The translations under genes and the position numbers were made by a program. This document shows positions 1-64,000 of a stretch of 64,000 nucleotides of DNA, piece by piece. Source of the stretch: a virus; the IMG/VR virus record IMGVR_UViG_3300009180_000039, positions 1-64,000 of that record; one strand, 5' to 3'. Each line of letters starts with the position of its first letter. Position 1 is the first letter of the stretch. The notes below the pieces were generated by a model, which was given only the letters and a program-made list of their open reading frames with translations, was not told the origin of the DNA and ran no database searches.

Positions 1-1
1 C

Positions 2-508
2 GGAAGTGTAGTAAGTGCGTCTTTCTTTCGAGACTCCGGCAACCAAGCTAATTACTTCGGCGGGGGCATCAACGCACGCAATACTTGGCTTGTCGCGTAT
101 TCAAACGACGGAACAGATTTTGGTACGAAAGATTTATCTTACAGCCGTAATGCCGCTGGTGTGTTACAAATTGGCAACGGTACTGCTAACGCTTCTGGAA
201 GCCTACTGCTGACCAACCTAACAGCTTCGGGCAACCTAATTTGCTCGACAGTCGGCATGGGGTTGCAGGTAAAGACAGGCACAGGAGCAAAAGCAGGCAA
301 CGCAACTTTAGTAGCCGGTACTGTTACAGTTACCAACACAACGGTTACAGCTAACACGGTAATTTATTTAACTCGTAAGACTGCTAGTGGAACAATCGGT
401 ACATCCCTTTCGTACACGGTGTCGGCTGGAGCGTCATTCACAATCAACTCACAATCAATACTAGAAACCAGCGTGATTAGTTACTTTCTGGTAGAGGTAA
501 ACCCATAA
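2..508 (+). CDS. Tail fibre/spike protein, C-terminal part (5' truncated)
   Basis: The reading frame is open from the window edge, so the start lies outside. The visible 168 residues are Gly-, Asn-, Ser- and Thr-rich. They end in a domain with the pattern GNATLVAGTVTV, then NTTVTANTVIYLTR, then SFTI and a final hydrophobic strand FLVEVNP. From memory, this arrangement is common at the C-terminus of trimeric phage tail fibres and pectate-lyase-like spikes. Likely role: host recognition at the tail tip. The stop codon shares its last base with the next start (TAATG), which suggests translational coupling. The specific receptor cannot be inferred. Confidence 0.75.
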   Translation, partial: GSVVSASFFRDSGNQANYFGGGINARNTWLVAYSNDGTDFGTKDLSYSRNAAGVLQIGNGTANASGSLLLTNLTASGNLICSTVGMGLQVKTGTGAKAGNATLVAGTVTVTNTTVTANTVIYLTRKTASGTIGTSLSYTVSAGASFTINSQSILETSVISYFLVEVNP

Positions 509-1140
509 TGACAAATGAAGATTTTCTGTTATCTCTCAACAATGCACAGCAAGCACACTTCAATAGCTGGATGCAGTCGATTCGTGCTGAATACCAAGCT
601 CAGTACAATACCAATTCTGCGAATTTAGTTGCTGCAAAAGCAGAACAGATCCAAGCACTAGAAACGGCACTAGCTACCAAGACGACCGAGCTTGCAACGG
701 TCCAATCAGACTTGTCGGTCAAAACAACCGAACTTGCTGCTTCGAGTGACGCATTGACTCTTGTAAACACTAGCTTGGAGACAGCAAACAATTTGATTGG
801 TGCAGAAAAAGCAAAAGTAGCTGCACTAGAAATAGAAGTTACTAAGCTAACTGCAATTCGTCAGTACAACCACCGCTGGACTACACCAGACTACTTTATC
901 AATCGATTTACTGCTCACGAAGCAAAAGCATTCTATTCTTCTAATGATCCAATAATCGTTGGTGGAAGAAAACTGCTTGAAGAATATGAGCAAGCTGATC
1001 CACCCTACCACGTTGACCTCGACGATGCTCAAGTCCAAGGCTTGACAGGATACATGGTTCAACTAGGTATGATGACGATGGAACGGAGAACTCAAGTGCT
1101 GAGCGATGTATCGGCACAGGAGGCATTCTACCCACAATGA
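508..1140 (+). CDS. Coiled-coil protein downstream of tail fibre
   Basis: This 210-residue protein is not recognised as a family. Residues about 35-115 are a continuous Ala/Leu/Thr/Glu heptad-like coiled coil (repeats such as ALETALATKTTELATV). A C-terminal globular part rich in Tyr, Asp and Met follows. It starts directly on the stop of the tail fibre gene (TAATG). A fibre-associated structural protein or fibre chaperone is possible from position only. The start is fixed by the overlap. Confidence 0.65.
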   Translation: MTNEDFLLSLNNAQQAHFNSWMQSIRAEYQAQYNTNSANLVAAKAEQIQALETALATKTTELATVQSDLSVKTTELAASSDALTLVNTSLETANNLIGAEKAKVAALEIEVTKLTAIRQYNHRWTTPDYFINRFTAHEAKAFYSSNDPIIVGGRKLLEEYEQADPPYHVDLDDAQVQGLTGYMVQLGMMTMERRTQVLSDVSAQEAFYPQ

Positions 1141-1334
1141 ACACTGTCCTCGTCGCAATTAGTTGTTTGTGTAATGCTTTGCTGCTTGGGAAGCGTTACG
1201 AGATGCTGTCCAGTCGATCCTACCGATGCAATTGGCTTGCAATGATTGCGATACTTGATACAATGTTTGGCAAAGGGCACTGCCAGCAGTGTTATCAATT
1301 TGAACTAGATCATTTCGATGGAATCCAGGACTAG
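1137..1334 (+). CDS. Small protein of unknown function, hydrophobic N-terminus
   Basis: This is a 65-residue frame that starts in an ATGA overlap with the preceding gene. AGGAGG lies 13 bases upstream of the start. The first 18 residues are hydrophobic (VLVAISCLCNALLL) and could be a signal anchor. The C-terminal part has CQQC, which might bind a metal. No homolog is recognised. The evidence for it being a gene is the tight coupling and the lack of any competing frame. Confidence 0.45.
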   Translation: MNTVLVAISCLCNALLLGKRYEMLSSRSYRCNWLAMIAILDTMFGKGHCQQCYQFELDHFDGIQD

Positions 1335-1346
1335 CCCACAAAAACT

Positions 1347-1535
1347 ATGAACATTTCAGACCTATCCGCTACTGAACTCGAAGCCCTTGCTTTCCGCCAA
1401 ATTTGTGCAAGGGACCAAGCCAACCAAAATCTACAAGTCATCGTAGATGAACTTGCTAAGCGGTCTAAGGCCGCTCCAGAATCCACAACACCGGAATCGC
1501 CGGAAACACCTGATGCCGTCCAAACTAGCCTTTGA
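1347..1535 (+). CDS. Small helical protein, unknown
   Basis: This 62-residue protein has an amphipathic helical N-terminal half (LSATELEALAF and QVIVDELAKRS). It ends in a Pro/Glu/Thr/Ser-rich tail. Its 3' end overlaps the likely start of the methyltransferase gene by 23 bases in another frame. The composition looks coding, but no family is recognised. It may be a small structural or regulatory protein co-transcribed with the fibre genes. Confidence 0.5.
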   Translation: MNISDLSATELEALAFRQICARDQANQNLQVIVDELAKRSKAAPESTTPESPETPDAVQTSL

Positions 1536-2130
1536 CATAGGTGCCAACGTAGGCACCAAAACCCAGGAACTCCTAGCCGCTGGCTACGATCAAGTAGTAG
1601 CGGTGGAACCGCTCTGTGAGAACAAGTATCCAGCGGACCCAAGAGTGATTTGGGTCAAATCGCTGGTTTCTAATTCGACAGAACCTAGGCAGATATTCCC
1701 CGCAGGAACCGTATCCACAGTTGAGCGGGACTTTATGGAAGGTAGATTCAAGGGCTTCACATGGGGTTCCCCCATCACTTGCCAAGCAACTACAATCTCG
1801 AATCTGATTGACGCTTACGGCGTTCCAGATTACATCAAGACTGATGTAGAGGGCCATGAGCTTAGCGTATTGCAAGGTATACCTAGCCCCAGTCTAGTGC
1901 CTCTTATATCGTTTGAGTGGTGTTCTGAGTTCAAATCCGGTGCCCTAGCGTGCGTTTCGCACTTGGGGGCCTTGGGCTATCGGCAATTTGCTGTACAATT
2001 GGGCGATGAGGGCGTTAGCCCTCCCGAGCAATTGTACGATGTGGCTGGTGTGGCTGAGCATCTAGGCAATCTTTGCAATGAATACAAGCTACCTTGGGGT
2101 CAAATTTGGACAGCTTTAACACCGATTTGA
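1513..2130 (+). CDS. FkbM-type SAM-dependent methyltransferase
   Basis: The predicted enzyme of about 205 residues has a Rossmann SAM-binding start at residues 5-15 (LAFDIGANVGT). It also has the FkbM hallmark KTDVEGHELSVLQG near residue 115. FkbM-family enzymes usually O-methylate sugars or small molecules. I chose ATG at 1513 because the SAM motif follows at once; an in-frame start at 1447 would add unrelated residues in antisense-rich sequence. A second FkbM gene lies at 10980. The substrate is unknown; a virion or host glycan is an inference from the phage's glycosyltransferases. Confidence 0.82.
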   Translation: MPSKLAFDIGANVGTKTQELLAAGYDQVVAVEPLCENKYPADPRVIWVKSLVSNSTEPRQIFPAGTVSTVERDFMEGRFKGFTWGSPITCQATTISNLIDAYGVPDYIKTDVEGHELSVLQGIPSPSLVPLISFEWCSEFKSGALACVSHLGALGYRQFAVQLGDEGVSPPEQLYDVAGVAEHLGNLCNEYKLPWGQIWTALTPI

Positions 2131-2855
2131 TATGGCAAGCCTATCGGCTTGTCCTACGTTATGGGCTATCAGATCCAAAGCCAATCTACACCGAACTCGG
2201 AATATCCGAGTCTCAATTTACTGAGCTACAGAAAACTAAACCCAGTTTCCAAAAAGCTATTGCAGCCGCCGAAGCCGATAGGCTTCCTGCTGTATTTGCC
2301 GACTTGTCTGATGAATCCAAACAGTTGTGGGCCACCCTAACCGACCGCGAAGCGTTCCTCGATGCCAAGCAAGCCGCCTTGCTCGCCGTAAGCGAGGGGG
2401 GAAAGCGAGAGCAACAGAAGCTATTGATCTACGGGCTAGTTGAATCACATTTCGATGTCAATTCGGCCCTCAAGGCCCTCAAGATTCCACTGAAAACCTT
2501 CCGCAATTGGGTCGCGGACGACCCCGAGTTTGCGGAAATGATTTCCGAAGTCCAGGACCAGAAGAAACAGTTCATAGAATCGAGATTGTTTAAGCTGATT
2601 GCTATGGGCTCGGAACGAGCCACTATCTTCGGTGCAGAACGCTTGTTGAAAGAGTACAGTGCTAAGGTAGAACACACGGGGCAAATAGACCACAACCATC
2701 AGCACAATACAGGGCTTGACCTGTCCAAGTTGCCGGTAGAAGTCCGATCCCAGATATTCGAGATTCTAGCTTCCAGCAACCTAATCGACCAAGACGGACT
2801 ACTAGCCCCGACCCCCACCGCGTTAGACGCGGTAGAGGTCAAGAGGCTGACATAG
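2094..2855 (+). CDS. Probable terminase small subunit
   Basis: The C-terminal half has a helix-turn-helix pattern (VNSALKALKIPLKTFRNWV). A helical segment ending IESRLFKLIAMGSERATIF follows, and then an Asn/Gln/His-rich stretch. This layout is typical of phBC6A51-type small terminase subunits that recognise the packaging site. No ATG is available: TTG codons at 2094, 2106 and 2127 compete. The 2127 TTG would overlap the methyltransferase stop as TTGA. The large subunit is about 11 kb away at 13733, an unusual separation. Confidence is good for a DNA-binding packaging protein and moderate for the exact start. Confidence 0.68.
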   Translation: MGSNLDSFNTDLIWQAYRLVLRYGLSDPKPIYTELGISESQFTELQKTKPSFQKAIAAAEADRLPAVFADLSDESKQLWATLTDREAFLDAKQAALLAVSEGGKREQQKLLIYGLVESHFDVNSALKALKIPLKTFRNWVADDPEFAEMISEVQDQKKQFIESRLFKLIAMGSERATIFGAERLLKEYSAKVEHTGQIDHNHQHNTGLDLSKLPVEVRSQIFEILASSNLIDQDGLLAPTPTALDAVEVKRLT

Positions 2856-2872
2856 TTTGCATTTGCTAGTTG

Positions 2873-3172
2873 TTACAGAATCTCAATCTCGTTGATTTCA
2901 AAGCCGCCGTGAATGTTCTGTTCGACTAGATAGTGTCTCCAGTCTACTTTGCACACAAACTTGGCATTGTCCTCTAGTGCTTCCTTGAGGGCGTTACACG
3001 CCTTGACGTGTTCATCAGCCGCCGCACGAAAGGCGGCATCTGCCCGCAAATAGCGGCCAATAGCGAGCGATTGCTCGATCCGTACATCGAGCCCCTTTTG
3101 CTCGTTGCTAGGTCTGGGTTCTTTCGCCGGTGCGTCCGATGGGACGTTGGGTGTTTGGTTCTCTAGTTCCAT
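2873..3172 (-). CDS. Small acidic helical protein, unknown
   Basis: This is a 99-residue protein with a Pro/Glu-rich N-terminus. A predicted helical segment (AIGRYLRADAAFRAAADEH) and a short C-terminal strand region follow. It overlaps the upstream gene by 10 bases and is the last gene of the leftward block. Just after its stop, the minus strand reads CAACTAGCAAATGCAAACTATG. This is a copy of the block's leader motif followed by only four codons (MSAS and a stop), so one further gene may have been lost here. Function unknown. Confidence 0.55.
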   Translation of the reverse strand: MELENQTPNVPSDAPAKEPRPSNEQKGLDVRIEQSLAIGRYLRADAAFRAAADEHVKACNALKEALEDNAKFVCKVDWRHYLVEQNIHGGFEINEIEIL

Positions 3173-3465
3173 TTTGCTCGTTCCTTTGATTTTCTCTGTA
3201 GTCTACGTTCTCTCTTGATCTCTAAACGACGTTGTTTAGGTATCTTGTTCTCTTTGTCGTTGTGGATCACTGTAACGATCATTGCCGTAGCAATCCCAAT
3301 CCGCTTACAGACCCAAATGTACAGGAATTCCTTGACGTGGAACTCCTGCCCAATGTCTACCCGCTCTATTTGTCGCATAATGCGATCCTTGGGCGGGTTC
3401 CCCGCCTCTCGCTCTATAGCACGCGATACCGCGTGTTCGGACCAGACTACAACACACGGTAGCAT
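3163..3465 (-). CDS. Small protein, possibly DUF4258/RelE-like fold
   Basis: This is 100 residues from ATG at 3465, which lies three bases after a tiny upstream reading frame. The middle part is SEHAVSRAIERE, then VDIGQEF and a beta-rich ATAMIVTVIHND. That order of helix then strands recalls DUF4258 or RelE-type small ribonucleases, but the resemblance is by eye only. The C-terminus is strongly basic (RRLEIKRERRLQRKSKERAK), suggesting nucleic-acid contact. An alternative TTG start at 3498 would overlap the tiny frame. Confidence 0.5.
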   Translation of the reverse strand: MLPCVVVWSEHAVSRAIEREAGNPPKDRIMRQIERVDIGQEFHVKEFLYIWVCKRIGIATAMIVTVIHNDKENKIPKQRRLEIKRERRLQRKSKERAKWN

Positions 3466-3467
3466 GG

Positions 3468-3524
3468 TTAGCGGATCTTTCCAAGTGCGAGGATACAAAG
3501 TAGTAGAATGATTCCGATTGACAT
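3468..3524 (-). CDS. Candidate 18-residue hydrophobic peptide
   Basis: A short frame encodes MSIGIILLLCILALGKIR. It starts after a good copy of the recurrent leader (CAACTAACGAAAGCAAACAATC then ATG). It stops three bases before the ATG of the next gene. It could be a single-span membrane microprotein or a leader peptide that couples translation. The conserved leader placed directly before it is the main support. It is too short to judge by coding statistics. Confidence 0.35.
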   Translation of the reverse strand: MSIGIILLLCILALGKIR

Positions 3525-3674
3525 GATTGTTTGCTTTCGTTAGTTGTTTGAAAAATGTAGTTGTAGCATTTGTGATACAATTTGAGCATAAGCCGTAAAA
3601 CGGCCAATTTGACCCATCAGAAGCGTTTGCACGCTTCCTGGTATGGTTACACCACTTTTGACGCGAATCGCGTC

Positions 3675-3956
3675 CTAGGGGCAGTTTTGAGCGTTTGGCG
3701 GGCTATAGCAAGCCGAGGAGGCTTGTTCTGTCTTGTGTTCCGCAATTGCTGCCCGAATACGGGAACAACGGACCTTGGAATTGCTAGCGTGTAGATCACT
3801 GACGGCGACCCCGCCGCCTTTGTTTACTACAACGTAGACCTTTCGGATATTCTGACCATCGCCAGCGATATCAGCAAAATAGGTGTATCCTATGTCCGGG
3901 CAGAACAGACCGCGAATTTGATTGTATTGCTCAAGTAGCTTTTCGGTGGTATTCAT
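3675..3956 (-). CDS. Small protein of unknown function
   Basis: This is 93 residues: a helical start (EKLLEQYNQIRGLF), then a beta segment (IRKVYVVVNKGGGVAVSDL) and a basic, Cys-containing tail. The start is preceded by CAACTAAGGAATACAAACA, the best example of the leader motif shared by several genes in this block; AAGGA acts as the ribosome site. No family is recognised. Between 3525 and 3674, upstream of the tiny frame and after this gene, I see only small hairpins (for example GACGCG-ATT-CGCGTC). Confidence 0.55.
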   Translation of the reverse strand: MNTTEKLLEQYNQIRGLFCPDIGYTYFADIAGDGQNIRKVYVVVNKGGGVAVSDLHASNSKVRCSRIRAAIAEHKTEQASSACYSPPNAQNCP

Positions 3957-3975
3957 TGTTTGTATTCCTTAGTTG

Positions 3976-4128
3976 TTAGGCGTTGTTGTACCGCTTGGCC
4001 ACTTCGTCGGCTACTCGGTTGTAGCCTTGGGCTCTCAAGTTCTCCAGCACGGCGACAATTCCCTGGATTTTAACATAATCCAATTGCTGGGATACCATCC
4101 AAAGTTCGAAAGGGTTCAATCTAGGCAT
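3976..4128 (-). CDS. 50-residue helical protein, unknown
   Basis: A short frame (about 50 codons) starts MPRLNPFELW and ends AKRYNNA. It is preceded by GGAGTAAATGCA, giving a clear Shine-Dalgarno GGAG. It appears fully helical, with alternating Leu/Val/Ile and charged residues (IQGIVAVLENLRAQGYNRVA). Its stop codon is followed directly by the leader of the next gene. No family recognised. It fits tightly between its neighbours on the same strand, which supports it over the longer frame on the other strand. Confidence 0.55.
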   Translation of the reverse strand: MPRLNPFELWMVSQQLDYVKIQGIVAVLENLRAQGYNRVADEVAKRYNNA

Positions 4129-4166
4129 TGCATTTACTCCGTGGTAAAGTGTGGGGAAATGGTAAA

Positions 4167-4397
4167 TTAGACGTGGTTAGCTGGATGATAAAGCCAAGTG
4201 GCTTGTTCATCGCACATAGGATCTAGCTTGACGGGTTCCCCGTCCACTAGCTTTCGACAATCGGTAGGGATGTAATGCCCCTTTCCGTTGTTGCGTTCGA
4301 TGCGGTTTTGCATTCGGACATTCGCCCGGATAACTGCAACGATAGTTCTGTGACGGGATACAATACGACGGTTAAACGTGTCATAAAGGCAGTACAT
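4167..4397 (-). CDS. Small basic protein, unknown
   Basis: This 76-residue protein has many Arg and Asn residues in the first half (FNRRIVSRHRTIVAVIRANV). The second half is KLVDGEPVKLDP, CDEQATWLYHP. A ribosome site (TTGGAG) precedes the ATG by about 11 bases. The phrase GEPVKL resembles segments in other proteins of this block (for example GEPVARF in the 6918-7421 gene), perhaps a shared small beta fold. Function unknown. Confidence 0.5.
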   Translation of the reverse strand: MYCLYDTFNRRIVSRHRTIVAVIRANVRMQNRIERNNGKGHYIPTDCRKLVDGEPVKLDPMCDEQATWLYHPANHV

Positions 4398-4450
4398 TGT
4401 AAAAGCTCCAAAAGTTAAAGGGGTTGATAGATAAAGGGAAGCAAAGCGGG

Positions 4451-4726
4451 TTAGCTGTCCCCATCGTCATCAGCAAACTGAGCCAAAAACCCATTGACTT
4501 TTGTACTAAGGGTCTGTAATTCAGTGGTTACGTCTTTTAGCCGTGTTTGGTAATAACTAATGACTTGGGCGAACGCTTCGCGTTCTGTATTTGCTCCCAT
4601 AGCTAGATTCATTTCAGCCACTTCATCCCATATCCAGAACTTTCCCCGGTAGTCGCTGCTTGTGGAGCATTCGGATAGGGTCAAAGTTTCGTTAATTTCT
4701 TCGCTTTTAAGACATTTCACCATCAT
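4451..4726 (-). CDS. Small acidic protein with helical C-terminus
   Basis: This is 91 residues. The N-terminal half is GKFWIWDEVAEMN and the C-terminal half is a coiled-coil-like helix (ISYYQTRLKDVTTELQTLSTK). It ends in an Asp-rich tail (FADDDGDS). The start has TTGGAGAAAAT just upstream. Acidic tails are common in early phage proteins that mimic DNA, but there is no direct evidence for that here. Unknown function. Confidence 0.55.
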   Translation of the reverse strand: MMVKCLKSEEINETLTLSECSTSSDYRGKFWIWDEVAEMNLAMGANTEREAFAQVISYYQTRLKDVTTELQTLSTKVNGFLAQFADDDGDS

Positions 4727-4815
4727 ATTTTCTCCAAAATAGGGTCAAGGATCGTTGCAGAATTGCAACCAAGGATACACGGGCCGGGCTTGCCCGTGTA
4801 TAGTTTGGGGGCAAT
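4727..4815 (-). other. Spacer with two strong hairpins
   Basis: Between two minus-strand genes the RNA could form two hairpins. One is a 9-bp hairpin TACACGGGC/GCCCGTGTA with a 7-base loop. The other is a second hairpin GTTGCA-ATTC-TGCAAC. No U-run follows, so these are not classic terminators. They may be processing or stability elements of the polycistronic message. Confidence 0.4.
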
Positions 4816-5073
4816 TTAGACGGTTTGGCAAGGTGCCGCGAATTGAAACCAACGATAGCCACCGGGGCGACCGTTCTTAATCTCGTGATTGTTCAGGATG
4901 CCGCAAGACCTTTCGGCGGTTCCCGCTGTTGCGTCACTTTGAACGGGGCAACCCGTTGACGTATCCCATACGCAATAGGTTTCCTCAGGGAAAAATGCCT
5001 TTGGGTTGTAGTGGCCCTTTCGGGCTTGTTCCGCCGTCATTACCGGCGGATTTTGCATTTGATAATCGTACAC
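4816..5073 (-). CDS. Small Cys/Pro-rich protein, unknown
   Basis: This is an 85-residue protein with a GTG start that shares its G with the TAG stop of the upstream gene (TAGTG). Recognisable pieces are MTAEQARKGHYNP and FFPEETYCVWDTSTGCPV, then CGILNNHEI. There is no known family. The tight coupling with the next gene suggests the two products are made together. Confidence 0.5.
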   Translation of the reverse strand: MYDYQMQNPPVMTAEQARKGHYNPKAFFPEETYCVWDTSTGCPVQSDATAGTAERSCGILNNHEIKNGRPGGYRWFQFAAPCQTV

Positions 5074-5588
5074 TATGCGACCCTCACAATGTAAAGCTGG
5101 TCAAGACTGTAGCCAAGGGCAAGCCCCAAGGCTTGCAAGCCCTTTTCGACTTCGGACATTCCGGCCCCGTCAAAATACCACTTGTCGATATTACCGTTAT
5201 CGGCCCGGATCTTGCTGAACTCAATGCCCGCCGAAGCCATAGCGTGATAGGCGGCATGGCTTGCCTTGCAATAGCCGTAGCCGCCCGCCTGCCCATAGCC
5301 GGAGCAATACATATCCTTAGCGTGAACCCAGATAGAGGCACAAACGCGGGCACCGTTGGCCGATTTCGGCCCCCATACGCAAAGCTCGGCGAGTTCGGTA
5401 ATCGGTGCCCGGTTGTCATAGTCGCCACGGGGCGACCAATCAGCCGCCCTAGGCAAGACGGCTAGCAATTTGAGCGAGTACCAAAGAGGCTTTTCGCTTT
5501 TGTAGTTCTTGGCATTGGTCGGGCCTTGCCCGTCCTTGGCTACTTTGGGAAGGGTGCAGGAATAAGGGAAAGCGGTTGAAACTGGCAT
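5073..5588 (-). CDS. Conserved-looking globular protein, unknown
   Basis: This is 171 residues from ATG at 5588, preceded by TTAAGGATTTTACA. Upstream in-frame codons run into another gene and look non-coding. The protein is rich in Trp, Tyr, Gly and Cys (SIWVHAKDMYCSGYGQAGGYGYCKASHA). A C-terminal part follows around VEKGLQALGLALGYS. The Cys/His/Gly cluster in the middle might be a metal site. No confident family. It is among the larger genes of the leftward block. Confidence 0.6.
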   Translation of the reverse strand: MPVSTAFPYSCTLPKVAKDGQGPTNAKNYKSEKPLWYSLKLLAVLPRAADWSPRGDYDNRAPITELAELCVWGPKSANGARVCASIWVHAKDMYCSGYGQAGGYGYCKASHAAYHAMASAGIEFSKIRADNGNIDKWYFDGAGMSEVEKGLQALGLALGYSLDQLYIVRVA

Positions 5589-5637
5589 TGTAAAATCCTT
5601 AAAAGTTGAGAACAAAGAAACAAAAGGCAAATCGGGG

Positions 5638-5913
5638 TTAATCGTTGGCAGGGAATACACAGGCAAAAGTTGTAGCATTGAACCAAGCAGACTCTTGCAA
5701 ACCGTGCTTGACTGGTCGCCGTCGATAGAGTTCAAACGCCTGGACGGTTTCACCGCCTATTGTGACTATCGGTGCGGGCTTCCGCACGCCGTAATTACTC
5801 ATCCTATCGCCAAAGAATTTCATGGTTTTTCGGTCGAAAAAATAGGGTTCACGGCCGGAAGATTCGACGAACGATTTTAGGTCCGATGCGGTTTTGATTT
5901 GAGCGGCTAGCAT
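5638..5913 (-). CDS. Small phage protein (DUF7447-like pattern)
   Basis: This is 91 residues from ATG at 5913. The core reads YFFDRKTMKFFGDRMSNYGV, then a strand with the block's ETVQAFELYRRRPVKHG, then ESAWFNATTF. From memory, phage proteins with the phrase FFxRxTMRFFGDxMxNYGV are widespread and of unknown function. The longer frame starting at 6009 overlaps the upstream small gene and begins with a low-complexity Lys/Thr stretch, so I rejected that start. Confidence 0.55.
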   Translation of the reverse strand: MLAAQIKTASDLKSFVESSGREPYFFDRKTMKFFGDRMSNYGVRKPAPIVTIGGETVQAFELYRRRPVKHGLQESAWFNATTFACVFPAND

Positions 5914-5944
5914 TGTTTTAGCTTTCTTGGTGCAGGGGTTGGGT

Positions 5945-6121
5945 TTAGTCTTTTTCGATAACGTAGTACTCTTGGTGCACGTTATCATTTTCGTTTTGGG
6001 TCTGGTCAAATTCGGAACTGTCTACGTTGGCGTATATGTATTCCCAAGCGGTTTCCCATGAATCAAATTCCATGTTACCAAAAGGCCGGTTACCGGCCCA
6101 GTCCCATATTATCCATCTCAT
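5945..6121 (-). CDS. 58-residue acidic Trp-rich protein
   Basis: A short frame starts MRWIIWDWAGNRPFG and continues with FDSWETAWEYIYANVD, ending in an acidic Glu/Asp/Asn-rich tail. The start is preceded by CAACTAAGGGAATCAAAGAAA, another copy of the recurrent leader with an AAGGGA ribosome site. The composition is strongly protein-like, with four Trp and several Tyr. Function unknown; a compact acidic protein could be an inhibitor of a host enzyme, but that is only a guess. Confidence 0.5.
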   Translation of the reverse strand: MRWIIWDWAGNRPFGNMEFDSWETAWEYIYANVDSSEFDQTQNENDNVHQEYYVIEKD

Positions 6122-6159
6122 TTTCTTTGATTCCCTTAGTTGTTTGCGTTTGCTGGTTG

Positions 6160-6555
6160 TTACTTGGTCAAGGCCACGGATACGGCAACGTCTTTATATG
6201 CGACCGTCACCGAATCTACACGAATCTTACGGGCTACACTACACCCCGGCAAGGCCAATAGAGCCAAGATTCCGCAAAGAATTCCGATTTTCTTAGCTAG
6301 TGCATTGTAGCCGCTATTCTTATCGGGTTTCCCCGCTAGTTCCTTCAATCGCAGCCGCGATTTTTCGGCAATAATCCCAAGCTCCAATGCGGTTGTTGGG
6401 CTTGCTTCAATGCAAATTACTAGCCCTTCCGGGGCTTCGAACCAATCCGAGACCCGCCAATTCTGACCCTCAGCCCGTGCTATACGGGCTATTTGGTCCG
6501 GGGTTAGGGGTTCCGAGATTAGGAAATTTAGTGCGGCGTTTTGAATTATTGGCAT
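6160..6555 (-). CDS. Protein with internal hydrophobic segment and lipobox-like LPGC
   Basis: This is 131 residues. The first 80 look soluble (EPLTPDQIARIARAEGQ, WFEAPEGLVICIEA). They are followed by a basic patch and a hydrophobic stretch ending GILALLALPGCSVARK. That stretch resembles a type II lipoprotein signal placed internally. I found no good internal start codon just before it, so either the protein is tail-anchored or an unseen start creates a short lipoprotein. Its upstream neighbour ends two bases from its start region. Function unknown. Confidence 0.5.
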   Translation of the reverse strand: MPIIQNAALNFLISEPLTPDQIARIARAEGQNWRVSDWFEAPEGLVICIEASPTTALELGIIAEKSRLRLKELAGKPDKNSGYNALAKKIGILCGILALLALPGCSVARKIRVDSVTVAYKDVAVSVALTK

Positions 6556-6557
6556 GA

Positions 6558-6821
6558 TTAGTTAGCGGTTCCTTTGAAAGTGAAAGTGACTAGTTTATAT
6601 CCACGGCGGTTTGCCCATTCCACGCTATACGTGTGAGGCAATCGCCGTAACTGGTTGAGTTCGACCGCATCCCGAAACTGTCCGGTTCCGATATTGAAAG
6701 TAATTTTCAGATTATCATTTTTCAGCCGGTGCAATTGGTTGAACAATTCGACGGGCTGCATGGCCTTGAGTTTCTCAAGGTAAGTGTCCGATAAATCCTT
6801 GACAATGGCGGTTATCGTCAT
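6558..6821 (-). CDS. Small protein of unknown function
   Basis: This is 87 residues: an N-terminal helical part (LSDTYLEKLKAMQPVELFNQLHRLK), then a beta hairpin (LKITFNIGTGQF) and a C-terminal strand (YKLVTFTF). The start is preceded by CAAACAACTAGGATTTTCAAA, a recurrent leader with AGGA. A tRNA-minihelix-like structure ends 47 bases upstream of the ATG. No family recognised. Confidence 0.5.
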   Translation of the reverse strand: MTITAIVKDLSDTYLEKLKAMQPVELFNQLHRLKNDNLKITFNIGTGQFRDAVELNQLRRLPHTYSVEWANRRGYKLVTFTFKGTAN

Positions 6822-6868
6822 TTTGAAAATCCTAGTTGTTTGGGAATTACAGTTGTTAAGGCGTGAAT

Positions 6869-6910
6869 CCGCTAGCCCGGCATCGAACCGGGCATGGTTC
6901 CAAGTAGCGG
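6869..6910 (-). ncRNA. tRNA-minihelix-like RNA structure A
   Basis: On the minus strand the RNA reads CCGCTA, an 11-base bulge, GCCCGG, the 7-base loop TTCGATG, CCGGGC, TAGCGG. The two stems (6+6 bp) stack without a gap on the 3' side, giving a 12-bp helix capped by a T-loop-like heptaloop. This matches the acceptor/T-arm half of a tRNA, without D or anticodon arms. It starts 7 bases after a stop codon and ends 47 bases before the next ATG. A related structure lies at 8414-8466. Function is inferred only; RNase P or RNase Z processing is possible. Confidence 0.5.
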
Positions 6911-6917
6911 GGAAATA

Positions 6918-7421
6918 CTAGGAAGGGCCGGATACTTTGGAAATATACCGAAACGCGGCTTGTGATGTTTTGAACCGTGCGACGGGTTCCCCGTCTGCCC
7001 GGACTTCGCAAACGTAGCCCCGCGAACAATCTACCGCGTGAACTTCAAACACTTTCGCCCTATATTGCGGATGTTTGTATAGCCAGCGGCCATTTTTGCC
7101 GGTTGTTCGAATTCCTACAATGCAACGATCTAGGATACCGCCCCCGCCCGTAGAACGGGCATTGTGAACTAGAATAGGAATTTTGGTGGTTCCCGTAGAA
7201 CGGGATACGCGCCCGGTGGTATCATTTTCTCCGTGCCAGTCTTGACCGGGCCGGGCTTCCGTGTCCCCATAGTGTATCTGGATGCGGGCATGGTTTGCCC
7301 TGCATTGTTCCAAGATGCGGATAACGGTTCCAGGTGTCCGGGTATCGTAGGCTGTGCCGTTAACGATATTGTACGATTTTTCAGACGACGGAAGAACGGG
7401 AAGCGGAAATACGGTTGACAT
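6918..7421 (-). CDS. Conserved phage protein, unknown function
   Basis: This is 167 residues. It contains DTRTPGTVIRILEQCRANHARIQIHYGD, then TGRVSRSTGTTKIPILVHN, GGGGILDRCIVGI and a C-terminal domain with GEPVARFKTSQAAFRYISK. From memory, phage proteins with HYGDTxTGRDW and SxGxxKIPILVHNARSxGGGxILD are widespread and uncharacterised. The start at 7421 is preceded by ten CAAC repeats and TAGGAACCCCATACA, an expanded form of the block leader. Function is not known. Confidence 0.65.
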   Translation of the reverse strand: MSTVFPLPVLPSSEKSYNIVNGTAYDTRTPGTVIRILEQCRANHARIQIHYGDTEARPGQDWHGENDTTGRVSRSTGTTKIPILVHNARSTGGGGILDRCIVGIRTTGKNGRWLYKHPQYRAKVFEVHAVDCSRGYVCEVRADGEPVARFKTSQAAFRYISKVSGPS

Positions 7422-7436
7422 TGTATGGGGTTCCTA

Positions 7437-7476
7437 GTTGGTTGGTTGGTTGGTTGGTTGGTTGGTTGGTTGGTTG
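7437..7476 (-). repeat. (CAAC)10 tetranucleotide repeat in a gene leader
   Basis: Ten perfect GTTG units on the plus strand (CAAC on the transcribed minus strand) fill the spacer from the TAA stop of the 7477-7890 gene to TAGGAACCCC before the 6918-7421 start. CAAC is also the core of the leader motif (CAACTAAGGA) found before other genes of this block. The repeat therefore looks like an expansion of a functional leader. The plus strand is (GGTT)n and could form a two-tetrad G-quadruplex. Confidence 0.9.
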
Positions 7477-7890
7477 TTACAGTGTAATTCCAGCGAATGA
7501 ATAAACGGGTAACCCGTTCGCACGTTTTGCCATTCGGTTAAGTTGATCGCAGCAATCGTATTCATTGTCACCGCGTAGCGGTTCCGATGTCATTCCGGGC
7601 TTGAATACTTGGCCTAGGGCACTTAAGGCCGTATAGCTATCGCTAGATTGTCCATTGTGCCAATTGGAGTAATGCCAATATGCTGCCACAATCAGGGAAT
7701 CTAGGGAACAATGGCCGAATTCGCCAATTGCCCACAATTCGTCAGATTCCCCCGGATAATCATGAACCAATCTAGCCAATAAATCGATAGCTTGCGTCAG
7801 TCGATTGTAGGTAAATATGGGTTCAATGGTGAACAATGTTTTTTCTATGGCGGAATGTAGAGCCCGGATTTTTGGTAGATGATTTTTCAT
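7477..7890 (-). CDS. Conserved-looking helical protein, unknown
   Basis: This is 137 residues, mainly helical (LHSAIEKTLFTIEPIFTYNRL, AIDLLARLVHDYP). A central part reads ELWAIGEFGHCSLDSLIVAAYWHYSNW. The C-terminal part has CCDQLNRMAKR. Phage proteins with LWxxGEFxxxxLxxLIxGxYW exist in my memory without known function. The stop codon directly abuts the CAAC repeat. The ribosome site before the ATG is weak (AAAGTATC). Confidence 0.55.
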   Translation of the reverse strand: MKNHLPKIRALHSAIEKTLFTIEPIFTYNRLTQAIDLLARLVHDYPGESDELWAIGEFGHCSLDSLIVAAYWHYSNWHNGQSSDSYTALSALGQVFKPGMTSEPLRGDNEYDCCDQLNRMAKRANGLPVYSFAGITL

Positions 7891-7920
7891 GGTAGATACT
7901 TTCGAAGATAGGTAATTGGG

Positions 7921-8367
7921 TTAGTTGCAAGCTAGATCAACAATATGTCGTTTTGCGTATTGGTAGATTCGGAATTCTGGAAAATCCCCCCAGTCGGTGC
8001 CATTGTCAGACTCGAAAGTCTGACAAGTATTGATATCATAGTGGCCGTATGCCAAGCAAGCTTCAATTTGCACTAGCATATTGTCGGATTCTTCCGAGTC
8101 ATCCATACCGATACACTTTAAGGCAGGAAGCATGGCGTCCGGACGGTTGACCGTCCCCAATTCAACGTACAAAGTACCCCCAGACTCTTGGAAGCGTACA
8201 AATTCACAATATCCGTTTGCTTCCCAATTGTTGGCTTCATAGTAAGTACCACCGTGTCGAATTGTATTTATATCGCCACTATATTGGATTCCCAATTCTT
8301 TGGCGATATCCCAAGGGTTACCCGTGCGCAGGCGTTTTATTGTGATGTTAGGCTTAGCAATCGTCAT
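7921..8367 (-). CDS. Acidic protein of unknown function
   Basis: This is 148 residues, strongly acidic. It has the patterns GNPWDIAKELGIQYSGDI and CEFVRFQESGGTLYVELGTVN, then a tail with DNGTDWGDFPEF. The start is preceded by TTTTGAGGATCAAAA (GAGGA). The tRNA-minihelix-like structure B ends 46 bases upstream. No family recognised. Acidity and position in the presumed early block are compatible with a host-takeover role, which is inference. Confidence 0.55.
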   Translation of the reverse strand: MTIAKPNITIKRLRTGNPWDIAKELGIQYSGDINTIRHGGTYYEANNWEANGYCEFVRFQESGGTLYVELGTVNRPDAMLPALKCIGMDDSEESDNMLVQIEACLAYGHYDINTCQTFESDNGTDWGDFPEFRIYQYAKRHIVDLACN

Positions 8368-8413
8368 TTTTGATCCTCAAAATTGGAAACAATAGAAACA
8401 AGTGTAACGGAAG

Positions 8414-8466
8414 GGAATAGGTATGGAATTGAACCATACAACCGTGAAACGGTTCCCTGCTATTCC
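8414..8466 (-). ncRNA. tRNA-minihelix-like RNA structure B
   Basis: On the minus strand there is a 7-bp outer stem (GGAATAG/CTATTCC). Inside it lies CAGGG, a small hairpin (AACCG-TTTCA-CGGTT) and a 6-bp stem (GTATGG/CCATAC) with loop TTCAATT. The loop fits the tRNA T-loop consensus TTCRANY. The T-arm-like stem abuts the outer stem, as in the coaxial acceptor/T stack. It begins 9 bases after a stop codon and its 3' end lies 46 bases before the next ATG. No CCA follows. No anticodon arm of tRNA type is present. Confidence 0.55.
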
Positions 8467-8475
8467 GAGACTAGC

Positions 8476-9054
8476 CTACCAAACCTCATTAGGGTTGATA
8501 GGAGTAGGCGAATAAACCAGGGCATTGTCGGATACCCGGTAGACAGGGTACGGGCATGGGCGGTAGCTATCGAACCAATCATGGCCGAAACAATAAGCCT
8601 TCGGGCCATCGGTATCGCATGGCGATAATAGGTAACAAGCACCGGGAGCACACGGACTACAATAGCGGGCATGTGTATAGTAGGGGCTCTTGGAAATAAA
8701 GATATCAACTTCCCCAATTTGTTCGCATTCATACCCTTCCGAATCGTAGGTGAATGAAGTAGGTTCCATGCAATCTGAGAATTCTAGTTCGAATTCCCCG
8801 CATTCTTCGCAATGAAGGGTATCGCCCCAAGCAATCGGATTTTCCGATTCCATGGTGGCCCCACAATCAGGGCACACACAATCGTACAGATCAGGTTCCC
8901 CGTATTGTGCCTCACTAGAATCATACCATGCGGAACCTACCGCATTATGAGGAATAACCCCATATCGGATATCCGTAGTGGTATCGACATTCACGGAATG
9001 GGAACCTGCCCAGTTGATACCATAGTCTGAGATTTTTTTAGTTGTATTCGACAT
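8476..9054 (-). CDS. Zinc-ribbon protein, conserved in phages, unknown
   Basis: This is 192 residues from ATG at 9054; the longer frame from 9153 begins with a hydrophobic stretch overlapping the next gene. It has DIRYGVIPHNAVGSAWYD near the start. A zinc ribbon follows (CVCPDCG, then CEECG at about residues 60-87). A distal Cys/Gly cluster reads CSPCAPGACYLLSPC, then YCFGHDWF and PYPVYRVSD. From memory, phage proteins with DIRYGVI and GPCYLxPxCDHDGPKxYCxGHDWF are known but not characterised. It probably binds zinc. Confidence 0.65.
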   Translation of the reverse strand: MSNTTKKISDYGINWAGSHSVNVDTTTDIRYGVIPHNAVGSAWYDSSEAQYGEPDLYDCVCPDCGATMESENPIAWGDTLHCEECGEFELEFSDCMEPTSFTYDSEGYECEQIGEVDIFISKSPYYTHARYCSPCAPGACYLLSPCDTDGPKAYCFGHDWFDSYRPCPYPVYRVSDNALVYSPTPINPNEVW

Positions 9055-9058
9055 TTGT

Positions 9059-9400
9059 TTAGACTTTCGAAAAATGAAGGGAAATAGAGACCAGGGAAAA
9101 ACAAGCACACAAAGAGTAGGTATCGGATGCAAGGTAGTTAAGTACAGTATCAATCGCTAGGGATTCCCTAGCGATATCAACTGTACTATAGGCAATGGGA
9201 CGAACATATTCGGTTGGTTTGCCTAGTTCCGTGCTACGCATCCCGATATAGTAGCCATCCTTGCCGATAAAATCGGCCATGGGTGACATAGGATAGCAAT
9301 AGGCAACATACTTAACTAGGTTAAGCTTTTCAGTGGCACCATATCCTAGGGATATGATACGATTCACCATGATATTGGGAATTGTGCGGATATTGGACAT
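9059..9400 (-). CDS. Small protein of unknown function
   Basis: This is 113 residues. The core reads LVKYVAYCYPMSPMADFIGKD, then GYYIGMRSTELGKPTEYVR. A C-terminal helix and a hydrophobic, Cys-containing tail follow (SLCACFSLVSISLHF). The gene ends five bases before the next gene starts on the same strand. No family recognised. Confidence 0.5.
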   Translation of the reverse strand: MSNIRTIPNIMVNRIISLGYGATEKLNLVKYVAYCYPMSPMADFIGKDGYYIGMRSTELGKPTEYVRPIAYSTVDIARESLAIDTVLNYLASDTYSLCACFSLVSISLHFSKV

Positions 9401-9472
9401 GGGATAATCTCCAAGAAAGTGAGGAAGTGAGTGAGCAAAAATGGGGTACCAAAAATTCCGACCGGAAACGAA

Positions 9473-9853
9473 TTACTGACCAAAAACTTCGCAATACTTG
9501 ACTAGTTCCGAGTGACTATATTTTGCACCGCATCCGATACTAGCCCATACTTTGCACCATAAGGTAGCTAGTTCTAGGCTAGCGAATCGCCAAGAGTATT
9601 CACCAGTACCAAAGGACATTCCACTAGGAATAGGATAGCCTAGGCTATCGAATAATTGCCGATTGTAGGCATAGTTCTCAAGGAAGGAATACCACCCGTC
9701 GGAACCTAGACTACGTGTATCGATTATTTCTGCGGATACAGTGTAGCCTAGGCTATCGTTGCCAACTACGGTAACCCATATTTGAGTGGATTCGTTTGGC
9801 CCCTCGGAAAAACAGTTTTGAGAGTCTGAATAAAAAACAAGCTTAGTTACCAT
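9473..9853 (-). CDS. First gene of the leftward block, unknown
   Basis: This is 126 residues: a beta-rich N-terminal part (STQIWVTVVGNDSLGYTVSAE) and a helical C-terminal part with Trp and Cys (LELATLWCKVWASIGCG). It is the promoter-proximal gene of the 7-kb leftward block. The ribosome site AAAGGAAAG lies about 10-18 bases before the ATG. Its long untranslated upstream region is rich in hairpins, for example AGCCAGC-AA-GCTGGCT. Unknown function. Confidence 0.55.
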   Translation of the reverse strand: MVTKLVFYSDSQNCFSEGPNESTQIWVTVVGNDSLGYTVSAEIIDTRSLGSDGWYSFLENYAYNRQLFDSLGYPIPSGMSFGTGEYSWRFASLELATLWCKVWASIGCGAKYSHSELVKYCEVFGQ

Positions 9854-10224
9854 GTTTCGGCGCTTTCCTTTGGAGTAGTGTACGGGGTTCTATTGGGTAA
9901 GGTAGCCTAGGGTTTCTAGTGCCCTAGTAGCCAGCTTGCTGGCTCTCAACAACATTTTCGCAGTCGTGTTTCTCTCGACACAACAAAGATATACAGGAGA
10001 CAACTCGGAGTCCAGGGCAACTACTCAAGATTATCGGGCATACCCCTAGAATACTTGAGAATAAACCCCAAATAAACTTTCCGAGATTCCCCAATAGACA
10101 TTTGGTATTTGAGAGCGTGAACGCTCTATGGTACACTTTCTACCCTTAACTCCTAGCTAGTGGCTACCCTAGCAACATAAAGCACTAGCCACAATAAACC
10201 AGAATATCCTAGTACCCTGCCCTG

Positions 10225-10453
10225 CCCTGCCCTATAGGAGGTGCTAGCACCTCACCTAGCACCGTGCCCTAGTAGCACCTCCTATCCCCTGCCCTATAGC
10301 ACCGTGCAACGGTGAGTCTGACATAGGGACAACCTAGTGAATTTCACAGGGATTATTGATATTGTGCCCTAGGGCAGTACCCTGCCCTATAGGAGGTGCT
10401 AGCACCTCACCTAGCTACCCTGCCCTATAGGAGGTGCTAGCACCTCACCTAGC
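10225..10453. repeat. Three 36-bp palindrome-bearing direct repeats
   Basis: Copies at 10225-10260, 10380-10415 and 10418-10453 read CCCTGCCCTATAGGAGGTGC and continue TAGCACCTCACCTAGC. Each contains the perfect 16-bp palindrome GAGGTGCTAGCACCTC. The last two copies are spaced by TA only, and a partial fourth (CCCTGCCCTAT) follows at 10456. An inverted half copy (TAGCACCTCCTAT) lies at 10274. The first copy is preceded by a CCCTG triplet repeat. Iterated palindromes suggest a dimeric protein binding site. Confidence 0.85.
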
Positions 10454-10620
10454 TACCCTGCCCTATGCTACTAGGCAACAAACCGAACATAGTAAACATT
10501 ATCGGACGTAGCATAGAAACTAGGCATACTATGCTTACACTCTAGGCACCTAGGCGTCTGATGAGGAGGGGGATCAGTTTTACTGATCATAATCTCAAAT
10601 GATCCAGGGGCCAGGGTGCT

Positions 10621-10642
10621 GAGCCTTGGGCTCGATTTTTTT
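10621..10642 (+). terminator. Rho-independent terminator-like hairpin, plus strand
   Basis: GAGCC-TTG-GGCTC, two bases, then seven T residues. It lies inside the non-coding region and points rightward, yet no plus-strand gene lies upstream before the structured repeats. This suggests that a short non-coding plus-strand RNA may end here. The stem is only 5 bp, so strength is uncertain. Confidence 0.55.
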
Positions 10643-10829
10643 ATAAAACTGAAAACTGAAAAAGGTGCCTAGGCTCTTGGACCGCTTCGCGGTCACTGGG
10701 CAGCCCGCCCACACAGCAATAGACCATAGGAGCAATAGGATTACTGCACAATAGCCTCATTGCACAATAGCCGACTGGTCCATCGCATGACCGAACCCTC
10801 GCACGATAGGCCGCGAAGCGGCCACCGGG

Positions 10830-10861
10830 TTGTGGGAAATAATGGGTACTTTTTCCCACAA
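10830..10861. repeat. Inverted repeat with DnaA-box-like arms
   Basis: TTGTGGGAAA at 10830-10839 and its exact complement TTTCCCACAA at 10852-10861 flank 12 bases. TGTGGGAAA matches 7 of 9 positions of a reversed DnaA box (TGTGGATAA). An AT-rich stretch follows directly. This could be an initiator or regulator site, or an RNA hairpin. Confidence 0.45.
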
Positions 10862-10900
10862 GACATAGCACTAGGTCCAAAATTTTTAGAAAACAAAATC

Positions 10901-10928
10901 TTGCAAAGGTTTAGAGCTAGGATAGACT
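10901..10928 (+). promoter_or_regulatory. Possible sigma-70-like promoter for 10980 gene
   Basis: TTGCAA (10901-10906) and TAGACT (10923-10928) are spaced by 16 bases, about 50 bases before the start codon of the FkbM gene. The match to consensus is moderate. It is read by eye only. Confidence 0.35.
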
Positions 10929-10979
10929 AGCACTGTACCTATCCCCTAAAACACAGCCCCTCTAGGAGGGGGTATTGTC

Positions 10980-11618
10980 ATGCTAATCTCTCTGAATGAT
11001 GTCAAAGACCTATGGGCCAAGTTTGGCCTGAGAGGTCTTAGTGTGCCGAGTATCTTGCACTCGGTAGCTCATGTGGGTGGGCACTATGGGGAGGAGATAC
11101 CAGACTACTTGGCTGCTGGGTTCGATCCGATTGACGTATTCGAGCCGCTGGCGGCTAATTGTGACGTAATCCGGAAGACGAACAACAGTGACCGGGTACG
11201 ACTGTATCAGGTAGCCTTGGGCTCTCAGGCTCTGGCAGGAGTACCTATGTTTGTCTCCAGTAATGAGGCACAGAGCAGTAGCCTGCTCAAGCCTACCCAG
11301 CACACAGTCCAGTATCCCAGCATTACGTTCGATAAGCAAGAGGTTGTCGATGTCTGGCCCTTAGATGGCTACCGACTAACGCCTGATCTCCTGGCGATGG
11401 ATACCCAGGGCTATGAGCTAGAAGTCCTTAAAGGTGCCACAGAGACGCTGAAAAGCGTTAAGGTGGTCTATACCGAAGTGAGCAATGTACCACTGTATGA
11501 AGGCTCGGCACTGGTCGAGGATCTCGACGAGTTTCTCCAGCCCTATGGCTTCAAGAGAGTCCGAACAGACTGGGTAGGTGTCACTTGGGGAGATGCAGTC
11601 TACGTTAAGATCCCATAG
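10980..11618 (+). CDS. FkbM-type methyltransferase, second copy
   Basis: This is 212 residues. The SAM-binding region is degenerate at the start (HSVAHVGGHYGEE, with VFEPLAAN following). The hallmark LAMDTQGYELEVLKGA and the downstream KVVYTEVSNVPLYEG are clear FkbM features. TAGGAGGGGG precedes the ATG, an excellent ribosome site. It stands alone as a rightward unit bounded by the control region and a bidirectional terminator. It is divergent from the 1513 gene and so not a recent duplicate. Likely O-methylates a sugar; target unknown. Confidence 0.82.
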   Translation: MLISLNDVKDLWAKFGLRGLSVPSILHSVAHVGGHYGEEIPDYLAAGFDPIDVFEPLAANCDVIRKTNNSDRVRLYQVALGSQALAGVPMFVSSNEAQSSSLLKPTQHTVQYPSITFDKQEVVDVWPLDGYRLTPDLLAMDTQGYELEVLKGATETLKSVKVVYTEVSNVPLYEGSALVEDLDEFLQPYGFKRVRTDWVGVTWGDAVYVKIP

Positions 11619-11682
11619 GAACTCCAAATTAGTGCCTAGGAAGCGTCCAGACGCTTTAGTGGGCCTCTGGGAGCTAAAACGA

Positions 11683-11708
11683 AAAACGGCCCTCTATGGG
11701 GCCGTTTT
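11683..11708. terminator. Bidirectional terminator between convergent genes
   Basis: AAAACGGCCC and GGGCCGTTTT pair in a 10-bp stem with a 6-base loop. A T-run lies on one side and an A-run on the other, so it can terminate both strands. It sits between the rightward methyltransferase and the leftward 11738-12136 gene. A further small hairpin (AAGCGT-CCAG-ACGCTT) is at 11641-11656. Confidence 0.8.
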
Positions 11709-11737
11709 GTGCGTTTAATGGGGAAGTCGCTAGCAAG

Positions 11738-12136
11738 CTAGTCTTCTAGGTATTCCAGATCGCTGGCACAGGCCCAGCCGTAGTAGCCTAGGCGGACGTT
11801 GCTACTATCTGGATTGAGGTCGATGTAATCGACAGTATCGCTGAACTCGACAGTATCGCTGAACTCGACAGGTTTAGGACAGCCAATGCCTACATATCGC
11901 CATGTAATCCGCTTGCGGGCTTTCCCGAACTCCAATGCCTTTTCCAAGGTCAGTTTCTTCCAGACCTGGGCTTTACGCATAATGGCTCGGGCTAGAACCA
12001 TCGGACCATCGGCACTCTCTACTCGGAAATAGACTGGGGAGTAGAAATTCTCCTTACCTGTAGGAGCACGATATTCCCCAGTGTACTCGTACCCCTCGAT
12101 CTTGGGCATTTTCATCAAAACATCTACAGTTTCCAT
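11738..12136 (-). CDS. Member of phage GYEYTGEYR paralog family
   Basis: This is 132 residues. The N-terminal pattern is PKIEGYEYTGEYRAPTGKE, followed by IMRKAQVWKKLTLEKALEFG. The same two modules appear in genes at 44701, 60763 and, weaker, 61142, so the phage keeps at least four paralogs. A short internal duplication, EFSDTVEFSDTVDY, lies near residue 92. From memory, phage proteins with IPEGYEYTGEYRxPKxGExYL are common and uncharacterised. It probably has a small beta-fold of unknown role. Confidence 0.65.
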   Translation of the reverse strand: METVDVLMKMPKIEGYEYTGEYRAPTGKENFYSPVYFRVESADGPMVLARAIMRKAQVWKKLTLEKALEFGKARKRITWRYVGIGCPKPVEFSDTVEFSDTVDYIDLNPDSSNVRLGYYGWACASDLEYLED

Positions 12137-12138
12137 AG

Positions 12139-12669
12139 CTAGTTCAATTCCCCCAGTGCTTTATCGTACATAGCTAGCTCTCGGTTCAAGGCAGCGGACA
12201 ATCCGCTGGCAATACTCTTGCCGACAGCTTTCTTTTTCTCAACACTCATAGCATCTCGGCCCGAAACGGCCAATAATGTCACCAACGATGATACTGCGGC
12301 GATGCTAGAATATACCAGACTCTTGATCTGTTCCTCGTTGAATGGGTCATACTGGTGCCGCCTTACGGCCAGAGCGACCGCCCCGCTCAGCACATCAGAG
12401 AACATTGGGACAGTATCTTTGTCCTCTTCACCGTATGCCAAGGCGGGATGGGTCAACCAGTGCAATCCCACGTAACTTCTTGCCAAGGAGTCCTGGATAG
12501 GACTATCGGCGGTCAGGGTGTCAGTGGTCTGGTAGCCAGACATAAAGCCGTCTAGTGCCAAAGTGGTCACGAAGAAGGCTTGCCAAGCAAGCTCGGCGTC
12601 TACAACATTCGTTAAATTTGCCTCCCGCAGCAAATTATTGATGTTTTCATGCAATTCATCTGAGTTCAT
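12139..12669 (-). CDS. Helical protein of unknown function
   Basis: This is 176 residues from ATG at 12669, preceded by AAAGGATC. Upstream in-frame codons would run through the divergent HU gene's start and are rejected. The protein is mostly helical, with a membrane-like C-terminal helix (KSLVYSSIAAVSSLVTLLAVSG). A segment resembling a transit of Ala/Leu residues follows. It is divergent from the HU-like gene with only 51 bases between starts, so their promoters must overlap. No family recognised. Confidence 0.55.
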   Translation of the reverse strand: MNSDELHENINNLLREANLTNVVDAELAWQAFFVTTLALDGFMSGYQTTDTLTADSPIQDSLARSYVGLHWLTHPALAYGEEDKDTVPMFSDVLSGAVALAVRRHQYDPFNEEQIKSLVYSSIAAVSSLVTLLAVSGRDAMSVEKKKAVGKSIASGLSAALNRELAMYDKALGELN

Positions 12670-12720
12670 GGTATGTTGATCCTTTCTGTAGACAACTATA
12701 CACCTTTTTGAGACAATAAA

Positions 12721-13365
12721 ATGGCAAAATTTAAGAAAAAGACGGTATCGACCAAGAGCATTGCCGATGCGGTTGCCGAGCAACTCGGCCTACGCAAAGG
12801 GCAGACTAAGGCTATCGTCGAAGTCGTCCTGCAAGAACTCTCCAAGCAGTTTATCACTACAGGATACATGAGATTGCCCAATCTGGGCACCATAAATATC
12901 CTGATTTCTGTGCGAAGTGGCGTCCCCAAGCCCTATTACACCTTCCGTCCGGTCGGACGCCTCCGAGCGTTTCTCGCTACCATGTGTACTGACCGAGCGA
13001 ACGCCCCGTTCCTTAAATATCTGCTTGAACGGGACCATATCAAGTACGAAAGGCAGGAAAACGGGCGTCTCGCCCGTGTAGCTGCCATCAAACAATGGCG
13101 GAAGAACGACGAAAACCGGGAGAGGGAGCGACTCGCCAAGATGCTAAGCGACAAAACCGGCGAGCCGGTTGATCCCGATAGCATCCCAGCGGAATACCTT
13201 ACTCCTCCCCGCGTGAGTACCGCTCGGTTACCCGATCACCGTATAACTGTACGTGAGATGTTAGCCAAGACCGGAGTGTTGTCCCCCCAGACAGAAGATC
13301 CCCAGCCGAATCCCGAAGAAAGTAGCCCTCTGGAGTCACTTCCAGATAGCAATACTGGTGTTTGA
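12721..13365 (+). CDS. HU/IHF-like DNA-binding protein with C-terminal extension
   Basis: This is 214 residues. Residues about 8-60 match the HU helical dimer body and the start of its beta sheet (STKSIADAVAEQLGLRKGQT, VVLQELSKQFITTGYMRLPNLGTI). The normal DNA-binding arm is altered, and a long basic and then acidic Pro-rich extension follows. HU-like proteins bend or coat DNA. The phage form may organise its genome or regulate transcription. The 3' 167 bases overlap a convergent gene on the other strand. Confidence 0.72.
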   Translation: MAKFKKKTVSTKSIADAVAEQLGLRKGQTKAIVEVVLQELSKQFITTGYMRLPNLGTINILISVRSGVPKPYYTFRPVGRLRAFLATMCTDRANAPFLKYLLERDHIKYERQENGRLARVAAIKQWRKNDENRERERLAKMLSDKTGEPVDPDSIPAEYLTPPRVSTARLPDHRITVREMLAKTGVLSPQTEDPQPNPEESSPLESLPDSNTGV

Positions 13366-13648
13366 TGAGTTTGTCCACCATGTCAAACACAGGGAATAGC
13401 TCAACCCATTCATTATCCACGCTGGCTGCCACGTCGATCATCTTCTGGGCAAGACTAGCACAAGCACCATACTTGCTGATATTCAGGATGTCATGGGCTT
13501 CTTTTTCCAATTTGGCAATCTCCACTCGGGTATAGGTTCGTTTGATAGGACGCTTCCGCTGATTTCGTAGCGGCGTCCGGTCCACAATGTACTTGGCTTG
13601 CCTTGCAAGCGAGTCCAAGAACTCTCGGGGCAAAGGATCTGATAGCAT
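13199..13648 (-). CDS. Helical protein overlapping the HU gene tail-to-tail
   Basis: This is 149 residues, unknown. It has a basic helical part (RTPLRNQRKRPIKRTYTRVE), then KLEKEAHDILN and a globular part (WVELFPVFDMVDKLIK). The first 94 codons lie in otherwise empty sequence and look coding. The last 55 overlap the HU-like gene's Pro-rich tail in antisense. Start at ATG 13648 with GACAAAAGACCA upstream, a weak ribosome site. Confidence 0.5.
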   Translation of the reverse strand: MLSDPLPREFLDSLARQAKYIVDRTPLRNQRKRPIKRTYTRVEIAKLEKEAHDILNISKYGACASLAQKMIDVAASVDNEWVELFPVFDMVDKLIKHQYCYLEVTPEGYFLRDSAGDLLSGGTTLRSWLTSHVQLYGDRVTERYSRGEE

Positions 13649-13678
13649 TGGTCTTTTGTCGCCTGTAGTATTAGTTTA

Positions 13679-13687
13679 TGTTATACT
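13679..13687 (+). promoter_or_regulatory. Extended -10 promoter before large terminase
   Basis: TG-T-TATACT fits an extended -10 element, 46 bases before the terminase start. No good -35 is visible. A similar TG-C-TAGAAT lies before the portal gene, so the late genes may share this promoter style. Confidence 0.45.
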
Positions 13688-13732
13688 GGCGGATAAGTAG
13701 CCCTTATTCTAACGCAAAATGAGATTTGTGCA

Positions 13733-15166
13733 ATGCAATTAGATTTTTATGGCGAATTGGCACGACTCTGTAGAGACTCGTACTTTGATTTCGTCAAGAC
13801 ATTCTGGAAAATTCTGTGCCCTACGGACCCCTTGGTCTGTAATTGGCACATCCCGTACCTCTGCAATGAGCTACAGGTCGCAAGCGACCGAGTGCTCGCA
13901 GGCGAGCCGAAGGAATATGACCTAGTAGTCAACATTAGTCCAGGCACGTCCAAGTCCACCATCTTCTCCATCATGTTCCAGCCGTGGCTATGGGCCAGAG
14001 ATCCGAGTATTCGGTTCCTGGGCGTAAGCTGTAACGACGACTTGGCCTGGGACTTCTCTTCGAAAGCGAAGCGAATAGTCGAGAGCCCTTTGTACCAGAA
14101 GCTATTTCCCCATGTTTGCCTGCGACAGGACGTAAATAGCAAGTCCCTATGGGCAAATACTATGAATGGCGAGCGAATGAGCTACGGCATAGGCTCTAAC
14201 GTGGTGGGTAAGCACGCCCACATCATCGTCATGGACGATTTGATCAACGCCAAGCAGGCTCGGTCCCCAGCGGATTTGCTCAGTGCGGAGCACTTTGTCC
14301 GAGAAATCATCCCAACCCGAAAGACGGACAAGGCCAGAACCTTCAGTTGCTTGGTCATGCAGCGGCTATCGGTCAACGATCCTACTGCCGTTATCCTCAA
14401 GGAATGGCCCAATGTCCGGATGATTTGCTTACCTGGGGAAGAAACTGACGACATTACCCCGCCAGAGCTACGGAAAAACTACGTCGATGGTCTCTTTGAT
14501 CCGGTACGGATGCCTAGACCAGTGCTTGAAGATATGAGATCCCAGCTACATGCCTACGGATATGCAGGTCAAATCCTCCAGGTGCCGATTCCGGCATCGG
14601 GAGGTGCTATCAAGGTCGATAGAATAGTCCAGCATGAGCTAGGAGTGCCCCAAAACATCAAGTTTGTGAAGAAAGTCAGAGCTTGGGACAAAGCAGCCTT
14701 GGATAAGGCAGGGGACTTCACCACTGGTATCCTCCTCGGTCTCACCGAGGACAACCAAGTCTGGATTCTCTCGATCATCCGGGGGCAGTGGAGCACTGAC
14801 GAGCGGGAAGGTATCATCCTAGCAACGGCACATGCCGATGGCAAGTCCACCAAGATCACTTTCGAGCAGGAAGGTGGTTCAGGGGGGCTAGATTCTGTCC
14901 GACAGTCGGTAAAACGACTAGGCGGCTTCATCGTCCACGTAGAGAAACACGTCCAAAAGGGCGGCAAACTCGCCCGAGCAGAGGCATTTGCCACCCAGGT
15001 CAACTTCGGAAACGTGCATACAGCACTCCGGGGAAAGCTATGGGATGACTTCACGCGGGAAGCTATGCACTTCCCAGACGTTATCCATGACGATCAGGTG
15101 GACGCGGTAGCGTTAGCTTACACCGTCTTGACTAGGCAGACGATTCGACTGGGCGTAATAAAGTAA
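13733..15166 (+). CDS. terL: Terminase large subunit
   Basis: This 477-residue packaging motor has an N-terminal ATPase with a Walker A-like VVNISPGTSKST (residues about 66-76) and Walker B IIVMDDL (about 164-170). The C-terminal nuclease has the RNase H-like order VRAWDKAALDKAGDFTTG, ITFEQEGGSGG and HDDQVDAVALAYT. It translocates DNA into proheads and cuts concatemers. The start is preceded by an extended -10 promoter. The small subunit is probably 11 kb upstream. Its last 35 bases overlap a convergent minus-strand gene. Confidence 0.93.
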   Translation: MQLDFYGELARLCRDSYFDFVKTFWKILCPTDPLVCNWHIPYLCNELQVASDRVLAGEPKEYDLVVNISPGTSKSTIFSIMFQPWLWARDPSIRFLGVSCNDDLAWDFSSKAKRIVESPLYQKLFPHVCLRQDVNSKSLWANTMNGERMSYGIGSNVVGKHAHIIVMDDLINAKQARSPADLLSAEHFVREIIPTRKTDKARTFSCLVMQRLSVNDPTAVILKEWPNVRMICLPGEETDDITPPELRKNYVDGLFDPVRMPRPVLEDMRSQLHAYGYAGQILQVPIPASGGAIKVDRIVQHELGVPQNIKFVKKVRAWDKAALDKAGDFTTGILLGLTEDNQVWILSIIRGQWSTDEREGIILATAHADGKSTKITFEQEGGSGGLDSVRQSVKRLGGFIVHVEKHVQKGGKLARAEAFATQVNFGNVHTALRGKLWDDFTREAMHFPDVIHDDQVDAVALAYTVLTRQTIRLGVIK

Positions 15167-15404
15167 GCATTTCGGCATTGAACTCGGCCCAAAGTGCTCG
15201 AATATGGTGTAAGTACATGCGGTCGTCGGCCTGAAACCATTTTTTAGTGCCACTCAGTCGCACAAAGTAGTATGGTTTACCATTTGTATGCTGTCCGGTA
15301 GTAATATCTGGGTGATGGTACTGCGTTACGCAAACCTCCAACAAGGGGCCGGTGTAACCGGCCTGTGGATCGTTGCCGTCTTTGTCGTAGATGTAGTAGC
15401 TCAC
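15132..15404 (-). CDS. Small protein, unknown
   Basis: This is 90 residues with GTG start coupled to the preceding stop (GTGA). It is rich in Tyr and His (YYIYDKDGNDPQAGYTG, YFVRLSGTKKWFQADD). It overlaps the terminase gene by 35 bases at its 3' end. Unknown function. It and the next small membrane gene form a minus-strand pair between terminase and portal genes. Confidence 0.5.
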   Translation of the reverse strand: MSYYIYDKDGNDPQAGYTGPLLEVCVTQYHHPDITTGQHTNGKPYYFVRLSGTKKWFQADDRMYLHHIRALWAEFNAEMLTLLRPVESSA

Positions 15405-15589
15405 TGTACTGGAATCCCAGACTCAACGTGCATCTTTATCATACGCAAGACGAACATGAGCAAGTAGAAGTAGAAGAACGGTGCCAATAGCACCGCCATA
15501 CCATAGGCAAACACCTTGAACAAGGTGCCAAACACTATTTCGGTTATCGCTGCGTCTGCGGGGGTCATCCCCCATTTGTTCTTTCTCAT
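15401..15589 (-). CDS. Small membrane protein, two hydrophobic segments
   Basis: This is 62 residues from ATG at 15589, with AAGGAGACTACT just upstream. The N-terminus is basic and the rest is hydrophobic (IVFGTLFKVFAYGMAVLLAPFF, then YLLMFVLRMIKM). It could be a superinfection-exclusion or holin-like protein, but nothing specific shows this. It is encoded against the late genes, so it is probably expressed at another time. Confidence 0.55.
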   Translation of the reverse strand: MRKNKWGMTPADAAITEIVFGTLFKVFAYGMAVLLAPFFYFYLLMFVLRMIKMHVESGIPVQ

Positions 15590-15644
15590 AGTAGTCTCCT
15601 TGCGTCCATTATACACCCATATTTCAGCATCATCCCAAGAACTC

Positions 15645-15653
15645 TGCTAGAAT
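15645..15653 (+). promoter_or_regulatory. Extended -10 promoter before portal gene
   Basis: TG-C-TAGAAT lies 36 bases before the portal start codon and fits an extended -10 element. No clear -35 is seen. It probably drives the structural operon. Confidence 0.45.
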
Positions 15654-15689
15654 TGCCCCTATCAGTTTCTCTAATGGGGTAATATCGGT

Positions 15690-17219
15690 ATGGGCCTTGA
15701 CGGTTTAGAAACACAACTAAAGTTCATCAATAACGTCTATGATCGAGTCCTTTCAGGGCTTCCGGTCCTAGATGGACCGAACGAAGACCGGGACATTGAT
15801 CGTCAGTGCGGGTATCCCGACACGATCACGATGACCGACTACCTCTATATGTACCGCCGAAACGAGATCGGTAACCGAGTAGTCAACCTGGAGCCCGATG
15901 AGTGCTGGAAAGAGTTTCCCTTGGTCTATGAGACCGAGGAAGAAAGAGAAACTGAGTTCGAAAAGGCGGTAGACCGCCTCGAAAAGAAGTCGAACCTCTA
16001 TTCATACTTGCACCGACTGGACCGCATTAGCGGTATCGGCAGCTTCGGTGTTATGTTTCTAGGCTTTGATGACGGACTAGAGTTTGACCAACCGGCTCCC
16101 GGTTACGATGAAAACGGTCCTACCGAAACTCGTGGAACAGCAAAGGTACTGTACTACCGTGTATTCAGCGAAGCATCTGCGACAGTTTCCGAGTACGAGT
16201 CAGACCGCCGTAGCCCGCGTAACGGGCAGCCGAAATACTACAATCTCACGTTTCAAGAGTATCCCTCGGGCGAGACAACGACCGCCCAATCTACGCTCGC
16301 ATCGGACCATAGGGTCCATTGGACGCGGGTAGTTCACGTTGCGGACAACCGAATGGAGTCCGATTTCTTCGGCTTGCCGAGGCTAGAAGCGGTTTTCAAC
16401 CGCCTATTGGACCTCCGTAAGGTGGTCGGCGGCTCGGGTGAGATGTACTGGAAGGGTGCTTTCCCTGGACTTTCCTTCGAGGTGGACCCGAAAGCGGGTG
16501 AATTCTCGGACGAAGACAAGGCTACCTTACGCGAAGACGTTAAGGCATACGCCGAGGGTCTCCAGCGGTATATTACGATGGTTGGCGTCAAAGTTAACTC
16601 CATTGTCCCACAGGTCGTGGACCCGACCAACCACACTAAGAACATTCTGATGCTCATGGCAATGAATCGGGGAATCCCGATGCAGACGTTCATGGGCTCA
16701 CAGCAAGGACAGCTAGACAGTCCACAAGACACTATTCTTTGGAGAGAGCGAATCGCTCTACGCAAAGAACGGCATGTTAGCCCGAACATCATCCGTCCGA
16801 CCATTGACCGCCTTATCCAGACGGGATGCTTACCGGCTCCGGTCCCACAGGAAGACCAACCCCTGCCTTATGTGGTTCGATGGCTCCCAATGGCACCACT
16901 GTCCATCATCGAGCAAGCCAAGGTAGCCAAAGACTTGGCGGAAGCCCTCTCTCGCTACGCGACAGCAGGGGCAGAAGCCCTGATGCCTTTCCCTGAATTT
17001 CTTGGCAAAGTCATGGGATACAGTGCACAACAGGTTCAGGCAATCATGGCTGCGGACAAGACCGAGCTATCGGTCGTGTTGCAGCAATTGAAGATGGGAG
17101 CAGAGGCCGGTTCCACCGGCACTACAGGCGGGAATATCCCGACCTCGGTGCCCAATATGCAAAAGAAGAAAGATCCGTCCAAGACCCCCGCAAACACAGT
17201 CCAACCCAAGAGGAAATAG
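15690..17219 (+). CDS. Portal protein
   Basis: This is 509 residues, the size and position of a portal protein. The pattern includes LYMYRRNEIGNRVVNLEPDECW near the start, then IGSFGVMFLGFDDG. The C-terminal half carries LMAMNRGIPMQTFMGSQQG and an acid-rich clip-like region. This resembles the DUF1073-type portal family. It forms the dodecameric ring through which DNA enters. It ends in a Gly/Thr/Lys tail. The next gene starts directly after the stop. Confidence 0.85.
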   Translation: MGLDGLETQLKFINNVYDRVLSGLPVLDGPNEDRDIDRQCGYPDTITMTDYLYMYRRNEIGNRVVNLEPDECWKEFPLVYETEEERETEFEKAVDRLEKKSNLYSYLHRLDRISGIGSFGVMFLGFDDGLEFDQPAPGYDENGPTETRGTAKVLYYRVFSEASATVSEYESDRRSPRNGQPKYYNLTFQEYPSGETTTAQSTLASDHRVHWTRVVHVADNRMESDFFGLPRLEAVFNRLLDLRKVVGGSGEMYWKGAFPGLSFEVDPKAGEFSDEDKATLREDVKAYAEGLQRYITMVGVKVNSIVPQVVDPTNHTKNILMLMAMNRGIPMQTFMGSQQGQLDSPQDTILWRERIALRKERHVSPNIIRPTIDRLIQTGCLPAPVPQEDQPLPYVVRWLPMAPLSIIEQAKVAKDLAEALSRYATAGAEALMPFPEFLGKVMGYSAQQVQAIMAADKTELSVVLQQLKMGAEAGSTGTTGGNIPTSVPNMQKKKDPSKTPANTVQPKRK

Positions 17220-17537
17220 ATGAACAACTTCAACCCCCTAGCCGCTAGGCTGCTTTCAGCAGCATTGCGACAAGAAGACCTGGAAACTGCGATGCAGTTT
17301 GCCTTGGACCTGACCGACAGCGACCTTTTGGTCCAGACTCGCATGGAACCAGCAAAAGAGTACACAACTACAGAACTAGCCGACCTTATCGATTCGACAC
17401 TACCCCTCATTGAACGGGGCGATGTCAACTTGTCTTACGGAGTCTACATCCCCACCATCCTTGGTGCTGTATGTAGCTGGCTCACACCCACAGAAACAGG
17501 AGAAGATGATGGAAAAACTGATAGCCAACCTAGCTAG
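17220..17537 (+). CDS. Small head-region protein, unknown
   Basis: This is 105 residues, acidic and helical (LAARLLSAALRQEDLETAMQF). It starts directly after the portal stop codon. It overlaps the next gene by 32 bases. Proteins between portal and protease are often head-assembly factors, but nothing here is recognised as a family. Confidence 0.55.
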   Translation: MNNFNPLAARLLSAALRQEDLETAMQFALDLTDSDLLVQTRMEPAKEYTTTELADLIDSTLPLIERGDVNLSYGVYIPTILGAVCSWLTPTETGEDDGKTDSQPS

Positions 17538-18906
17538 TTCTAAGGTACGGACTGAGACCCTCAAGGGTAAGAGCTACCTAGTAGCCCCAGTTTCTATGAT
17601 CCTGGAGGGTGTATGGCAAGGTATGGGCGGTCAAGCAATTCTCTACACAGAGAAAGAGATCGAGAAATCGATCCCTGCTTGGAACCACAAGCCTATTACT
17701 GTCGAGCACCCGACCAATAGCAAAGGCGAGCTAGTCTCTGGTGCTCTCACAGAGAGCCTTGAGAAGTTCTCGCTGGGTATTGTGCTAAATGCCAAGTTTA
17801 ACAAGAGAACTAAGAAGCTACAGGCTGAAGCGTGGTTCGAGGTAGACCGCTTTACACAAGTAGAAGGCGGGGACCGCATCCATGCTGCTCTCTTAGCTAA
17901 CCAAAAGCTTGAGGTAAGCACTGGATTGTTTGTCGATGCTTCTATGGTAGCAGGATCGTACAACAACAAAGAGTACACCATGACGGCAAGCAATTTCCGT
18001 CCAGACCACTTGGCAATCATATTGTCCGGTGAGGGTGCTTGCTCCCTGAAAGATGGTGCCGGATTACTCGTAAACAAAGCTGAAATGGATATTGAGAATA
18101 TGTCAGAAGATATTGATAAGTCCCGACCTGAGCAGTTCCCGCTCCTCGTCGGTAATGCACAGGAACTCACAGCTTTGTTAGACAAGGTACGCACCGCAGT
18201 CTATGAAGCCTATGAAGTGTACAGGGAAAATGAGCCTTCTACCTATGTGTACGTCGAGGCGGTTTACCCCTCCTACTGCGTCTTCTGCGTCCAAACAGGC
18301 GGCGAAACCGCCCACTACAAGCAAAATTATGCAATGGAAAATGATTCTGTTACATTATTAGGAGAACTGATGCCAGTTACTCGCAAGGTAACGTACCAAG
18401 TACAGAACACGAAAGAGAACATGGAAAGAAAAGACCTAATTGCAAAGCTAGGCCAAGAACACTCCGAGTTCGTTGCCAACATGAGTGACGAGCAGTTCAA
18501 GGCTTTTGAGAAGGCTTTACAGCCAACTCCTGTTGCACCAGTCGCCCCGGCGACCCAAGCAGAGAAAATTGTATGTAACTCGGTTGACGAGCTACTATCT
18601 TACGCCGCTGAAGGCGTCAAGAACCAAATCAAAGACGCTGTTGACATTGCAGTCAAGACCCGCGAAAGCCTGATCGAACAGATCGTTGCCAACGGCAAGG
18701 ATTCGTTCACCAAGGACGAACTCGCAACTCAGCCTACTTCTTGGTTGACCAAGATGGCCGCTGTCTTCGCAAGTCAAGCTACGCCCAAGGCCCCAACGAA
18801 TCCTGTGTATGCAGGTGAGGCATTTGTCGGCAACCAAGGCAAGGTCGATACCTCCAAGGTTCTTCCCCCTCTCCCAATCCCTACTTTTTCTGTTGAGGCC
18901 AACTAA
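17506..18906 (+). CDS. Prohead protease (DUF2213-like) with scaffold-like tail
   Basis: This is about 466 residues. The N-terminal part has MILEGVWQGMGGQAILYTEKE and IPAWNHKPITVEHPT, the DUF2213 pattern found in putative prohead proteases. The central part and the helical C-terminal part (AKLGQEHSEFVANMSDEQFKA) look like a scaffold. Protease-scaffold fusions are common in HK97-type heads. Start at ATG 17506 (or 17509) follows ACAGGAGAAG; the upstream in-frame start at 17410 lies inside the previous gene and lacks a site. Confidence 0.75.
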   Translation: MMEKLIANLASSKVRTETLKGKSYLVAPVSMILEGVWQGMGGQAILYTEKEIEKSIPAWNHKPITVEHPTNSKGELVSGALTESLEKFSLGIVLNAKFNKRTKKLQAEAWFEVDRFTQVEGGDRIHAALLANQKLEVSTGLFVDASMVAGSYNNKEYTMTASNFRPDHLAIILSGEGACSLKDGAGLLVNKAEMDIENMSEDIDKSRPEQFPLLVGNAQELTALLDKVRTAVYEAYEVYRENEPSTYVYVEAVYPSYCVFCVQTGGETAHYKQNYAMENDSVTLLGELMPVTRKVTYQVQNTKENMERKDLIAKLGQEHSEFVANMSDEQFKAFEKALQPTPVAPVAPATQAEKIVCNSVDELLSYAAEGVKNQIKDAVDIAVKTRESLIEQIVANGKDSFTKDELATQPTSWLTKMAAVFASQATPKAPTNPVYAGEAFVGNQGKVDTSKVLPPLPIPTFSVEAN

Positions 18907-18908
18907 GC

Positions 18909-19355
18909 ATGACAACTGCTCTAGCAAATACGATTATTAAAGACGGTCACGTCGGCGTCCAGATGGAGCGAGCAACAGCATCTGCTTCCACCATTAAGCC
19001 CGGACACTTTGTTACTGTCAACTCGTCCAATGCGTTTGCTGTAGTCGGCACCCAAGGTGTCGACGTAGCAACGCTCCTGGTCTTGGAAGACAAGCACCGA
19101 GGCAGTGGAAGTGTGGGTGGTACAGACCAAGTTTATGCCGTAGGTGACATGGCTGTTGCCGAGTTTCCTCCTGCCGGTTCCCTGCGATACGCTCGCGTGC
19201 CTAGCGGAACGGTAACCGTTCTTGGTTCCCAGTTGATCTTCAACAACGCGGGACAACTGATTGTTACAACGGGGTCTCCCCTCAAAGTCGTCGCATTCGC
19301 TGAAGAAGCTCTGACCGCTTCGGGCGAGCAACTTATCCTTGTCCGAATCGCTTAA
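18909..19355 (+). CDS. Head decoration/stabilisation-like protein
   Basis: This is 148 residues, beta-rich and Gly/Val/Ala-rich. It has STIKPGHFVTVNSSNAF, YAVGDMAVAEFPPAGSL and VTVLGSQLIFNNAGQLIVT. This order is typical of small capsid decoration proteins located between scaffold and major capsid genes. Two bases separate it from the upstream stop. Assignment rests on size, composition and position. Confidence 0.65.
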   Translation: MTTALANTIIKDGHVGVQMERATASASTIKPGHFVTVNSSNAFAVVGTQGVDVATLLVLEDKHRGSGSVGGTDQVYAVGDMAVAEFPPAGSLRYARVPSGTVTVLGSQLIFNNAGQLIVTTGSPLKVVAFAEEALTASGEQLILVRIA

Positions 19356-19377
19356 TCCACAGGAAAAACGAAGTATT

Positions 19378-20490
19378 ATGAGTGATGTCCAAGTAGATTA
19401 CATGCAGCACACCGGGAACGGCTTCGAGACAAGCGGTTCGGTTGCAGCAGTCATGGCCAATCCAAATGCGGATTACATGACCAAACGACCTTTCATCCAT
19501 GACGACGGACGTTCCTACGTTCCCGTATGGAATGGAAAGTACGATGCGAACGGGAACCGTGAATACACGGTCCAAGTTAGCAATGCTGGAGCAGTCCTCC
19601 GCAAGAATGAATGGGAATTTTTGGATCGCCGATTGGTTGAGATTGCCAAGCCTCGCTTGCAACTCATCAACTCGATGCGTGCTGCTGGTTTGGTTGTGAA
19701 CTTCCCAGAAGCTTACAGCCACTCGCTCTATCAGTACGAACGAGTTAGCGACATCGACGGAGCATCCGTCAGCATGTCGCCAAAGACCAAGGGAACCAAT
19801 GACCGTAGCACGGTCGATTTGGTTAGCGTTCCATTGCCAATCATCCACAAAGAGTTCTACCTCGAAGCTCGGGAAATCGCCATCGCCCGTAAGACGGGCC
19901 AACGGCTTCCAGTTCACTTGCTCGACCTTGCAGGTCGCCGAGTAGCTGAAACCGCTGAGCAAATGGCTCTCGGAACTTGGGGTACTTACACTTACGGTGG
20001 AGCAACCCTCTACGGTTTGACGAACTTCCCCAGTCGAAACACCGGAGCGTTCTTGAACCCAACAGTTTCGGGATGGACTCCTGACATGCTGTACAACAGC
20101 GTGCTCACCATGATTAAGGCAGCCCAAGATGACAGCCAGTTTGGTCCTTACGACTTGTACCACAGCACTGGCATGATGGTTCCAATGAACCGGATTTTCA
20201 GCCAGAACTATGCTGGTGGCTCCGTAATGGAAAAACTACGTCAGATCAGCTTGATCTCCAACATACAACAACTTGATTACCTTAGCGGTAACCAACTGTT
20301 GCTCGTACAACGAGATCAGATGACTGCTTCCTTGCTCATGGGCATGGACATGCGAGTCGTTCAGTGGAACACTGACGGTGGTGAGTCTGTTCACTTCCGC
20401 GTTATGATGATGATGACCCCGATCTTCCGCTCCGATCAAAGCGGCCAAAGCGGTATCGTTCACTTCACCGGCAACGCGACAACTGTTTAG
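19378..20490 (+). CDS. Major capsid protein
   Basis: This is 370 residues from ATG at 19378, with ACAGGAAAAACG upstream. Position after protease and decoration genes, size and content (PFIHDDGRSYVPVWNG, a helical spine-like RRLVEIAKPRLQLINSM and beta-rich MGMDMRVVQWN) fit an HK97-fold capsid protein. A strong terminator follows directly, as is usual for this most abundant product. Not assigned to a named Pfam family by me. Confidence 0.82.
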   Translation: MSDVQVDYMQHTGNGFETSGSVAAVMANPNADYMTKRPFIHDDGRSYVPVWNGKYDANGNREYTVQVSNAGAVLRKNEWEFLDRRLVEIAKPRLQLINSMRAAGLVVNFPEAYSHSLYQYERVSDIDGASVSMSPKTKGTNDRSTVDLVSVPLPIIHKEFYLEAREIAIARKTGQRLPVHLLDLAGRRVAETAEQMALGTWGTYTYGGATLYGLTNFPSRNTGAFLNPTVSGWTPDMLYNSVLTMIKAAQDDSQFGPYDLYHSTGMMVPMNRIFSQNYAGGSVMEKLRQISLISNIQQLDYLSGNQLLLVQRDQMTASLLMGMDMRVVQWNTDGGESVHFRVMMMMTPIFRSDQSGQSGIVHFTGNATTV

Positions 20491-20527
20491 TAGAATCGGC
20501 CTTGCCGATTAACTGATCCTCTCCGCC

Positions 20528-20572
20528 ATACCGCCCATCTCGATTCACCCCGAGATGGGCGGTATTTCCTTG
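20528..20572 (+). terminator. Terminator after major capsid gene
   Basis: A perfect 15-bp stem (20528-20542 with 20551-20565, ATACCGCCCATCTCG and complement) with an 8-base loop is followed by TTCCTTG. The U-run is short, so it may be partial, reducing expression of downstream genes relative to capsid. A smaller hairpin ATCGGC-CTT-GCCGAT lies at about 20496. Confidence 0.7.
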
Positions 20573-20596
20573 ACACGGGTGCAATGTGAAAAGATT

Positions 20597-20839
20597 ATGG
20601 CAAAAACTGAAAAATCTGCTGAAGATACCACCGTTTCCACAGCTACAGAAGCAAAAGATCCCGTTGTATCCACCACCGAAGCCAAAGCCACAGCGAAGAA
20701 GAAACACACGTTTCGTCTCCTTGCTGGCAAGCATTCGGTCTCTGATGAAGTCCGCCTAGTAAAGGGCGATTTGGTCGAATCGGATGACGACCTAGTTACA
20801 CTACACGGAAAAGAAAAGTTTGAATACGTGGTGAAATAA
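20597..20839 (+). CDS. Small protein with Thr/Ala-rich N-terminus
   Basis: This is 80 residues from ATG at 20597. The N-terminal half is low complexity (Thr, Ala, Glu, Lys). The C-terminal half is a compact beta domain (FRLLAGKHSVSDEVRLVKGD, DLVTLHGKEKFEYV). Similar small beta proteins follow capsid genes in many phages and may attach to the head. Start chosen after GTGAAAAGATT; the earlier in-frame ATG lies within the terminator stem. Confidence 0.55.
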   Translation: MAKTEKSAEDTTVSTATEAKDPVVSTTEAKATAKKKHTFRLLAGKHSVSDEVRLVKGDLVESDDDLVTLHGKEKFEYVVK

Positions 20840-20841
20840 CT

Positions 20842-21123
20842 ATGTTCGGACGTAAGAAGCGTTTAAGCCAGCCCCACAAGAGGCTGGCAGTCCAAGTAGC
20901 AAGAGACAAGTTCTCCCAAGCGCAGGGCAACAAAGTGGAGTTCGAGCGGCTTGTCCGGGAAGACTCAAGGGTCAAGATGATTGACCCCGCGTTGATTGCC
21001 TTGTTTATTCAAGTAGCGATGGCAATTTTCTCCTACTTCAAAAATAGACAGGCATCGAACCTGTCTACCACGTCGGAATCCGACGATGACATTTACTTAG
21101 GTTCTATTCGGTTCGAGGAATAA
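20842..21123 (+). CDS. Small protein with basic N-terminus and membrane helix
   Basis: This is 93 residues: strongly basic start (FGRKKRLSQPHKRLAV), a hydrophobic segment PALIALFIQVAMAIFSYF, then an acidic tail. It begins a four-gene group with membrane or export signals (20842 to 23169) in the middle of the head genes. Function unknown; virion membrane-contact or lysis roles are possible. Confidence 0.55.
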   Translation: MFGRKKRLSQPHKRLAVQVARDKFSQAQGNKVEFERLVREDSRVKMIDPALIALFIQVAMAIFSYFKNRQASNLSTTSESDDDIYLGSIRFEE

Positions 21124-21124
21124 C

Positions 21125-21451
21125 ATGGACATCCAATCAATCATCGGTGTAATCGGAGCTATCGTCGCTGGTTCCGGTGGCGTATGGGCTATCTGGCGAG
21201 CAATCAAGGGATATCTACCCGCCAACCAAAGCCGAGATGCGGTAATTGAGGAAGTGCTAAAGCAACTTCACAACCATAGCATGAAGGGCCAAGAGGCTGC
21301 ACCCTCGGTTCCCGACCGTGCAACGGCCCTACAGTACGTCGAAGCGGTTCTACGCTTCATGGAGTCGCAGGGCTCCAAGGAAGGCGTTGACGCCTTGATT
21401 AAGGTAATGGCAGAGATCGCAAAGCCTACCGTTACTGTACCCAAGGAATAA
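21125..21451 (+). CDS. Small single-span membrane protein
   Basis: This is 108 residues with an N-terminal transmembrane helix (IIGVIGAIVAGSGGVWAIW) and a soluble helical C-terminal part. This shape fits a holin-like or spanin-like protein, but it is not recognised. It starts two bases after the previous stop. Confidence 0.55.
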   Translation: MDIQSIIGVIGAIVAGSGGVWAIWRAIKGYLPANQSRDAVIEEVLKQLHNHSMKGQEAAPSVPDRATALQYVEAVLRFMESQGSKEGVDALIKVMAEIAKPTVTVPKE

Positions 21452-21455
21452 TTTC

Positions 21456-21839
21456 GTGGGCAACAAGACCGCTCCAATACTGGCTATGATAGTCGGCGGG
21501 GGCTTAATCGCCCTTGCGTCTTTCATGCCGCAAGCAACCAGCAACACAGTCGCTAAGGATGACTTAGCCGGAACTGTGTTGCTTTGCGTCCATGAGAAGC
21601 AACGCCCTACAGTCGATGAGACTATCGCTATCCGGGAAGCCCCAGAGTTCGTGAAAGCCAACGGCTTTATCGGCTTCAGGGTACTCGACGTTGATGACGT
21701 TGACTCTGTAGTAGCAGCCGCACAAAAAGCTAAGGTCGAGCCACCCTTTCTTGCCGCAGGTAAGGTGGTGAATGACCAAGTAGTAGAACTCGTCAAGGTA
21801 GTGCCTTGGGTCAATGACATGGAGGACATCCTTAAATGA
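21456..21839 (+). CDS. Membrane-anchored protein, possibly thioredoxin-like fold
   Basis: This is 127 residues with GTG start after CAAGGAATAATTTC. It has an N-terminal signal anchor (ILAMIVGGGLIALASFM). A domain follows whose order VLLCVHEK, GFIGFRVLDVDD, PPFLAAGKV suggests a thioredoxin-like fold lacking the CxxC pair. It overlaps the papain-like gene by four bases (ATGA). The next-but-one gene also has a thioredoxin-like motif, so the two may act together outside the membrane. Confidence 0.5.
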   Translation: MGNKTAPILAMIVGGGLIALASFMPQATSNTVAKDDLAGTVLLCVHEKQRPTVDETIAIREAPEFVKANGFIGFRVLDVDDVDSVVAAAQKAKVEPPFLAAGKVVNDQVVELVKVVPWVNDMEDILK

Positions 21840-22741
21840 GTGAAACAGAAGTCTTAACCCTGCTAGACGGTGAGCAAGTAGGTACAGGTCTATTACTACC
21901 TACCGAAAAGGATCTCAAGGATGCCCTACGCTTTAACGTCTACGCCGATGACCAATTCCTAGAAGCATCGGACATCGAGAAGTCGCTGAAGAACGACAAG
22001 TACAAGACCTTCCGGCGTCTCCGTTCTAAGCGAATCATCAATCAGGGATCAATTGGAAAATGTAATAGTAGCGCAATCGTAGCCGCATTCCACAATCGTC
22101 GAGAACTCGACGGCATGACTGATGTAGCCCTTGCTGATAGCCACCTGTACATGAATATCAACGGGGGCAGCGATAGAGGCTCCCAGCTTGTGCATGGTAT
22201 GGAATACAGCACACTTAACGGAGTTGCCCCCGTCCTGCTCGATGTCAACGGAGAACAGCAAAAGTTCCCACTAGCGGCGTATAACCGCCGACAGGTAAGC
22301 CAAGCCCTACTTCGTGCTGCGGATACCGCAGCCAAGACCTATCAGACATTCGAAGCGTATCGCGTCCCCGTGACCGATTACAACACGTTCAAGACAGCTA
22401 TTGCCTCCGCTATTGCCAGGGACCACCAAATCGTCATAGCCCTGCACGCAGGGCGTTCGTTCATGTCCCTAAACAAAGGGTACATCCAACAGTCCCGAGG
22501 TCCAGGCAACCATGCCTTGATCGTCCACAGCGGTAAATGGGTAGGAGGTGAGGATCTAGTCCACCCTGACATTCAAAACTCTTGGGGTCCAACCAAGAAT
22601 CCTCTCCTAGGCCGCGTAGGCGGCTCGGGATGGGGCGAAGACGGTTTTGGTCTAATCACGATGAGCAGCCTGTGGCAATGTGCACGTTCCCACGTTTTCT
22701 GGGTTTTCCCAGGATCTAAAGCTAATAAAGGTGCTCTATGA
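21836..22741 (+). CDS. Papain-like (C1) cysteine peptidase
   Basis: This is 301 residues. Catalytic Cys76 lies in NQGSIGKCNSSAIV (compare QGSCGSCW in papain), His226 in GPGNHALIVHSGKW and Asn248 in DIQNSWG. All residues of the active site are in place, with spacing normal for the family. No signal peptide is seen. A C1 peptidase in the head-gene region is unusual for a phage. It might mature virion proteins, act on host surface protein during entry, or work in lysis. Overlaps both neighbours by four bases. Confidence 0.8.
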   Translation: MSETEVLTLLDGEQVGTGLLLPTEKDLKDALRFNVYADDQFLEASDIEKSLKNDKYKTFRRLRSKRIINQGSIGKCNSSAIVAAFHNRRELDGMTDVALADSHLYMNINGGSDRGSQLVHGMEYSTLNGVAPVLLDVNGEQQKFPLAAYNRRQVSQALLRAADTAAKTYQTFEAYRVPVTDYNTFKTAIASAIARDHQIVIALHAGRSFMSLNKGYIQQSRGPGNHALIVHSGKWVGGEDLVHPDIQNSWGPTKNPLLGRVGGSGWGEDGFGLITMSSLWQCARSHVFWVFPGSKANKGAL

Positions 22742-23169
22742 GAATACTATTACTTTGCCTAATGCTGTGCAGCTACGGTTGCAAAGACTTTATGCCAGTC
22801 CCAGTGACCCCTGATCGGAAACCGATCCCAGTCAATCCGCCATTGGACCTAACCACTAAGCCACAACAGGCTCCGGCAGCTACCCCCGAAGTGACCCCTG
22901 AAGTCGCCCAGGAAGTTACCCAGGAAGTCAAGCCGCAGGCGGCTCCTATGCTCCGTAACACAGTAATTCAGTACACCATCGAATCTTGCTCTTGGTGCAA
23001 GTATGACCAAAAGCAAGTATTCCCTAGATGGGCAGCCAAAGGCTGGAAAATCCTTGATCCAGTAGATGAAACGGCTACTGCACGAGGCGTCTATCCTCGC
23101 TACGACATCTACGATGCAAACGGCAATAAGAAAACCCACAAAGGCTCTTTGATTAGCTACAAACCATAA
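22738..23169 (+). CDS. Lipoprotein with thioredoxin-like CxxC domain
   Basis: This is 143 residues. A type II signal (LLLCLMLCSYGCKD, lipobox SYGC) is followed by a Pro/Glu/Val-rich linker with EVTPEVAQEV repeats. A C-terminal domain carries ESCSWCKYDQKQVFP, a glutaredoxin/thioredoxin-type CxxC. It is probably anchored in the host membrane facing outward. It overlaps the peptidase gene by four bases (ATGA), so the two are probably made together. A redox or protein-folding role outside the cytoplasm is inferred. Confidence 0.68.
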   Translation: MRILLLCLMLCSYGCKDFMPVPVTPDRKPIPVNPPLDLTTKPQQAPAATPEVTPEVAQEVTQEVKPQAAPMLRNTVIQYTIESCSWCKYDQKQVFPRWAAKGWKILDPVDETATARGVYPRYDIYDANGNKKTHKGSLISYKP

Positions 23170-23552
23170 TGGCAGTAACAGAAGACCAAGTAACTAGAAT
23201 CATTTTGTTCGATACGGCTCGAATCCCAGAGGTTCAGCCGTTTATCGACGATGCCGTAATCATGCTCACCAATATCATTGGCACAGCATTAGATACAGCT
23301 ACCTTTGATCTTGTTACCCGGTACATGGCAGCCCACCTAATCGCTATTAGCGACCCTCGGGTAAACATGGAAAAGGTCAAGAGCCTACAAGTGCGATATG
23401 ACACAAAGCTAGATAAAGGCTTAGGGATCACACACTTTGGCACAATGGCTATGATGTTGGATTCCAGCGGAAAACTCTCGCAGTGGAACACGCAAGTAGT
23501 TTCAGGTGAAGGGCTCAAGCAGTTTTTCTGGGCAGGAGAACCTGTAGTCTAA
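23169..23552 (+). CDS. Head-tail adaptor protein
   Basis: This is 127 residues, starting on the last base of the previous stop (TAATG). It has a helical part PEVQPFIDDAVIMLTNIIG, and YMAAHLIAISDP, typical of head completion/adaptor proteins of the DUF4054 or gp6-like type. It also has a beta hairpin with LQVRYDTKLDKG. Position after head genes and before the stopper agrees. Confidence 0.65.
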   Translation: MAVTEDQVTRIILFDTARIPEVQPFIDDAVIMLTNIIGTALDTATFDLVTRYMAAHLIAISDPRVNMEKVKSLQVRYDTKLDKGLGITHFGTMAMMLDSSGKLSQWNTQVVSGEGLKQFFWAGEPVV

Positions 23553-23899
23553 TGCAGATTATCAAGACAGTACAGAAAGACGATCTCATCTACTGGGCAT
23601 ACTCTGGGGCCGATAAATACGGTCAACCGACCTATGCTACACCAGTACAGATGAAATGTCGCTGGGACGACTGCCGTAAGCAGATATTCACCGATGACGG
23701 GTCACCCGTCTTTACGAAGATTGAGTTAATAACGGCGTCGGTATTAACCTTAAAGGGAGTAGTGAAAAAAGGTAAGATCACAGCGGGTATAGACCAAGCA
23801 AACCCCCATGCTAACTCAGACGTACATGAGATCATGGAAACGGCGATTACGCCGATGCTAAAAACACGTAACGTCTACTTATACGAGGCATGGGCATAA
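23552..23899 (+). CDS. Head-tail stopper/joining protein
   Basis: This is 115 residues, beta-rich (LIYWAYSGADKYGQPTY, MKCRWDD, LKGVVKKG). Size and order between adaptor and tail completion genes fit a siphovirus head-closure (stopper) protein. The family is assigned by position and pattern. Confidence 0.6.
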   Translation: MQIIKTVQKDDLIYWAYSGADKYGQPTYATPVQMKCRWDDCRKQIFTDDGSPVFTKIELITASVLTLKGVVKKGKITAGIDQANPHANSDVHEIMETAITPMLKTRNVYLYEAWA

Positions 23900-24168
23900 T
23901 GTCAGAATCCACAATGCAGTTCCTTCTCAATAACGGCGTAGCCGTTCTAACACTTGTGGCCGTAGGATACGGCGTATATCTACTTGCCCGAGTGTTAATC
24001 CAAGGCATGGATAAGATGTTCACCCACGTCATAGTTCCAGTCAAAGAGGCTGCGTTGAAGCACTTGGCAGATGTTGAAGAATATCTGAAAAAGACCACTT
24101 CTGCAATCAATTCGCTTCAGGGCACCCTAGAGAAAATTGACCGGAAACTTCCGGACGATCACCGATGA
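23899..24168 (+). CDS. Holin-like small membrane protein
   Basis: This is 89 residues from ATG at 23899 (TAATG overlap). A transmembrane helix (GVAVLTLVAVGYGVYLLARVL) is followed by a coiled-coil tail with a charged end. This shape resembles BhlA/XhlA-type holins. No lysin gene is adjacent, so the call is tentative. It sits among head-tail joining genes. Confidence 0.5.
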   Translation: MSESTMQFLLNNGVAVLTLVAVGYGVYLLARVLIQGMDKMFTHVIVPVKEAALKHLADVEEYLKKTTSAINSLQGTLEKIDRKLPDDHR

Positions 24169-24551
24169 AATTCAAGTTAGAGGGTGCTAAGCAACTAGAG
24201 AAAGCCCTTCTGAAGTACCACAAGGACCAGGGCAAGGCTTTTGCGTCGGTTTTACCGACCATCGCCCGAGACATCCTAGCCGAAGCGGTGCCGATGGCAC
24301 CCATAGACACCGGAGCCTTGAGGGCCTCGGGGGACTACTTTGTCGAGGGCACTGGATGGAACGCGGTAGCGGTCGTAGGGTTCGGGTTCCCCGTCTCTGG
24401 ATTCTTCAAGGGAAACCGAGAGCGGATTCCCGCTGAATATGCTGTCTATCAGCACGACGACCCCTACCAGAACAAATACCTGGAGTATGCGGTGGATAAT
24501 CGCATCGATGATGCCTCAGACCTATTCTGGCAGGAGCTAGCATACGCATGA
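24165..24551 (+). CDS. HK97 gp10-like tail completion protein
   Basis: This is 128 residues. The pattern AVPMAPIDTGALRASGDYF and a late YAVYQHDD match the HK97 gp10 family, which completes the head-tail junction. It overlaps both neighbours by four bases. The position is canonical. Confidence 0.82.
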   Translation: MKFKLEGAKQLEKALLKYHKDQGKAFASVLPTIARDILAEAVPMAPIDTGALRASGDYFVEGTGWNAVAVVGFGFPVSGFFKGNRERIPAEYAVYQHDDPYQNKYLEYAVDNRIDDASDLFWQELAYA

Positions 24552-24979
24552 CCACTACCACTACCACTACCACGACGCCCGCTCCGGTACGGAGCACTGC
24601 CGACCTAATGTACAGTGTAATCCTAACCAAGGCCACTGCCTTGGGATTCAGTGTATTTGTCAACCACATGCAAGACCAGCCTGACAAGGCTATTCTTGTC
24701 CGAGACGTAAAAGGCAAGCTTGATGACCGCGAAATGCGGGGCGAGCATTACGGGCACGATGGGGTAGAAATCCAAGTCCGAGCCCCCTCCCACCTAGAAG
24801 CCTCGAACGTGCTTCCTGTGCTATGGGAAGATGTCTTAAAACGAGTCAACGGCACCTCGGTAGCAGGCAAAATTGTGCAATGTATCACAAAAGCTAATAC
24901 AATGGGGTGCATGGGCCAAGAACCACAGACCCGCCGCTGGCGGTTTATTCAGACTTTCCTAGTAACGGTGATAAATTAG
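24548..24979 (+). CDS. Tail terminator-like protein with poly-Thr N-terminus
   Basis: This is 143 residues. The first residues are M followed by nine Thr, then PAPV. This is the first of several tail proteins here with Thr/Pro/Ala linkers. The remainder (ILVRDVKGKLDDREM, DGVEIQVRAPSHLEASNVL) fits a tail terminator of the minor tail protein U / DUF3168 type. It overlaps the gp10-like gene by four bases. Confidence 0.65.
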   Translation: MTTTTTTTTTPAPVRSTADLMYSVILTKATALGFSVFVNHMQDQPDKAILVRDVKGKLDDREMRGEHYGHDGVEIQVRAPSHLEASNVLPVLWEDVLKRVNGTSVAGKIVQCITKANTMGCMGQEPQTRRWRFIQTFLVTVIN

Positions 24980-24980
24980 C

Positions 24981-25436
24981 ATGTCAGACAGAATACTTCA
25001 AAACGGTTTCCGTACAATTATTGCGATTGCTGGTATTACCGCAAAGTTCCAAGAAGTCTCGGTAACCCCCATCGGCTTGCAGGCAGATGATTCCGTTGAG
25101 CAAACCAACATGCGAAACTCCAACTGGCGAACATTCGCCGGTGGTGCTTTGCTAACGGCTACGGAAGTCAATGTCAAGGTTCACTATGCTCCAGGTGCTT
25201 GGGAGCAAGTGCGGCCGATCTTGCGAAGCAATCGCTTCATCACCTTGACTATGCCTGATGGTGCAACCATCTCCTTTTATGCCATCGTCCAGTCGTTCGT
25301 CCCAGACGAACACACGATCAACGAACAACCTACCGCCACTCTGATTTTGATTCCAAGCAACCTGACGACCAGCAATCCGCCTGCGGAAATTGGTCCGATT
25401 TACGCAACGGGAACTACCACAACGGTAGCACCGTAA
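24981..25436 (+). CDS. Major tail (tube) protein
   Basis: This is 151 residues, beta-rich. It has FQEVSVTPIGLQADDSV and VKVHYAPGAWEQVRPIL, then FYAIVQSFVPDEHTI. Size and position right before the G/GT chaperones fit a tail-tube protein. Its C-terminus ends TGTTTTVAP, again a Thr/Ala/Pro run. Confidence 0.72.
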   Translation: MSDRILQNGFRTIIAIAGITAKFQEVSVTPIGLQADDSVEQTNMRNSNWRTFAGGALLTATEVNVKVHYAPGAWEQVRPILRSNRFITLTMPDGATISFYAIVQSFVPDEHTINEQPTATLILIPSNLTTSNPPAEIGPIYATGTTTTVAP

Positions 25437-25460
25437 TTCTTTCCCCCTGAGTGAGTGGCT

Positions 25461-25823
25461 ATGTTAAAAGTAAGCATTAAGACGAAGACCATCGACGTTA
25501 CCCTCGAAAACGAGGAAGGCGTCGAAGTCAAGTACAAGATCCGACAGATGACCGGAGCCGAAGCAGACGAGTATCGGTCGGTCAAGGCTAACAAGATTGA
25601 GTTGGACAAGAACGGTGAATTGGTCAAGGTCTTGGACTACAGCGGCCAGTACATCGACCTGCTTTGCAGGACTTTGGTAACTGCCGAAGGTAAGCCGGTC
25701 CCATCGACCACGATCAATTCTTGGCCCGATGAGGCCCTGAAAGTCTTGTTCGATGAATCTGCGAAGCTGAATCGATTGTCCGGTGATGTTGAAGACGAGG
25801 AACTCGACCCAAAAAAATCCTAA
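25461..25823 (+). CDS. Tail assembly chaperone G
   Basis: This is 120 residues from ATG at 25461; a GTG at 25455 is also possible. It begins with beta strands (VSIKTKTIDVTLENEEGVEV), then helices (MTGAEADEYRSVKANKI). It ends DPKKS right after the slippery run of seven A. It acts with its frameshifted longer form to fold the tape measure. Position between tube and tape measure is canonical. Confidence 0.8.
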   Translation: MLKVSIKTKTIDVTLENEEGVEVKYKIRQMTGAEADEYRSVKANKIELDKNGELVKVLDYSGQYIDLLCRTLVTAEGKPVPSTTINSWPDEALKVLFDESAKLNRLSGDVEDEELDPKKS

Positions 25824-26128
25824 CGGATTCTGAGTATCTCTGGTTCCACCTAGCACATGAACTAGGCTTGCCGTTACAGGTCGTCAAGGCGTACACGCCA
25901 ATCGACGAGTTTGAAAAGTGGCAAGCCTATTTTTATATCAGGCGGAGCAAAAATGAGAAGCAGGACTACTATTTGGCGAGTATCGCCCATTTAGTCGCCT
26001 GTACTATGGGCGGTTCTAAAACTAAGCTTGAGGAGCACTTAATCAAGTTTACCCCTGCCAATGAGAAGTATAACCCAGATGCCAGCAAGAATGCTTGGTT
26101 CACTGCCCTAGGGATAACGCCACAATGA
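25461..26128 (+). CDS. Tail assembly chaperone GT (-1 frameshift product)
   Basis: Ribosomes that slip -1 on A-AAA-AAA (25811-25817) continue from DPKK into ILTDSEYLWFHLAHELGLPL. They then read to 26128, giving about 222 residues. The extension has IDEFEKWQAYFYI, typical of GT extensions (compare SxxEFxEWxAFY). The downstream frame lacks its own good start codon until about 25868, supporting frameshift expression. It binds the tape measure during tail assembly. Confidence 0.85.
25811..25817 (+). promoter_or_regulatory. Programmed -1 frameshift slippery heptamer
   Basis: A AAA AAA in the zero frame of gene G, four codons before or at its end (then TCC TAA). This is a classic slippery sequence. 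I see no strong downstream hairpin within 30 bases, so slippage may depend on the run alone or on the nearby stop. Confidence 0.85.
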
Positions 26129-28311
26129 GCGGACCAAAACGCGAATTACCTCCCATACACGTCAAGATAACCGGAGACCCTTCAGGGGGTCTTAAGGCTA
26201 TTCAGGATGTCGTAGACGCATCGAAGCAGGCGAACAAGGATATCGGTGCTGCGGGTAAGAAGCAGACCAAAACCGAAGCACAAGTACACAAGCAAACAAT
26301 TGCAAATCTACGTGAGCATATTAAGCAACGTAAAGGTGTACAAAATGCTATAGAAGGAATCCGAAGATCGAGTGAAAAATTCGCTCGGCAGCAGGCAGCA
26401 GAGGACGCTCGCGTCCTACGTCGCCAAAGAATGCGTGAACGCAATCGCCTACAGACCATAAAGGCGTCAAGGCAAGCAAGAGTATCCTCTATGGGATCTA
26501 TGGCCCGAGGAGCTTTTGGTGGGGGCTCTATGATGGGTGCCCGTGCCGATATGTATATGCACCAAGAGAGCCTGCAAAGTATGGGGGCGGGAATACTTAG
26601 TTTGATTCGCCCATTTGCACAGGTAGAGAACTACACCATTCAGATGGAGGCATTTTCCGGCTCGGTGGAAAAGGCGCAGAAAACGGTAGCCGAGCTACAG
26701 GCGTTTGCTATTAAGTCGCCCTACTCATTAGAAGGGGTGCTGGAAGCTTCGGCTACCTTGATGAAATACGGGGCAAGTGCAGAACATGCCTTGGAGGTAA
26801 CCAAGCTACTGGGGGCAGTAGCAGGCGGAGACACAAACAAACTACGCCTACTGGCTATCGGTACAGGGCAGGCAGAAAGAATGGGTAAATTAAGGCAACA
26901 GGAACTTAACCAGTTGCTTAATGCTGGATTCAGTCCACTTTCGATAGCTGCCAAAGAAATGGCCGGACCTGGAGCCGATGAGGCTGCAATTACTAAGATG
27001 GCACAGTTACTAGAAGAAAACAAACAGGCAGGTAAGCTAAGTTCCAAAATTATTACAGCGGCCTTGAAAATAGCTACCGCAAAAGGCGGGGACTTTGCGG
27101 GACTACTGGATAAGCAATCCAACACCCTAACAGGTTTGGCTAGCCAGATTATTGAGACGTTGGACCTAGTAAGCATTGAGATCGTCAAGGTATTTGCTGG
27201 AGACCTTGCCACACTAATGAAAGAAGTTAAGAGGTACTTAGATGCTGTAGTGGAATGGGTAAAGGCCAACAAAGATGTAGTGGAAAGCTATGTAAAGTTA
27301 GGGCTACAGATCGGAGAGGCGGTAGCCGCTTTTTCCGCATTAGCAATGGCTATAGCCTACACTAAATGGATTATGGGTTCATTAGGCACCGTATTCGGTC
27401 CCTTGCTCAAGGCATTGATTTTTACAGCAGGCGCAGTAATTTCTGTAGCCAGAGGATTTATATTTCTAGGGAATATGGCGATGGCATCAGGCATAAAAGC
27501 CACTATCGCTTGGGTACTAGCGACTTTACCTATCTCTGGGACGGCGTTGGCTATCATAGCAGTCATCGCCGCTTTCGCGGCCCTGTGGGTTCTTATAGAA
27601 GGATTCTCTAGTGACCGTGGGTTCTACGGTATCTTTCAGGACGGCATGACTGCCGCAGGGAATTTTCTTGGATTCATGTGGAACTTCGGTGAGAACTTTG
27701 TGAACATATTCAAGTTCATTGGGGAGAACTGGAAACTACTCGTATATGACATGCTCATTACCAATAACCCCTTGATCTCGCTAGCACGAATGGGGGCTAA
27801 AGCCTTGGGTATGGGCAAGGGCTTCCTAGGCGTAGAAGAGACCATGAAGAGTGCTTCTATGGGATTAGTGGGAGGCAGTCCCCAATTAGATACGTCCATG
27901 TTCAAGTTCGACCTACCTAAGATGGACACAAAGACCTTGTTGGGCATGGGTGATGCTAGTTTTGGTATTTCTAAGGCCCTAGCCCCCTACCTAAAGGCAC
28001 CCGAGAAACCAGCCGAGATTCCAGACAAACCCAACATCGACTTTAACCAATTCCTAGGTAAAGGCAGTAAGGGAGGTTCCGGAGGAAGTGCCAATATAGG
28101 GAACAGGGAACATGCTATTCGTGGGTCAGGGGACCATGCGGTACGCATGTATGAATACGGAGAGAGCGTTAAGCCGCAACCAGCAACAGACCCCAAGCAA
28201 CAGCACCAGAAAAAGGTCGAAGACCTTCTAAGCGGTATTGAGAAAAACACAAGACTTAACGGTCCTCTACAAGGGGGCACAGGCATTGAAGAGGCAGCAC
28301 TAACTCGATGA
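26125..28311 (+). CDS. Tape measure protein
   Basis: This is 728 residues from ATG at 26125, coupled to the GT stop (ATGA). The N-terminal part is basic and coiled-coil. A tape-measure N-terminal domain follows (VENYTIQMEAFSGSVEKAQK, then AFAIKSPYSLEGVLEAS). The middle has long hydrophobic helices (LGLQIGEAVAAFSALAMAIA, GTALAIIAVIAAFAALWVLI). It sets tail length; with about 0.15 nm per residue a tail near 110 nm is expected. The C-terminus is Gly/Ser/Lys-rich. Confidence 0.9.
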   Translation: MSGPKRELPPIHVKITGDPSGGLKAIQDVVDASKQANKDIGAAGKKQTKTEAQVHKQTIANLREHIKQRKGVQNAIEGIRRSSEKFARQQAAEDARVLRRQRMRERNRLQTIKASRQARVSSMGSMARGAFGGGSMMGARADMYMHQESLQSMGAGILSLIRPFAQVENYTIQMEAFSGSVEKAQKTVAELQAFAIKSPYSLEGVLEASATLMKYGASAEHALEVTKLLGAVAGGDTNKLRLLAIGTGQAERMGKLRQQELNQLLNAGFSPLSIAAKEMAGPGADEAAITKMAQLLEENKQAGKLSSKIITAALKIATAKGGDFAGLLDKQSNTLTGLASQIIETLDLVSIEIVKVFAGDLATLMKEVKRYLDAVVEWVKANKDVVESYVKLGLQIGEAVAAFSALAMAIAYTKWIMGSLGTVFGPLLKALIFTAGAVISVARGFIFLGNMAMASGIKATIAWVLATLPISGTALAIIAVIAAFAALWVLIEGFSSDRGFYGIFQDGMTAAGNFLGFMWNFGENFVNIFKFIGENWKLLVYDMLITNNPLISLARMGAKALGMGKGFLGVEETMKSASMGLVGGSPQLDTSMFKFDLPKMDTKTLLGMGDASFGISKALAPYLKAPEKPAEIPDKPNIDFNQFLGKGSKGGSGGSANIGNREHAIRGSGDHAVRMYEYGESVKPQPATDPKQQHQKKVEDLLSGIEKNTRLNGPLQGGTGIEEAALTR

Positions 28312-29300
28312 CAACCACTCCAGCACCAACTACAACCCCAGCACCAAACCCGCCAGCACTGCGAGGCCCCCTCGCACACCGCTTTACTCGGGATGAGGAA
28401 GGGCATCGTTTCTACGAAATTGACTGGCACGTCGAGACTAATAGCTCCCATGATAATATAGCCTTCATTTTGGCGAACTGGCCCTTATTCGCAGTGGGGT
28501 CGCCTTTTAATTTGGCGTCAGCGTGGCCGGAGACCCAAGGGACCGACGCCTGGGCGTTCTGTACGCCCCAGCTAAACATTGCCCCCCACCGAGACAATAA
28601 AGAATTCTCGGGCGTCCGCCACTGGGTTATCACGCAGTATTGGTCCACTAAACAATCTTGGAGATGTCAAACTTTCCCGGTCGAGAATCCGCTATTAGAG
28701 CCCGTGGACTATTCCGGCGACTTCGTACATGAGCAAAGGCAGGCAAGCGTTGACCGCTTCGGTAAGCCATTGATTTACCCTACGTTTGAGCCTATCGAAG
28801 GCCCAGCTAGGGAGTACCAGTATTCATATCCCACAATCAACATTAGTTTCAATTCGGCAACCTTGCCGCTTAGTACCTATGTGAACCTAGTCAACAAGCT
28901 AAATGATGCACAGCTATGGGGATTACCTCCACGTACTGTTAGATTTGCTGACGCTAGATGGGAACGTAAGGTCTACGGAAACTGTTTCTACTACTTCCAT
29001 ACTACCTATGTGTTCCACTTTGATATTAAAGGATTTGACATAGAAGTACCTGCCCAAGGTCTTAAAGAGTATGGAGGTTCTGGGTCGTTTGACGACCCTA
29101 ATAGCTACTCACAAGCAAAAGATAAGAAAACAGGCGAAAACCTACCTATCGGACCTTTAGACGCTAATGGGCGACGGCTGGTATTTAAGGGCTACACTGT
29201 AGATGGTTTGGTAGAATACGTCTATCCCCAAGCAATTCTAAAGCCACAAGTCCAGGACCAAGGCAATTTACTCCTACTAGGCATACCAGCGACACTATAA
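28308..29300 (+). CDS. Tail protein with TTTPAP linker start
   Basis: This is 330 residues beginning TTTPAPTTTPAPNPP. It is rich in Trp, Tyr and Phe (NIAFILANWPLFAVGSPF, VRHWVITQYWSTKQSW). A second half has YGNCFYYFHTTYVFHFD. It probably belongs to the distal tail, being directly after the tape measure. No family is recognised. The linker could extend from the tail surface. Confidence 0.6.
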   Translation: MTTTPAPTTTPAPNPPALRGPLAHRFTRDEEGHRFYEIDWHVETNSSHDNIAFILANWPLFAVGSPFNLASAWPETQGTDAWAFCTPQLNIAPHRDNKEFSGVRHWVITQYWSTKQSWRCQTFPVENPLLEPVDYSGDFVHEQRQASVDRFGKPLIYPTFEPIEGPAREYQYSYPTINISFNSATLPLSTYVNLVNKLNDAQLWGLPPRTVRFADARWERKVYGNCFYYFHTTYVFHFDIKGFDIEVPAQGLKEYGGSGSFDDPNSYSQAKDKKTGENLPIGPLDANGRRLVFKGYTVDGLVEYVYPQAILKPQVQDQGNLLLLGIPATL

Positions 29301-29301
29301 C

Positions 29302-29775
29302 ATGGAAAAAGTATCACTAAACCCCCAGTCCGTTGAAGTAAACTCTGACCGAGCTACTATTGTCATTCAGGCTACCTACCAAGAGTTCGACCCGTCGAAC
29401 CAAATGGCCGCGTACCACGGCTTTGACTGGATCAACCCTGCGGCGGAAACTCCGTTCCAGACTGCTATGAAGGTCAGCCCCAGCGAGCGGTCACCGCTCA
29501 ACATTGGGCACTTGGAATGGGGTAGAGTCATCCTAGTCCTATCGAATGATAAGCCGAGAACGGCTAAAACCATTCCAGAGGACTTGCGTAAAGCCATTGA
29601 ACTCAATACAATTACTTTAACTAATGCTGACGGGCAGGTAGTCGGAATAATCCGACCCCGTAGAGCAAGTGTGGTAGAATACCCGTTTCCTGTCTTTGCC
29701 CAAGCGAACAACGCTTCCGCGTTGCTTAGCATAACCGCGTTCCCGGTAACAAACGATGAAGAAATTCCTGCTTAG
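29302..29775 (+). CDS. Small tail protein, unknown
   Basis: This is 157 residues, beta-rich (RATIVIQATYQEFDPSN, VILVLSNDKPRTAK, QVVGIIRPRRASVVEY). It starts one base after the previous stop and overlaps the next gene by 20 bases. It may be a baseplate or tail-tip component from position. Confidence 0.55.
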   Translation: MEKVSLNPQSVEVNSDRATIVIQATYQEFDPSNQMAAYHGFDWINPAAETPFQTAMKVSPSERSPLNIGHLEWGRVILVLSNDKPRTAKTIPEDLRKAIELNTITLTNADGQVVGIIRPRRASVVEYPFPVFAQANNASALLSITAFPVTNDEEIPA

Positions 29776-32497
29776 TGAAGGCGACCGTAACGAGCTAAGG
29801 CGTCTACTATCAGCAGCCCGGTCGGCTCCGGCCCCTACAGTATTGCGGGATGTATCCCGAAAGACTTTCTTCGAGGGGGATACCTACTGGGCACTTCCGC
29901 CCTGTGAAACAGGGCTACCTGCCGCTGAGTTCGTTGGAGATCAATGGACATCCTACGGCATCAAGTGCTGTCTATTCAAGAAAGATGCTTTCACGAATAA
30001 GATGGAACCGCTGCTAGATGCAGTCGGTAATCCTATTCGCGTCGAGGTGTGGAACCACTATGGCACCAGTGAAATGAACCTAGTGCAGGTCCACAAGCAC
30101 AAAGAGGGCTTTTGGACGAATGAGCGTCCACTGGGAGCCACAGCAAATACAGCAGTCAACCAAAGCACTACCAGCGGCCCTATTATTCCGCAATGTGCAG
30201 GTAAGTGCGTCTGGACTGCTGACGCTAACGGCGTCTGGCAGTGGCCTACGGGCGGTTGCACCGCTAGTTCAACCACTTCTACAACTACAGGGGCACCCAC
30301 TACCGGAGCACCTGGAGCAGGTAGCACCGCTCCGCCGCTCGGGATACCTACAACTCCGGCACCGTGCCAAGCAGCCCCTCCTTGCTTTCTAGTGTGCATA
30401 GACACATCAACAACTCCGGCACCTGACGAATACGGTGTCCCTGTGCCCTATACCCGCTTCCGCTATGCAATGAAAGTAGGGTCATCCTGCCCGGCTGGAT
30501 GCAAGTGCTACGGGCTCGGAGATCCTTGCTTCCTAGTAGCTGGGGAGCTAAAGTCTTCCTGTATTGGAGATACAGCAGCTACTTCCACGACCACAGCGGC
30601 ACCCGGCTCTACTCCTCCGCCTGAAGCATACCCTTGTGTGGAAGCCACGTTCATATTCGGCACGGTTCCACCTAACATTCGGCGGATTGCATACAAGATC
30701 AACGGAGATGTAGAGCCTTGCCAAGAGTGCTCAGACCCTAAAGCGGATTTCTATTCTCCGGGAGCAGTGCCCTATCGTCAGCACGATTGGCGTAAACTGT
30801 CTACAGTTTACGAATCGCCCTGTGTTGATAGCCCTTGCGTACTTGCTCCTGATAGCGAAGGGTTGCCCATGTTCACTGCATTCGCATACACAGATCAGGT
30901 AAATGTATGGGGAGCAGCCAACAATCCAGCAGTTTACGATAACACCCCAGGACTGCCAGCACCCCGATATTTGGCTAATTGGTTCAATTGCGAAGTAACG
31001 CTTCGAAACCGTAGACCGAACCGTACCCCGCCTCTTTGGATCTACGACGTAGATGATTCTGTATCGACGCTTAATACTGCTAGAGGTATTACGTTTGAGA
31101 ACGGTGTTTACGTTTTCCGCACTATTTGGGCTGAAGGTCTAGCTTGTGGTAATTGCGGTCGGGGACCGACCCTATTGGAGAAAGACCGAGTTAGTGTAGA
31201 GCCAGGGGGAAGCACTACTTCCACTACTACCAGCACTACGACCACACTAGGTCCGTGCGGCTGCGTTCGCCCAAACTATTGCCCATTGCCTTTTGAATGC
31301 ACGCTTACAGCGTGCGTTAGGGGCGGGGAAGTAGTCAACGGTACTCCAGGAACTACTAGATCACCTGTCGTACCCTGCTTTCCTGACAGTCCACCTACTT
31401 CCACCACTAATGGTCCTAATCAGTGTATCGATAGTAGGGGCAAGCGATGTGTTTGTGGAACAGGCACTACTACAACATCGAACCCTGGCGGCAATTTACA
31501 AGACCCTAGATGTCCTAACGGTTTTTATTATGGTTATCCACCAAATGATCTTACAGGTTGCGCTCCCGGACAATGCTATCCAATCAGCACAGTCCCTCCT
31601 ATTGATGCACAGAAATGCTGGGCAGTGAATTGCCGAGGCAGTTGCGGGTGGCTAGGGCAATATACAAATGCCCGTGGAGGAATTCATCCACCTGATAGGG
31701 CCGGGTTAGCGTGGGTTAGGTTTTACGAACCACTTGGCGGTACGCTCACGGGTGATTTGCGCACAATAGGATGTACTACCGACGTACAGTGCGAGGACGG
31801 TGGCTTTTACCCAAACATGGGATGCAGTATTCTTGGAAGCTATCCGGGATGTTTCCAATGTCAGTGTATACCCCCTGCGGAACCACCTGCGACATGCGGG
31901 CAGATAACATACACAGGATGTAGAGGACAGGACTACCGTGAGTGTGCTTGCTGTACCCCGACTACTACGGGAAGCCCTTGCGGAGTTAGAACCTGTCGCT
32001 ATCGAGCCAACTCGGCATTAAATTGGGTTTTGGTTACCAATAGCTGCATTCTCAATTGCCCTTGTCCCAACCCTGCGGGACTGCCCCGCCCTGTGGAAGA
32101 ATGCGAGTCTCTTACACTTACTTGCGGGCAGACCCTACCTCCCCCCACAACTTCACCACCAACTACAATCAATCCCTGCCGTTGTGGCGCACAGAATTGC
32201 GGTTGTTCTACGGGAGGAATTGTGTACTGCCCTCCAGGAACAGTTTTTAATTGCATTAACTGCTTGTGTCAAACAACTACCTCGGCACCGACAACCTCTA
32301 CCTCAGCACCGACAACTACATTTACCCCTTGCGGGGGCGCAAATTGCGGGGCAACGAATTGCGGCTGCACTGGAGGCTACACATGGTATTGTAATGGAAT
32401 CGGAGAAGTCTACGATTGCTCCGTGTGTGGGTGTGTCACAACAACCACATCAGGCCCCGTAACAACGAATTTGGTCACAAGTTCACTTCCACCATAA
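29756..32497 (+). CDS. Large Cys-rich, Thr-rich modular tail protein
   Basis: This is 913 residues. A short N-terminal domain (to about 140) is followed by alternating Cys-rich modules and Thr/Ser/Pro/Ala linkers (such as STTSTTTGAPTTGAP and TTSTTTSTTTTLGPCGC). Near the C-terminus two modules repeat the pattern NCGCxGGxxxYCxxG, then CxxCxC and TTS. The overall look is mucin-like, with many disulfide-bonded knots. It lies directly before a glycosyltransferase fusion gene. Likely a tail appendage; glycosylation of the linkers is inferred. Confidence 0.7.
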   Translation: MKKFLLSEGDRNELRRLLSAARSAPAPTVLRDVSRKTFFEGDTYWALPPCETGLPAAEFVGDQWTSYGIKCCLFKKDAFTNKMEPLLDAVGNPIRVEVWNHYGTSEMNLVQVHKHKEGFWTNERPLGATANTAVNQSTTSGPIIPQCAGKCVWTADANGVWQWPTGGCTASSTTSTTTGAPTTGAPGAGSTAPPLGIPTTPAPCQAAPPCFLVCIDTSTTPAPDEYGVPVPYTRFRYAMKVGSSCPAGCKCYGLGDPCFLVAGELKSSCIGDTAATSTTTAAPGSTPPPEAYPCVEATFIFGTVPPNIRRIAYKINGDVEPCQECSDPKADFYSPGAVPYRQHDWRKLSTVYESPCVDSPCVLAPDSEGLPMFTAFAYTDQVNVWGAANNPAVYDNTPGLPAPRYLANWFNCEVTLRNRRPNRTPPLWIYDVDDSVSTLNTARGITFENGVYVFRTIWAEGLACGNCGRGPTLLEKDRVSVEPGGSTTSTTTSTTTTLGPCGCVRPNYCPLPFECTLTACVRGGEVVNGTPGTTRSPVVPCFPDSPPTSTTNGPNQCIDSRGKRCVCGTGTTTTSNPGGNLQDPRCPNGFYYGYPPNDLTGCAPGQCYPISTVPPIDAQKCWAVNCRGSCGWLGQYTNARGGIHPPDRAGLAWVRFYEPLGGTLTGDLRTIGCTTDVQCEDGGFYPNMGCSILGSYPGCFQCQCIPPAEPPATCGQITYTGCRGQDYRECACCTPTTTGSPCGVRTCRYRANSALNWVLVTNSCILNCPCPNPAGLPRPVEECESLTLTCGQTLPPPTTSPPTTINPCRCGAQNCGCSTGGIVYCPPGTVFNCINCLCQTTTSAPTTSTSAPTTTFTPCGGANCGATNCGCTGGYTWYCNGIGEVYDCSVCGCVTTTTSGPVTTNLVTSSLPP

Positions 32498-32569
32498 TTA
32501 GCGGCTTGCAAAATCAGCAGTATTCGCTAAGCTAATAGAAACTTCGTTTCTCCTGTTCAAGGAAACTTT

Positions 32570-34588
32570 ATGCCTAAATACAGTATTTGCATGGCTACAT
32601 ATCAAGACTTCTATGGGGTCGATTCGACCATCATGGGCTTGCTTATGTACCAAGACATGACCGATTGCGAGATTGTGGTCCTAGACAACGACCCACGGGG
32701 AACACACGCCAACGATCTCCGGGGACTCATCAACAACATCGGGGACAGCATTTGCCCTGTTCGCTACGTCGAGATGGAAGGCAATAACGGCACCTCTGCC
32801 ACCCGCCAAAAGCTATTTGACATAGCCGAGGGCGAAGTGGTTATGGTGATGGATTGCCACGTATTCCTTCAACCAGATGCCATCAAGAACTTCAAAGCAT
32901 TTTGGGAGTCTGCCGACTCCGAGATGCGAAAGAACCTGTTTACAGGTCCATTGATTATGGACTCTCTCAATTGGCGACAGACACACTTCGAGTGTGAATG
33001 GCGACAAGAGATGTGGGGTACTTGGGCTACTACTTGGAAGAAAGACGGCGAATACTACGTTGCCAAGGAATCTGAGGATCATACCAAGATTCAGATGCGA
33101 AAGCACCTAGCTACCGAAGTAGTCTATGAGTTCAATCATGCTTGGCCGGGGCATGAACATGCCCTACGGAAACTAGGCTTTGAGCCAGCGGGCGTTAATC
33201 CAGAAGATCCTATCTTCGAGATTCCTGCCCAAGGGCTCGGACTGTTTATCTCGTCTAAGGAACATTGGCTAGGCTTCAACCCGCACCACAAGCACTTCGG
33301 CGGGGAAGAGTGCTACATCCATGAGAAGTACCGGATGGCTGGTCGTAAGACCTACTGTATCCCGTTCATGGGATGGCGGCACCGCTTCGGTCGCCCAGAG
33401 GGACCACGTTACCCCATCTCCCGTGAAGGGAAGATGCGGAACTACGTCCTAGAGTTCCAAGAGCTAGGACTTGACCTAGAACCGATCCGAAAGCACTTCA
33501 TTGATGAAATCAAGCTGAAGCCGGAAGTCTGGGACAAGTGCATGGCTGATCCGATCAACTTCAACCCGTTTGAAACATGGGCAGCTAACACTCATCCAGA
33601 GAACATGAAGCCGATTGTCCGAAGCAATCACGGTATGTTCCTACCTGTGAACATGGGAGACTTGGGTGCTATGGCAATCGAGGTTGCTGCGCAACCCCGT
33701 GACCTGCATGAGCACTTGTCTACATTCCTGATCTATGGAAGTCGTTCGACTTCTGTGCTTGAGCTAGCTAAGCGTCGAGAATCGACGTTGTTCTGGGCAG
33801 CCGGACTGAACCGGAAAGCCTGCAAAGGCTCCTGTAGCAAGGCAGCCTGTGACTGCAAGGCTAAGCTTGTTAGCTATCAAGCAGAGCAAGACAGTCTATT
33901 GGCTATGATTACCCAGTCGGTGGAAGTTAATCCTGGTCGCCTTGCGACCGTGGATATCTTCGATAAGCCTTTGGACGGGGAATTGCCTGACATTGATGAA
34001 GACTTCTGCACACTGTACATCGACGAGTTGCATACCCACGCCCGTTTGACTGAGACCTTGGACAAGTACAGGGATCGAATTACAAAGTACATCGTTATTC
34101 GCGGTTCTAGTGCGGGCAACGCCGGTAATACCGGCGAAGACGGACAGAAGCCCGGTATGCTACATGCTATCAAGATGTTCGTGAAAACGAACCCACAGTG
34201 GTTTGTAGCGGTACATGCTGAGAACTGCTATGGGCTCACAGTGCTCTCTTGTGTTGAGGCAGAACGGCCCGAGACGGAAATCCGTCCTTGGCCTGTTAGT
34301 GACGATGCCGGGAATCCCTGTGGTGTAGGCACCGAGATTGCTAAGATCCTTAGCTCTATCGGTATCGAGTCCACGCCTACCTGCGCGTGTAACGCGATGA
34401 AGGCTAGGTACGATAGTATCGGTCCCGATGCCTGCCAAGACGAGATCGAAAAGATCCTTGATTGGATGTATGAACAAGCTGTGGCTAGGAAGCTAGAGCA
34501 CTTCTTTGTTCGCACTGCTGTCCGCATGGCGGTCCAACTGTCTATCCGCCGAGCCCGAAAGAAGATCAGTAAGGGTGTCTGTAGCTAA
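32570..34588 (+). CDS. Glycosyltransferase 2 + methyltransferase-like + CxC-domain fusion
   Basis: This is 672 residues. Residues 1 to about 330 are a GT-A glycosyltransferase (KYSICMATYQDF, EIVVLDNDPRG, VVMVMDCHVFL). About 350-560 resembles a SAM-methyltransferase-like domain (FLIYGSRSTSVLELAKR, DFCTLYIDELHTHARLTE, ITKYIVIRGSS). The C-terminus has GVGTEIAKILSSIGIESTPT, CACNAMKARYD and a helical end, a domain I know from many phage proteins. It ends the structural operon, next to the Thr-rich tail gene, which makes that protein a candidate substrate. Confidence 0.75.
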   Translation: MPKYSICMATYQDFYGVDSTIMGLLMYQDMTDCEIVVLDNDPRGTHANDLRGLINNIGDSICPVRYVEMEGNNGTSATRQKLFDIAEGEVVMVMDCHVFLQPDAIKNFKAFWESADSEMRKNLFTGPLIMDSLNWRQTHFECEWRQEMWGTWATTWKKDGEYYVAKESEDHTKIQMRKHLATEVVYEFNHAWPGHEHALRKLGFEPAGVNPEDPIFEIPAQGLGLFISSKEHWLGFNPHHKHFGGEECYIHEKYRMAGRKTYCIPFMGWRHRFGRPEGPRYPISREGKMRNYVLEFQELGLDLEPIRKHFIDEIKLKPEVWDKCMADPINFNPFETWAANTHPENMKPIVRSNHGMFLPVNMGDLGAMAIEVAAQPRDLHEHLSTFLIYGSRSTSVLELAKRRESTLFWAAGLNRKACKGSCSKAACDCKAKLVSYQAEQDSLLAMITQSVEVNPGRLATVDIFDKPLDGELPDIDEDFCTLYIDELHTHARLTETLDKYRDRITKYIVIRGSSAGNAGNTGEDGQKPGMLHAIKMFVKTNPQWFVAVHAENCYGLTVLSCVEAERPETEIRPWPVSDDAGNPCGVGTEIAKILSSIGIESTPTCACNAMKARYDSIGPDACQDEIEKILDWMYEQAVARKLEHFFVRTAVRMAVQLSIRRARKKISKGVCS

Positions 34589-34611
34589 GGAGCTATTGGA
34601 CAGGTAAACCA

Positions 34612-34642
34612 ATAAGGCCGGGAAATCCCGGCCTTATGTTTT
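34612..34642. terminator. Bidirectional terminator ending late operon
   Basis: ATAAGGCCGGGA and TCCCGGCCTTAT form a 12-bp stem with a tiny loop, followed by GTTTT on the plus strand. It separates convergent late (plus) and replication (minus) operons. Confidence 0.8.
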
Positions 34643-34648
34643 GGTAGA

Positions 34649-35251
34649 CTAGCCTTCCCCTACCCACTTAGTAACATCAGTACAACCCCAGTCCACCGGG
34701 AGCCAAGTCAAGCTCGTACCGAACTTGACTTCGGCACTATTGCTCCTGTAGCCTAGAACGTCTTCGCCGTCGATGGCTTCTATCTTAAACAGATCCCCTT
34801 GCCGGTCAAGGATAGTCCCAGGCACCCAGCCGCGATACTCGGCAATCCTAGCAGGGGATATGCCATAGGTAAGCCAGATTACTCCAGTCGCATCGGGTCG
34901 TGTAACGACCACCGGAAGCTGTTTCTTTCGGGCTTCGATAATCATGCTTCGGCATCCTCCGGACTCTCCATCCCAGATGGCCAGTAATGCGTTGCCTAAT
35001 TCGGCCATTTGGCGATTTCGCCTAGGGCCTGCTGCATTACCGTAGCCGAGCCAATCAGCAGGGTAATTCTCCACCGGAATCCCTAGGTTCGAAAAGAACG
35101 CTTTAGCTGCTGCATCTATCCCCCTGGCCCCACCCTGTAACAGGGTAGTGGCCGCTGGGAATAGCTTTAGGTAGCTGGCGTAGCTAGCTTTGACCTGGGA
35201 CATCGCTGCGCGATGCTGGGTGTTCCTGGAACCGGAAACTATTAGTCTCAT
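34649..35251 (-). CDS. YspA/SLOG-type nucleotide-binding protein (DUF2493-like)
   Basis: This is 200 residues. The Rossmann-like pattern is RLIVSGSR at the start, LLQGGARGIDAAAKAF, then YPADWLGYGNAAGPRRNRQM and LLAIWDGESGGCRSMI. This fits the YspA/SLOG superfamily that binds nucleotides or derivatives. Its C-terminal 70 residues (GTILDRQGDLFKIEAIDGED) are a separate beta domain. It overlaps the second glycosyltransferase by four bases. Possible roles: nucleotide-ligand sensing or defence interference (inference). Confidence 0.78.
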   Translation of the reverse strand: MRLIVSGSRNTQHRAAMSQVKASYASYLKLFPAATTLLQGGARGIDAAAKAFFSNLGIPVENYPADWLGYGNAAGPRRNRQMAELGNALLAIWDGESGGCRSMIIEARKKQLPVVVTRPDATGVIWLTYGISPARIAEYRGWVPGTILDRQGDLFKIEAIDGEDVLGYRSNSAEVKFGTSLTWLPVDWGCTDVTKWVGEG

Positions 35252-36021
35252 TGGCTTTGTCCTGTAAAAACTTTGTACATCTGCATGACCTGTCCATGCA
35301 TTTCATTGTATCTCGGCACCAAAGGACCATCAGGGATGGTCGTGGGTGGTGTATCTGTGTACCAGGAATTATCCTGAGCACCCATTCTACCGGAGCAGTG
35401 GTCGTCGAACGACATATCCCACATATACACATACCCTGGTCGGTCTGGCCCCTTTGGGGCACCGCCGAACTGGTCTCGCATACGCTGTAGGAACTGCTGG
35501 TCAAAGATCGGCAGAACGCAGGTGCCGTAGCCCCCAATCGCTCGTAGCGATTCTAGGCGATAAGCACTACTAGCCCAAAACCGACCCCCGGAGTCCTCAA
35601 CCCTGAACTGTCCCCCGTAGCTACTATACACCTTGCTTGGGTAGCTCCAAGGTTCTGTTTCCAGAACTTTTGCATGATCGCTGAGAAAGTGCGGTAGGTA
35701 CAGGTCGTCATCGTCCATGACGCAGACGTAGGCATCGTGCCACACCGGAATATCAGCTTCGGCAACGCCGAAGTCGTACTTAGCCATTAGGAATGGGAAC
35801 CGTTCTGGGACTGTGATGTGATAGATCCCTCGGTCGTTTGACGACCCTTGAAGTGTTCGCATTTGCTGCGACGGGTATCCGGGGCGGTCGTCAATCAGAT
35901 ACAGTTCGGCTCTGCCTTCGTAATCCTGCGAAAGAAAACACTGCATCAGGTTTTCAGTCCACTCTTGCCGGTGATTCCAAACGGCACAGAGGCAAATGAA
36001 CAAGGGGGTTTTATTACTCAT
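35248..36021 (-). CDS. Glycosyltransferase family 2
   Basis: This is 257 residues. The GT-A fold shows LFICLCAVWNHRQEWTENL, AELYLIDDRPG and VCVMDDDDLYLPHFLSDH, the DXD metal site. The acceptor part includes YRLESLRAIGGYGTCVLP. It probably transfers an activated sugar to an unknown acceptor. It is encoded with the SLOG gene and small proteins at the end of the minus-strand operon. Overlaps next genes by one to four bases. Confidence 0.82.
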   Translation of the reverse strand: MSNKTPLFICLCAVWNHRQEWTENLMQCFLSQDYEGRAELYLIDDRPGYPSQQMRTLQGSSNDRGIYHITVPERFPFLMAKYDFGVAEADIPVWHDAYVCVMDDDDLYLPHFLSDHAKVLETEPWSYPSKVYSSYGGQFRVEDSGGRFWASSAYRLESLRAIGGYGTCVLPIFDQQFLQRMRDQFGGAPKGPDRPGYVYMWDMSFDDHCSGRMGAQDNSWYTDTPPTTIPDGPLVPRYNEMHGQVMQMYKVFTGQSQ

Positions 36022-36317
36022 TATCTTCGGTCTCTCATTTCCCTTAAAATCTTACGAATAGGATCAATCTGTTTACGATTCTGTCTAGTCATCAAATCCC
36101 CACCACTGAGATCGTTCCGATCTAGGGGGTTGAATATGGGCTGCCTCGCAGCCGCCCGTTGCCGGTATACCTCAATCCGTTCCCATGTACCCGGTAGGCT
36201 ACCAGTAGCCTCTTGGTACACTAGGGGGTCGTCGTCCCCATAGACCAATAAGGCTTCCTCTTTCGAGGCTGGCATGAAGCGTTCCGCTTCCGGTAGGTAG
36301 TCTTGGTTACGTCCCAC
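36021..36317 (-). CDS. Small phage protein with conserved-looking motif
   Basis: This is 98 residues from a GTG at 36317 that overlaps the upstream TAG (TAGTG); a longer form from 36395 would overlap the membrane gene and adds a Cys-rich stretch. It has YLPEAERFMPASKEEALLVY, then GSLPGTWERIEVYRQR and PIFNPLDR. From memory this order occurs in many phage proteins of unknown role. It is linked to the glycosyltransferase by an ATG/stop overlap. Confidence 0.6.
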   Translation of the reverse strand: MGRNQDYLPEAERFMPASKEEALLVYGDDDPLVYQEATGSLPGTWERIEVYRQRAAARQPIFNPLDRNDLSGGDLMTRQNRKQIDPIRKILREMRDRR

Positions 36318-36520
36318 TACTTTGTTCTCGATTCGAAAAGTACAAGGACAAATGCCCCAGCAACCACACTTAAAGTCACTGGCCATGCCGCACATGCCAA
36401 GTAGCTAAACAAGGCGCGGTCGTACTTGTCTGGGATCGCATCATCTAGGCTAAAGTACATAGGCAATAGCGATACAAAGGCCACTAGGAAGTAAGCTCCC
36501 AAGCAGGCAATAAGTATCAT
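36317..36520 (-). CDS. Small two-span membrane protein
   Basis: This is 67 residues with two hydrophobic helices (ILIACLGAYFLVAFVSLLPM and VTLSVVAGAFVLVLF) and a short acidic loop. It overlaps the SbcC C-terminal gene by four bases. Unknown; a membrane role in superinfection exclusion or lysis timing is possible. Confidence 0.6.
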   Translation of the reverse strand: MILIACLGAYFLVAFVSLLPMYFSLDDAIPDKYDRALFSYLACAAWPVTLSVVAGAFVLVLFESRTK

Positions 36521-37098
36521 AATTCCATCACGTTCCCCCGAGCAAGCTCGGGAATATGAGTAACCATCAAAAACTGAAACCCTAGCTCGCTAGCGAGCGA
36601 ATCCAACAAAGCCGCTACGCGGCCCCTGTGCTCTGCACTAAGGAACCGGAACGGTTCATCGAGTATGAGCACCTGTGCCGGTCTAGGCATCGATAGGACT
36701 AGCGTAGCGAGTCTCAAAGCAAAGGCGATAATGTCTACTACCCCGCCCCCGTTGGACTTGAGTGGATCATACTGGTTTCCTTCACCGTCCACAAGCACAA
36801 AGCGAACTTCGCTCTGATCCCGCTTACGTTCATACGCCAATTGGAATCGATACCGATTCTCTGGAAAAATGTCCGCTAGGCATCGAGTAACAAACTGCTC
36901 TAGGCTTGCCTTGGCTTGCATCTGGCACTGTAGAGCTAGGGTCTTGGTCGCTTCCGCGACTTCGGCTAGGTCTTCCTTAGCGAACTGCAAGTTCTGGTAC
37001 TTCTTTGTCTCGATGGCGAGCATCGCCTCTAGGGCCTCTTTATCCCGCTTGCGGGATAGTTGGGCCAAGAGTTCTGGTTTATACCACTCCGAGAGCAT
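36517..37098 (-). CDS. SbcC/Rad50-like ATPase, C-terminal half
   Basis: This is 193 residues. It contains a signature-like SNGGGVVDIIAFALRLATLV, Walker B QVLILDEPFRFLS and H-loop FLMVTHIPE. This is the C-terminal ATPase lobe of an SbcC/Rad50/gp46 protein, without Walker A. The N-terminal lobe is encoded separately at 38319-39449. The two should pair to form ATP sites with the SbcD-like nuclease between them. Start at ATG 37098; the preceding in-frame residues overlap the coiled-coil gene. Confidence 0.85.
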   Translation of the reverse strand: MLSEWYKPELLAQLSRKRDKEALEAMLAIETKKYQNLQFAKEDLAEVAEATKTLALQCQMQAKASLEQFVTRCLADIFPENRYRFQLAYERKRDQSEVRFVLVDGEGNQYDPLKSNGGGVVDIIAFALRLATLVLSMPRPAQVLILDEPFRFLSAEHRGRVAALLDSLASELGFQFLMVTHIPELARGNVMEL

Positions 37099-37315
37099 CG
37101 TATTCCGCCTTGAGTTTGGTGACTTCAGCTTCTTGCTCAGAAATCTGAGCCGCAAGCTGTTCGATCTTAGCTTCAGCTTCCGCCACTGTTGATACGTGGA
37201 ATTCCTTCTTTAGTCGTTCGAGGAGCATATCTCTCTGCCCCAGTAGTCTGTTGCGTTTCCCCTGAAGGTCTTGCAGTTGATTGGTCAATTCTGCTAATGT
37301 TTGTTCTTTGGCCAC
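37079..37315 (-). CDS. Short coiled-coil protein in split SbcC locus
   Basis: This is 78 residues, GTG start. It is coiled coil for nearly all its length (LAELTNQLQDLQGKRNRLLG, then IEQLAAQISEQEAEVTKLKA). It overlaps the C-terminal ATPase gene by 20 bases. It may supply the returning coiled-coil strand of the divided SbcC, or a small accessory subunit. Overlap by 143 bases with a Cys-rich frame upstream leaves some doubt. Confidence 0.6.
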   Translation of the reverse strand: MAKEQTLAELTNQLQDLQGKRNRLLGQRDMLLERLKKEFHVSTVAEAEAKIEQLAAQISEQEAEVTKLKAEYDALGVV

Positions 37316-37463
37316 AGCAACGCTCCGCTGTTAGGGTACACTTACCGTTAAATTGATAGATACAATCTGCCTCTGTACTTTCACAGTAAGCGGGACCAGT
37401 GGCGAGTACCTCGCCACACTGGCGACACTTAATCACGCTTTTGCATGTGTTCAAGAAGGTCAT
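37173..37463 (-). CDS. Small Cys-rich zinc-finger-like protein
   Basis: This is 96 residues, or 87 from a GTG at 37436. The first half has CRQCGEVLATGPAYC, CIYQFNGKC and CC, a compact zinc-binding pattern with eight Cys. The second half is Thr/Ser/Arg-rich and overlaps the coiled-coil gene in another frame, so it may be an uninformative run-on. The Cys-rich half occupies the only sequence between SbcD and the coiled-coil gene, which supports it. Confidence 0.45.
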   Translation of the reverse strand: MTFLNTCKSVIKCRQCGEVLATGPAYCESTEADCIYQFNGKCTLTAERCCGQRTNISRIDQSTARPSGETQQTTGAERYAPRTTKEGIPRINSGGS

Positions 37464-38322
37464 GGTAGATTACCTGCTGTGCTGGAGTCGCCTGCTGTGC
37501 TCGCATCTCTAGGGTTTCCCTGAAGGATGCTGCGGATACTGTCATCGCTGAGAGCGATGCTACGATACTGTCTACCTTTTCCTGTACAGCCGTAGGCTGC
37601 CATTGGGGCTCTAGTTCAGGGAACGGGACCGCTGCATAGCTATTGTCGTCGTAGACGACCCCTAGCTTAGGCACATGGCCCACTTGGGCACTGGTCATCG
37701 CTAACAGCGAGCCGTGGTTGACTAGCCGGGGCATCGACCAAGCGATATGATTGTCCCCGATGGCTACGCCATCAAAGCACTTCAGATAATTGGTCATCTT
37801 AGTTACATGGAATTCTTCGTCTGCTCCGACATAGGAATTTGCTTGATGGGTCCAGACATATTTGTGGAGCAGGCAAAGCCTGAACATGCCTTGGTGTGGG
37901 TCAGTCTCGGGCATAACGTAGCTGCCCCAGGGCTGTGAGTACATAGCCACTGCGGCACGCATCGTGCCCATAGTTTTCCATTGCCCGGCATCGAGATCCT
38001 CGATGATTCCGGCCTTTATCAAGGCCCCATAGGCTCCGTGGTGTCTAGCCGAATACTGGTGCGACGCCAGATCATGTTGTCCTGGTATGCAGTACAACTT
38101 CATGCCCTTGAGCGATGAAATCGCCCATGAGACTAGGGAAGCCGGAGGATCGGGACGATCAAATAGGTCGCCTGCGACCGCAATAGGGACATCCGGATAC
38201 GCAGCCTTTAGCTGGTTGATCCGTTGGTCCATTACATCGAACCAAGACTTCTCCGCCCTGGAACAGGGCATAGTAGTCCGTAGGTGCCAGTCACTACTGG
38301 TGATTAGGATGGGTTGCTTCAC
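37429..38322 (-). CDS. SbcD/Mre11-like nuclease
   Basis: This is about 297 residues from GTG at 38322, coupled to the SbcC-N stop (GTGA) with GGAGA upstream. Calcineurin-like metal motifs are SSDWHLR, AVAGDLFDRPDP, CIPGQHDL and AIGDNHIAW. With the SbcC halves it forms a DNA end-processing nuclease. An ATG at 38349 is a weaker alternative start. It lies between the two SbcC halves. Confidence 0.88.
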   Translation of the reverse strand: MKQPILITSSDWHLRTTMPCSRAEKSWFDVMDQRINQLKAAYPDVPIAVAGDLFDRPDPPASLVSWAISSLKGMKLYCIPGQHDLASHQYSARHHGAYGALIKAGIIEDLDAGQWKTMGTMRAAVAMYSQPWGSYVMPETDPHQGMFRLCLLHKYVWTHQANSYVGADEEFHVTKMTNYLKCFDGVAIGDNHIAWSMPRLVNHGSLLAMTSAQVGHVPKLGVVYDDNSYAAVPFPELEPQWQPTAVQEKVDSIVASLSAMTVSAASFRETLEMRAQQATPAQQVIYHDLLEHMQKRD

Positions 38323-39449
38323 TGATCTTTCTCCAATAGTTTCCCGCATGTAGGGCAGAACTGCCCCATAGCTTCCTTGGCCGTTTCCACGGCCTTGATC
38401 TCTGAATCAACCCCTACAAACTGCTGACGCAGTTCCTTGAGATTGTTGATCATTTTAACCAAGACCGTCTTACGGTCCCTTGTTGCAGTAACTATACACT
38501 CGGCTCTGCCCAATAGCTTCGGAATTTCCGAAGAAACGGAATCAATATCCAACATTACTTTAACTAATTCAGCTACAGTAGTCACAAAATCGACGCGATT
38601 TCGCTTCATCGTCACCAGGGCCTCTAGCGAGGCCGCTAACGCATCCAGTCGCGGGAGCGACTCAGAAGCCCTATAATCAATCAAAACGCTTCCTAGGGCC
38701 TGTTTTGAAGCCCGAATTTCTGTTAGCCGTGAAACGGCTGCTAAATACCGTTGCCCAGCAATCTCTTTTGCATTCACAGCTACCATCCGCTCTCCCAGGC
38801 TGCGGCATTCCTCCACAATCTTGTTGATGTCCGAAGACATCTTAGCCATGATCTCGCCATTGATTACAATAGCTTCCACCGACCGCAGAATCGCAAGGCG
38901 ATTATCTAGGTCACTGAAGGTTAGAATTTGCACCCCTAAATCAGAGCATCGGGATTCCGATAGTTCGATCTCGGTGTTGCTGCGAATCTCTCGGGTCTTG
39001 ATCCAAGTCAAAGCGACATCAATGTCGTCCAGAGCCACAATCTTGTTGATCTCTTTGGCAGCTTGCCCTGGAGTCAAGCTAAGCAAGAAGTGGGGGTCAT
39101 GCTGCCCTTGGAAATTGATCTCGGATAGATTATGACGTGCTTGCACGTCCTTGGGCTGCTCTTTCCCGCAGGCTAGGTACTCGGCTTGGCCGAGTTTGTA
39201 GCCGTACTTCTTTTTGTCGCGGAAGCGAACGATTGGTCCCTCGTCGGTTTTTACACCGACCTTGACCGAGGTTTCGCCGTGGGTAATGATCCCGTCTTGA
39301 GATTCATGCAAAGCTAGCCATTTGATGGCTCTGATTATCGCGGATTTCCCGCGATCTGTAGGCCCTACGATTACGTTAAGCCCTGGGGACAGGGCGAGAC
39401 GTAATTGGCGATGGGCTTGGAAGTTCTCTAGGCGGATTTCTTGGATCAT
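38319..39449 (-). CDS. SbcC/Rad50-like ATPase, N-terminal half with zinc hook
   Basis: This is 376 residues. It starts IQEIRLENFQAHRQ, then Walker A VGPTDRGKS (residues 28-36) and a Q-loop-like INFQGQHDPHFLLSLTPGQ. A long coiled coil follows and it ends just after the zinc hook QFCPTCGK (Cys365, Cys368). The protein therefore stops where the chain of a normal SbcC would turn back. The C-terminal half is a separate gene. Frame is clean and the stop is coupled to SbcD, so this is an organised split, not a frameshift. Confidence 0.88.
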   Translation of the reverse strand: MIQEIRLENFQAHRQLRLALSPGLNVIVGPTDRGKSAIIRAIKWLALHESQDGIITHGETSVKVGVKTDEGPIVRFRDKKKYGYKLGQAEYLACGKEQPKDVQARHNLSEINFQGQHDPHFLLSLTPGQAAKEINKIVALDDIDVALTWIKTREIRSNTEIELSESRCSDLGVQILTFSDLDNRLAILRSVEAIVINGEIMAKMSSDINKIVEECRSLGERMVAVNAKEIAGQRYLAAVSRLTEIRASKQALGSVLIDYRASESLPRLDALAASLEALVTMKRNRVDFVTTVAELVKVMLDIDSVSSEIPKLLGRAECIVTATRDRKTVLVKMINNLKELRQQFVGVDSEIKAVETAKEAMGQFCPTCGKLLEKDQ

Positions 39450-39709
39450 TCTTTACCCTTAGCCGTTTCATGGTATTGTTTCACAATCTTTCGCAAGTGT
39501 TTCCACTTGACTCGTTTATCTAAAGGTCGGTCCCCGACGAACTGGAGTTCGAAACCGCCTTCGCGGTCAGGAACAAACATAGCGATAGTCCACTTGTACT
39601 TTCCTGCTTCGTCCCATAGGCAAATGTGCCCGTTCTCGGTTAGCTCTAAAGGATAGCGGGTTGGCACTTCCTGTGGATTGTAGTGCTTAGTGGATACTGG
39701 TTTATCCAT
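39446..39709 (-). CDS. Small protein, unknown
   Basis: This is 87 residues: beta-rich (ICLWDEAGKYKWTIAMFVP), then basic helix (DKRVKWKHLRKIVKQYH). It is coupled by four-base overlap to the SbcC-N gene and by one base to the upstream gene. Unknown. Confidence 0.55.
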   Translation of the reverse strand: MDKPVSTKHYNPQEVPTRYPLELTENGHICLWDEAGKYKWTIAMFVPDREGGFELQFVGDRPLDKRVKWKHLRKIVKQYHETAKGKE

Positions 39710-40188
39710 TAGTACCTAGCCTCCATTCTGAAGCTATCGGTCACTTTTATCTTCTTGCCGCTGCAAAACACCACAGCAAATATGTCCCATGCCCAAGCTT
39801 CCATCAGGAACTCGGTCATCATCTGCCCACCAATGCCCCCAAAGGGGCCTGCGGTGCTACCGAACACCTGTAGCCATCGAACATACTTCAGTTCATCTGG
39901 GTAGCGGATACCGCTAGATAGGACGCCTGTGCACTTTAAGTATAGGTTCAGATACCCTAGGGCCGTTTCACGGTCCATAGACGGGGTGAGCGGGGAACCT
40001 GCTCTAAGGTAATGGGTGACCTCCTCAACTGTTCCACGCTTGTATTGGGTCGCATTGAGCCAAGCAACGTATTCATCACAAGACTCTTTGCTGTGCTTGT
40101 AGGCTACATGCCGAATTGGTCGTAGTGTCTCTATCTCCGTAGGACGGAGACTGACGATTTCGTACAGTTCATCTGGTTTCTTGTTCAT
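39709..40188 (-). CDS. Protein of unknown function in replication operon
   Basis: This is 159 residues from ATG at 40188, coupled to the upstream stop (ATGA). It is mixed alpha/beta (EIVSLRPTEIETLRPIRHVA, ALGYLNLYLKCTGVL). A Gly-rich segment reads GSTAGPFGGIGGQMM. No known family. It lies between the proofreading-exonuclease protein and SbcC genes. Confidence 0.55.
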   Translation of the reverse strand: MNKKPDELYEIVSLRPTEIETLRPIRHVAYKHSKESCDEYVAWLNATQYKRGTVEEVTHYLRAGSPLTPSMDRETALGYLNLYLKCTGVLSSGIRYPDELKYVRWLQVFGSTAGPFGGIGGQMMTEFLMEAWAWDIFAVVFCSGKKIKVTDSFRMEARY

Positions 40189-41405
40189 ACCCACTCCCCA
40201 AGTTGATAGTATTTCCGCAACGGCAAACTATCCGTCCATAGGTCCGAGCGGACCCCTGACGTATACATCTGCATGATCCCCAAGTCCAACTCAGCCAAAG
40301 AGTCATAGGCATTATACGTCAGCAACGCACGCTTATCGGCCAAATGGATGGAATTATATCCCCCTTCGTCCGAGTTTTCAAAGTGCTTATCGACCTCACC
40401 AGCGAAGTACCGCTGCCCGAGGTCTCGGAAAGCTTGGAACTTTAGGCCCGCTACGCCGGGCTGTGGGTCGTACATGTGCCCACTGAGAACATTGTCCCAA
40501 GTCCAGCGACGAACATTCACGCCGAATTTGACCTTGGACCAGCGTTCCTCAAACTTTAGGTTAGCAGCAATCTTGTAGGAATCGCTCAGTAGATAGGACC
40601 GCCAAGCGTCCATGACGCCCTCGGTCATAGGAAACGAGATACAGTCCATCTTAGTGCCTTCTAGCCAAGCTACCGCAGCGGTATATACCTTGCTGCGGTG
40701 CTTCTCGGGCTTTAGGCAATTGGTTTCATAGTCAGGTGCAGACAGGGGCGACTGGCTGGCTTTAGCCAGCATACGCCGAATCTCGTCTTCGTCATAGGAA
40801 ATCTTAACCATTTTCCCGTAGTCCGGAACATGGTCGTAGGGACGACCCTCTTGCTTCAGGGCCATGTCAAGGCCCTTGTATAAGTAAATCTGGGCTACCT
40901 TGGGATTAGCTTGGATGCCCTTAGCTCCGACCGGGAATATCCAAGCGTTCAATTCCCGAGAGGGAATCCTACGCCCGTACCAGTTATCCGGTAAACCGGC
41001 AGGCTCGCCCCAGAGCCATTGCACCACAGAAGCGAGTGCTCGCTTCCCGTAGACTATGATCTTCTCTGGATTCAGCTTCTTGATCTCATGGATCATTAGC
41101 GGCTGGCAATGCTGCCACGGGGTATTCTTGGGCTCAGAGCCCGTTACCGGGCAAGCAGCAGCGGGGATCAGGGTGAACTCATCGGAGGACAGACCAAAGC
41201 GACGGAGAACTCCGTCCAGCTTGTCTTGCTTGGCAAGACCTTTAGGGGAGTCTTCGCCGGGGCCATTGACGATGATAACCGTCTTGCCCTTTCGAATCGG
41301 TGCCTGTTTCCCGTGGTTGCATTGCCTAAGTAATCCACAAGCCTGACACTCCGGTAGGAGTGATCTAGGCTTGGATTCTGGGGCAGTTGAGAAGAACTGG
41401 AACAT
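40185..41405 (-). CDS. UDG-like domain fused to 3'-5' exonuclease (split polymerase part)
   Basis: This is 406 residues from ATG at 41405 (TGAAATG, GGAG upstream). Residues about 20-165 look like a family 4-type uracil-DNA glycosylase (CQACGLLRQC, VIIVNGPGEDSPKG, ACPVTGSEPKNTPW). The second half has exonuclease motifs: DYETNC (DxE), FGVNVRRWTWDNVL and YNAYDSLAE. SPO1-type polymerases carry UDG and exonuclease domains on the polymerase chain; here the polymerase is separate at 49916. It probably proofreads with that polymerase. UDG activity may be lost and serve structure only. Confidence 0.75.
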   Translation of the reverse strand: MFQFFSTAPESKPRSLLPECQACGLLRQCNHGKQAPIRKGKTVIIVNGPGEDSPKGLAKQDKLDGVLRRFGLSSDEFTLIPAAACPVTGSEPKNTPWQHCQPLMIHEIKKLNPEKIIVYGKRALASVVQWLWGEPAGLPDNWYGRRIPSRELNAWIFPVGAKGIQANPKVAQIYLYKGLDMALKQEGRPYDHVPDYGKMVKISYDEDEIRRMLAKASQSPLSAPDYETNCLKPEKHRSKVYTAAVAWLEGTKMDCISFPMTEGVMDAWRSYLLSDSYKIAANLKFEERWSKVKFGVNVRRWTWDNVLSGHMYDPQPGVAGLKFQAFRDLGQRYFAGEVDKHFENSDEGGYNSIHLADKRALLTYNAYDSLAELDLGIMQMYTSGVRSDLWTDSLPLRKYYQLGEWV

Positions 41406-41406
41406 T

Positions 41407-42432
41407 TCATAGCTCCACTTCTGCACTTACGACCAAACAATACCCATCGCCCTTGGTCCGTAAGGACGCTGGCGTTACTTCAATCTTACCATTGGACCTA
41501 AGCAACTCCGCCAAGGATTCTGGATTCATAGTGAAGCCTATCGGCTTCCCGGCGTAGGTAACCTGCTTCTCTTCGTAGAAGTCGCCGTAGGCGTTCTGTG
41601 CACGCACAGTAAGCACATGGTCCGCAAGGCGGACATCGACTATCTTGCCCGAGGCATTCTCTGCTACGAACGGGATAGCTCTCTGGACTACATCGGCTAC
41701 AGTTCGAGGCATCTCGAACTCAGCCACAGTCTCTTGAGAGAATATCTCCGATAGGTTCGGGTACTCAGCATCCAGTAGTCGCACAGCGACCCGTGTACCT
41801 GAGTAGGTCTGAAACCAAACGAACTCAGTCCCATAGCTCGCTTTAGCGAGTCCTAGTCCGGTGACCGGCTTGATGCTTTCGCCTCGTACAAGCACGGTCC
41901 CAGCATCCCTGCCCGTGGCTACTAGGTAGCGTAGGGCCTGATGCCTATTAGTTGCCTGTAACCCTTTGGGGGTTACGGCTATGCAGTTAAGGGCGAAGTT
42001 ATCGTCCTTCTTGGCGGTTATACCCGCCGCTAAGGCTAGTGCCTCACTGAACACAGGAGGTAGGTCCGTGAACACGGACGGCTTCTCTACTTCGCTAATG
42101 TCGAGTAGAACATCGGTGGACATGGTTAGGCGTTGCTTACGTCCGGTGCCCTTAATCGTTATCGACGATTCTTCGGCTACGACGTTTAAGATTTCGTCAG
42201 GCGATTTCCTTAAAGTCTCGACCAAGGGCTTTGCAGGCAAAGCACCGTGGCACATTAGCTTCTCGCCCTCGTCGTTGCAGAGCAACGCTTGGCACAGGAT
42301 CTCGCCGTTGTAGGTCGTGACTACGCCTTCGTTGAAAACGAAGCAGGAACTCTGCTCCGCTGAGTCTTTTGTGTTAAGTCCTGCTGAGCAGGACTCTAAG
42401 ATCCTAAGCAGGGTTTGCCGGTTAAACTGCAT
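41407..42432 (-). CDS. dnaN: DNA polymerase sliding clamp (beta)
   Basis: This is 341 residues, three-domain beta-clamp length. It starts MQFNRQTLLRILESCSAGLN, with GALPAKPLVETLRKSP, LNCIAVTPKGLQATNRHQAL and YPNLSEIF. The C-terminal region has YCLVVSAEVEL where clamps usually carry the partner site. It encircles DNA to tether polymerase. A phage-encoded clamp loader lies at 48424. The exonuclease gene starts two bases after its stop. Confidence 0.85.
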   Translation of the reverse strand: MQFNRQTLLRILESCSAGLNTKDSAEQSSCFVFNEGVVTTYNGEILCQALLCNDEGEKLMCHGALPAKPLVETLRKSPDEILNVVAEESSITIKGTGRKQRLTMSTDVLLDISEVEKPSVFTDLPPVFSEALALAAGITAKKDDNFALNCIAVTPKGLQATNRHQALRYLVATGRDAGTVLVRGESIKPVTGLGLAKASYGTEFVWFQTYSGTRVAVRLLDAEYPNLSEIFSQETVAEFEMPRTVADVVQRAIPFVAENASGKIVDVRLADHVLTVRAQNAYGDFYEEKQVTYAGKPIGFTMNPESLAELLRSNGKIEVTPASLRTKGDGYCLVVSAEVEL

Positions 42433-42434
42433 GA

Positions 42435-42935
42435 CTATTCCGTAATCTTGTAGGTAAACTTGATTCCCGTTTCATTCGCCCGCCCAGGGAAGGCTTCCGC
42501 CTTCAAAGGCAACCGAGCCTTAAAGCCTACCGTCCGTAGGAACAATTGCAAGTCAAGATCATCCTCTGGGACCACGAAGTTGATCCGAGATACATCAGGG
42601 GTCAAGTCCCCTAGCAGGGTAAGCAGTAATCGGGTTCCGATTCCACACTTCCGTAGTTCGGGTTCCACGAACACGTTCAAGATGGACACGCTCGTTGCCG
42701 AGCCCGGTCCCACTAGCAGATAGCCACAGACACTATTCTGTTTGCCATGCAAAGCCACGTAGCACAGAATGTCTACCTGCTCCTCGGCTAAGGTCCATTT
42801 CCACTCCCGAAGTGACATCGGGGAGGGGTTATGTCTCTTGTCGAAGTTGGCCAGGATTCTGGCCTGGGCAGGGAACGCAGTTGAATACCGCACGAACTCA
42901 TGCAAAGGCTTCCTAGCGGGTCGTTTTTTCGGCAT
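42435..42935 (-). CDS. GNAT acetyltransferase
   Basis: This is 166 residues from ATG at 42935. The GNAT core shows CGYLLVGPG, ILNVFVEPELRKCGIGTRLL (acetyl-CoA loop pattern) and a late RTVGFKARLP. It may acetylate a host or phage protein or small molecule. It overlaps the nuclease gene by 23 bases and ends two bases before the clamp gene. Confidence 0.78.
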   Translation of the reverse strand: MPKKRPARKPLHEFVRYSTAFPAQARILANFDKRHNPSPMSLREWKWTLAEEQVDILCYVALHGKQNSVCGYLLVGPGSATSVSILNVFVEPELRKCGIGTRLLLTLLGDLTPDVSRINFVVPEDDLDLQLFLRTVGFKARLPLKAEAFPGRANETGIKFTYKITE

Positions 42936-43413
42936 AGTGTGTTTTCCAGAGGTCTTCCAACCAAGCTTTGTTTTCGTAGCACAGGAACGCTTCGAGGGAC
43001 GAAATGATAGTGTAGGAGCCGTAGATGGGCGATAGCCAGATAACAGCATCCTTCCTATCCCGTTTGTGGATTACAGCATGGCCGGGTGTCCCGGCAAGGC
43101 TGGCAGACTTCTCGGCTTGTGCTATGAAGTCATAGAAGCCTCCAGACTTCTTTTCGAACACGTCAGCTATGCTGACCTTGGGATACCCTCGCTTTAGTTC
43201 AAAGGTAATCAAGTCCAGTAGCTTCTGCCCATCAGAACATTGGGCGCACAAATCGCCCGCTGAGTTCAGGGTTCGCATTCCTTTCTTAGCCCTTTGGGTG
43301 GCTCTGCCACCAGATTGACTGGCTCGCCAGAACCAGTCGTCGGCTTTGCCGTCGCTCCACCATAAAGATAACTCTCGGGCTGTATCCCTTTCAAACTGGC
43401 CGCCTTTAGCCAT
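42913..43413 (-). CDS. PD-(D/E)XK endonuclease
   Basis: This is 166 residues. Motifs: GGQFERDTARELSLWW at the start, SGGRATQRAKKG, SAGDLCA and DLITFELKRGYPKVS (ExK). This is the pattern of small phage Holliday-junction-resolvase-like or restriction-like nucleases. It probably resolves branched DNA before packaging. Four-to-eight-base overlaps tie it to neighbours. Confidence 0.78.
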   Translation of the reverse strand: MAKGGQFERDTARELSLWWSDGKADDWFWRASQSGGRATQRAKKGMRTLNSAGDLCAQCSDGQKLLDLITFELKRGYPKVSIADVFEKKSGGFYDFIAQAEKSASLAGTPGHAVIHKRDRKDAVIWLSPIYGSYTIISSLEAFLCYENKAWLEDLWKTHYAEKTTR

Positions 43414-43753
43414 TTGGCAACTCCTCGACAGCTACCCCTAAAGCTTTCAGCTTTGCCAAGACCGCAGGGCGGTCCTTAACCATGTTGTCAACATCGGCAG
43501 GGGTGATACCCCTGGCATTGTACTCCTCCAACCAGCGGTCACTCAGCGACCCTAAAACCATCTGCATCAGGTGCCGGTCCTTAATCCGGCTGCGACCCTT
43601 GCGTAGCTTAGGCAGGCGTTTCGCCTGCTCAGCACTTAACCGCATTTCCCGTAGGCCCAGCAAGCGGATATTCCGCTTAATGCGGGCTGCTTCCTTGATC
43701 TTGTTTTGCTTGCCGATGATTGCTTTGATACGCCGAATCTCTGACTTTTTCAT
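43406..43753 (-). CDS. Basic helical protein, unknown
   Basis: This is 115 residues from ATG at 43753 (ATGA overlap with exonuclease). The N-terminal half is very basic and helical (KSEIRRIKAIIGKQNKIKEA). The C-terminal half is acidic (ITPADVDNMVKDRPAVLAKL). Could bind DNA or RNA. No family. Confidence 0.55.
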   Translation of the reverse strand: MKKSEIRRIKAIIGKQNKIKEAARIKRNIRLLGLREMRLSAEQAKRLPKLRKGRSRIKDRHLMQMVLGSLSDRWLEEYNARGITPADVDNMVKDRPAVLAKLKALGVAVEELPNG

Positions 43754-44589
43754 TCCATCTCCCATCCAAAGGTTACAGCACCGATATGTTCCGCAAGGAC
43801 ACCCCACTTGATAGGGGTGTCCTGCACCACTAACTTCACGTCCATAGCCCCTTTCAGGGGCAAGCGGACCAGTTCAATGTTCTTAGTATACACAGCTAAG
43901 TTCTCACTAAACGCAGAATACTTAGCACTTTCTTGCGGTAACTTCCCCCGCAGAAACTTCACCGCAGTCTTCTCGCCTACACCCTTGAGCCCAATGACAT
44001 TATCGCTGACGCAGCCAGCCCATGCCTTGACACTAGACCACTGCGTAGGTTGGATCTCCCATTCCTTCCAAAAATCTGCTTCCGTGTACTCAGCCTTAGT
44101 CTGGGGGTCAAATAATTTGACCGAGGGAGACAATAGCTGGTACAAGTCTTGGTCGCGGGACGCGACTACGAAATCCTTGTCAGGATTGTTTCGGATCGCA
44201 GAAGCGATTAGGTCATCTGCCTCATAGCCCGTCTGACCAAAGATGTTGACACATCCCATGTCCTTCAATAGCTTAGGTAGGGCATTGACCTGCTCGTACA
44301 TATCCTGTCTAGCCTGCTGCATATCGGCGGGTTCCGCTGCTCGCATCTTTTCCCGAGTCGCTTTGTACTCGGGGCAGATTTCCTTGCGTCGGCTTTGCCG
44401 ACTGTCAAAGAAGAAAGCGACGTTCCACGTCGAATAGATATGCTGTAGCTTCTCGGCAGTCTGCCCTATCTGGTACAGGATGCCGGTAGGCATCTCATGG
44501 TTGTCTGGATGCCTGAGATTGCTAACGGTATGCAGGGCTCGGTGAGCGAGGTTGAAAACGTCAAGCAGGACGAAGCTATTAGGGTTCAT
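43750..44589 (-). CDS. 5'-3' exonuclease (FEN-like)
   Basis: This is 279 residues from ATG at 44589. It has FVLLDVFNLAHRALH (first metal Asp), VAFFFDSRQSRRKEI and YKATRE, GYEADDLIASAI and VVASRDQDLYQLLSP. A helix-hairpin-helix follows (VIGLKGVGEKTAVKFL). This is a polymerase-associated 5' nuclease, here a free protein, that removes RNA primers and flaps. Confidence 0.88.
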   Translation of the reverse strand: MNPNSFVLLDVFNLAHRALHTVSNLRHPDNHEMPTGILYQIGQTAEKLQHIYSTWNVAFFFDSRQSRRKEICPEYKATREKMRAAEPADMQQARQDMYEQVNALPKLLKDMGCVNIFGQTGYEADDLIASAIRNNPDKDFVVASRDQDLYQLLSPSVKLFDPQTKAEYTEADFWKEWEIQPTQWSSVKAWAGCVSDNVIGLKGVGEKTAVKFLRGKLPQESAKYSAFSENLAVYTKNIELVRLPLKGAMDVKLVVQDTPIKWGVLAEHIGAVTFGWEME

Positions 44590-44701
44590 CGTCGCCCCCA
44601 AACAGGGCCGTGTAAACGGCCTCTGCTGCGTAGTACAATAGGAATAGGACTATACCTGTCAGGATCATGGACGCGAAAGCGTCTGTCATTGGGTTTAACA
44701 T
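44579..44701 (-). CDS. 40-residue single-span membrane protein
   Basis: MLNPMTDAFASMILTG starts a short protein with one transmembrane helix (ILTGIVLFLLYYAAEAVYTAL) and an acidic end. The start shares its ATGA with the upstream stop. The last codons overlap the exonuclease start by 11 bases. Unknown. Confidence 0.5.
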   Translation of the reverse strand: MLNPMTDAFASMILTGIVLFLLYYAAEAVYTALFGGDDEP

Positions 44702-45081
44702 CAGGCATCTTGCTCCAGATACTCGACGTAGCTGATAAATGCCTCTACTTCCAATTGAACACAAAGCGTGTGTCCATTGTGGAAAATCCTATTTAGCGTA
44801 TTCTTGTGCGTTCTGTTGGTGCCCTTCCAGCAATGGTGTCTAAGTGTCACCTCCTTGCGGGACAGCATAAACTCGAACGCCTTTTCAGGCGTCAACTGCT
44901 TCCAAATCTCCGCTTTGCGGAGCAGGGCGTAATGAGAAGCAGTCCAAGACGAGAACTCCCACACGGAAGCATTTCGCTCGTTGTCCAAGTACAGTTCCCC
45001 TCGGGCAATGCGTCGGTACTCACCGGCGTACTCGTAGCCCTCGGGTATGTCCAATTCAATCTCAATTTTCGTCTTTGTCAT
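44701..45081 (-). CDS. GYEYTGEYR-family paralog
   Basis: This is 126 residues. LDIPEGYEYAGEYRRIARGE and ALLRKAEIWKQLTPEKAFEF match the 11738 gene by eye over both modules. The C-terminal part differs. Four paralogs in one phage suggest a role with several partners or sites. Unknown. Four bases separate it from the recombinase gene. Confidence 0.65.
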   Translation of the reverse strand: MTKTKIEIELDIPEGYEYAGEYRRIARGELYLDNERNASVWEFSSWTASHYALLRKAEIWKQLTPEKAFEFMLSRKEVTLRHHCWKGTNRTHKNTLNRIFHNGHTLCVQLEVEAFISYVEYLEQDA

Positions 45082-45084
45082 AGC

Positions 45085-46155
45085 CTAGTACCTCTTCTTT
45101 CGCGAAAGGGAAATGTCCAAATGAGTCATGTAATCAGTGTACGCAGAAACTAGGAGCTTCTGTAGGTCAGGTTCCTTATTTTCTGCCAAAATCTTTTCGA
45201 TGAAGGCATTTAAGTAGTAGCCCTTATCCCCGGTAAAGTCGGTCGTGTAACGACCCCCGGCAGGCACTAGGTACTTGTTCTCCTGTAGCCAAGCAATCGT
45301 AGAGCCGATGTTATCGATCCCGTAGGTCGGATAGAAGTGCTCCCGGAAGTTCAGCCTTAAACCGTTGACACGGTTCTTTCGCACCGTAATCTGGATCTCT
45401 TCGCCGATGGGGATTTCCTTGCCCTTGATGTCCTTCTTGATTTGACCGGCTATGGCCATTTCAAGTTCCAAGTGGCACCAGAACTTTAAGGCCCGGCCTC
45501 CGGGCACCACGTCCTTGGGCGAATACGGATTAGCTCGGTTCACGTTGTCCCGGTGTTGGCTGACGCCAATCAAGATGCTATTGCTTTTGACTAGCTTGGG
45601 TACTGTCTGCCGGAGCCGGTTGCTGTGGATCTTACCATGCTCCATTCCATAGGAGCCATCGATATCCTTGTCTTGTGCCCGTTTCTTGATGTCATCGTCC
45701 AGTTTCTTAATGGCCGCGTGCGGCAACCAGGAATCCCAGGAATCTACGATTCCAATGAACGGTTCGGACGCTAAAGCGTCCAAGGCGTCATAGAGGTGGT
45801 CAAGGCTGGGGACTTCCATAGCTTCGATCCTGTCTGCCATCTTCTGTCCGAAGAACTCTTCGCAGTCGAAGTTGGAGCCATTCTCACCGTCGAAAATGAC
45901 GAGCCGGTGGTTATCATAGGCTGAATTGTTGGCGGCTTCCGCCATAAGTAACTTAGCATGGAAGGATTTGCCTGATCCCGAGTTTCCGTGGAACCATAGG
46001 AACATGCCGGGGGACACGGCCTTTCCGGGGGTTCCCGAGACATGGATGTCCATAACATCGGACCCTAGGCTCAAGTTAGGCTCGGGCAGTGAAACTGCCG
46101 ATGCCTCTAGGGATTCCATTGCTTCGTCTAGTTGCTGTATTGCTTTCTTTGCCAT
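45085..46155 (-). CDS. RecA/UvsX-like recombinase
   Basis: This is 356 residues. Walker A FHGNSGSGKSFH, VIFDGENGSNF and Walker B-like PFIGIVDSWDSW. The later region GGRALKFWCHLELEMA is typical of RecA/UvsX-type ATPases. It promotes strand exchange during recombination-dependent replication. Neighbours include nucleases and SSB. Start ATG 46155. Confidence 0.82.
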   Translation of the reverse strand: MAKKAIQQLDEAMESLEASAVSLPEPNLSLGSDVMDIHVSGTPGKAVSPGMFLWFHGNSGSGKSFHAKLLMAEAANNSAYDNHRLVIFDGENGSNFDCEEFFGQKMADRIEAMEVPSLDHLYDALDALASEPFIGIVDSWDSWLPHAAIKKLDDDIKKRAQDKDIDGSYGMEHGKIHSNRLRQTVPKLVKSNSILIGVSQHRDNVNRANPYSPKDVVPGGRALKFWCHLELEMAIAGQIKKDIKGKEIPIGEEIQITVRKNRVNGLRLNFREHFYPTYGIDNIGSTIAWLQENKYLVPAGGRYTTDFTGDKGYYLNAFIEKILAENKEPDLQKLLVSAYTDYMTHLDISLSRKKRY

Positions 46156-46160
46156 CTTAT

Positions 46161-47054
46161 CTAGCTCCCGTCTGTTGGATAAACTTCACAGGATTCAGAA
46201 CATCCTGTTTGTAGGTCGTAATCTTGGTTCCAGTCTTTTTCGTAGTCAAAGTGTGGATCATCGAATCGCTTGAAGTTCCCTTCCTTTGCTTCTCGGAGTA
46301 TGTCATCTGTGGTCAGGTGCTTACGGAAGAACCGCCTAACACCGTCTTTACCGGCGGCACAATCGGCTTTGAATGTGCCGAATTCCTCTTCCATTCGCTT
46401 AGGGAAGTTGAAAACTTCCGGGTGATCTTGGGCCAAGGTGAGCAGCTTGCGATGATTCTTTTTCCAGCACCAGACGCAATTGCCCAAGTGCTCAGGTATC
46501 TTCAAATCCCACCCAAATTGGGACATATACTCGATGACCATTGGCTTGGTCCAACCCTCATCTGCTAGCGGATAAATCCACCTTTGCTCTTTGCGGCGGA
46601 CAGAGATACGATCAAGTTCATCGGCCCGGATGCCAATTGCCGTATCGTAGTTGAGTCTCTTGCCTCTTAGCCATCCCCGCGAAGCGAGGTAGGATTCCAT
46701 AACGTCTGTCTTCAGACGAGAAGTACATGAGGGATTAGTCATGTTGGGAATCCCGTACTTGGCTATAACAGCGGCGAACGGTTCCCCGTTCCTTGCTGCT
46801 GTAGCGTAGTCTACGATTCTGTGGCTGATGCCCTCGCCCCGCTCTGGATGCACTTCAGCCTCCAGCCAGACAGTATTAAAACCCCAGTTCTGGTCGCAGG
46901 CATCAACAAACCGTAATGTGTCGGCATGTTCACATCCGGTGTTAGCAAAAGTTATAATGATCTCATGTGTGTCACCATACTTTTCTATCAATCTTTTAGT
47001 CATAACGGCAGAGGTTCTGCCGCCACTAAAACTAGCCGCAATCTTCGGTCGCAT
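46161..47054 (-). CDS. PP-loop ATPase, PAPS-reductase family
   Basis: This is 297 residues. The PP-loop SFSGGRTSAVMTKRLIEKY is at residues about 7-25, with ITFANTGCEHADTLRFV following. Later come NPSCTSRLK and a Cys pair in LGNCVWCWKKN. Such proteins act in sulfur transfer or in nucleoside modification; phage DNA modification is possible. It lies downstream of a terminator and before the recA-like gene. Substrate unknown. Confidence 0.8.
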   Translation of the reverse strand: MRPKIAASFSGGRTSAVMTKRLIEKYGDTHEIIITFANTGCEHADTLRFVDACDQNWGFNTVWLEAEVHPERGEGISHRIVDYATAARNGEPFAAVIAKYGIPNMTNPSCTSRLKTDVMESYLASRGWLRGKRLNYDTAIGIRADELDRISVRRKEQRWIYPLADEGWTKPMVIEYMSQFGWDLKIPEHLGNCVWCWKKNHRKLLTLAQDHPEVFNFPKRMEEEFGTFKADCAAGKDGVRRFFRKHLTTDDILREAKEGNFKRFDDPHFDYEKDWNQDYDLQTGCSESCEVYPTDGS

Positions 47055-47071
47055 TTTATTCCTCTCTAGGT

Positions 47072-47098
47072 ACAAAAAATAACCCCGCTTTCGCGGGG
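47072..47098 (-). terminator. Terminator downstream of SSB gene
   Basis: On the minus strand CCCCGC-GAAA-GCGGGG is followed by TTATTTTTTG. A GNRA-capped GC stem with a U-run, a strong intrinsic terminator that would insulate SSB expression from downstream genes. Confidence 0.85.
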
Positions 47099-47120
47099 CT
47101 GTACGTCCAGCTACGCAGGA

Positions 47121-47951
47121 CTATTCCCAACCGGCATCGAACGGAGCATCGTCCTTTGCCTTTTCCACGGCTGCGGCAACTGCAGCATCGGCTACGGGAG
47201 CATTAGGCTTAGGAGTGGACTTGGCTGCGGGGTCCGCAGCAGGTGCGGCGGGAGCCGCCACAAAGCCGTCAATGAAGCGAGCCTTCGCTTCGTCATACGG
47301 TAGCTTGTTCAGGGCCTTGTCCAAATCGACTGCACCTGCAATCAGTTCAGGCATCTTGCCGTCAAAGCCATTGTGCGGCGAGAAGTCAAAGTCTGCTGCG
47401 ACGTAGAACTTGTTCCGGTTGAAGGTATCTTCCTTCCAAGACCAAGTAACATAGGAGCCCTTGTCGGGGGACATGAAGAACTTGGCGTTCTCTTGTCCTC
47501 GACGCTTGCTCTTGTTCTCAGCCGCCATACGCAGCACTGCTGCGAAGTTGGCGAAAGAGTGGTCAAGCACGTAAGGCTTGTTGACCTCTACGCCGTCGAT
47601 ATCGACCACAAAGAGGTTGAACAACGCTTTGCGTTGCGGAACCAACTTGGCACCTGCCTGCTTAGCAAAGTCCCCGACTGGGCACTTCTCACCGAAAGTC
47701 TGGACGCAATCAAAGTAGGAATCCTTTTGCTCTGGTCCGAGGTTTCGGTAGAGGAAGTAATCCCGCATGAAGTGCATGTCGCCGGGCTTCTTGGTGCGTG
47801 AACAAGTTGTGATATATGGGACAATGATCGCAGTCATTGTGGATTCGCGGTCGATCTTCAGCCGCTCTTTGCCTTGACCAATATCAATCGTAAAGTACAT
47901 CGAGCCGGAACCCCGGCCCTCGGGGATGTCATCAAAGGACATATCTGACAT
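47121..47951 (-). CDS. Single-stranded DNA-binding protein, gp32-like
   Basis: This is 276 residues from ATG at 47951, with TAGGAGTG upstream. The pattern PYITTCSRTKKPGDMHF, then CVQTFGEKCPVGDF and a later FFVVDIDG-like strand resembles gp32-type phage SSBs. It ends in an Ala/Pro-rich linker and acidic tip DDAPFDAGWE for partner binding. It coats single strands. A strong terminator follows, consistent with abundant expression. Confidence 0.75.
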   Translation of the reverse strand: MSDMSFDDIPEGRGSGSMYFTIDIGQGKERLKIDRESTMTAIIVPYITTCSRTKKPGDMHFMRDYFLYRNLGPEQKDSYFDCVQTFGEKCPVGDFAKQAGAKLVPQRKALFNLFVVDIDGVEVNKPYVLDHSFANFAAVLRMAAENKSKRRGQENAKFFMSPDKGSYVTWSWKEDTFNRNKFYVAADFDFSPHNGFDGKMPELIAGAVDLDKALNKLPYDEAKARFIDGFVAAPAAPAADPAAKSTPKPNAPVADAAVAAAVEKAKDDAPFDAGWE

Positions 47952-47987
47952 AGTGTAGAACACTCCTAAAGAAAGGCGGAAAGAAAA

Positions 47988-48374
47988 TTAACCTAGCTTA
48001 CCCGAGAGCCACAATTCGCTCAGGTACTTGCAAGCGGAACGCTTGGCATCGAGAGCACTGCAAATTGCCTTTGCATTGCTTACTTCAAGACGAGCGGAAG
48101 CGTATTCTGCTTCAGCCGTTCGAACTTCTTCTTGGATCTCAACTACGACCTTCACCGAGTCTTCCGTGATCTTGCTGATCCCGAAGTCGATTGGTGTTTG
48201 TCGCACGGTGATATTGACCTTAGCTCGCACGTAAGCGACCTTCTGCTCTGCAATATACTGTTTGTACAAGGCATCGGCAAGTACCCCTTCCCAATGGGCG
48301 ATGTCATCCGGCAGCGTTTGTAGAACGCTCTCGATGTTTTCGCGGGTTACTGTAAGGTTGAGTTTCTCTGTCAT
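47988..48374 (-). CDS. Helical protein, possibly UvsY-like recombination mediator
   Basis: This is 128 residues, almost all helical (ESVLQTLPDDIAHWEGVLAD, VEIQEEVRTAEAEYASARLE). It ends with KRSACKYLSELWL. Size and position next to SSB and clamp loader genes recall UvsY-type mediators, which also end in a compact helical pair. Sequence identity is not evident to me. TTGGAGACCCT precedes the ATG. Confidence 0.5.
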   Translation of the reverse strand: MTEKLNLTVTRENIESVLQTLPDDIAHWEGVLADALYKQYIAEQKVAYVRAKVNITVRQTPIDFGISKITEDSVKVVVEIQEEVRTAEAEYASARLEVSNAKAICSALDAKRSACKYLSELWLSGKLG

Positions 48375-48423
48375 AGGGTCTCCAATTATAATGTTGTGCT
48401 TGACACATTAGGTCACGCTGTAA

Positions 48424-49353
48424 CTATACACCGTTCTTTGACCAGATAGTCGAACATTTTGCTAAAAATCCTGGTTTCTTAGAATCGAAGAATGGTGTAA
48501 CCATTCCCTCGATCACATTGCGAGCAGGCACGCAGTTCTTCGCATCCTTCATGCAACTGGCTGCGTACCGCAGCAACATCCACCGAACTGCTTCCAGTTC
48601 TTCATCTTCTACGGCATCCACTAGGGCGTATACTTCGCCCCACTTGCCAGCTTTGGGCCACATGAGCAACGAACACAGGGGGAAAGCATTATGCTTCTCG
48701 TCTACGCTATTGGCAAGGTCCGCTAACACGGACCTATCGAAGCCGCAGGCTTGCATCTGATTCAGGTACACCAGAGCGTTCCGGGCGGAACCTTTAGCTG
48801 CCTTAGCAATAGCTTTGAAGTCGTATTCCTTGTATTCGATGCTTTCGCAAGTAGCTACGCTCTGTATTAGCTTGACTAATTCTGCTTCGAATACTGCTTT
48901 AAGTTCGATACCCGTAATACGGGTCTTGATTGCCTTGTCGATCTTTTCCGGTTGGCTGGTACACAGAAAGAAGTAGCAATGCTTCGGGGTATCCTCGAAC
49001 AGCTTGAGCAGGCCCTGAAACGCTTGCTTCGAGAAGCTATGTGCTTCATCTAGGATGAAGACAGACACCTTGGACCCTAGCGGCTTCATAGCCGCATCGT
49101 CCCGTAGCTTCCGCACATCCTCTACGCCGTTCTTATCGGCTACGTTGATCTCGTTGACCGACATAGCGGTCGCCCCTACTTCCCTAGCCATGATGCGGGC
49201 TAAGGTCGTCTTCCCGGTCCCTGGGGGACCATAGAAGCCTAAGACCTGTGGGACGCTGGAAGCGTCTAGGAAGCCCTGTAACTGCTTAACCGCTTGTGGT
49301 TGCCCGAATACGGTAGCTAAGGTGCTTGGTCGGTATTTAATGTGGTAGGTCAT
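48424..49353 (-). CDS. Clamp loader ATPase (DnaX/RFC-like)
   Basis: This is 309 residues. It starts YHIKYRPSTLATVFGQP (common to DnaX and RFC subunits), with Walker A GFYGPPGTGKTTLAR, Walker B VSVFILDEAHSFSKQ and sensor 1 CYFFLCTSQPEK. It probably forms the whole loader as one subunit type. It opens the phage beta clamp. Overlaps the dNMP kinase gene by four bases. Confidence 0.88.
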   Translation of the reverse strand: MTYHIKYRPSTLATVFGQPQAVKQLQGFLDASSVPQVLGFYGPPGTGKTTLARIMAREVGATAMSVNEINVADKNGVEDVRKLRDDAAMKPLGSKVSVFILDEAHSFSKQAFQGLLKLFEDTPKHCYFFLCTSQPEKIDKAIKTRITGIELKAVFEAELVKLIQSVATCESIEYKEYDFKAIAKAAKGSARNALVYLNQMQACGFDRSVLADLANSVDEKHNAFPLCSLLMWPKAGKWGEVYALVDAVEDEELEAVRWMLLRYAASCMKDAKNCVPARNVIEGMVTPFFDSKKPGFLAKCSTIWSKNGV

Positions 49354-49916
49354 GCTAAGTTCCAGGCTTTGATGATCCGGGTTAATTGGGCAGCTAGCTC
49401 AGTTTCAGTGCCATTATTGAATATGATGAAGTCTGCGTCTTCCTTGACATCGTACTCTTCGGACTTGTGATTCGCTGCCTGTATCGGCACATCGTCTCGG
49501 TCAATGTAAACGATGATCCCGCCGCATGATCGGATGAAGTCAGCTTCGTTCGGGAACCGAACATCGGTGAACGTAAAGTTTCTGTTTGCTTTAGTAGCCC
49601 GCTCGGCAATGTTCACCCAGCAATTGTACCCATGCAGGTCTCGCCCGGCTTCGGTTCCGAAGCGTTGCATCAGACCCCGTAAGTCCTTGCTATTCCGCTT
49701 CGCGGAATCCCAGCCGATCTGATCTACGACCGTCTGTAATCGTGCAACGATTCCATTGTCTAGTTCAATCAGAGGGTTCAGAACATAGAGTCCGGCACGG
49801 ACTGGGTTGGCAAAAGCCATTTGGATGTAGTCGTAGGCTAGGGCGAGTATCTCGCCACAAGTGTCTTTGCCTGAGCCTTGGGGTCCGGCGAAGCCGACCA
49901 TTGGGGGTAGTTGCAT
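49350..49916 (-). CDS. Deoxynucleoside monophosphate kinase (T4 gp1-like)
   Basis: This is 188 residues from ATG at 49916 (TAATG with the polymerase stop). P-loop VGFAGPQGSGKDTCGEIL and later FTDVRFPNEADFI are typical of phage dNMP kinases. It makes dNDPs for DNA synthesis, in step with the polymerase gene directly upstream. Confidence 0.85.
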   Translation of the reverse strand: MQLPPMVGFAGPQGSGKDTCGEILALAYDYIQMAFANPVRAGLYVLNPLIELDNGIVARLQTVVDQIGWDSAKRNSKDLRGLMQRFGTEAGRDLHGYNCWVNIAERATKANRNFTFTDVRFPNEADFIRSCGGIIVYIDRDDVPIQAANHKSEEYDVKEDADFIIFNNGTETELAAQLTRIIKAWNLA

Positions 49917-51310
49917 TAGCTTTCGTTTCCTGTGTAAGCGGTTTTGTCGGCCCATGACACTGGTGAGACTTCAGTTTCAACCTTCAACGTAATTACCTGC
50001 CAAGGCCACGCTTCGCGTAGCTTTGTGGTCATGTACATGGTACACATGCCCACGTAATCATGCAACTGATCTTTGTGGACAATTCCCAAAAGGCTATCGT
50101 GAACCTGACAGATTAGCTCGCAATCCATGCCGGTGCGGTCGATCTCTTTCTGTATCCAAATCATGGACTGGAGCAGCGCGTGGTATGCCGTTGATTGTAC
50201 CGGGTAGTTGATAATGCTGTTGCGACGTTCCACGCCTGCCCAAGTAAATCCTGTAAGATTAGTAAAGTACCCTCTGGCTAGGTATTGGTTATACCAATCT
50301 TTTCGCCACTTGCCATAGTCTTTGAACAAAACATTCCAGAATACTGATTCCATCTCACGTATCTTGGTAACAAAGGCATCGTCACCGTGGGACTCTATCC
50401 ATTCTCCCTCGTTATGGTCAAAGTCGAGTCCTAGTCGCTTGATGCCTTGACTAGCTAGTTGCTCGGACATGCCGAGTTTATTGACATCTTTCCACATCTT
50501 CAGGGCTATGTTACGGTAGTAGTCCCCGTACGCCAAAGAAAAGGAAAATCCTTTCGCGGATTGCCGTAGTTCCTTTGCTTTCTTGGGGTTCTCTTTGATG
50601 AACTCGTCGCCGAACATGAACGTCTGGCGGGCTATGTCCATGTGCATATCGTAATCTGTGTCCAAATAGCGTACCATAGTGGCGTCCTTGTGGTAGCTAC
50701 ATGCAATAAAGACTTCAAGATTCTTAAAGTCGATTTCGACCAGTACATGGTCTTTAGGGGGAACTATGGTCCCCTTAACGAAGTTAAGCAGGATTTTGTT
50801 CCTGGCAGGAAGGTTCTGTAAATTGGGTGAATCACTAGATCCTCTGAAACTCTTTACTCCGTGCAGACTGAAAAATCCCCGCAATCTTCCATCGATAGTG
50901 TCCCGCTTAAATGCCTGTAGATACGTTCCACGTATTTTGTGCATCTTCTGCAACTGGATGTAGTCATCTAGGTAGTCATTGTCAATAGCATCTACGGCTT
51001 CCTCATCCATCACGTAACGGCCCGACTTGGGCGATTTAACGCCTCCTGGCACCTTCATGCAATCGAACAGGATCGTAGCAAGCTGGTCTCGGGAACCGAG
51101 AGAGGTTTCCTTGCCGTACTTCTTACGCTGTTCTATGTATACAGGGTGCTTTTTCAGCTTGCTGGAAACATCCGAGATAGACTGATCGAGTAACTCGATG
51201 TTTCTATCAAGGCTTCTCTCGCACACGGGGAGGCCGTTAGCCTCCATTCGTGCAAGCATAATGGTTCCTTCTAGGAACAATCGGTGCGCAGCTTTGGTAC
51301 TTGGTCTCAT
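49916..51310 (-). CDS. DNA polymerase, family A polymerase domain
   Basis: This is 464 residues from ATG at 51310. Motif A VLVEIDFKNLEVF (Asp194, Glu199), motif B ELRQSAKGFSFSLAYG (Arg249, Lys253, Tyr261), motif C CQVHDSLLG (His404, Asp405). Ser replaces the usual Glu after the catalytic Asp. No exonuclease domain is present; that is encoded at 40185. The protein keeps the palm, fingers and thumb only. Its start overlaps the HNH gene stop by four bases. Confidence 0.9.
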   Translation of the reverse strand: MRPSTKAAHRLFLEGTIMLARMEANGLPVCERSLDRNIELLDQSISDVSSKLKKHPVYIEQRKKYGKETSLGSRDQLATILFDCMKVPGGVKSPKSGRYVMDEEAVDAIDNDYLDDYIQLQKMHKIRGTYLQAFKRDTIDGRLRGFFSLHGVKSFRGSSDSPNLQNLPARNKILLNFVKGTIVPPKDHVLVEIDFKNLEVFIACSYHKDATMVRYLDTDYDMHMDIARQTFMFGDEFIKENPKKAKELRQSAKGFSFSLAYGDYYRNIALKMWKDVNKLGMSEQLASQGIKRLGLDFDHNEGEWIESHGDDAFVTKIREMESVFWNVLFKDYGKWRKDWYNQYLARGYFTNLTGFTWAGVERRNSIINYPVQSTAYHALLQSMIWIQKEIDRTGMDCELICQVHDSLLGIVHKDQLHDYVGMCTMYMTTKLREAWPWQVITLKVETEVSPVSWADKTAYTGNES

Positions 51311-51993
51311 TTGTTCTTTCTTTTGTATCGCACTGGGGTCGTAAGGGCTCGCTCTAACTCCCACCCAGCAGTAAGACGGGCACATAGAGCAGGATAGTTT
51401 ATGCCTGTCTCCTCTGCCCATGCAACCATACACTGCGTCTTTCCGAAAGCCGTAAGCAGTGTATTGTTTCGGCGATTTCTAGCTTGTTCCGTATACGTTG
51501 CCCATTTACAGTTCTCTGGGCAATATCCTTTGTTTACATCTTTTCTATCAATGGTATGCCTAGCGGAGGGCCTTGGTCCGACATCCCGTAGAAAGGTTTC
51601 AAATCCTGTAAGAGGATCGGACCATTCCGAGCATACGGCAACACCTCTCCCGCCGTAGTCGTTCCATCCAATATCGTTAGCATTAGTGCATCTATGTATG
51701 ATACAGCTCCATGAGCCATACTCGGGCATGTGGGAAAGCCCATGTGTTCTAACTAAACCTCCGACTATTCCAGGTTGCAGGCATCCGCAACTCCTAGTGT
51801 TGCCGTTAGGTAGATGGTCCGCTCGTATTACTACTGCTTCAGGGTTTCCGCAAGAACAAGTGCATACCTGCCATGTTTTTACTCCCATTCGAAACCTAGG
51901 ACCAAGGGTTGTTAAACGACCGAAAGTCTCTGGAACAAAGTCCTTGTAGTCACTTGCAATTCTGATCCCATGTACTAGAATGTACTTATCCAT
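51307..51993 (-). CDS. HNH homing-type endonuclease 1
   Basis: This is 228 residues. N-terminal part with a Zn-like CTCSCGN ... SCGCL, then the HNH core YGGRGVAVCSEW, HTIDRKDVNKGYCPENCKWA. It ends with one DNA-binding module (TAFGKTQCMVAWAEETGINY and GWELERALTTPV). It sits directly upstream of the polymerase gene, a favoured homing site. Related copies: 54865 and 63054. Confidence 0.85.
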   Translation of the reverse strand: MDKYILVHGIRIASDYKDFVPETFGRLTTLGPRFRMGVKTWQVCTCSCGNPEAVVIRADHLPNGNTRSCGCLQPGIVGGLVRTHGLSHMPEYGSWSCIIHRCTNANDIGWNDYGGRGVAVCSEWSDPLTGFETFLRDVGPRPSARHTIDRKDVNKGYCPENCKWATYTEQARNRRNNTLLTAFGKTQCMVAWAEETGINYPALCARLTAGWELERALTTPVRYKRKNK

Positions 51994-52023
51994 AGATGAT
52001 ACTGTCCTATCGTTTGTGGCTAG

Positions 52024-52055
52024 AAAAGCCAGTGGGGTACGATCCACTGGCTTTT
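52024..52055 (-). terminator. Terminator/hairpin of HNH cassette 1
   Basis: On the minus strand AAAAGCCAGTGG pairs with CCACTGGCTTTT across an 8-base loop and is followed by CTAGCC. The surrounding GTGCTACAATGCG and CTARCC are shared with the hairpin before HNH gene 2. Confidence 0.75.
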
Positions 52056-52091
52056 CGCATTGTAGCACATCTACTTGATTCTTGCAAGAAT

Positions 52092-52400
52092 CTACTTCTT
52101 AGCCGTTCCACGGCTCCCAGGAACACTAGACTTACCGGAAACAGACCCCCTAGTGCCGGTTCCCGGCAACTGGCCGCCTAGACGGCCTTGGTTGTCCTTA
52201 ATTGTTACACGATTCCCGGACACCACTGCTGACCCTGTGATCCGACCGCTGGCATCTCGCACAGTGATCTTAGGTCCAGTAATCACCAGGGAGCCTTGCA
52301 GTCTCCCTTGGGTGTCACGGAGCGTGAAACGCTCAGCGGCTTGGATTGTAACTGGCAAAATGCACAGTAACGTAAAAAGGGTTACGATTGCAGTTTTCAT
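52092..52400 (-). CDS. Secreted three-repeat beta protein
   Basis: This is 102 residues. Signal peptide (IVTLFTLLCILPVTIQAAE), then three repeats of the form DxxGRxxGSxVxxGxx (RDTQGRLQGS, RDASGRITGS, KDNQGRLGGQ). It ends with a Gly/Ser/Thr/Lys tail. An exported protein from a replication operon is unusual; it may act in the host periplasm. Starts one base from the MazG gene stop. Confidence 0.6.
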   Translation of the reverse strand: MKTAIVTLFTLLCILPVTIQAAERFTLRDTQGRLQGSLVITGPKITVRDASGRITGSAVVSGNRVTIKDNQGRLGGQLPGTGTRGSVSGKSSVPGSRGTAKK

Positions 52401-52401
52401 G

Positions 52402-53481
52402 TTAGTATTTCTTACCTGCCACCGCTTTGCGGTTCTCTGGTTTGTGGTCGCTACGCGACGAATTGAACTTCTCTTTTGCTTCCATGATCGTGCCTAGCTC
52501 GATCCCAAGGAACCCGGCGAGGTCAAACACTCGGATCAACACGTCGGCAAGCTCGACCGCAATCATATCGTATTCTGGTAGCTTGTCGTCCTTGAGGCCC
52601 CTTCGGTGGCCCTCTAGTGCCTCGGCTACTTCAGACACAACTAGGGCTAGCTTGGTTGGGACTACCAGCGGATTGTCCGCTGCATCCCACCAGCCTGTAG
52701 CTTTTTGTTTTTCGTGGATTGTCTTGCATAGGTCATTGATGACCTCGGTGACTGCTGACTGGGCTAATTCCTTCTGCATCTTGCGAATGATGCCAACCCA
52801 ATAGGATGCCCAGTATGCCTGTCCTTGCTTTTGTAGCTCGGCAACGGTGCTACCAATGCCACTGCGTACATCACTATCTACTACTCCGATAGCTTTCATG
52901 TATTGGTCCCCATCGACGAGTACCTCGTCCTCTGCTACATATCGCCAGCCAGCAGGCGGATCAGGTCGAGTATCTACTGGTTCAGGGGCAAGAGCCGGTG
53001 GAACCGGCTTAGGCCAATCGAACCCGGTGCAGCCTACTAGGTGCAGAGCGATACTGTCCTCGTCATCCATGTCATGGTCTTCGATCCATAGACCTTTTTC
53101 CATGTAGGTTTCCACACAGCCATCCTCTTTTGCCATAACCATAGGATAGGTGTCATGGTGTGTCCTGCTATTGCAATACAAACGCTCGTCTGCGTTCGTC
53201 TCGTACCATTGCCCCACTTCCAAGGTGCCGTTAAACGACACTACGGCGGGGACAGGTGCTTCGAGTTCGACGAAAGCGTATTTCCATGTATCGGTCGGTC
53301 CTTGGTAGGGGGCAGTTCCGGCGATAATGCCCTCTAGTTCCTGACGACATGGGTATCCGATAGCTTCGCTAATGTCTTCAAGGTCGTCAAAGTACACTTC
53401 TTTTCCAATATCCCTGTGATCGGCAAGCCGATACTTCTTGCCTTCGTGCCAGTAAATCTGGGTCACTGTAGTTTGTGCCAT
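52402..53481 (-). CDS. MazG-like pyrophosphohydrolase with N-terminal extension
   Basis: This is 359 residues from ATG at 53481. The C-terminal third has LALVVSEVAEALEGHRRGL and VELADVLIRVFDLAGFL, the helical MazG metal site. The preceding 190 residues hold a beta domain and PPAGWRYVAEDEVLVDGDQY, which resembles the phage GYEYTGEYR module. MazG cleaves nucleoside triphosphates and in phages may lower ppGpp or damaged nucleotides. The fusion is unusual. Confidence 0.75.
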   Translation of the reverse strand: MAQTTVTQIYWHEGKKYRLADHRDIGKEVYFDDLEDISEAIGYPCRQELEGIIAGTAPYQGPTDTWKYAFVELEAPVPAVVSFNGTLEVGQWYETNADERLYCNSRTHHDTYPMVMAKEDGCVETYMEKGLWIEDHDMDDEDSIALHLVGCTGFDWPKPVPPALAPEPVDTRPDPPAGWRYVAEDEVLVDGDQYMKAIGVVDSDVRSGIGSTVAELQKQGQAYWASYWVGIIRKMQKELAQSAVTEVINDLCKTIHEKQKATGWWDAADNPLVVPTKLALVVSEVAEALEGHRRGLKDDKLPEYDMIAVELADVLIRVFDLAGFLGIELGTIMEAKEKFNSSRSDHKPENRKAVAGKKY

Positions 53482-53482
53482 A

Positions 53483-54874
53483 TTAAATAAACTCCGAAAT
53501 AAGGTGGAAACGACCAAGGGGAGGTGCGCCTCCCACAGCCAAATAAGACGATGGTAGTTGTGACAGATAGTTCCGCTCCCGCAAAACTATCCAATTCATT
53601 CTTGTGATCTGTTGATCTCTTTCCGTTACGGTCGCGTTTAGCCCTAAGCAGGCGTTAGCATACGCCCAAATAGACTTGCTACCAGTAAATGAGGATTGTG
53701 TTAGCCAGTAGGTGCTACCGTGGTAAGCATCTGCGTTGACTTGACTAGCAGTAAGCACAAGGGACTTGAACTCGCTGCTAATAGCCCTAAGCTTAGACCA
53801 CGCATGTTCTATCGCTTCATGGCTTTTTTCAAAGCCCCGGCTAAACCCAAGCAAAGCGGCATAGTCGATTCCAATAACATCAGGAACCCATCCCTTGTTT
53901 GCCCATCCCAGTAGTGTCTTGTGTAAATCTTCTACTGTCATGGTTCGGGCTGGTCTTGTGATAAAACGAATTAGGCACTCGCCTGCCGGGTCTTTTAGCT
54001 TAGTCCACGCTTCGCTTGCCTCGTCAGTAGTATACGCAGCCTTCTGGTACTTCTCTAAGTATTCCAAAGAAAATTCTTTGTTTTCGTACTTCAGGCTCGT
54101 AGGAATCTTGATTTTCCCCGCAAATTCGGACTTACCTACGAATCCAGTAGTCCATCGCTTTAGCATTTGCTCGGTGCTCAAGTCACCCAGATTAAAGAAA
54201 GCGACACGCTTTCCCTGTAGCAATGCCCTCTGGCATAGATTGGTCAGGTGGCTGGACTTACCTGACTTATCCGCACCGCATAGAACTACTAAAGCATCCC
54301 TGTGTAACGTAGGTCCGAACCACCGGCTGATTGCAGTCCCTTCTTTGAACTTAATCAAAGGCTCATAATTAGCCGCTGTATGGGATTGGGCAATAATAGA
54401 AGGGTCATTGATGGGGTCCAGGTAGTCAACATCGGCAGTCAATGTTGGAGGTTGCCATGTTTTGATAGTATCCGTGGCAGCTTGGACGTTGCCGTTGGCT
54501 AACGCAGCTTGGACCCTATCGGCTAGTTGCTTTGCTGAATGGCGGACAACTAGCCTTTCTATAAGCGAGACAGCATAGTCGGGGTTCAGTTGCGTAGGAC
54601 TCAATGACGAAAGGAATTTACCGACCAGCGAGGACGTAGCCTCGTCAGCGGTATTCGCCCATTCGGCATAGATCGCAGTAAGCGATACCGCCCCAGGGGC
54701 TTCCTTGTATTCCGCATAGTGCTTTCGGCACCAGTTGTACACCAGATTAGATACTTTGGCAGCAAACGGCGATTCGGGCAAAGCATCCACAACTCGGGAT
54801 AGTACCTCGGTGTCTAAGCACAGAGCTACTAATGCTAGCTGTTCTTCCGTTCCTTTCACTTGGGTCACTTGCAT
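53483..54874 (-). CDS. DnaB-like replicative helicase
   Basis: This is 463 residues: N-terminal helical domain, then a RecA-like core with Walker A LCGADKSGKSSH and VAFFNLGDLSTEQM. Walker B lies in DVIGIDYAALLGFSR, with VLTASQVN after it. It unwinds the fork ahead of the polymerase. The HNH gene 2 stop overlaps its start by 10 bases. Confidence 0.82.
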   Translation of the reverse strand: MQVTQVKGTEEQLALVALCLDTEVLSRVVDALPESPFAAKVSNLVYNWCRKHYAEYKEAPGAVSLTAIYAEWANTADEATSSLVGKFLSSLSPTQLNPDYAVSLIERLVVRHSAKQLADRVQAALANGNVQAATDTIKTWQPPTLTADVDYLDPINDPSIIAQSHTAANYEPLIKFKEGTAISRWFGPTLHRDALVVLCGADKSGKSSHLTNLCQRALLQGKRVAFFNLGDLSTEQMLKRWTTGFVGKSEFAGKIKIPTSLKYENKEFSLEYLEKYQKAAYTTDEASEAWTKLKDPAGECLIRFITRPARTMTVEDLHKTLLGWANKGWVPDVIGIDYAALLGFSRGFEKSHEAIEHAWSKLRAISSEFKSLVLTASQVNADAYHGSTYWLTQSSFTGSKSIWAYANACLGLNATVTERDQQITRMNWIVLRERNYLSQLPSSYLAVGGAPPLGRFHLISEFI

Positions 54875-55551
54875 GTTGACCCCTTTGGTCTTTGAGACAC
54901 TGCTTGTTCGTGAGTCCAGCCCTTGTTTATTCTATGGTTTATAGTAGTTATGCCCACGCCATAGACCCTAGACCATTCCGATATTGTTTTAGTTTCTCCA
55001 AATGCTGTTATGTGTCGATTGCATCGTTTATTGTTTGCCTGTTCTTTTGCTGTTGCCCATCGACAGTTTTCAGGGCAGTAATCTCCGTTTACGTCGATTC
55101 GGTCAACCGAATGCTTAGGAGAAGGTCTCGGCCCCATGTCTTCTAGGAAGTTTAGGTACCCGCCGTTTTCTGCTTTCCATCTTGAACACACTTCTATCCC
55201 CCTTCCTCCGTAGTGGGGGTAAGATTTTACTTTCTGATTATAGCATCGCGTGTGCATACTTGACCACGCTCTATATTCAGGCGGCTGCTTGCCATGTACA
55301 CCATGCCCATGTGTAATTGATCTATTCCTAGTGACTTCCTTGGCCAAGCACCCACATGAATGTGTCTGTTTTCCTAAACACTGTCGCATAACTACGGCTG
55401 TGTTACCGCAAGCACACTGGCAAGTTTGATAGGTCAGCTTGCCTAGAATGAATCTAGGACCAATGGTCGTTAAACGACCGAAAGTCTCGGGAACAAAATT
55501 TTGGTAATCCTTGTCAATACGGATACCATTGATTACAATATACTTAGCCAT
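54865..55551 (-). CDS. HNH homing-type endonuclease 2
   Basis: This is 228 residues from ATG at 55551. HNH core YGGRGIEVCSRW, HSVDRIDVNGDYCPENCRWA; zinc ribbon CQCACGN and SCGCL. One C-terminal module (TAFGETKTISEWSRVYGV). Close to HNH 1 in length and layout. Inserted between primase-region and helicase genes. Confidence 0.85.
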   Translation of the reverse strand: MAKYIVINGIRIDKDYQNFVPETFGRLTTIGPRFILGKLTYQTCQCACGNTAVVMRQCLGKQTHSCGCLAKEVTRNRSITHGHGVHGKQPPEYRAWSSMHTRCYNQKVKSYPHYGGRGIEVCSRWKAENGGYLNFLEDMGPRPSPKHSVDRIDVNGDYCPENCRWATAKEQANNKRCNRHITAFGETKTISEWSRVYGVGITTINHRINKGWTHEQAVSQRPKGSTCK

Positions 55552-55580
55552 GATGACTCCTATTAGTCGTTGGTGGTTAG

Positions 55581-55612
55581 AAAAGCCGGGAGTGTGGTTA
55601 CTCCCGGCTTTT
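55581..55612 (-). terminator. Terminator/hairpin of HNH cassette 2
   Basis: AAAAGCCGGGAGT and ACTCCCGGCTTTT form a 13-bp stem with a 6-base loop, then CTAACC on the minus strand. Same flanks (GTGCTACAATGCG) as cassette 1. Confidence 0.78.
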
Positions 55613-55655
55613 CGCATTGTAGCACAAACGACAGGTCGTTGCAAGGAAATCATAG

Positions 55656-55949
55656 CTACCAGCCGCCCTTGAACTGGATCTGTTCTCTGATGGCCCGCTT
55701 CGTTTCGGTAACGATACGGAAATCAACGTCCGGTTTCGGGATTCGGTTGTCCCTACTGTTTAGTCTATCCCAAGTAGCGTCGATCCTGAACTTGTGTCGA
55801 GTGGATGGTCGAGATAACTCGTAATAGCTATCCAAGACAATTCCTAGGGACTCGCACCAATAGAAGCGATATCGCTTCCCGGTGAGCCCTTTCAAAGTGT
55901 CTACAATCCCTTCAGTTGGATCAACGTCTACTGTTGCTGCCAGTCCCAT
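55656..55949 (-). CDS. Small protein of unknown function
   Basis: This is 97 residues from ATG at 55949 right after the primase stop. Includes YRFYWCESLGIVLDSYYELS and HKFRIDATWDRLNSRDN, a beta-rich compact fold. Unknown. Confidence 0.55.
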   Translation of the reverse strand: MGLAATVDVDPTEGIVDTLKGLTGKRYRFYWCESLGIVLDSYYELSRPSTRHKFRIDATWDRLNSRDNRIPKPDVDFRIVTETKRAIREQIQFKGGW

Positions 55950-55950
55950 C

Positions 55951-56823
55951 CTATTTCTCCCCAAAAGCAAAGCGTCTAAGTTGCCGGACCTCTTGCTCGG
56001 ATGCCGAGCCTGGGTCTTCTGCGTCCAAATTTACCACAACAGTTTCTCCTGGGAATACAGATAATTCAGCGGCTAGCTTATTTGCCCTACGCTGTGCATT
56101 TTCACTATTGTCAAAGCAGATGATCCTACGCCATATACTGGCGAGACGATCCACTTGTGCCATAGTGTATGACACACCAAGGGTTGCTACGCAACCTTTA
56201 CCTACCCGGAACACATCCGTAGGCCCCTCGCAAATGATACACGTATCCTTGACGAACTGTGCCCCGAAAAGCAAAGTTTTTTCGTCCATCGACTTTTCGC
56301 CGGGACCGGCGTTGCGATACCTCGGCTCTTGCCCGCACGCGGCCCTAGCCGTCCAGCTAACCGCTTTGCGGTTCAAGTAGATGGGCATGAACACCCGGAA
56401 CGGGTAATTGCTGAATGGTCCGGTTGCCCGGACTCCCCAGACCGTCTCCAGGTACTCTAAATCAAAGCTACGCTGCTTCAGATAGGCAGCTACGGCAGGT
56501 ACAGCCTCAAGCGGCTGGAGCATAGTAGGCGGAATAAATACGCCCTTAGAAGCGGTATCCGCTTCCTTGGGTAGATAGGCTCGGTTCCCGAGCAGTTTGT
56601 AGATTTCCGACCACGGGGCATCGGTCAGGTCTTTTAGTAGCTTAGGGACGTGAAACGACCCACAGACGTAGCAATTGGACCTGGAAAGATCGTCTTTTAG
56701 ACCGCAGTGGAACTTGGTAGAGCCACAGCGAGGGCAATCGGTCTGGGTCCACCCATGTCTTGAGTGCGAGCGGTCAGTCTTCGACCATCTCGCACCGTAT
56801 TTATCAAGGAATTCAGTAAGCAT
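55951..56823 (-). CDS. DnaG-type primase
   Basis: This is 290 residues. Zinc ribbon TDCPRCG ... CYVCG (Cys30, 33, 51, 54), then RPC-like middle and TOPRIM (CIICEGPTDVFRV, RRIICFDNSENAQR). It is shorter than bacterial DnaG and lacks a helicase-binding domain. In the second TOPRIM motif the usual DxD appears as DNSE. It makes primers for the fork. Confidence 0.85.
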   Translation of the reverse strand: MLTEFLDKYGARWSKTDRSHSRHGWTQTDCPRCGSTKFHCGLKDDLSRSNCYVCGSFHVPKLLKDLTDAPWSEIYKLLGNRAYLPKEADTASKGVFIPPTMLQPLEAVPAVAAYLKQRSFDLEYLETVWGVRATGPFSNYPFRVFMPIYLNRKAVSWTARAACGQEPRYRNAGPGEKSMDEKTLLFGAQFVKDTCIICEGPTDVFRVGKGCVATLGVSYTMAQVDRLASIWRRIICFDNSENAQRRANKLAAELSVFPGETVVVNLDAEDPGSASEQEVRQLRRFAFGEK

Positions 56824-56875
56824 TGGCGGCTCTTCTTGTAATGAAAAAGGGGGTAAATTCGTTACAAGCTACCCT

Positions 56876-57022
56876 CTAGGTTGTGTGGTATTTGCCAGCA
56901 TGGACAAAGTGCCCACACATGCTAATCACTATGACCGTGGGCGGGTCTATGACACAGAAACCCTCTAGGGGCCTAGGCCCCATTAGGTTTGCATGGTTCC
57001 AGTGCCAGACAATGATTACCAT
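56876..57022 (-). CDS. 48-residue hydrophobic protein
   Basis: MVIIVWHWNHANLMGP begins a short frame with CGCAGGAGTGATT upstream, an ideal ribosome site in the end of the upstream gene. It has His/Trp pairs and a hydrophobic middle (TVIVISMCGHFVHAG). The DNA contains a perfect 14-bp palindrome GGGGCCTAGGCCCC at 56968-56981. Unknown. Confidence 0.5.
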   Translation of the reverse strand: MVIIVWHWNHANLMGPRPLEGFCVIDPPTVIVISMCGHFVHAGKYHTT

Positions 57023-57024
57023 AA

Positions 57025-57267
57025 TCACTCCTGCGGAAGGTCAGAAAACAATAGCAATTCTTCGTACCCTGAATCCTCATCTGGCAGGCTATCTGTTTCT
57101 ACTATCCGTAGACCCTTGTGCCAGTGATCGCAAATGCGATCCATAGCTAAGGTTCTACCTTCCGTATCGTTACGCCCATTTCCGAAAACAGGTCCGCACG
57201 TAAATCGAACGCCTAGGTGCCAAAATATCTTGTCTTTGTCACATACGACGTAGTAATCTGTGCTCAT
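57025..57267 (-). CDS. Small acidic protein, unknown
   Basis: This is 80 residues (DYYVVCDKDKIFWHLGVRF, then a strongly acidic tail LPDEDSGYEELLLF). Encoded just downstream of the tRNA gene. Unknown. Upstream 57268-57386 holds no gene that I can see. Confidence 0.55.
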   Translation of the reverse strand: MSTDYYVVCDKDKIFWHLGVRFTCGPVFGNGRNDTEGRTLAMDRICDHWHKGLRIVETDSLPDEDSGYEELLLFSDLPQE

Positions 57268-57386
57268 ATTAACGTAACTTATCCTAATTTGACGTAATTA
57301 TATGAGGGGCTCACCGTAATGAATCGGTATTTTCCGTAGGGGCTATTCACCCTTTCTTGGACGCATTCAATATGCTACTGCCCCAG

Positions 57387-57459
57387 CAAACCAGCCAGGA
57401 CTTGAACCTGGAACCTTCGGTTTTGGGAACCGACGCTCTACCAATTGAGCTACTGGAAT
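57387..57459 (-). tRNA. tRNA-Trp(CCA), with defects
   Basis: A 73-base cloverleaf: acceptor ATTCCAG/CTGGTTT with two T-T mismatches, D-arm GCTC...GAGC with AATTGGTA loop, anticodon stem TCGGT/ACCGA with loop TCCCAAA. Then T-arm CCAGG-TTCAAGT-CCTGG and discriminator G. The anticodon by this register is CCA (Trp) but position 33 is C instead of the near-universal T. No encoded CCA tail. It may be decaying or specially used; a reading with anticodon CCC is less likely because it breaks the stem. Confidence 0.7.
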
Positions 57460-57505
57460 GGGTAGCCGATATTTAATACGCCCTCGGCAAACGATGCTGT
57501 TCTAC

Positions 57506-57619
57506 TCAGTATCCTTTGGTCCCCTTGCCACCCTTACCACTGCCGCCCTTCGGTGCGGACTTGGTTCCTGTGGACTTAGTACCTGATCCCTTGCCGCCTT
57601 TTGCATCGCCCTTTTTCAT
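57506..57619 (-). CDS. 37-residue Lys/Gly-rich basic protein
   Basis: MKKGDAKGGKGSGTKSTG starts a short, strongly basic frame ending GTKGY. The stop of the upstream gene overlaps its leader; GGGCATGATATG gives little ribosome site. Lys/Gly/Ser/Thr composition recalls DNA- or RNA-compacting peptides. Low complexity makes coding status uncertain. Confidence 0.45.
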   Translation of the reverse strand: MKKGDAKGGKGSGTKSTGTKSAPKGGSGKGGKGTKGY

Positions 57620-57620
57620 A

Positions 57621-58187
57621 TCATGCCCTTTCACTTGCTCGTTTTACGAGCCTGAGATACTCTACAAACTTAGGATGATCCACTCTGAATCTCCTGACTC
57701 TTGGTGACCCGTTCCGGGCCATTAGCACAAACCAATCATACACGAAAGAAACGGCTGACGGTAGGTACTGGTACAACAAAGTTCCTTCAATTTCCTTGAA
57801 GTACGCTTTGTAACCCTGCAACGCTGCTTGCACGTACTCTGGGTCGATGCTATTGCTGTTGTCCACAATCCTTTCCCATAGTTCATAGGCTTGGATACTG
57901 ACAGGTAGCTTGCTGGCCACGGGGTCTAGTTCGGCCTCTGCTAGCAGGGCCTTGAAGTTCCGTACTAGGCTCGGTGTCCCTGGGGCGAATCCCGCCCTAT
58001 GGACCGATAGCCAATTGACTACGGCTTCAATCTGTTGTTCTGAAAAGCCTCGTCGAATCAAGTCCTTGAAATCCGCAAGACGGGCAGTGCCCACAGTAAC
58101 TTGACGGTATTTGGTAAATAACTCGACGAGGCGTGATTTGTTTTCTTGGCGGAGATGTTGGAACATGGTTAGGGTCGCTTTTTCCAT
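57621..58187 (-). CDS. Helical protein of unknown function
   Basis: This is 188 residues, helical, with KDLIRRGFSEQQIEAVVNWL, SLVRNFKALLAEAEL and SAVSFVYDWFVLMA. Phage operons near helicases often hold such proteins, but none is recognised. It overlaps the membrane gene by 19 bases. Confidence 0.55.
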   Translation of the reverse strand: MEKATLTMFQHLRQENKSRLVELFTKYRQVTVGTARLADFKDLIRRGFSEQQIEAVVNWLSVHRAGFAPGTPSLVRNFKALLAEAELDPVASKLPVSIQAYELWERIVDNSNSIDPEYVQAALQGYKAYFKEIEGTLLYQYLPSAVSFVYDWFVLMARNGSPRVRRFRVDHPKFVEYLRLVKRASERA

Positions 58188-58348
58188 GCTGAGTAAACGG
58201 TTTCGATGCCCCAGCTAACTGCTGAGCCTATGCAAAGACCAAGAGTGAAATCATGTAGCGGGCCGTCGTTTACGACGAAAGTGTAGACACCGGCAAAAAT
58301 TGCCAGAGTACCTAGTCCCGTGAGTATTAGTTTGCAGGTCAGTATCAT
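58169..58348 (-). CDS. Small two-span membrane protein
   Basis: This is 59 residues from ATG at 58348 (ATGA overlap with the protease stop). Two hydrophobic stretches (LILTGLGTLAIFAGVYTFVV and FTLGLCIGSAVSWGIETVY). Its coupling with a secreted protease gene suggests a shared envelope role. Confidence 0.55.
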   Translation of the reverse strand: MILTCKLILTGLGTLAIFAGVYTFVVNDGPLHDFTLGLCIGSAVSWGIETVYSAWKKRP

Positions 58349-59010
58349 TGTTTCTTCGCCCATTCCAATAGTTCTTTGAGCCTACGGGCGGACCCCGCCC
58401 TCGCAGGCCATGTGACATTACGCTCTTGGTCCTCTGTGGCTTTATGCCACTCGGACCCTCCTGACACCACGCCAATAATCCCTGTGTCTATAACGGCGGG
58501 ACCGCCGCTCTGTCCTGGAGCCACAGAGCTATCTGAGTATACACTGTCTTTGGCAGCAAAGGACACTTTTCCAGAAGTTTCTAGCCAATTTCCGCTACCG
58601 AACCCGTAGAACGTGACTTTCACGTTACTGGGCTGATAGCTGAAGCCAATCTTATCTACTCGTAGATCCTCGGCTACATCGACCAAAGCAAGCAGTTCAA
58701 ACCGCTTGCTAGTGGTACACTGGATGACTGCGACATCTGCCTTAACGTCCACAGCGGACACCTTGGCATTGGGCATGTCCTTGATCGTGTCATTCTCCAA
58801 AGTGTAGGAGTTACCCTGGAACATCATACCATTGTCCATTAAAACGACATGGGCAGCGGTTCCTAGGTAAACCTTATCGCCTATCTGCTCGATGGCAAAG
58901 GCAGTGCCTTGGCTCTGCTCGGGGGTTCGGATGCGAAAGACACCATTGCGTTCTGGGTCTACCGCCATCGCTTGCGATGCTATGAACAAGAAAGCCAGTA
59001 AGTATTTCAT
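58345..59010 (-). CDS. Secreted trypsin-like serine protease
   Basis: This is 221 residues. Signal peptide YLLAFLFIASQAMA, then a chymotrypsin-fold domain: His in LGTAAHVVLMD, Asp in VKADVAVIQC, Ser in SVAPGQSGGPAV. The full triad is present. It would act in the host periplasm or outside the cell. Secreted proteases are rare in phages; roles in lysis, superinfection exclusion or host-protein turnover are possible. Confidence 0.82.
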   Translation of the reverse strand: MKYLLAFLFIASQAMAVDPERNGVFRIRTPEQSQGTAFAIEQIGDKVYLGTAAHVVLMDNGMMFQGNSYTLENDTIKDMPNAKVSAVDVKADVAVIQCTTSKRFELLALVDVAEDLRVDKIGFSYQPSNVKVTFYGFGSGNWLETSGKVSFAAKDSVYSDSSVAPGQSGGPAVIDTGIIGVVSGGSEWHKATEDQERNVTWPARAGSARRLKELLEWAKKQ

Positions 59011-59020
59011 ATCAATTCCC

Positions 59021-59212
59021 TTACATTAAATCCAAGTCAACATCACCCAGAACAGTTAGCTGTCGGTAGGCATAGCAGTCGCTCAGCGACCCGGTGAACT
59101 TACGTTCCCATCGCTGATACTCGTCTCGCCAAAAGTACATAACATAGGCACCCGGTAGGGTGGCATTCAGGTTGTCTTCGATCTTCCACTTTTTGACTAT
59201 TTCTGTCATCAT
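59021..59212 (-). CDS. Small protein, unknown
   Basis: This is 63 residues, starting on the last base of the previous stop (TAATG). It has GAYVMYFWRDEYQRWERKF and an acidic C-terminus. Unknown. Confidence 0.5.
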   Translation of the reverse strand: MMTEIVKKWKIEDNLNATLPGAYVMYFWRDEYQRWERKFTGSLSDCYAYRQLTVLGDVDLDLM

Positions 59213-59544
59213 TATACCTCATGGTCCATTGTTTTCAGTTCTTCCAGAATCCCAGTCTTACGCCTAGATCGGAACCGATGTAATCGGTCAGCGATATCGA
59301 GCCCCTCTCGCATAGCGTATACCTTCAGGTACGACAACACCCATTCTACAGGGAAATCGTAACATGCGACGTACTTTTGGAAAGATTCATCTATTTTCTG
59401 GTGGAAGTCTTCGACTTCGCTAGCGGTCTTGGCTGTTACTGCATTAAGGACTCTTCCAGCATCGTCATCAACGGTAGGTCGTGCGTCGGCTTGCCGTCGA
59501 TCACTGCTGCTGCTATCCCCGCCTTCATCTCTATCGCCTTGCAT
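59212..59544 (-). CDS. Small helical protein overlapping helicase end
   Basis: This is 110 residues. The first 35 are low complexity and overlap the SNF2-like gene; the rest is helical (KTASEVEDFHQKIDESFQKY, WVLSYLKVYAMREGLDIADR). The true start might be internal but no good codon is seen. Unknown. Confidence 0.5.
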   Translation of the reverse strand: MQGDRDEGGDSSSSDRRQADARPTVDDDAGRVLNAVTAKTASEVEDFHQKIDESFQKYVACYDFPVEWVLSYLKVYAMREGLDIADRLHRFRSRRKTGILEELKTMDHEV

Positions 59545-60770
59545 AGCTTCTCCTCAATAGTGTTCTCGGTCAAAAGAAATATGGTCCGGGTATCCCGGTC
59601 TTGTCCTATCCGGTGGTTCCGGGCATTCAACTGCTCGACCGCTCTGCTGGTCCAGGGTAGCTCTGCGACTACGGTAGTGGTCGCTGCTGTCAGAGTGATC
59701 CCTGCACCAGCGGCCTTAATTTGGCATATAGCTAGTTTTTTCTGGGGATCGTTCTGGAACTGCTCAATCAGTTTAGTCCGCTTCGCGGCGGAGACTGAAC
59801 CGTTAATGACTATGGACTCGTCTTCGGCAGCGGCTCGCCGCTGAATGACATCAATAAACTTGGTATGGATTGCGAAGACTATTAGCTTCTCATTAGGATT
59901 CTCCGCAAGGAACTTGCGAATCCACATAACTGTAGCTCTTGCCTTGCATCTAGCAACCAGCATAAGTAGATTAGTTAGTAGGGATAACTTGTCCGCTCCC
60001 TTGGTGCGGAATAGTCCATGATCCCTAATAGCCCCAACGTACTTTTTGTGGAGTACGTCGTAGGTCTCCCGGTCGTCCATCGCAATAGTCTCGATGCTGA
60101 CAGTCTGCTTGGGCAGGTTCAGTATGGACTTGTCCCTTCGGAGCATAAACGGCTTTAGCCGTTCGTGTAACTCGGGCAGGTGGCAAGCACCTTTGTATTG
60201 CCAGCCGAAACGCTCGTGGTACGTGGGCGAACAGTATCGCCATAGGTACTCCCGTTCATCGGGGAAAAGGTCCGGTCGAATCATGTGGAGCATTGGGTAG
60301 AAACAGGCGGGGCGGTTAGCTATCGGAGTACCGCTGAGCCCCATGACCCTTGGGCAATGCTTGCCGATGGTCATAGCTGCTGCTGTCCATTTGGTTGCCT
60401 TGTTGGCTAAAGTGTCACATTCATCAAACACCACCAAAGAAAACTGCTGTTCCAGCAGCCATTCCTTCTGGTGGTGCAGGATGTCATAGTTGATAATAGC
60501 CAACTGGTGGGTCATTTCACCCTCGTAGGGTGCTTGACCATCAACTATGACTGCCTTGTGTCCTGTGAACTCCTGAAACTCTTTCTTCCATGCCCCTTTG
60601 ACCGCAGGCGGACAGACCACCAGCATGGGCCATTTGTCAAGGTACTCCATGTACATGATAGTAGAGAGCGTCTTGCCAAGACCAGGAACCGAAGAATTTA
60701 AGATCCTTCCATCATTTGCCTTAGCAAACTCAAAAGCTTCTACTTGGTGGGGCAGGGGCGTTTTACGCAT
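59436..60770 (-). CDS. SNF2-type DNA helicase/translocase
   Basis: This is 444 residues. Motif I SSVPGLGKTLST, motif II VVFDECDTLA (DECD rather than DEAH), motif III VMGLSGTPIANRP, motif V/VI QIKAAGAGITLTAAT and RNHRIGQDRDTRTIF. It is a compact SNF2-family translocase that may remodel protein-DNA complexes or resolve forks. It overlaps the downstream GYEYTGEYR-family gene by eight bases. Confidence 0.88.
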   Translation of the reverse strand: MRKTPLPHQVEAFEFAKANDGRILNSSVPGLGKTLSTIMYMEYLDKWPMLVVCPPAVKGAWKKEFQEFTGHKAVIVDGQAPYEGEMTHQLAIINYDILHHQKEWLLEQQFSLVVFDECDTLANKATKWTAAAMTIGKHCPRVMGLSGTPIANRPACFYPMLHMIRPDLFPDEREYLWRYCSPTYHERFGWQYKGACHLPELHERLKPFMLRRDKSILNLPKQTVSIETIAMDDRETYDVLHKKYVGAIRDHGLFRTKGADKLSLLTNLLMLVARCKARATVMWIRKFLAENPNEKLIVFAIHTKFIDVIQRRAAAEDESIVINGSVSAAKRTKLIEQFQNDPQKKLAICQIKAAGAGITLTAATTTVVAELPWTSRAVEQLNARNHRIGQDRDTRTIFLLTENTIEEKLCKAIEMKAGIAAAVIDGKPTHDLPLMTMLEESLMQ

Positions 60771-61164
60771 TATCCTTCACTTGGCAATAGCGATAGTACC
60801 CATCGGGCTCATCCGAATCCTCTTCCTCCGCCACAGCGAACGGATATTCCGTTCCTCGGCAAGCATCGTACCCAACCAAGAAGCCGATTTCTGGGTTGGT
60901 CTCAATGTCCAGAGAGTCGTCGCTGTAGCGACAGACTACTGGACCATTATCTAGGTCCGATGGGCGAGCTTCTCGCCAAACTTCTGCCTTACGCATGATT
61001 GGGTACTCTGCTGTGATAAGGTGGACTGCTGTTATTACCTCGGCGTCGTCTGGATCGTACAAGTACGCCTCGCCCACTTTCGGTGTCCGATACTCGCCCG
61101 TATACTCAAAGCCCTGTATCCGGGGTAATTCCATCTCGACCTTAACCATTTTCTTTTTTGCCAT
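60763..61164 (-). CDS. GYEYTGEYR-family paralog
   Basis: This is 133 residues from ATG at 61164 (GAGGTACAAT upstream). LPRIQGFEYTGEYRTPKVGE and YPIMRKAEVWREARPSD match the family modules. C-terminal acidic tail. Adjacent to another, weaker member, suggesting duplication. Confidence 0.65.
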   Translation of the reverse strand: MAKKKMVKVEMELPRIQGFEYTGEYRTPKVGEAYLYDPDDAEVITAVHLITAEYPIMRKAEVWREARPSDLDNGPVVCRYSDDSLDIETNPEIGFLVGYDACRGTEYPFAVAEEEDSDEPDGYYRYCQVKDNA

Positions 61165-61486
61165 ATTGTACCTCACAATGTTTGAACCATAAACCACTCT
61201 GGGACCGCCAGCCCGCAAACGGGCGATGGTCCACCACAACGTCGTATACCCAAGGATCATGTCTAGTCAGCCTAAACCTAGCAGGACGGGGAACCCCGTC
61301 CCATGCACCCAAGGTCAATCGCTTCCAATTGTTTTCAATCTTCCGCAGGATAGCCACAGGGCAAAGCATCATAGGGCTATTGTAGTCATGCTGCATGACC
61401 TCACCCATCGATCTCAAATACAGTTCCCCGTGATCGGGATACCCGATCCTGATTAACTCAAAGCCTTCTGGGATTCCTGAGACCAT
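61142..61486 (-). CDS. Distant GYEYTGEYR-family paralog
   Basis: This is 114 residues. GIPEGFELIRIGYPDHGELYL and VAILRKIENNWKRLTLGAWDG align loosely with the other members (IPEG, GELYL, ILRK, WKRLT). It overlaps the next gene by 23 bases. Unknown. Confidence 0.6.
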   Translation of the reverse strand: MVSGIPEGFELIRIGYPDHGELYLRSMGEVMQHDYNSPMMLCPVAILRKIENNWKRLTLGAWDGVPRPARFRLTRHDPWVYDVVVDHRPFAGWRSQSGLWFKHCEVQYGKKENG

Positions 61487-61968
61487 TAGTTCCTCACAAC
61501 TACTCGGCGGCCAGCCGCCCTTGTGTGCTTCTCTCTGATCGACTCAAGGTCACGCATGACCTCTCGTTCTGATCGACCTACTTGCTTCGCAAGCGACTTG
61601 GCCGTATAACGGCCCTGTGCTCCAAGAGCAGCGTCTACAAGACTTTGCTCATCTGCATCCAATGATACACTGGAACGAAAGACATCTGCCTCTTTTTGTA
61701 CTAATTTTGGCATCGTGAACGATGAACGGCGTTTGGTGAACAGGAAAGACCGAGCAACTTGGAAAATAAAGGTCGTGGGCTTGCCCCGGCTAGGGTCGTA
61801 CTTCACCCGTTTACGGGTGTAAAACAAGTAAAATTCTTGGAATAATTCCTCGGTATCGCCCAAAAACGCACTGTTTCTTGCGGCTTGTGCTAGAATCTTG
61901 ATGGCGTACTTTGCATTACCGTCAAAAGCGGCATCGAGTTCAGGTGTTACATTGATGGTACTTTGCAT
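61486..61968 (-). CDS. Sigma factor-like protein
   Basis: This is 160 residues. Residues about 37-80 read TEELFQEFYLFYTRKRVKYD, PSRGKPTTFIFQVARSFLF, the pattern of sigma-70 region 2 (core-binding and -10). The C-terminal part has TAKSLAKQVGRSEREVMRDL, like region 4. Too short for other sigma domains, so it resembles ECF-type. It is the promoter-proximal gene of the minus operon, a good place for a regulator that redirects host polymerase. Confidence 0.65.
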   Translation of the reverse strand: MQSTINVTPELDAAFDGNAKYAIKILAQAARNSAFLGDTEELFQEFYLFYTRKRVKYDPSRGKPTTFIFQVARSFLFTKRRSSFTMPKLVQKEADVFRSSVSLDADEQSLVDAALGAQGRYTAKSLAKQVGRSEREVMRDLESIREKHTRAAGRRVVVRN

Positions 61969-62003
61969 GATTGCTCCAAAAATTGGTGGTTAAGGTTCCG
62001 ACT

Positions 62004-62035
62004 TCGGTGTAATCATAGCGTCGGTTACACCGACG
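62004..62035. promoter_or_regulatory. Overlapping inverted repeats in divergent promoter
   Basis: TCGGTGTAA (62004-62012) pairs with TTACACCGA (62025-62033). CGTCGG (62019-62024) pairs with CCGACG (62030-62035). Both cannot form at once. They lie between the divergent sigma-like and phosphoesterase genes, as an operator pair or an RNA switch. Confidence 0.55.
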
Positions 62036-62068
62036 ACAAGGGCTATCCAAACAAAAAGGGAAAATTTT

Positions 62069-62740
62069 ATGGCAAGAGTTTTGGTCATAGGTGACACGCA
62101 TTGTCCCGGAATGCTTTCAAAATATCCTGCGTTTTTGTCCAAGGTCGAAAAGACCTACAAATGCAACAAGGTCATTCATATCGGCGATAATGTCGATAAT
62201 GCTGCGATTTCTTACCATGACAAACATCCAGGTCTCTCTAGTGCTAGTGAGGAATACAAGAAAGCCAAGAAGCAAGTGCTGGAGCTTTACAAGCGATTTC
62301 CCAAGGTAACCCTATGTCTCGGGAACCATGACGCATTAACAGAGAGACAAGCGACTTCTGCGGGCCTTCTGCCTGAATGGATTAAGGACTACAAGCAAAT
62401 GTGGTTTGTCCCAAGCTGGGAAATCGTTCCACGATTCGGGTACGTCGAGATCGACGACGTGCGGTATGAGCACGGGGATGCTGGGAAATCTGGGCAGTTT
62501 GCTGCCGTTAAGACATCCAGAGCCCGTTTCCAGTCTATATGTAGCGGCCACTGTCACGCCGAGGCAGGCGTATGGTGGACGTGCAACGGTAACGCTAGGG
62601 TCTTCGGAATGAACGTGGGAACAGGGATGGACCATAAGCTACTACAGTTTGAATACGGGCAGAAGTTCACTAGCAAGCCTATGGTGGGCTGTGGTGTTGT
62701 CATCGACGGCCATCCTATTTTTATCCCAATGGACCTCTGA
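62069..62740 (+). CDS. Metallophosphoesterase
   Basis: This is 223 residues with the full calcineurin-like motif set: VIGDTHCPGM, HIGDNVDNA, LGNHDALTE, YEHGDAG and SGHCHAEAG. It may act on nucleotides, RNA ends or proteins. The start has AAAGGGAAAATTTT upstream. Transcribed away from the replication operon. Confidence 0.85.
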   Translation: MARVLVIGDTHCPGMLSKYPAFLSKVEKTYKCNKVIHIGDNVDNAAISYHDKHPGLSSASEEYKKAKKQVLELYKRFPKVTLCLGNHDALTERQATSAGLLPEWIKDYKQMWFVPSWEIVPRFGYVEIDDVRYEHGDAGKSGQFAAVKTSRARFQSICSGHCHAEAGVWWTCNGNARVFGMNVGTGMDHKLLQFEYGQKFTSKPMVGCGVVIDGHPIFIPMDL

Positions 62741-63042
62741 TGCCCTCAAACATCGTAGCCCAGTTATCCCGTAGAATCCGCAAGCATTACCCTAATCTCA
62801 AGTATCGGATTATTCGCGGTCGGCTAGCCGACGCATTTGCTACGACACACCTGCAAGCCGAATCGGGCACGTATATCATAACCATCGATAGAGATGTCAA
62901 GCCTGATTTGGCGGCTTTTCTGCTCTGCCATGAAATTTCACATGCAATTTCATGGAATTTTGACGCGGTTGAACACGGCGACGGTTTTTGGTCTGCGTAC
63001 CGGCAGGTGTATCGATTATACGAGGACTTTACCGCAGGATAG
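62740..63042 (+). CDS. SprT-like zinc metallopeptidase
   Basis: This is 100 residues. The zinc motif LLCHEISHAISW (HExxH) is followed by EHGDGFWSAYRQVYR with a likely third ligand. Starts on TGATG overlap. SprT-type proteins can cleave DNA-bound proteins; here the substrate is unknown. Confidence 0.75.
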   Translation: MPSNIVAQLSRRIRKHYPNLKYRIIRGRLADAFATTHLQAESGTYIITIDRDVKPDLAAFLLCHEISHAISWNFDAVEHGDGFWSAYRQVYRLYEDFTAG

Positions 63043-63053
63043 GGTGACGAGGA

Positions 63054-63884
63054 CTAGGTTTTCTTTTTCGTGTACTTCAATGGGGTTTTTAGTGCTGTCT
63101 CTAAATCCCATCCACGGCTTATCCGATTCCTTACCGTGCCATCATCAATACCGTGTTCTTTCGCCATCTTAGATAACCCGGCAATAAACTTGGTTTTCTT
63201 CTGCATTGGCTTAGCCAGGGCATCCTCGGCACTCCATCCCCTACCTAATCGCCAAGCTACTGCATTCGGGCAAACTTGAAACTGTTCAGCAAACGCAACT
63301 AGCGGCTTAGTCTCGCCAAAAGCAGTAAGTAGCCGATTGTTACGTCTGTTTCTGCCCTGCTCTTCTGGTGTAGCCCACCGGCAATTTTCGGGGCAATAGT
63401 TACCGTTTACGTCTTTGCGGTCGATTGAGTGTCTAGCGGACGGTGCCCGTCCTACGCACGACAAGAAGTAGGTGAACCCTGTTTGGGGGTCTAGCCATTC
63501 ACTACAGACTACAATCCCCCTTCCTCCGTAGTTGTGGTACTCTTTTGCATTTTCGTTGTAGCAGCTAAAAATCATCCTTCTCCATGCGCGATACTCCTTT
63601 GTTCCGTTATTTGTGGCTTCGCCGTGTTTGGCATTGTCTCTATTTCGCTGGGCTGTTGCCTCTCGTGTTAGGCACCCACAACTCCTTGCCTTGCCGTTAG
63701 CGACTTCGTAGTACCTAGCTACGTGTACGTTACCACAACTACATTCGCAGACAATTCTGGGTATTGGTGTCCCGTTAGGCTGCCTTACCCAGAAAATAGG
63801 ACCAATAGAAGACAGTCTCCCGCTTGTGATAGGGGTAAAGTCTGTGTCGATTCTGATGGAATGGTGTATACTATGGTTAGCCAT
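63054..63884 (-). CDS. HNH homing-type endonuclease 3, with doubled DNA-binding module
   Basis: This is 276 residues. Zinc ribbon CECSCGN ... SCGCL, HNH core YGGRGIVVCSEW, HSIDRKDVNGNYCPENCRWA. The C-terminus has two copies of a helix-turn-helix-like module (NAVAWRLGRGWSAEDAL and GTVRNRISRGWDLETAL), while the other two HNH genes have one. Encoded against the metallopeptidase gene. Confidence 0.85.
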   Translation of the reverse strand: MANHSIHHSIRIDTDFTPITSGRLSSIGPIFWVRQPNGTPIPRIVCECSCGNVHVARYYEVANGKARSCGCLTREATAQRNRDNAKHGEATNNGTKEYRAWRRMIFSCYNENAKEYHNYGGRGIVVCSEWLDPQTGFTYFLSCVGRAPSARHSIDRKDVNGNYCPENCRWATPEEQGRNRRNNRLLTAFGETKPLVAFAEQFQVCPNAVAWRLGRGWSAEDALAKPMQKKTKFIAGLSKMAKEHGIDDGTVRNRISRGWDLETALKTPLKYTKKKT

Positions 63885-63912
63885 GATGACATTTATCCTG
63901 TCGTTAGGGTTA

Positions 63913-63948
63913 GTAGATGCCTAGTGGAGACGACCACTAGGCATCTAC
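63913..63948 (-). other. 15-bp hairpin upstream of HNH gene 3
   Basis: GTAGATGCCTAGTGG and CCACTAGGCATCTAC pair across AGACGA. It is placed like the hairpins before HNH genes 1 and 2, but without a U-run. Its leader CTAACCCTAACGACAGGA matches theirs. Confidence 0.7.
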
Positions 63949-64000
63949 CTATTATACACTACGACACAGAAAAGTATATGTTTTTCTGTGTAAACTGTCC

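Follow-up and report, generated by a model that had tools for sequence, protein, structure and literature searches.

The window that we analysed covers bases 1-64000 of an uncultivated viral record that is 70,242 bases long. Its plus-strand genes are in the order that is typical of a siphophage: terminase, portal, major capsid protein, connectors, and then the tail genes. The tail genes, which we name by their start positions, run from a tail terminator (24548) through the major tail protein (24981), the tape measure (26134), gene 28308, a small protein at 29302, and gene 29756 to a glycosyltransferase (GT) at 32570. The major capsid protein (19375-20487) has a match to DUF6260 and a weak one to the encapsulin family Linocin_M18. 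In the early region, a minus-strand gene (58345-59010) encodes a trypsin-like protease (PF13365) with a signal-like N-terminus. The tail genes and their Thr-rich segments are:

24548-24979, plus strand: tail-terminator-like protein (PF12691, E = 1.3e-4, slightly below the cut-off)
24548..24601, plus strand: N-terminal tag MTTTTTTTTTPAPVRSTA on the tail-terminator-like protein
24981-25436, plus strand: major tail (tube) protein, from gene order and from matches of relatives to phrog_158 (major tail protein)
25392..25433, plus strand: C-terminal tail GPIYATGTTTTVAP of the tube protein
26134..28311, plus strand: tape measure protein (PF20155, E = 1.9e-15; phrog_9959, 1.8e-19), which anchors the tail module; the start codon is our choice
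28308-29300, plus strand: 330-aa protein in the distal-tail position, downstream of the tape measure
28308..28349, plus strand: N-terminal tag MTTTPAPTTTPAPN on the 330-aa protein
29756..32497, plus strand: 913-aa Cys-rich tail-tip protein with 71 Cys and seven Thr-rich segments
30248..30316, plus strand: segment TGGCTASSTTSTTTGAPTTGAPG of 29756 (aa 165-187)
30563..30616, plus strand: segment IGDTAATSTTTAAPGSTP of 29756 (aa 270-287)
31196..31261, plus strand: segment VEPGGSTTSTTTSTTTTLGPCG of 29756 (aa 481-502)
31451..31495, plus strand: segment VCGTGTTTTSNPGGN of 29756 (aa 566-580)
32132..32167, plus strand: segment TLPPPTTSPPTT of 29756 (aa 793-804)
32267..32335, plus strand: segment CQTTTSAPTTSTSAPTTTFTPCG of 29756 (aa 838-860)
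32429..32479, plus strand: segment GCVTTTTSGPVTTNLVT of 29756 (aa 892-908)

The phrog_158 match was found for 2 of 13 relatives of the tube protein (1.3e-5), and a profile of the tube protein found no credible relatives in the PDB.

An earlier note on this DNA described Thr/Pro/Ala linkers in 24548, 24981, 28308, and 29756, and all four are where it placed them. The 24548 product opens with M-T9-PAP, the 24981 product closes with GTTTTVAP, and the 28308 product opens with MTTTPAPTTTPAP. So three of the proteins have terminal tags, while the 29756 product has 130 of its 913 amino acids in Thr-rich segments. Our linker criterion picked out five genes in the 65-gene set: these four and 59436, which is helicase-like and which we consider to be a false positive. 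When we shuffled the residues of the proteome, a mean of 0.5 genes and a maximum of 3 were picked out. Shuffling within each gene equalled the observed value in 8 of 2000 trials for 24548, 90 of 2000 for 24981, 5 of 2000 for 28308, and 0 of 300 for 29756. By composition, then, the 24981 segment is marginal by itself, and it is conservation that supports it instead. TPxP sites are concentrated in the four tail proteins (6 sites in 1537 aa, versus 3 in the remaining 14,969 aa), and the count within 29756 alone shows no excess over shuffles.

The segments differ in how well they are kept among relatives. Homologues of 29756 are present in all close relatives and have several Thr-rich segments apiece. 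The 24548 tag is variable or missing, having been gained and lost, and the 28308 tag may be present, absent, or shifted to the C-terminus. Three of the related loci (L005, L008, and L009) have an extra gene immediately upstream of the GT, with a repeat of TTTPAP/TTTPEA that is 130-170 aa long. Near-pure Thr runs of up to about 190 residues occur in other phage proteins near the GT (L081:4802-5836, L035:1113-3329, and L046:5038-8211).

As the earlier note stated, the GT gene directly follows 29756: it starts 72 bp downstream. Its features are:

32576..33550, plus strand: GT-A catalytic domain, GT27-like, residues 3-327 of the 672-aa protein encoded by 32570-34588 (PF00535, E = 1.6e-9)
32852..32860, plus strand: DxH metal motif, D95-C-H97; D and H are invariant in 36 diverse relatives
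33296..33310, plus strand: F243-GGEE, the putative counterpart of GT27 WGGEN, from alignment and profile comparison
33374..33382, plus strand: W269-x-H271, candidate third metal ligand (the conserved His of GT27), aligned with the GT27 region GHxF
33698..34264, plus strand: degenerate class I methyltransferase-like domain, approximate limits; motif I is LELAKRREST

For the N-terminal domain, the only Pfam label is GT2, and the earlier note likewise called the enzyme a GT2. It overlooked a likeness to the polypeptide GalNAc-transferases of family GT27 (ppGalNAc-Ts), which start mucin-type O-glycosylation in animals and apicomplexans. An AlphaFold2 model of the GT-A domain, built from an alignment of 36 members from viral loci, has a pLDDT of 94.6 and a pTM of 0.91. 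(A full-length model from just 7 sequences had a pLDDT of 45.6 and was discarded.) When we compared the domain model to the PDB with Foldseek, the best 50 matches were all GT27 polypeptide GalNAc-transferases (best E = 4.8e-12), with TM scores of about 0.5-0.6 and 12-16% identity (about 13%). The sequence profile aligns to GalNAc-T10 (9.4e-7), T4 (3.4e-5), T7, T12, T2, and T1, and these alignments span most of the catalytic domain, including the DxH, GGE, and His of GT27. The top-scoring PDB sequence for this profile is a different GT (6h1j), but that match covers the nucleotide-binding half only; a profile of the full-length GT found no credible relatives in the PDB. In the 36-member alignment, D-x-H, GGEE, and W-x-H are invariant or nearly so, and D95, H97, and H271 are invariant. 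In GT27, the Asp and the His of DxH and the later His bind the catalytic Mn2+ (PMC11074326; PMC6994419). As modelled, then, the 32570 enzyme resembles GT27 polypeptide GalNAc-transferases more than it resembles generic GT2 enzymes.

We do not file it as a member of GT27 (as defined in CAZy), because it has no match at that family's cut-off and no lectin domain, and its activity is predicted. PF00535 is the only family above cut-off; PF02709 matches 8 of the 36 relatives, at best at 0.022, which is below cut-off. The phage enzyme has the GT-A fold, the DxH motif, the later His, and the GGE motif in common with ppGalNAc-Ts, and presumably also a taste for Thr-rich acceptors next to Pro; one characterised ppGalNAcT strongly prefers sites with an adjacent Pro, and Thr over Ser (PMC4245494). 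The differences are that identity is just ~13%, that FGGEE replaces WGGEN (with Phe in place of Trp), that there is no apparent membrane anchor, that the enzyme is found in phages and bacteria, and that a degenerate methyltransferase-like half stands where many, but not all, GT27 enzymes have a ricin-type lectin domain. Given the low identity and TM scores of just 0.5-0.6, the donor and the acceptor could differ from those of GT27.

The earlier note called this protein a GT2-methyltransferase fusion, which holds for the C-terminal half only by way of relatives. For residues ~330-672, Methyltransf_24 matches 9 of 17 relatives (best 2.4e-7) and RMNT_CmcI matches 7, which relates this half to those methyltransferases. 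The window's copy has no family match of its own, and a profile of this half found no credible relatives in the PDB. Where motif I should be ExGxxxGxS, and where relatives from Planctomycetota have VVEFGMRHGVST, the window's copy has LELAKRREST and has lost the glycines. Unlike the Methyltransf_24 and RMNT_CmcI enzymes, it lacks the glycine-rich loop for SAM, and its sequence suggests that it is unlikely to be active as a methyltransferase.

The GT recurs beside Thr-rich genes. The family has at least 151 viral and at least 100 bacterial relatives, and a gene that encodes a strong Thr-rich segment lies within 2 kb of the GT in 18 of 30 non-redundant viral loci and 17 of 56 non-redundant bacterial loci. 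As a control, we took 20 of these bacterial genomes and considered 40 neighbourhoods of their other GT2 genes, none of which had a Thr-rich gene (the control is matched to the bacterial loci only, for which p = 3e-5). We rejected the window's second GT2 as a viral control because all of its relatives are in contigs that carry the first GT. With their Thr-rich parts masked, the 39 partner proteins form 28 families without detectable similarity to each other, so the feature that the partners share is the Thr-rich sequence. Because they share nothing else that we can detect, we take this sequence to be the acceptor. The partner gene is upstream and on the same strand in 31 of 39 cases and within 150 bp in 21, and in a tree of the GT, 16 of the 17 members of the window's clade have a partner.

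The pairing does not extend to every poly-Thr protein or to every relative of the GT. Thr-rich viral proteins are far more common than the GT, and none of 72 random poly-Thr viral loci had the GT nearby. Our home-made profile for generic GT2 enzymes found none in 73 poly-Thr loci, but of 75 loci known to have a GT, it picks one up in just 36. Among the remoter viral relatives, many lack a nearby Thr-rich gene, and their GT is mostly about 285 aa; of 32 such records, 24 are without any run of six Thr. These may have another substrate, or they may be fragments. A tblastn search of 50,697 isolate phages with the GT and the tail proteins gave no match, while a terminase control hit 1358 records.

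In bacteria, small proteins with TTTPAP-like tails are encoded beside GT-family genes in Pseudomonadota and Actinomycetota (L241:11948-12373, L243:1467-1889, L246:4888-5571, and L299:7918-8367), which suggests a cellular branch of the same pairing. In many of these loci the GT has a long N-terminal extension, with TPR repeats in L246. We also noticed two BFVD matches, A0A6J5NK11 and A0A6J5MV95, which are proteins of uncultured Caudovirales that are named "Glycosyltransferase, GlcNAc" (a GT60-type name); it is possible that these are analogues that act on other Thr-rich phage proteins.

The C-terminus of the tube protein is conserved. It ends with TTTTVAP, TTTTTTLAP, TTTTTTTTPAP, or similar in 12 of 13 relatives, among which the identity of the core falls as low as 33%, and nearly all relatives with at least about 50% identity keep the tail. 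Among 32 tube-family loci with sufficient downstream DNA, the GT is in the record for all 20 whose tube has a Thr tail and for just 1 of the 12 whose tube does not, and that one record has another Thr-rich gene. Because no more than one or two contrasts in the tree are independent, we view this co-occurrence as concordant rather than as independent evidence. Also, in L028 and L432, which have the GT and a Thr-rich gene, the tube protein lacks the tail, which counts against glycosylation.

Three other genes in the window might contribute to a glycan. The earlier note mentioned a second GT2 and two FkbM methyltransferases encoded elsewhere, and all are there:

35248..36021, minus strand: second GT2, candidate glycan extender (PF00535, 23.4 bits against a cut-off of 23.3)
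1447..2130 (match 1534-1878), plus strand: FkbM-type methyltransferase (PF05050, 1.6e-11), not conserved in the group
10980..11618 (match 11073-11555), plus strand: FkbM-type methyltransferase (PF05050, 5.6e-16), not conserved in the group

FkbM genes are found in 3 of 15 related records, so we regard them as accessory. The second GT2 occurs in close relatives only, and all 6 of its loci are in contigs that also carry the first GT. Between the two GT genes is a minus-strand gene (34649-35251) for a SLOG-family protein (YspA/cpYpsA-related, PF10686).

Together, we think that these observations probably reflect phage-encoded, mucin-type O-glycosylation of the tail tube and the tail-tip protein by the 32570 enzyme (we infer the activity, the acceptor, and the sugar). 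The enzyme would be soluble and metal dependent and would work like an animal ppGalNAc-T. In the cytosol of the infected cell, it would transfer a sugar, most likely a HexNAc, to Thr or Ser within the Thr/Pro/Ala segments of the co-expressed tail proteins. The main acceptors would be the 913-aa tail-tip protein and the tube protein, whose many subunits would each be modified on the C-terminal tail, and the outcome would be a mucin-like coat, presumably exposed on the virion's tail. The second GT2 and, in the window, the FkbM enzymes may extend or methylate the glycan. The coat could protect against proteases, bind the host's surface or mucus, or mask the virion. The earlier note suggested that the two GTs and the FkbM enzymes could decorate the tail jointly. 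The core of that idea, predicted glycosylation of the tail by the adjacent GT, is strongly supported by the fold, the motifs, the recurring gene pairing, and the conservation of the tags, while the wider system is weaker, given the sparse FkbM genes, the narrow range of the second GT2, and the degenerate methyltransferase half.

Could the segments be unmodified? Thr/Pro/Ala sequences are typical of linkers, and these might be flexible linkers and terminal tags between Cys-rich modules, with the GT merely located in the tail operon. That would fit with the many viral contigs that have poly-Thr stretches without this GT and with the gain and loss of the N-terminal tags. We think it unlikely, as the GT family has Thr-rich neighbours that belong to 28 unrelated families, in phages and bacteria alike, and the generic GT2 genes have none around them. 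Also, the tail of the tube protein is conserved even though it links nothing, and the fold of the GT is that of enzymes that glycosylate Thr or Ser in polypeptides. That the segments are neutral expansions at the DNA level seems extremely improbable. The 24548 tag does contain a stretch that is nearly an (ACCACT)n repeat, but the Thr codons within the segments are mixed (ACT 23, ACA 22, ACC 19, and ACG 8). In the tube tail, the Thr codons vary between relatives while the residues TTTTVAP do not change, which argues for selection on the protein and against slippage, and contradicts a microsatellite origin for this tail.

Other explanations accept that the enzyme is active but assign it another role. 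It might modify a surface polysaccharide of the host, for receptor masking or superinfection exclusion, or it might modify phage DNA. Phage GTs with such roles are known (discussed in PMC12619734), and targets in the host are possible. But the fold matches GT27-like enzymes and not those that act on lipids or DNA, the gene is in the late tail operon immediately after a Thr-rich gene, and the same pairing occurs in bacteria outside of phages, so we consider this quite unlikely. Only slightly less doubtful is the idea that the enzyme lengthens a glycan that the host or another enzyme began. Some GT27 enzymes act solely on peptides that are already glycosylated (PMC11074326), and the second GT2 is nearby; on the other hand, many relatives have the GT and Thr-rich genes but lack the second GT2, and the record shows no other apparent candidate for initiation.

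If the 32570 enzyme does initiate glycosylation, how does it compare to known systems? The polypeptide alpha-GlcNAc transferases of GT60 (of the Skp1 and trypanosome mucin types) are also DxH GT-A enzymes and act on Thr or hydroxyproline, but none of the 36 GT members match the Pfam family for GT60 (PF11397). In mycobacteriophages, glycans have been reported at the C-termini of capsid and tail tube subunits, according to the account of Freeman et al. 2023 in PMC12619734. As in that account, the GTs here are phage encoded, in the same genome as the tagged virion proteins; the differences are that the GT is GT27-like and that its presumed acceptors are the tail of the tube protein and a long tail-tip protein that is rich in Cys and resembles mucin. 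In Streptococcus mutans, the Pgf system acts on the Thr-rich region of Cnm, and similarly, the GT gene is directly downstream of the gene for its target; but PgfS is membrane bound, it works with two membrane proteins and an epimerase, and the target is a secreted cell-wall protein (PMC5856776). So virion glycosylation is known from mycobacteriophages, and it is the pairing of a GT27-like enzyme with mucin-like virion proteins that we did not find described. In the literature that we searched, with most subscription papers out of reach, there was no earlier report of a GT27-like enzyme from a phage or a prokaryote.

It is possible, although we would stop short of calling it probable, that a widespread family from prokaryotes and phages, homologous to animal ppGalNAc-Ts, performs mucin-type O-glycosylation of Thr/Pro/Ala-rich proteins. 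In phages the targets would be virion tail proteins, and in diverse bacteria they would be proteins with TTTPAP tails. Mucin-type glycosylation of proteins would then not be confined to eukaryotes, and a phage would be using it to build a mucin-like coat for its tail. Our analysis names a candidate enzyme and acceptor sequence for a proposed phage pathway of protein glycosylation, which is seen repeatedly in uncultivated phages and across several bacterial phyla. For at least one group of phage proteins from metagenomes, it offers a function for the poly-Thr segments. It also suggests that enzymes of the ppGalNAc-T type, which are most familiar from animals, have relatives in prokaryotes and viruses that act on similar peptides. 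A small soluble GT of this kind could be a useful tool for making O-glycosylated peptides in bacteria.

Finally, in cellular assemblies, the nearest relatives that share the methyltransferase-like half are largely from Planctomycetota, so the host of the window's phage is likely planctomycetal, as far as sequence relationships can indicate. Two planctomycetal loci resemble the window's tail module. L221:2975-11773 contains a major tail protein, a tape measure, a Thr-rich gene, and the GT beside genes that appear to be chromosomal; because non-phage genes follow, it could be what is left of a prophage, or it could encode a tail-only particle. In L227:3169-16637, whose contig also appears to be chromosomal, a tail module with a Thr-rich gene and the GT is near a phage integrase.
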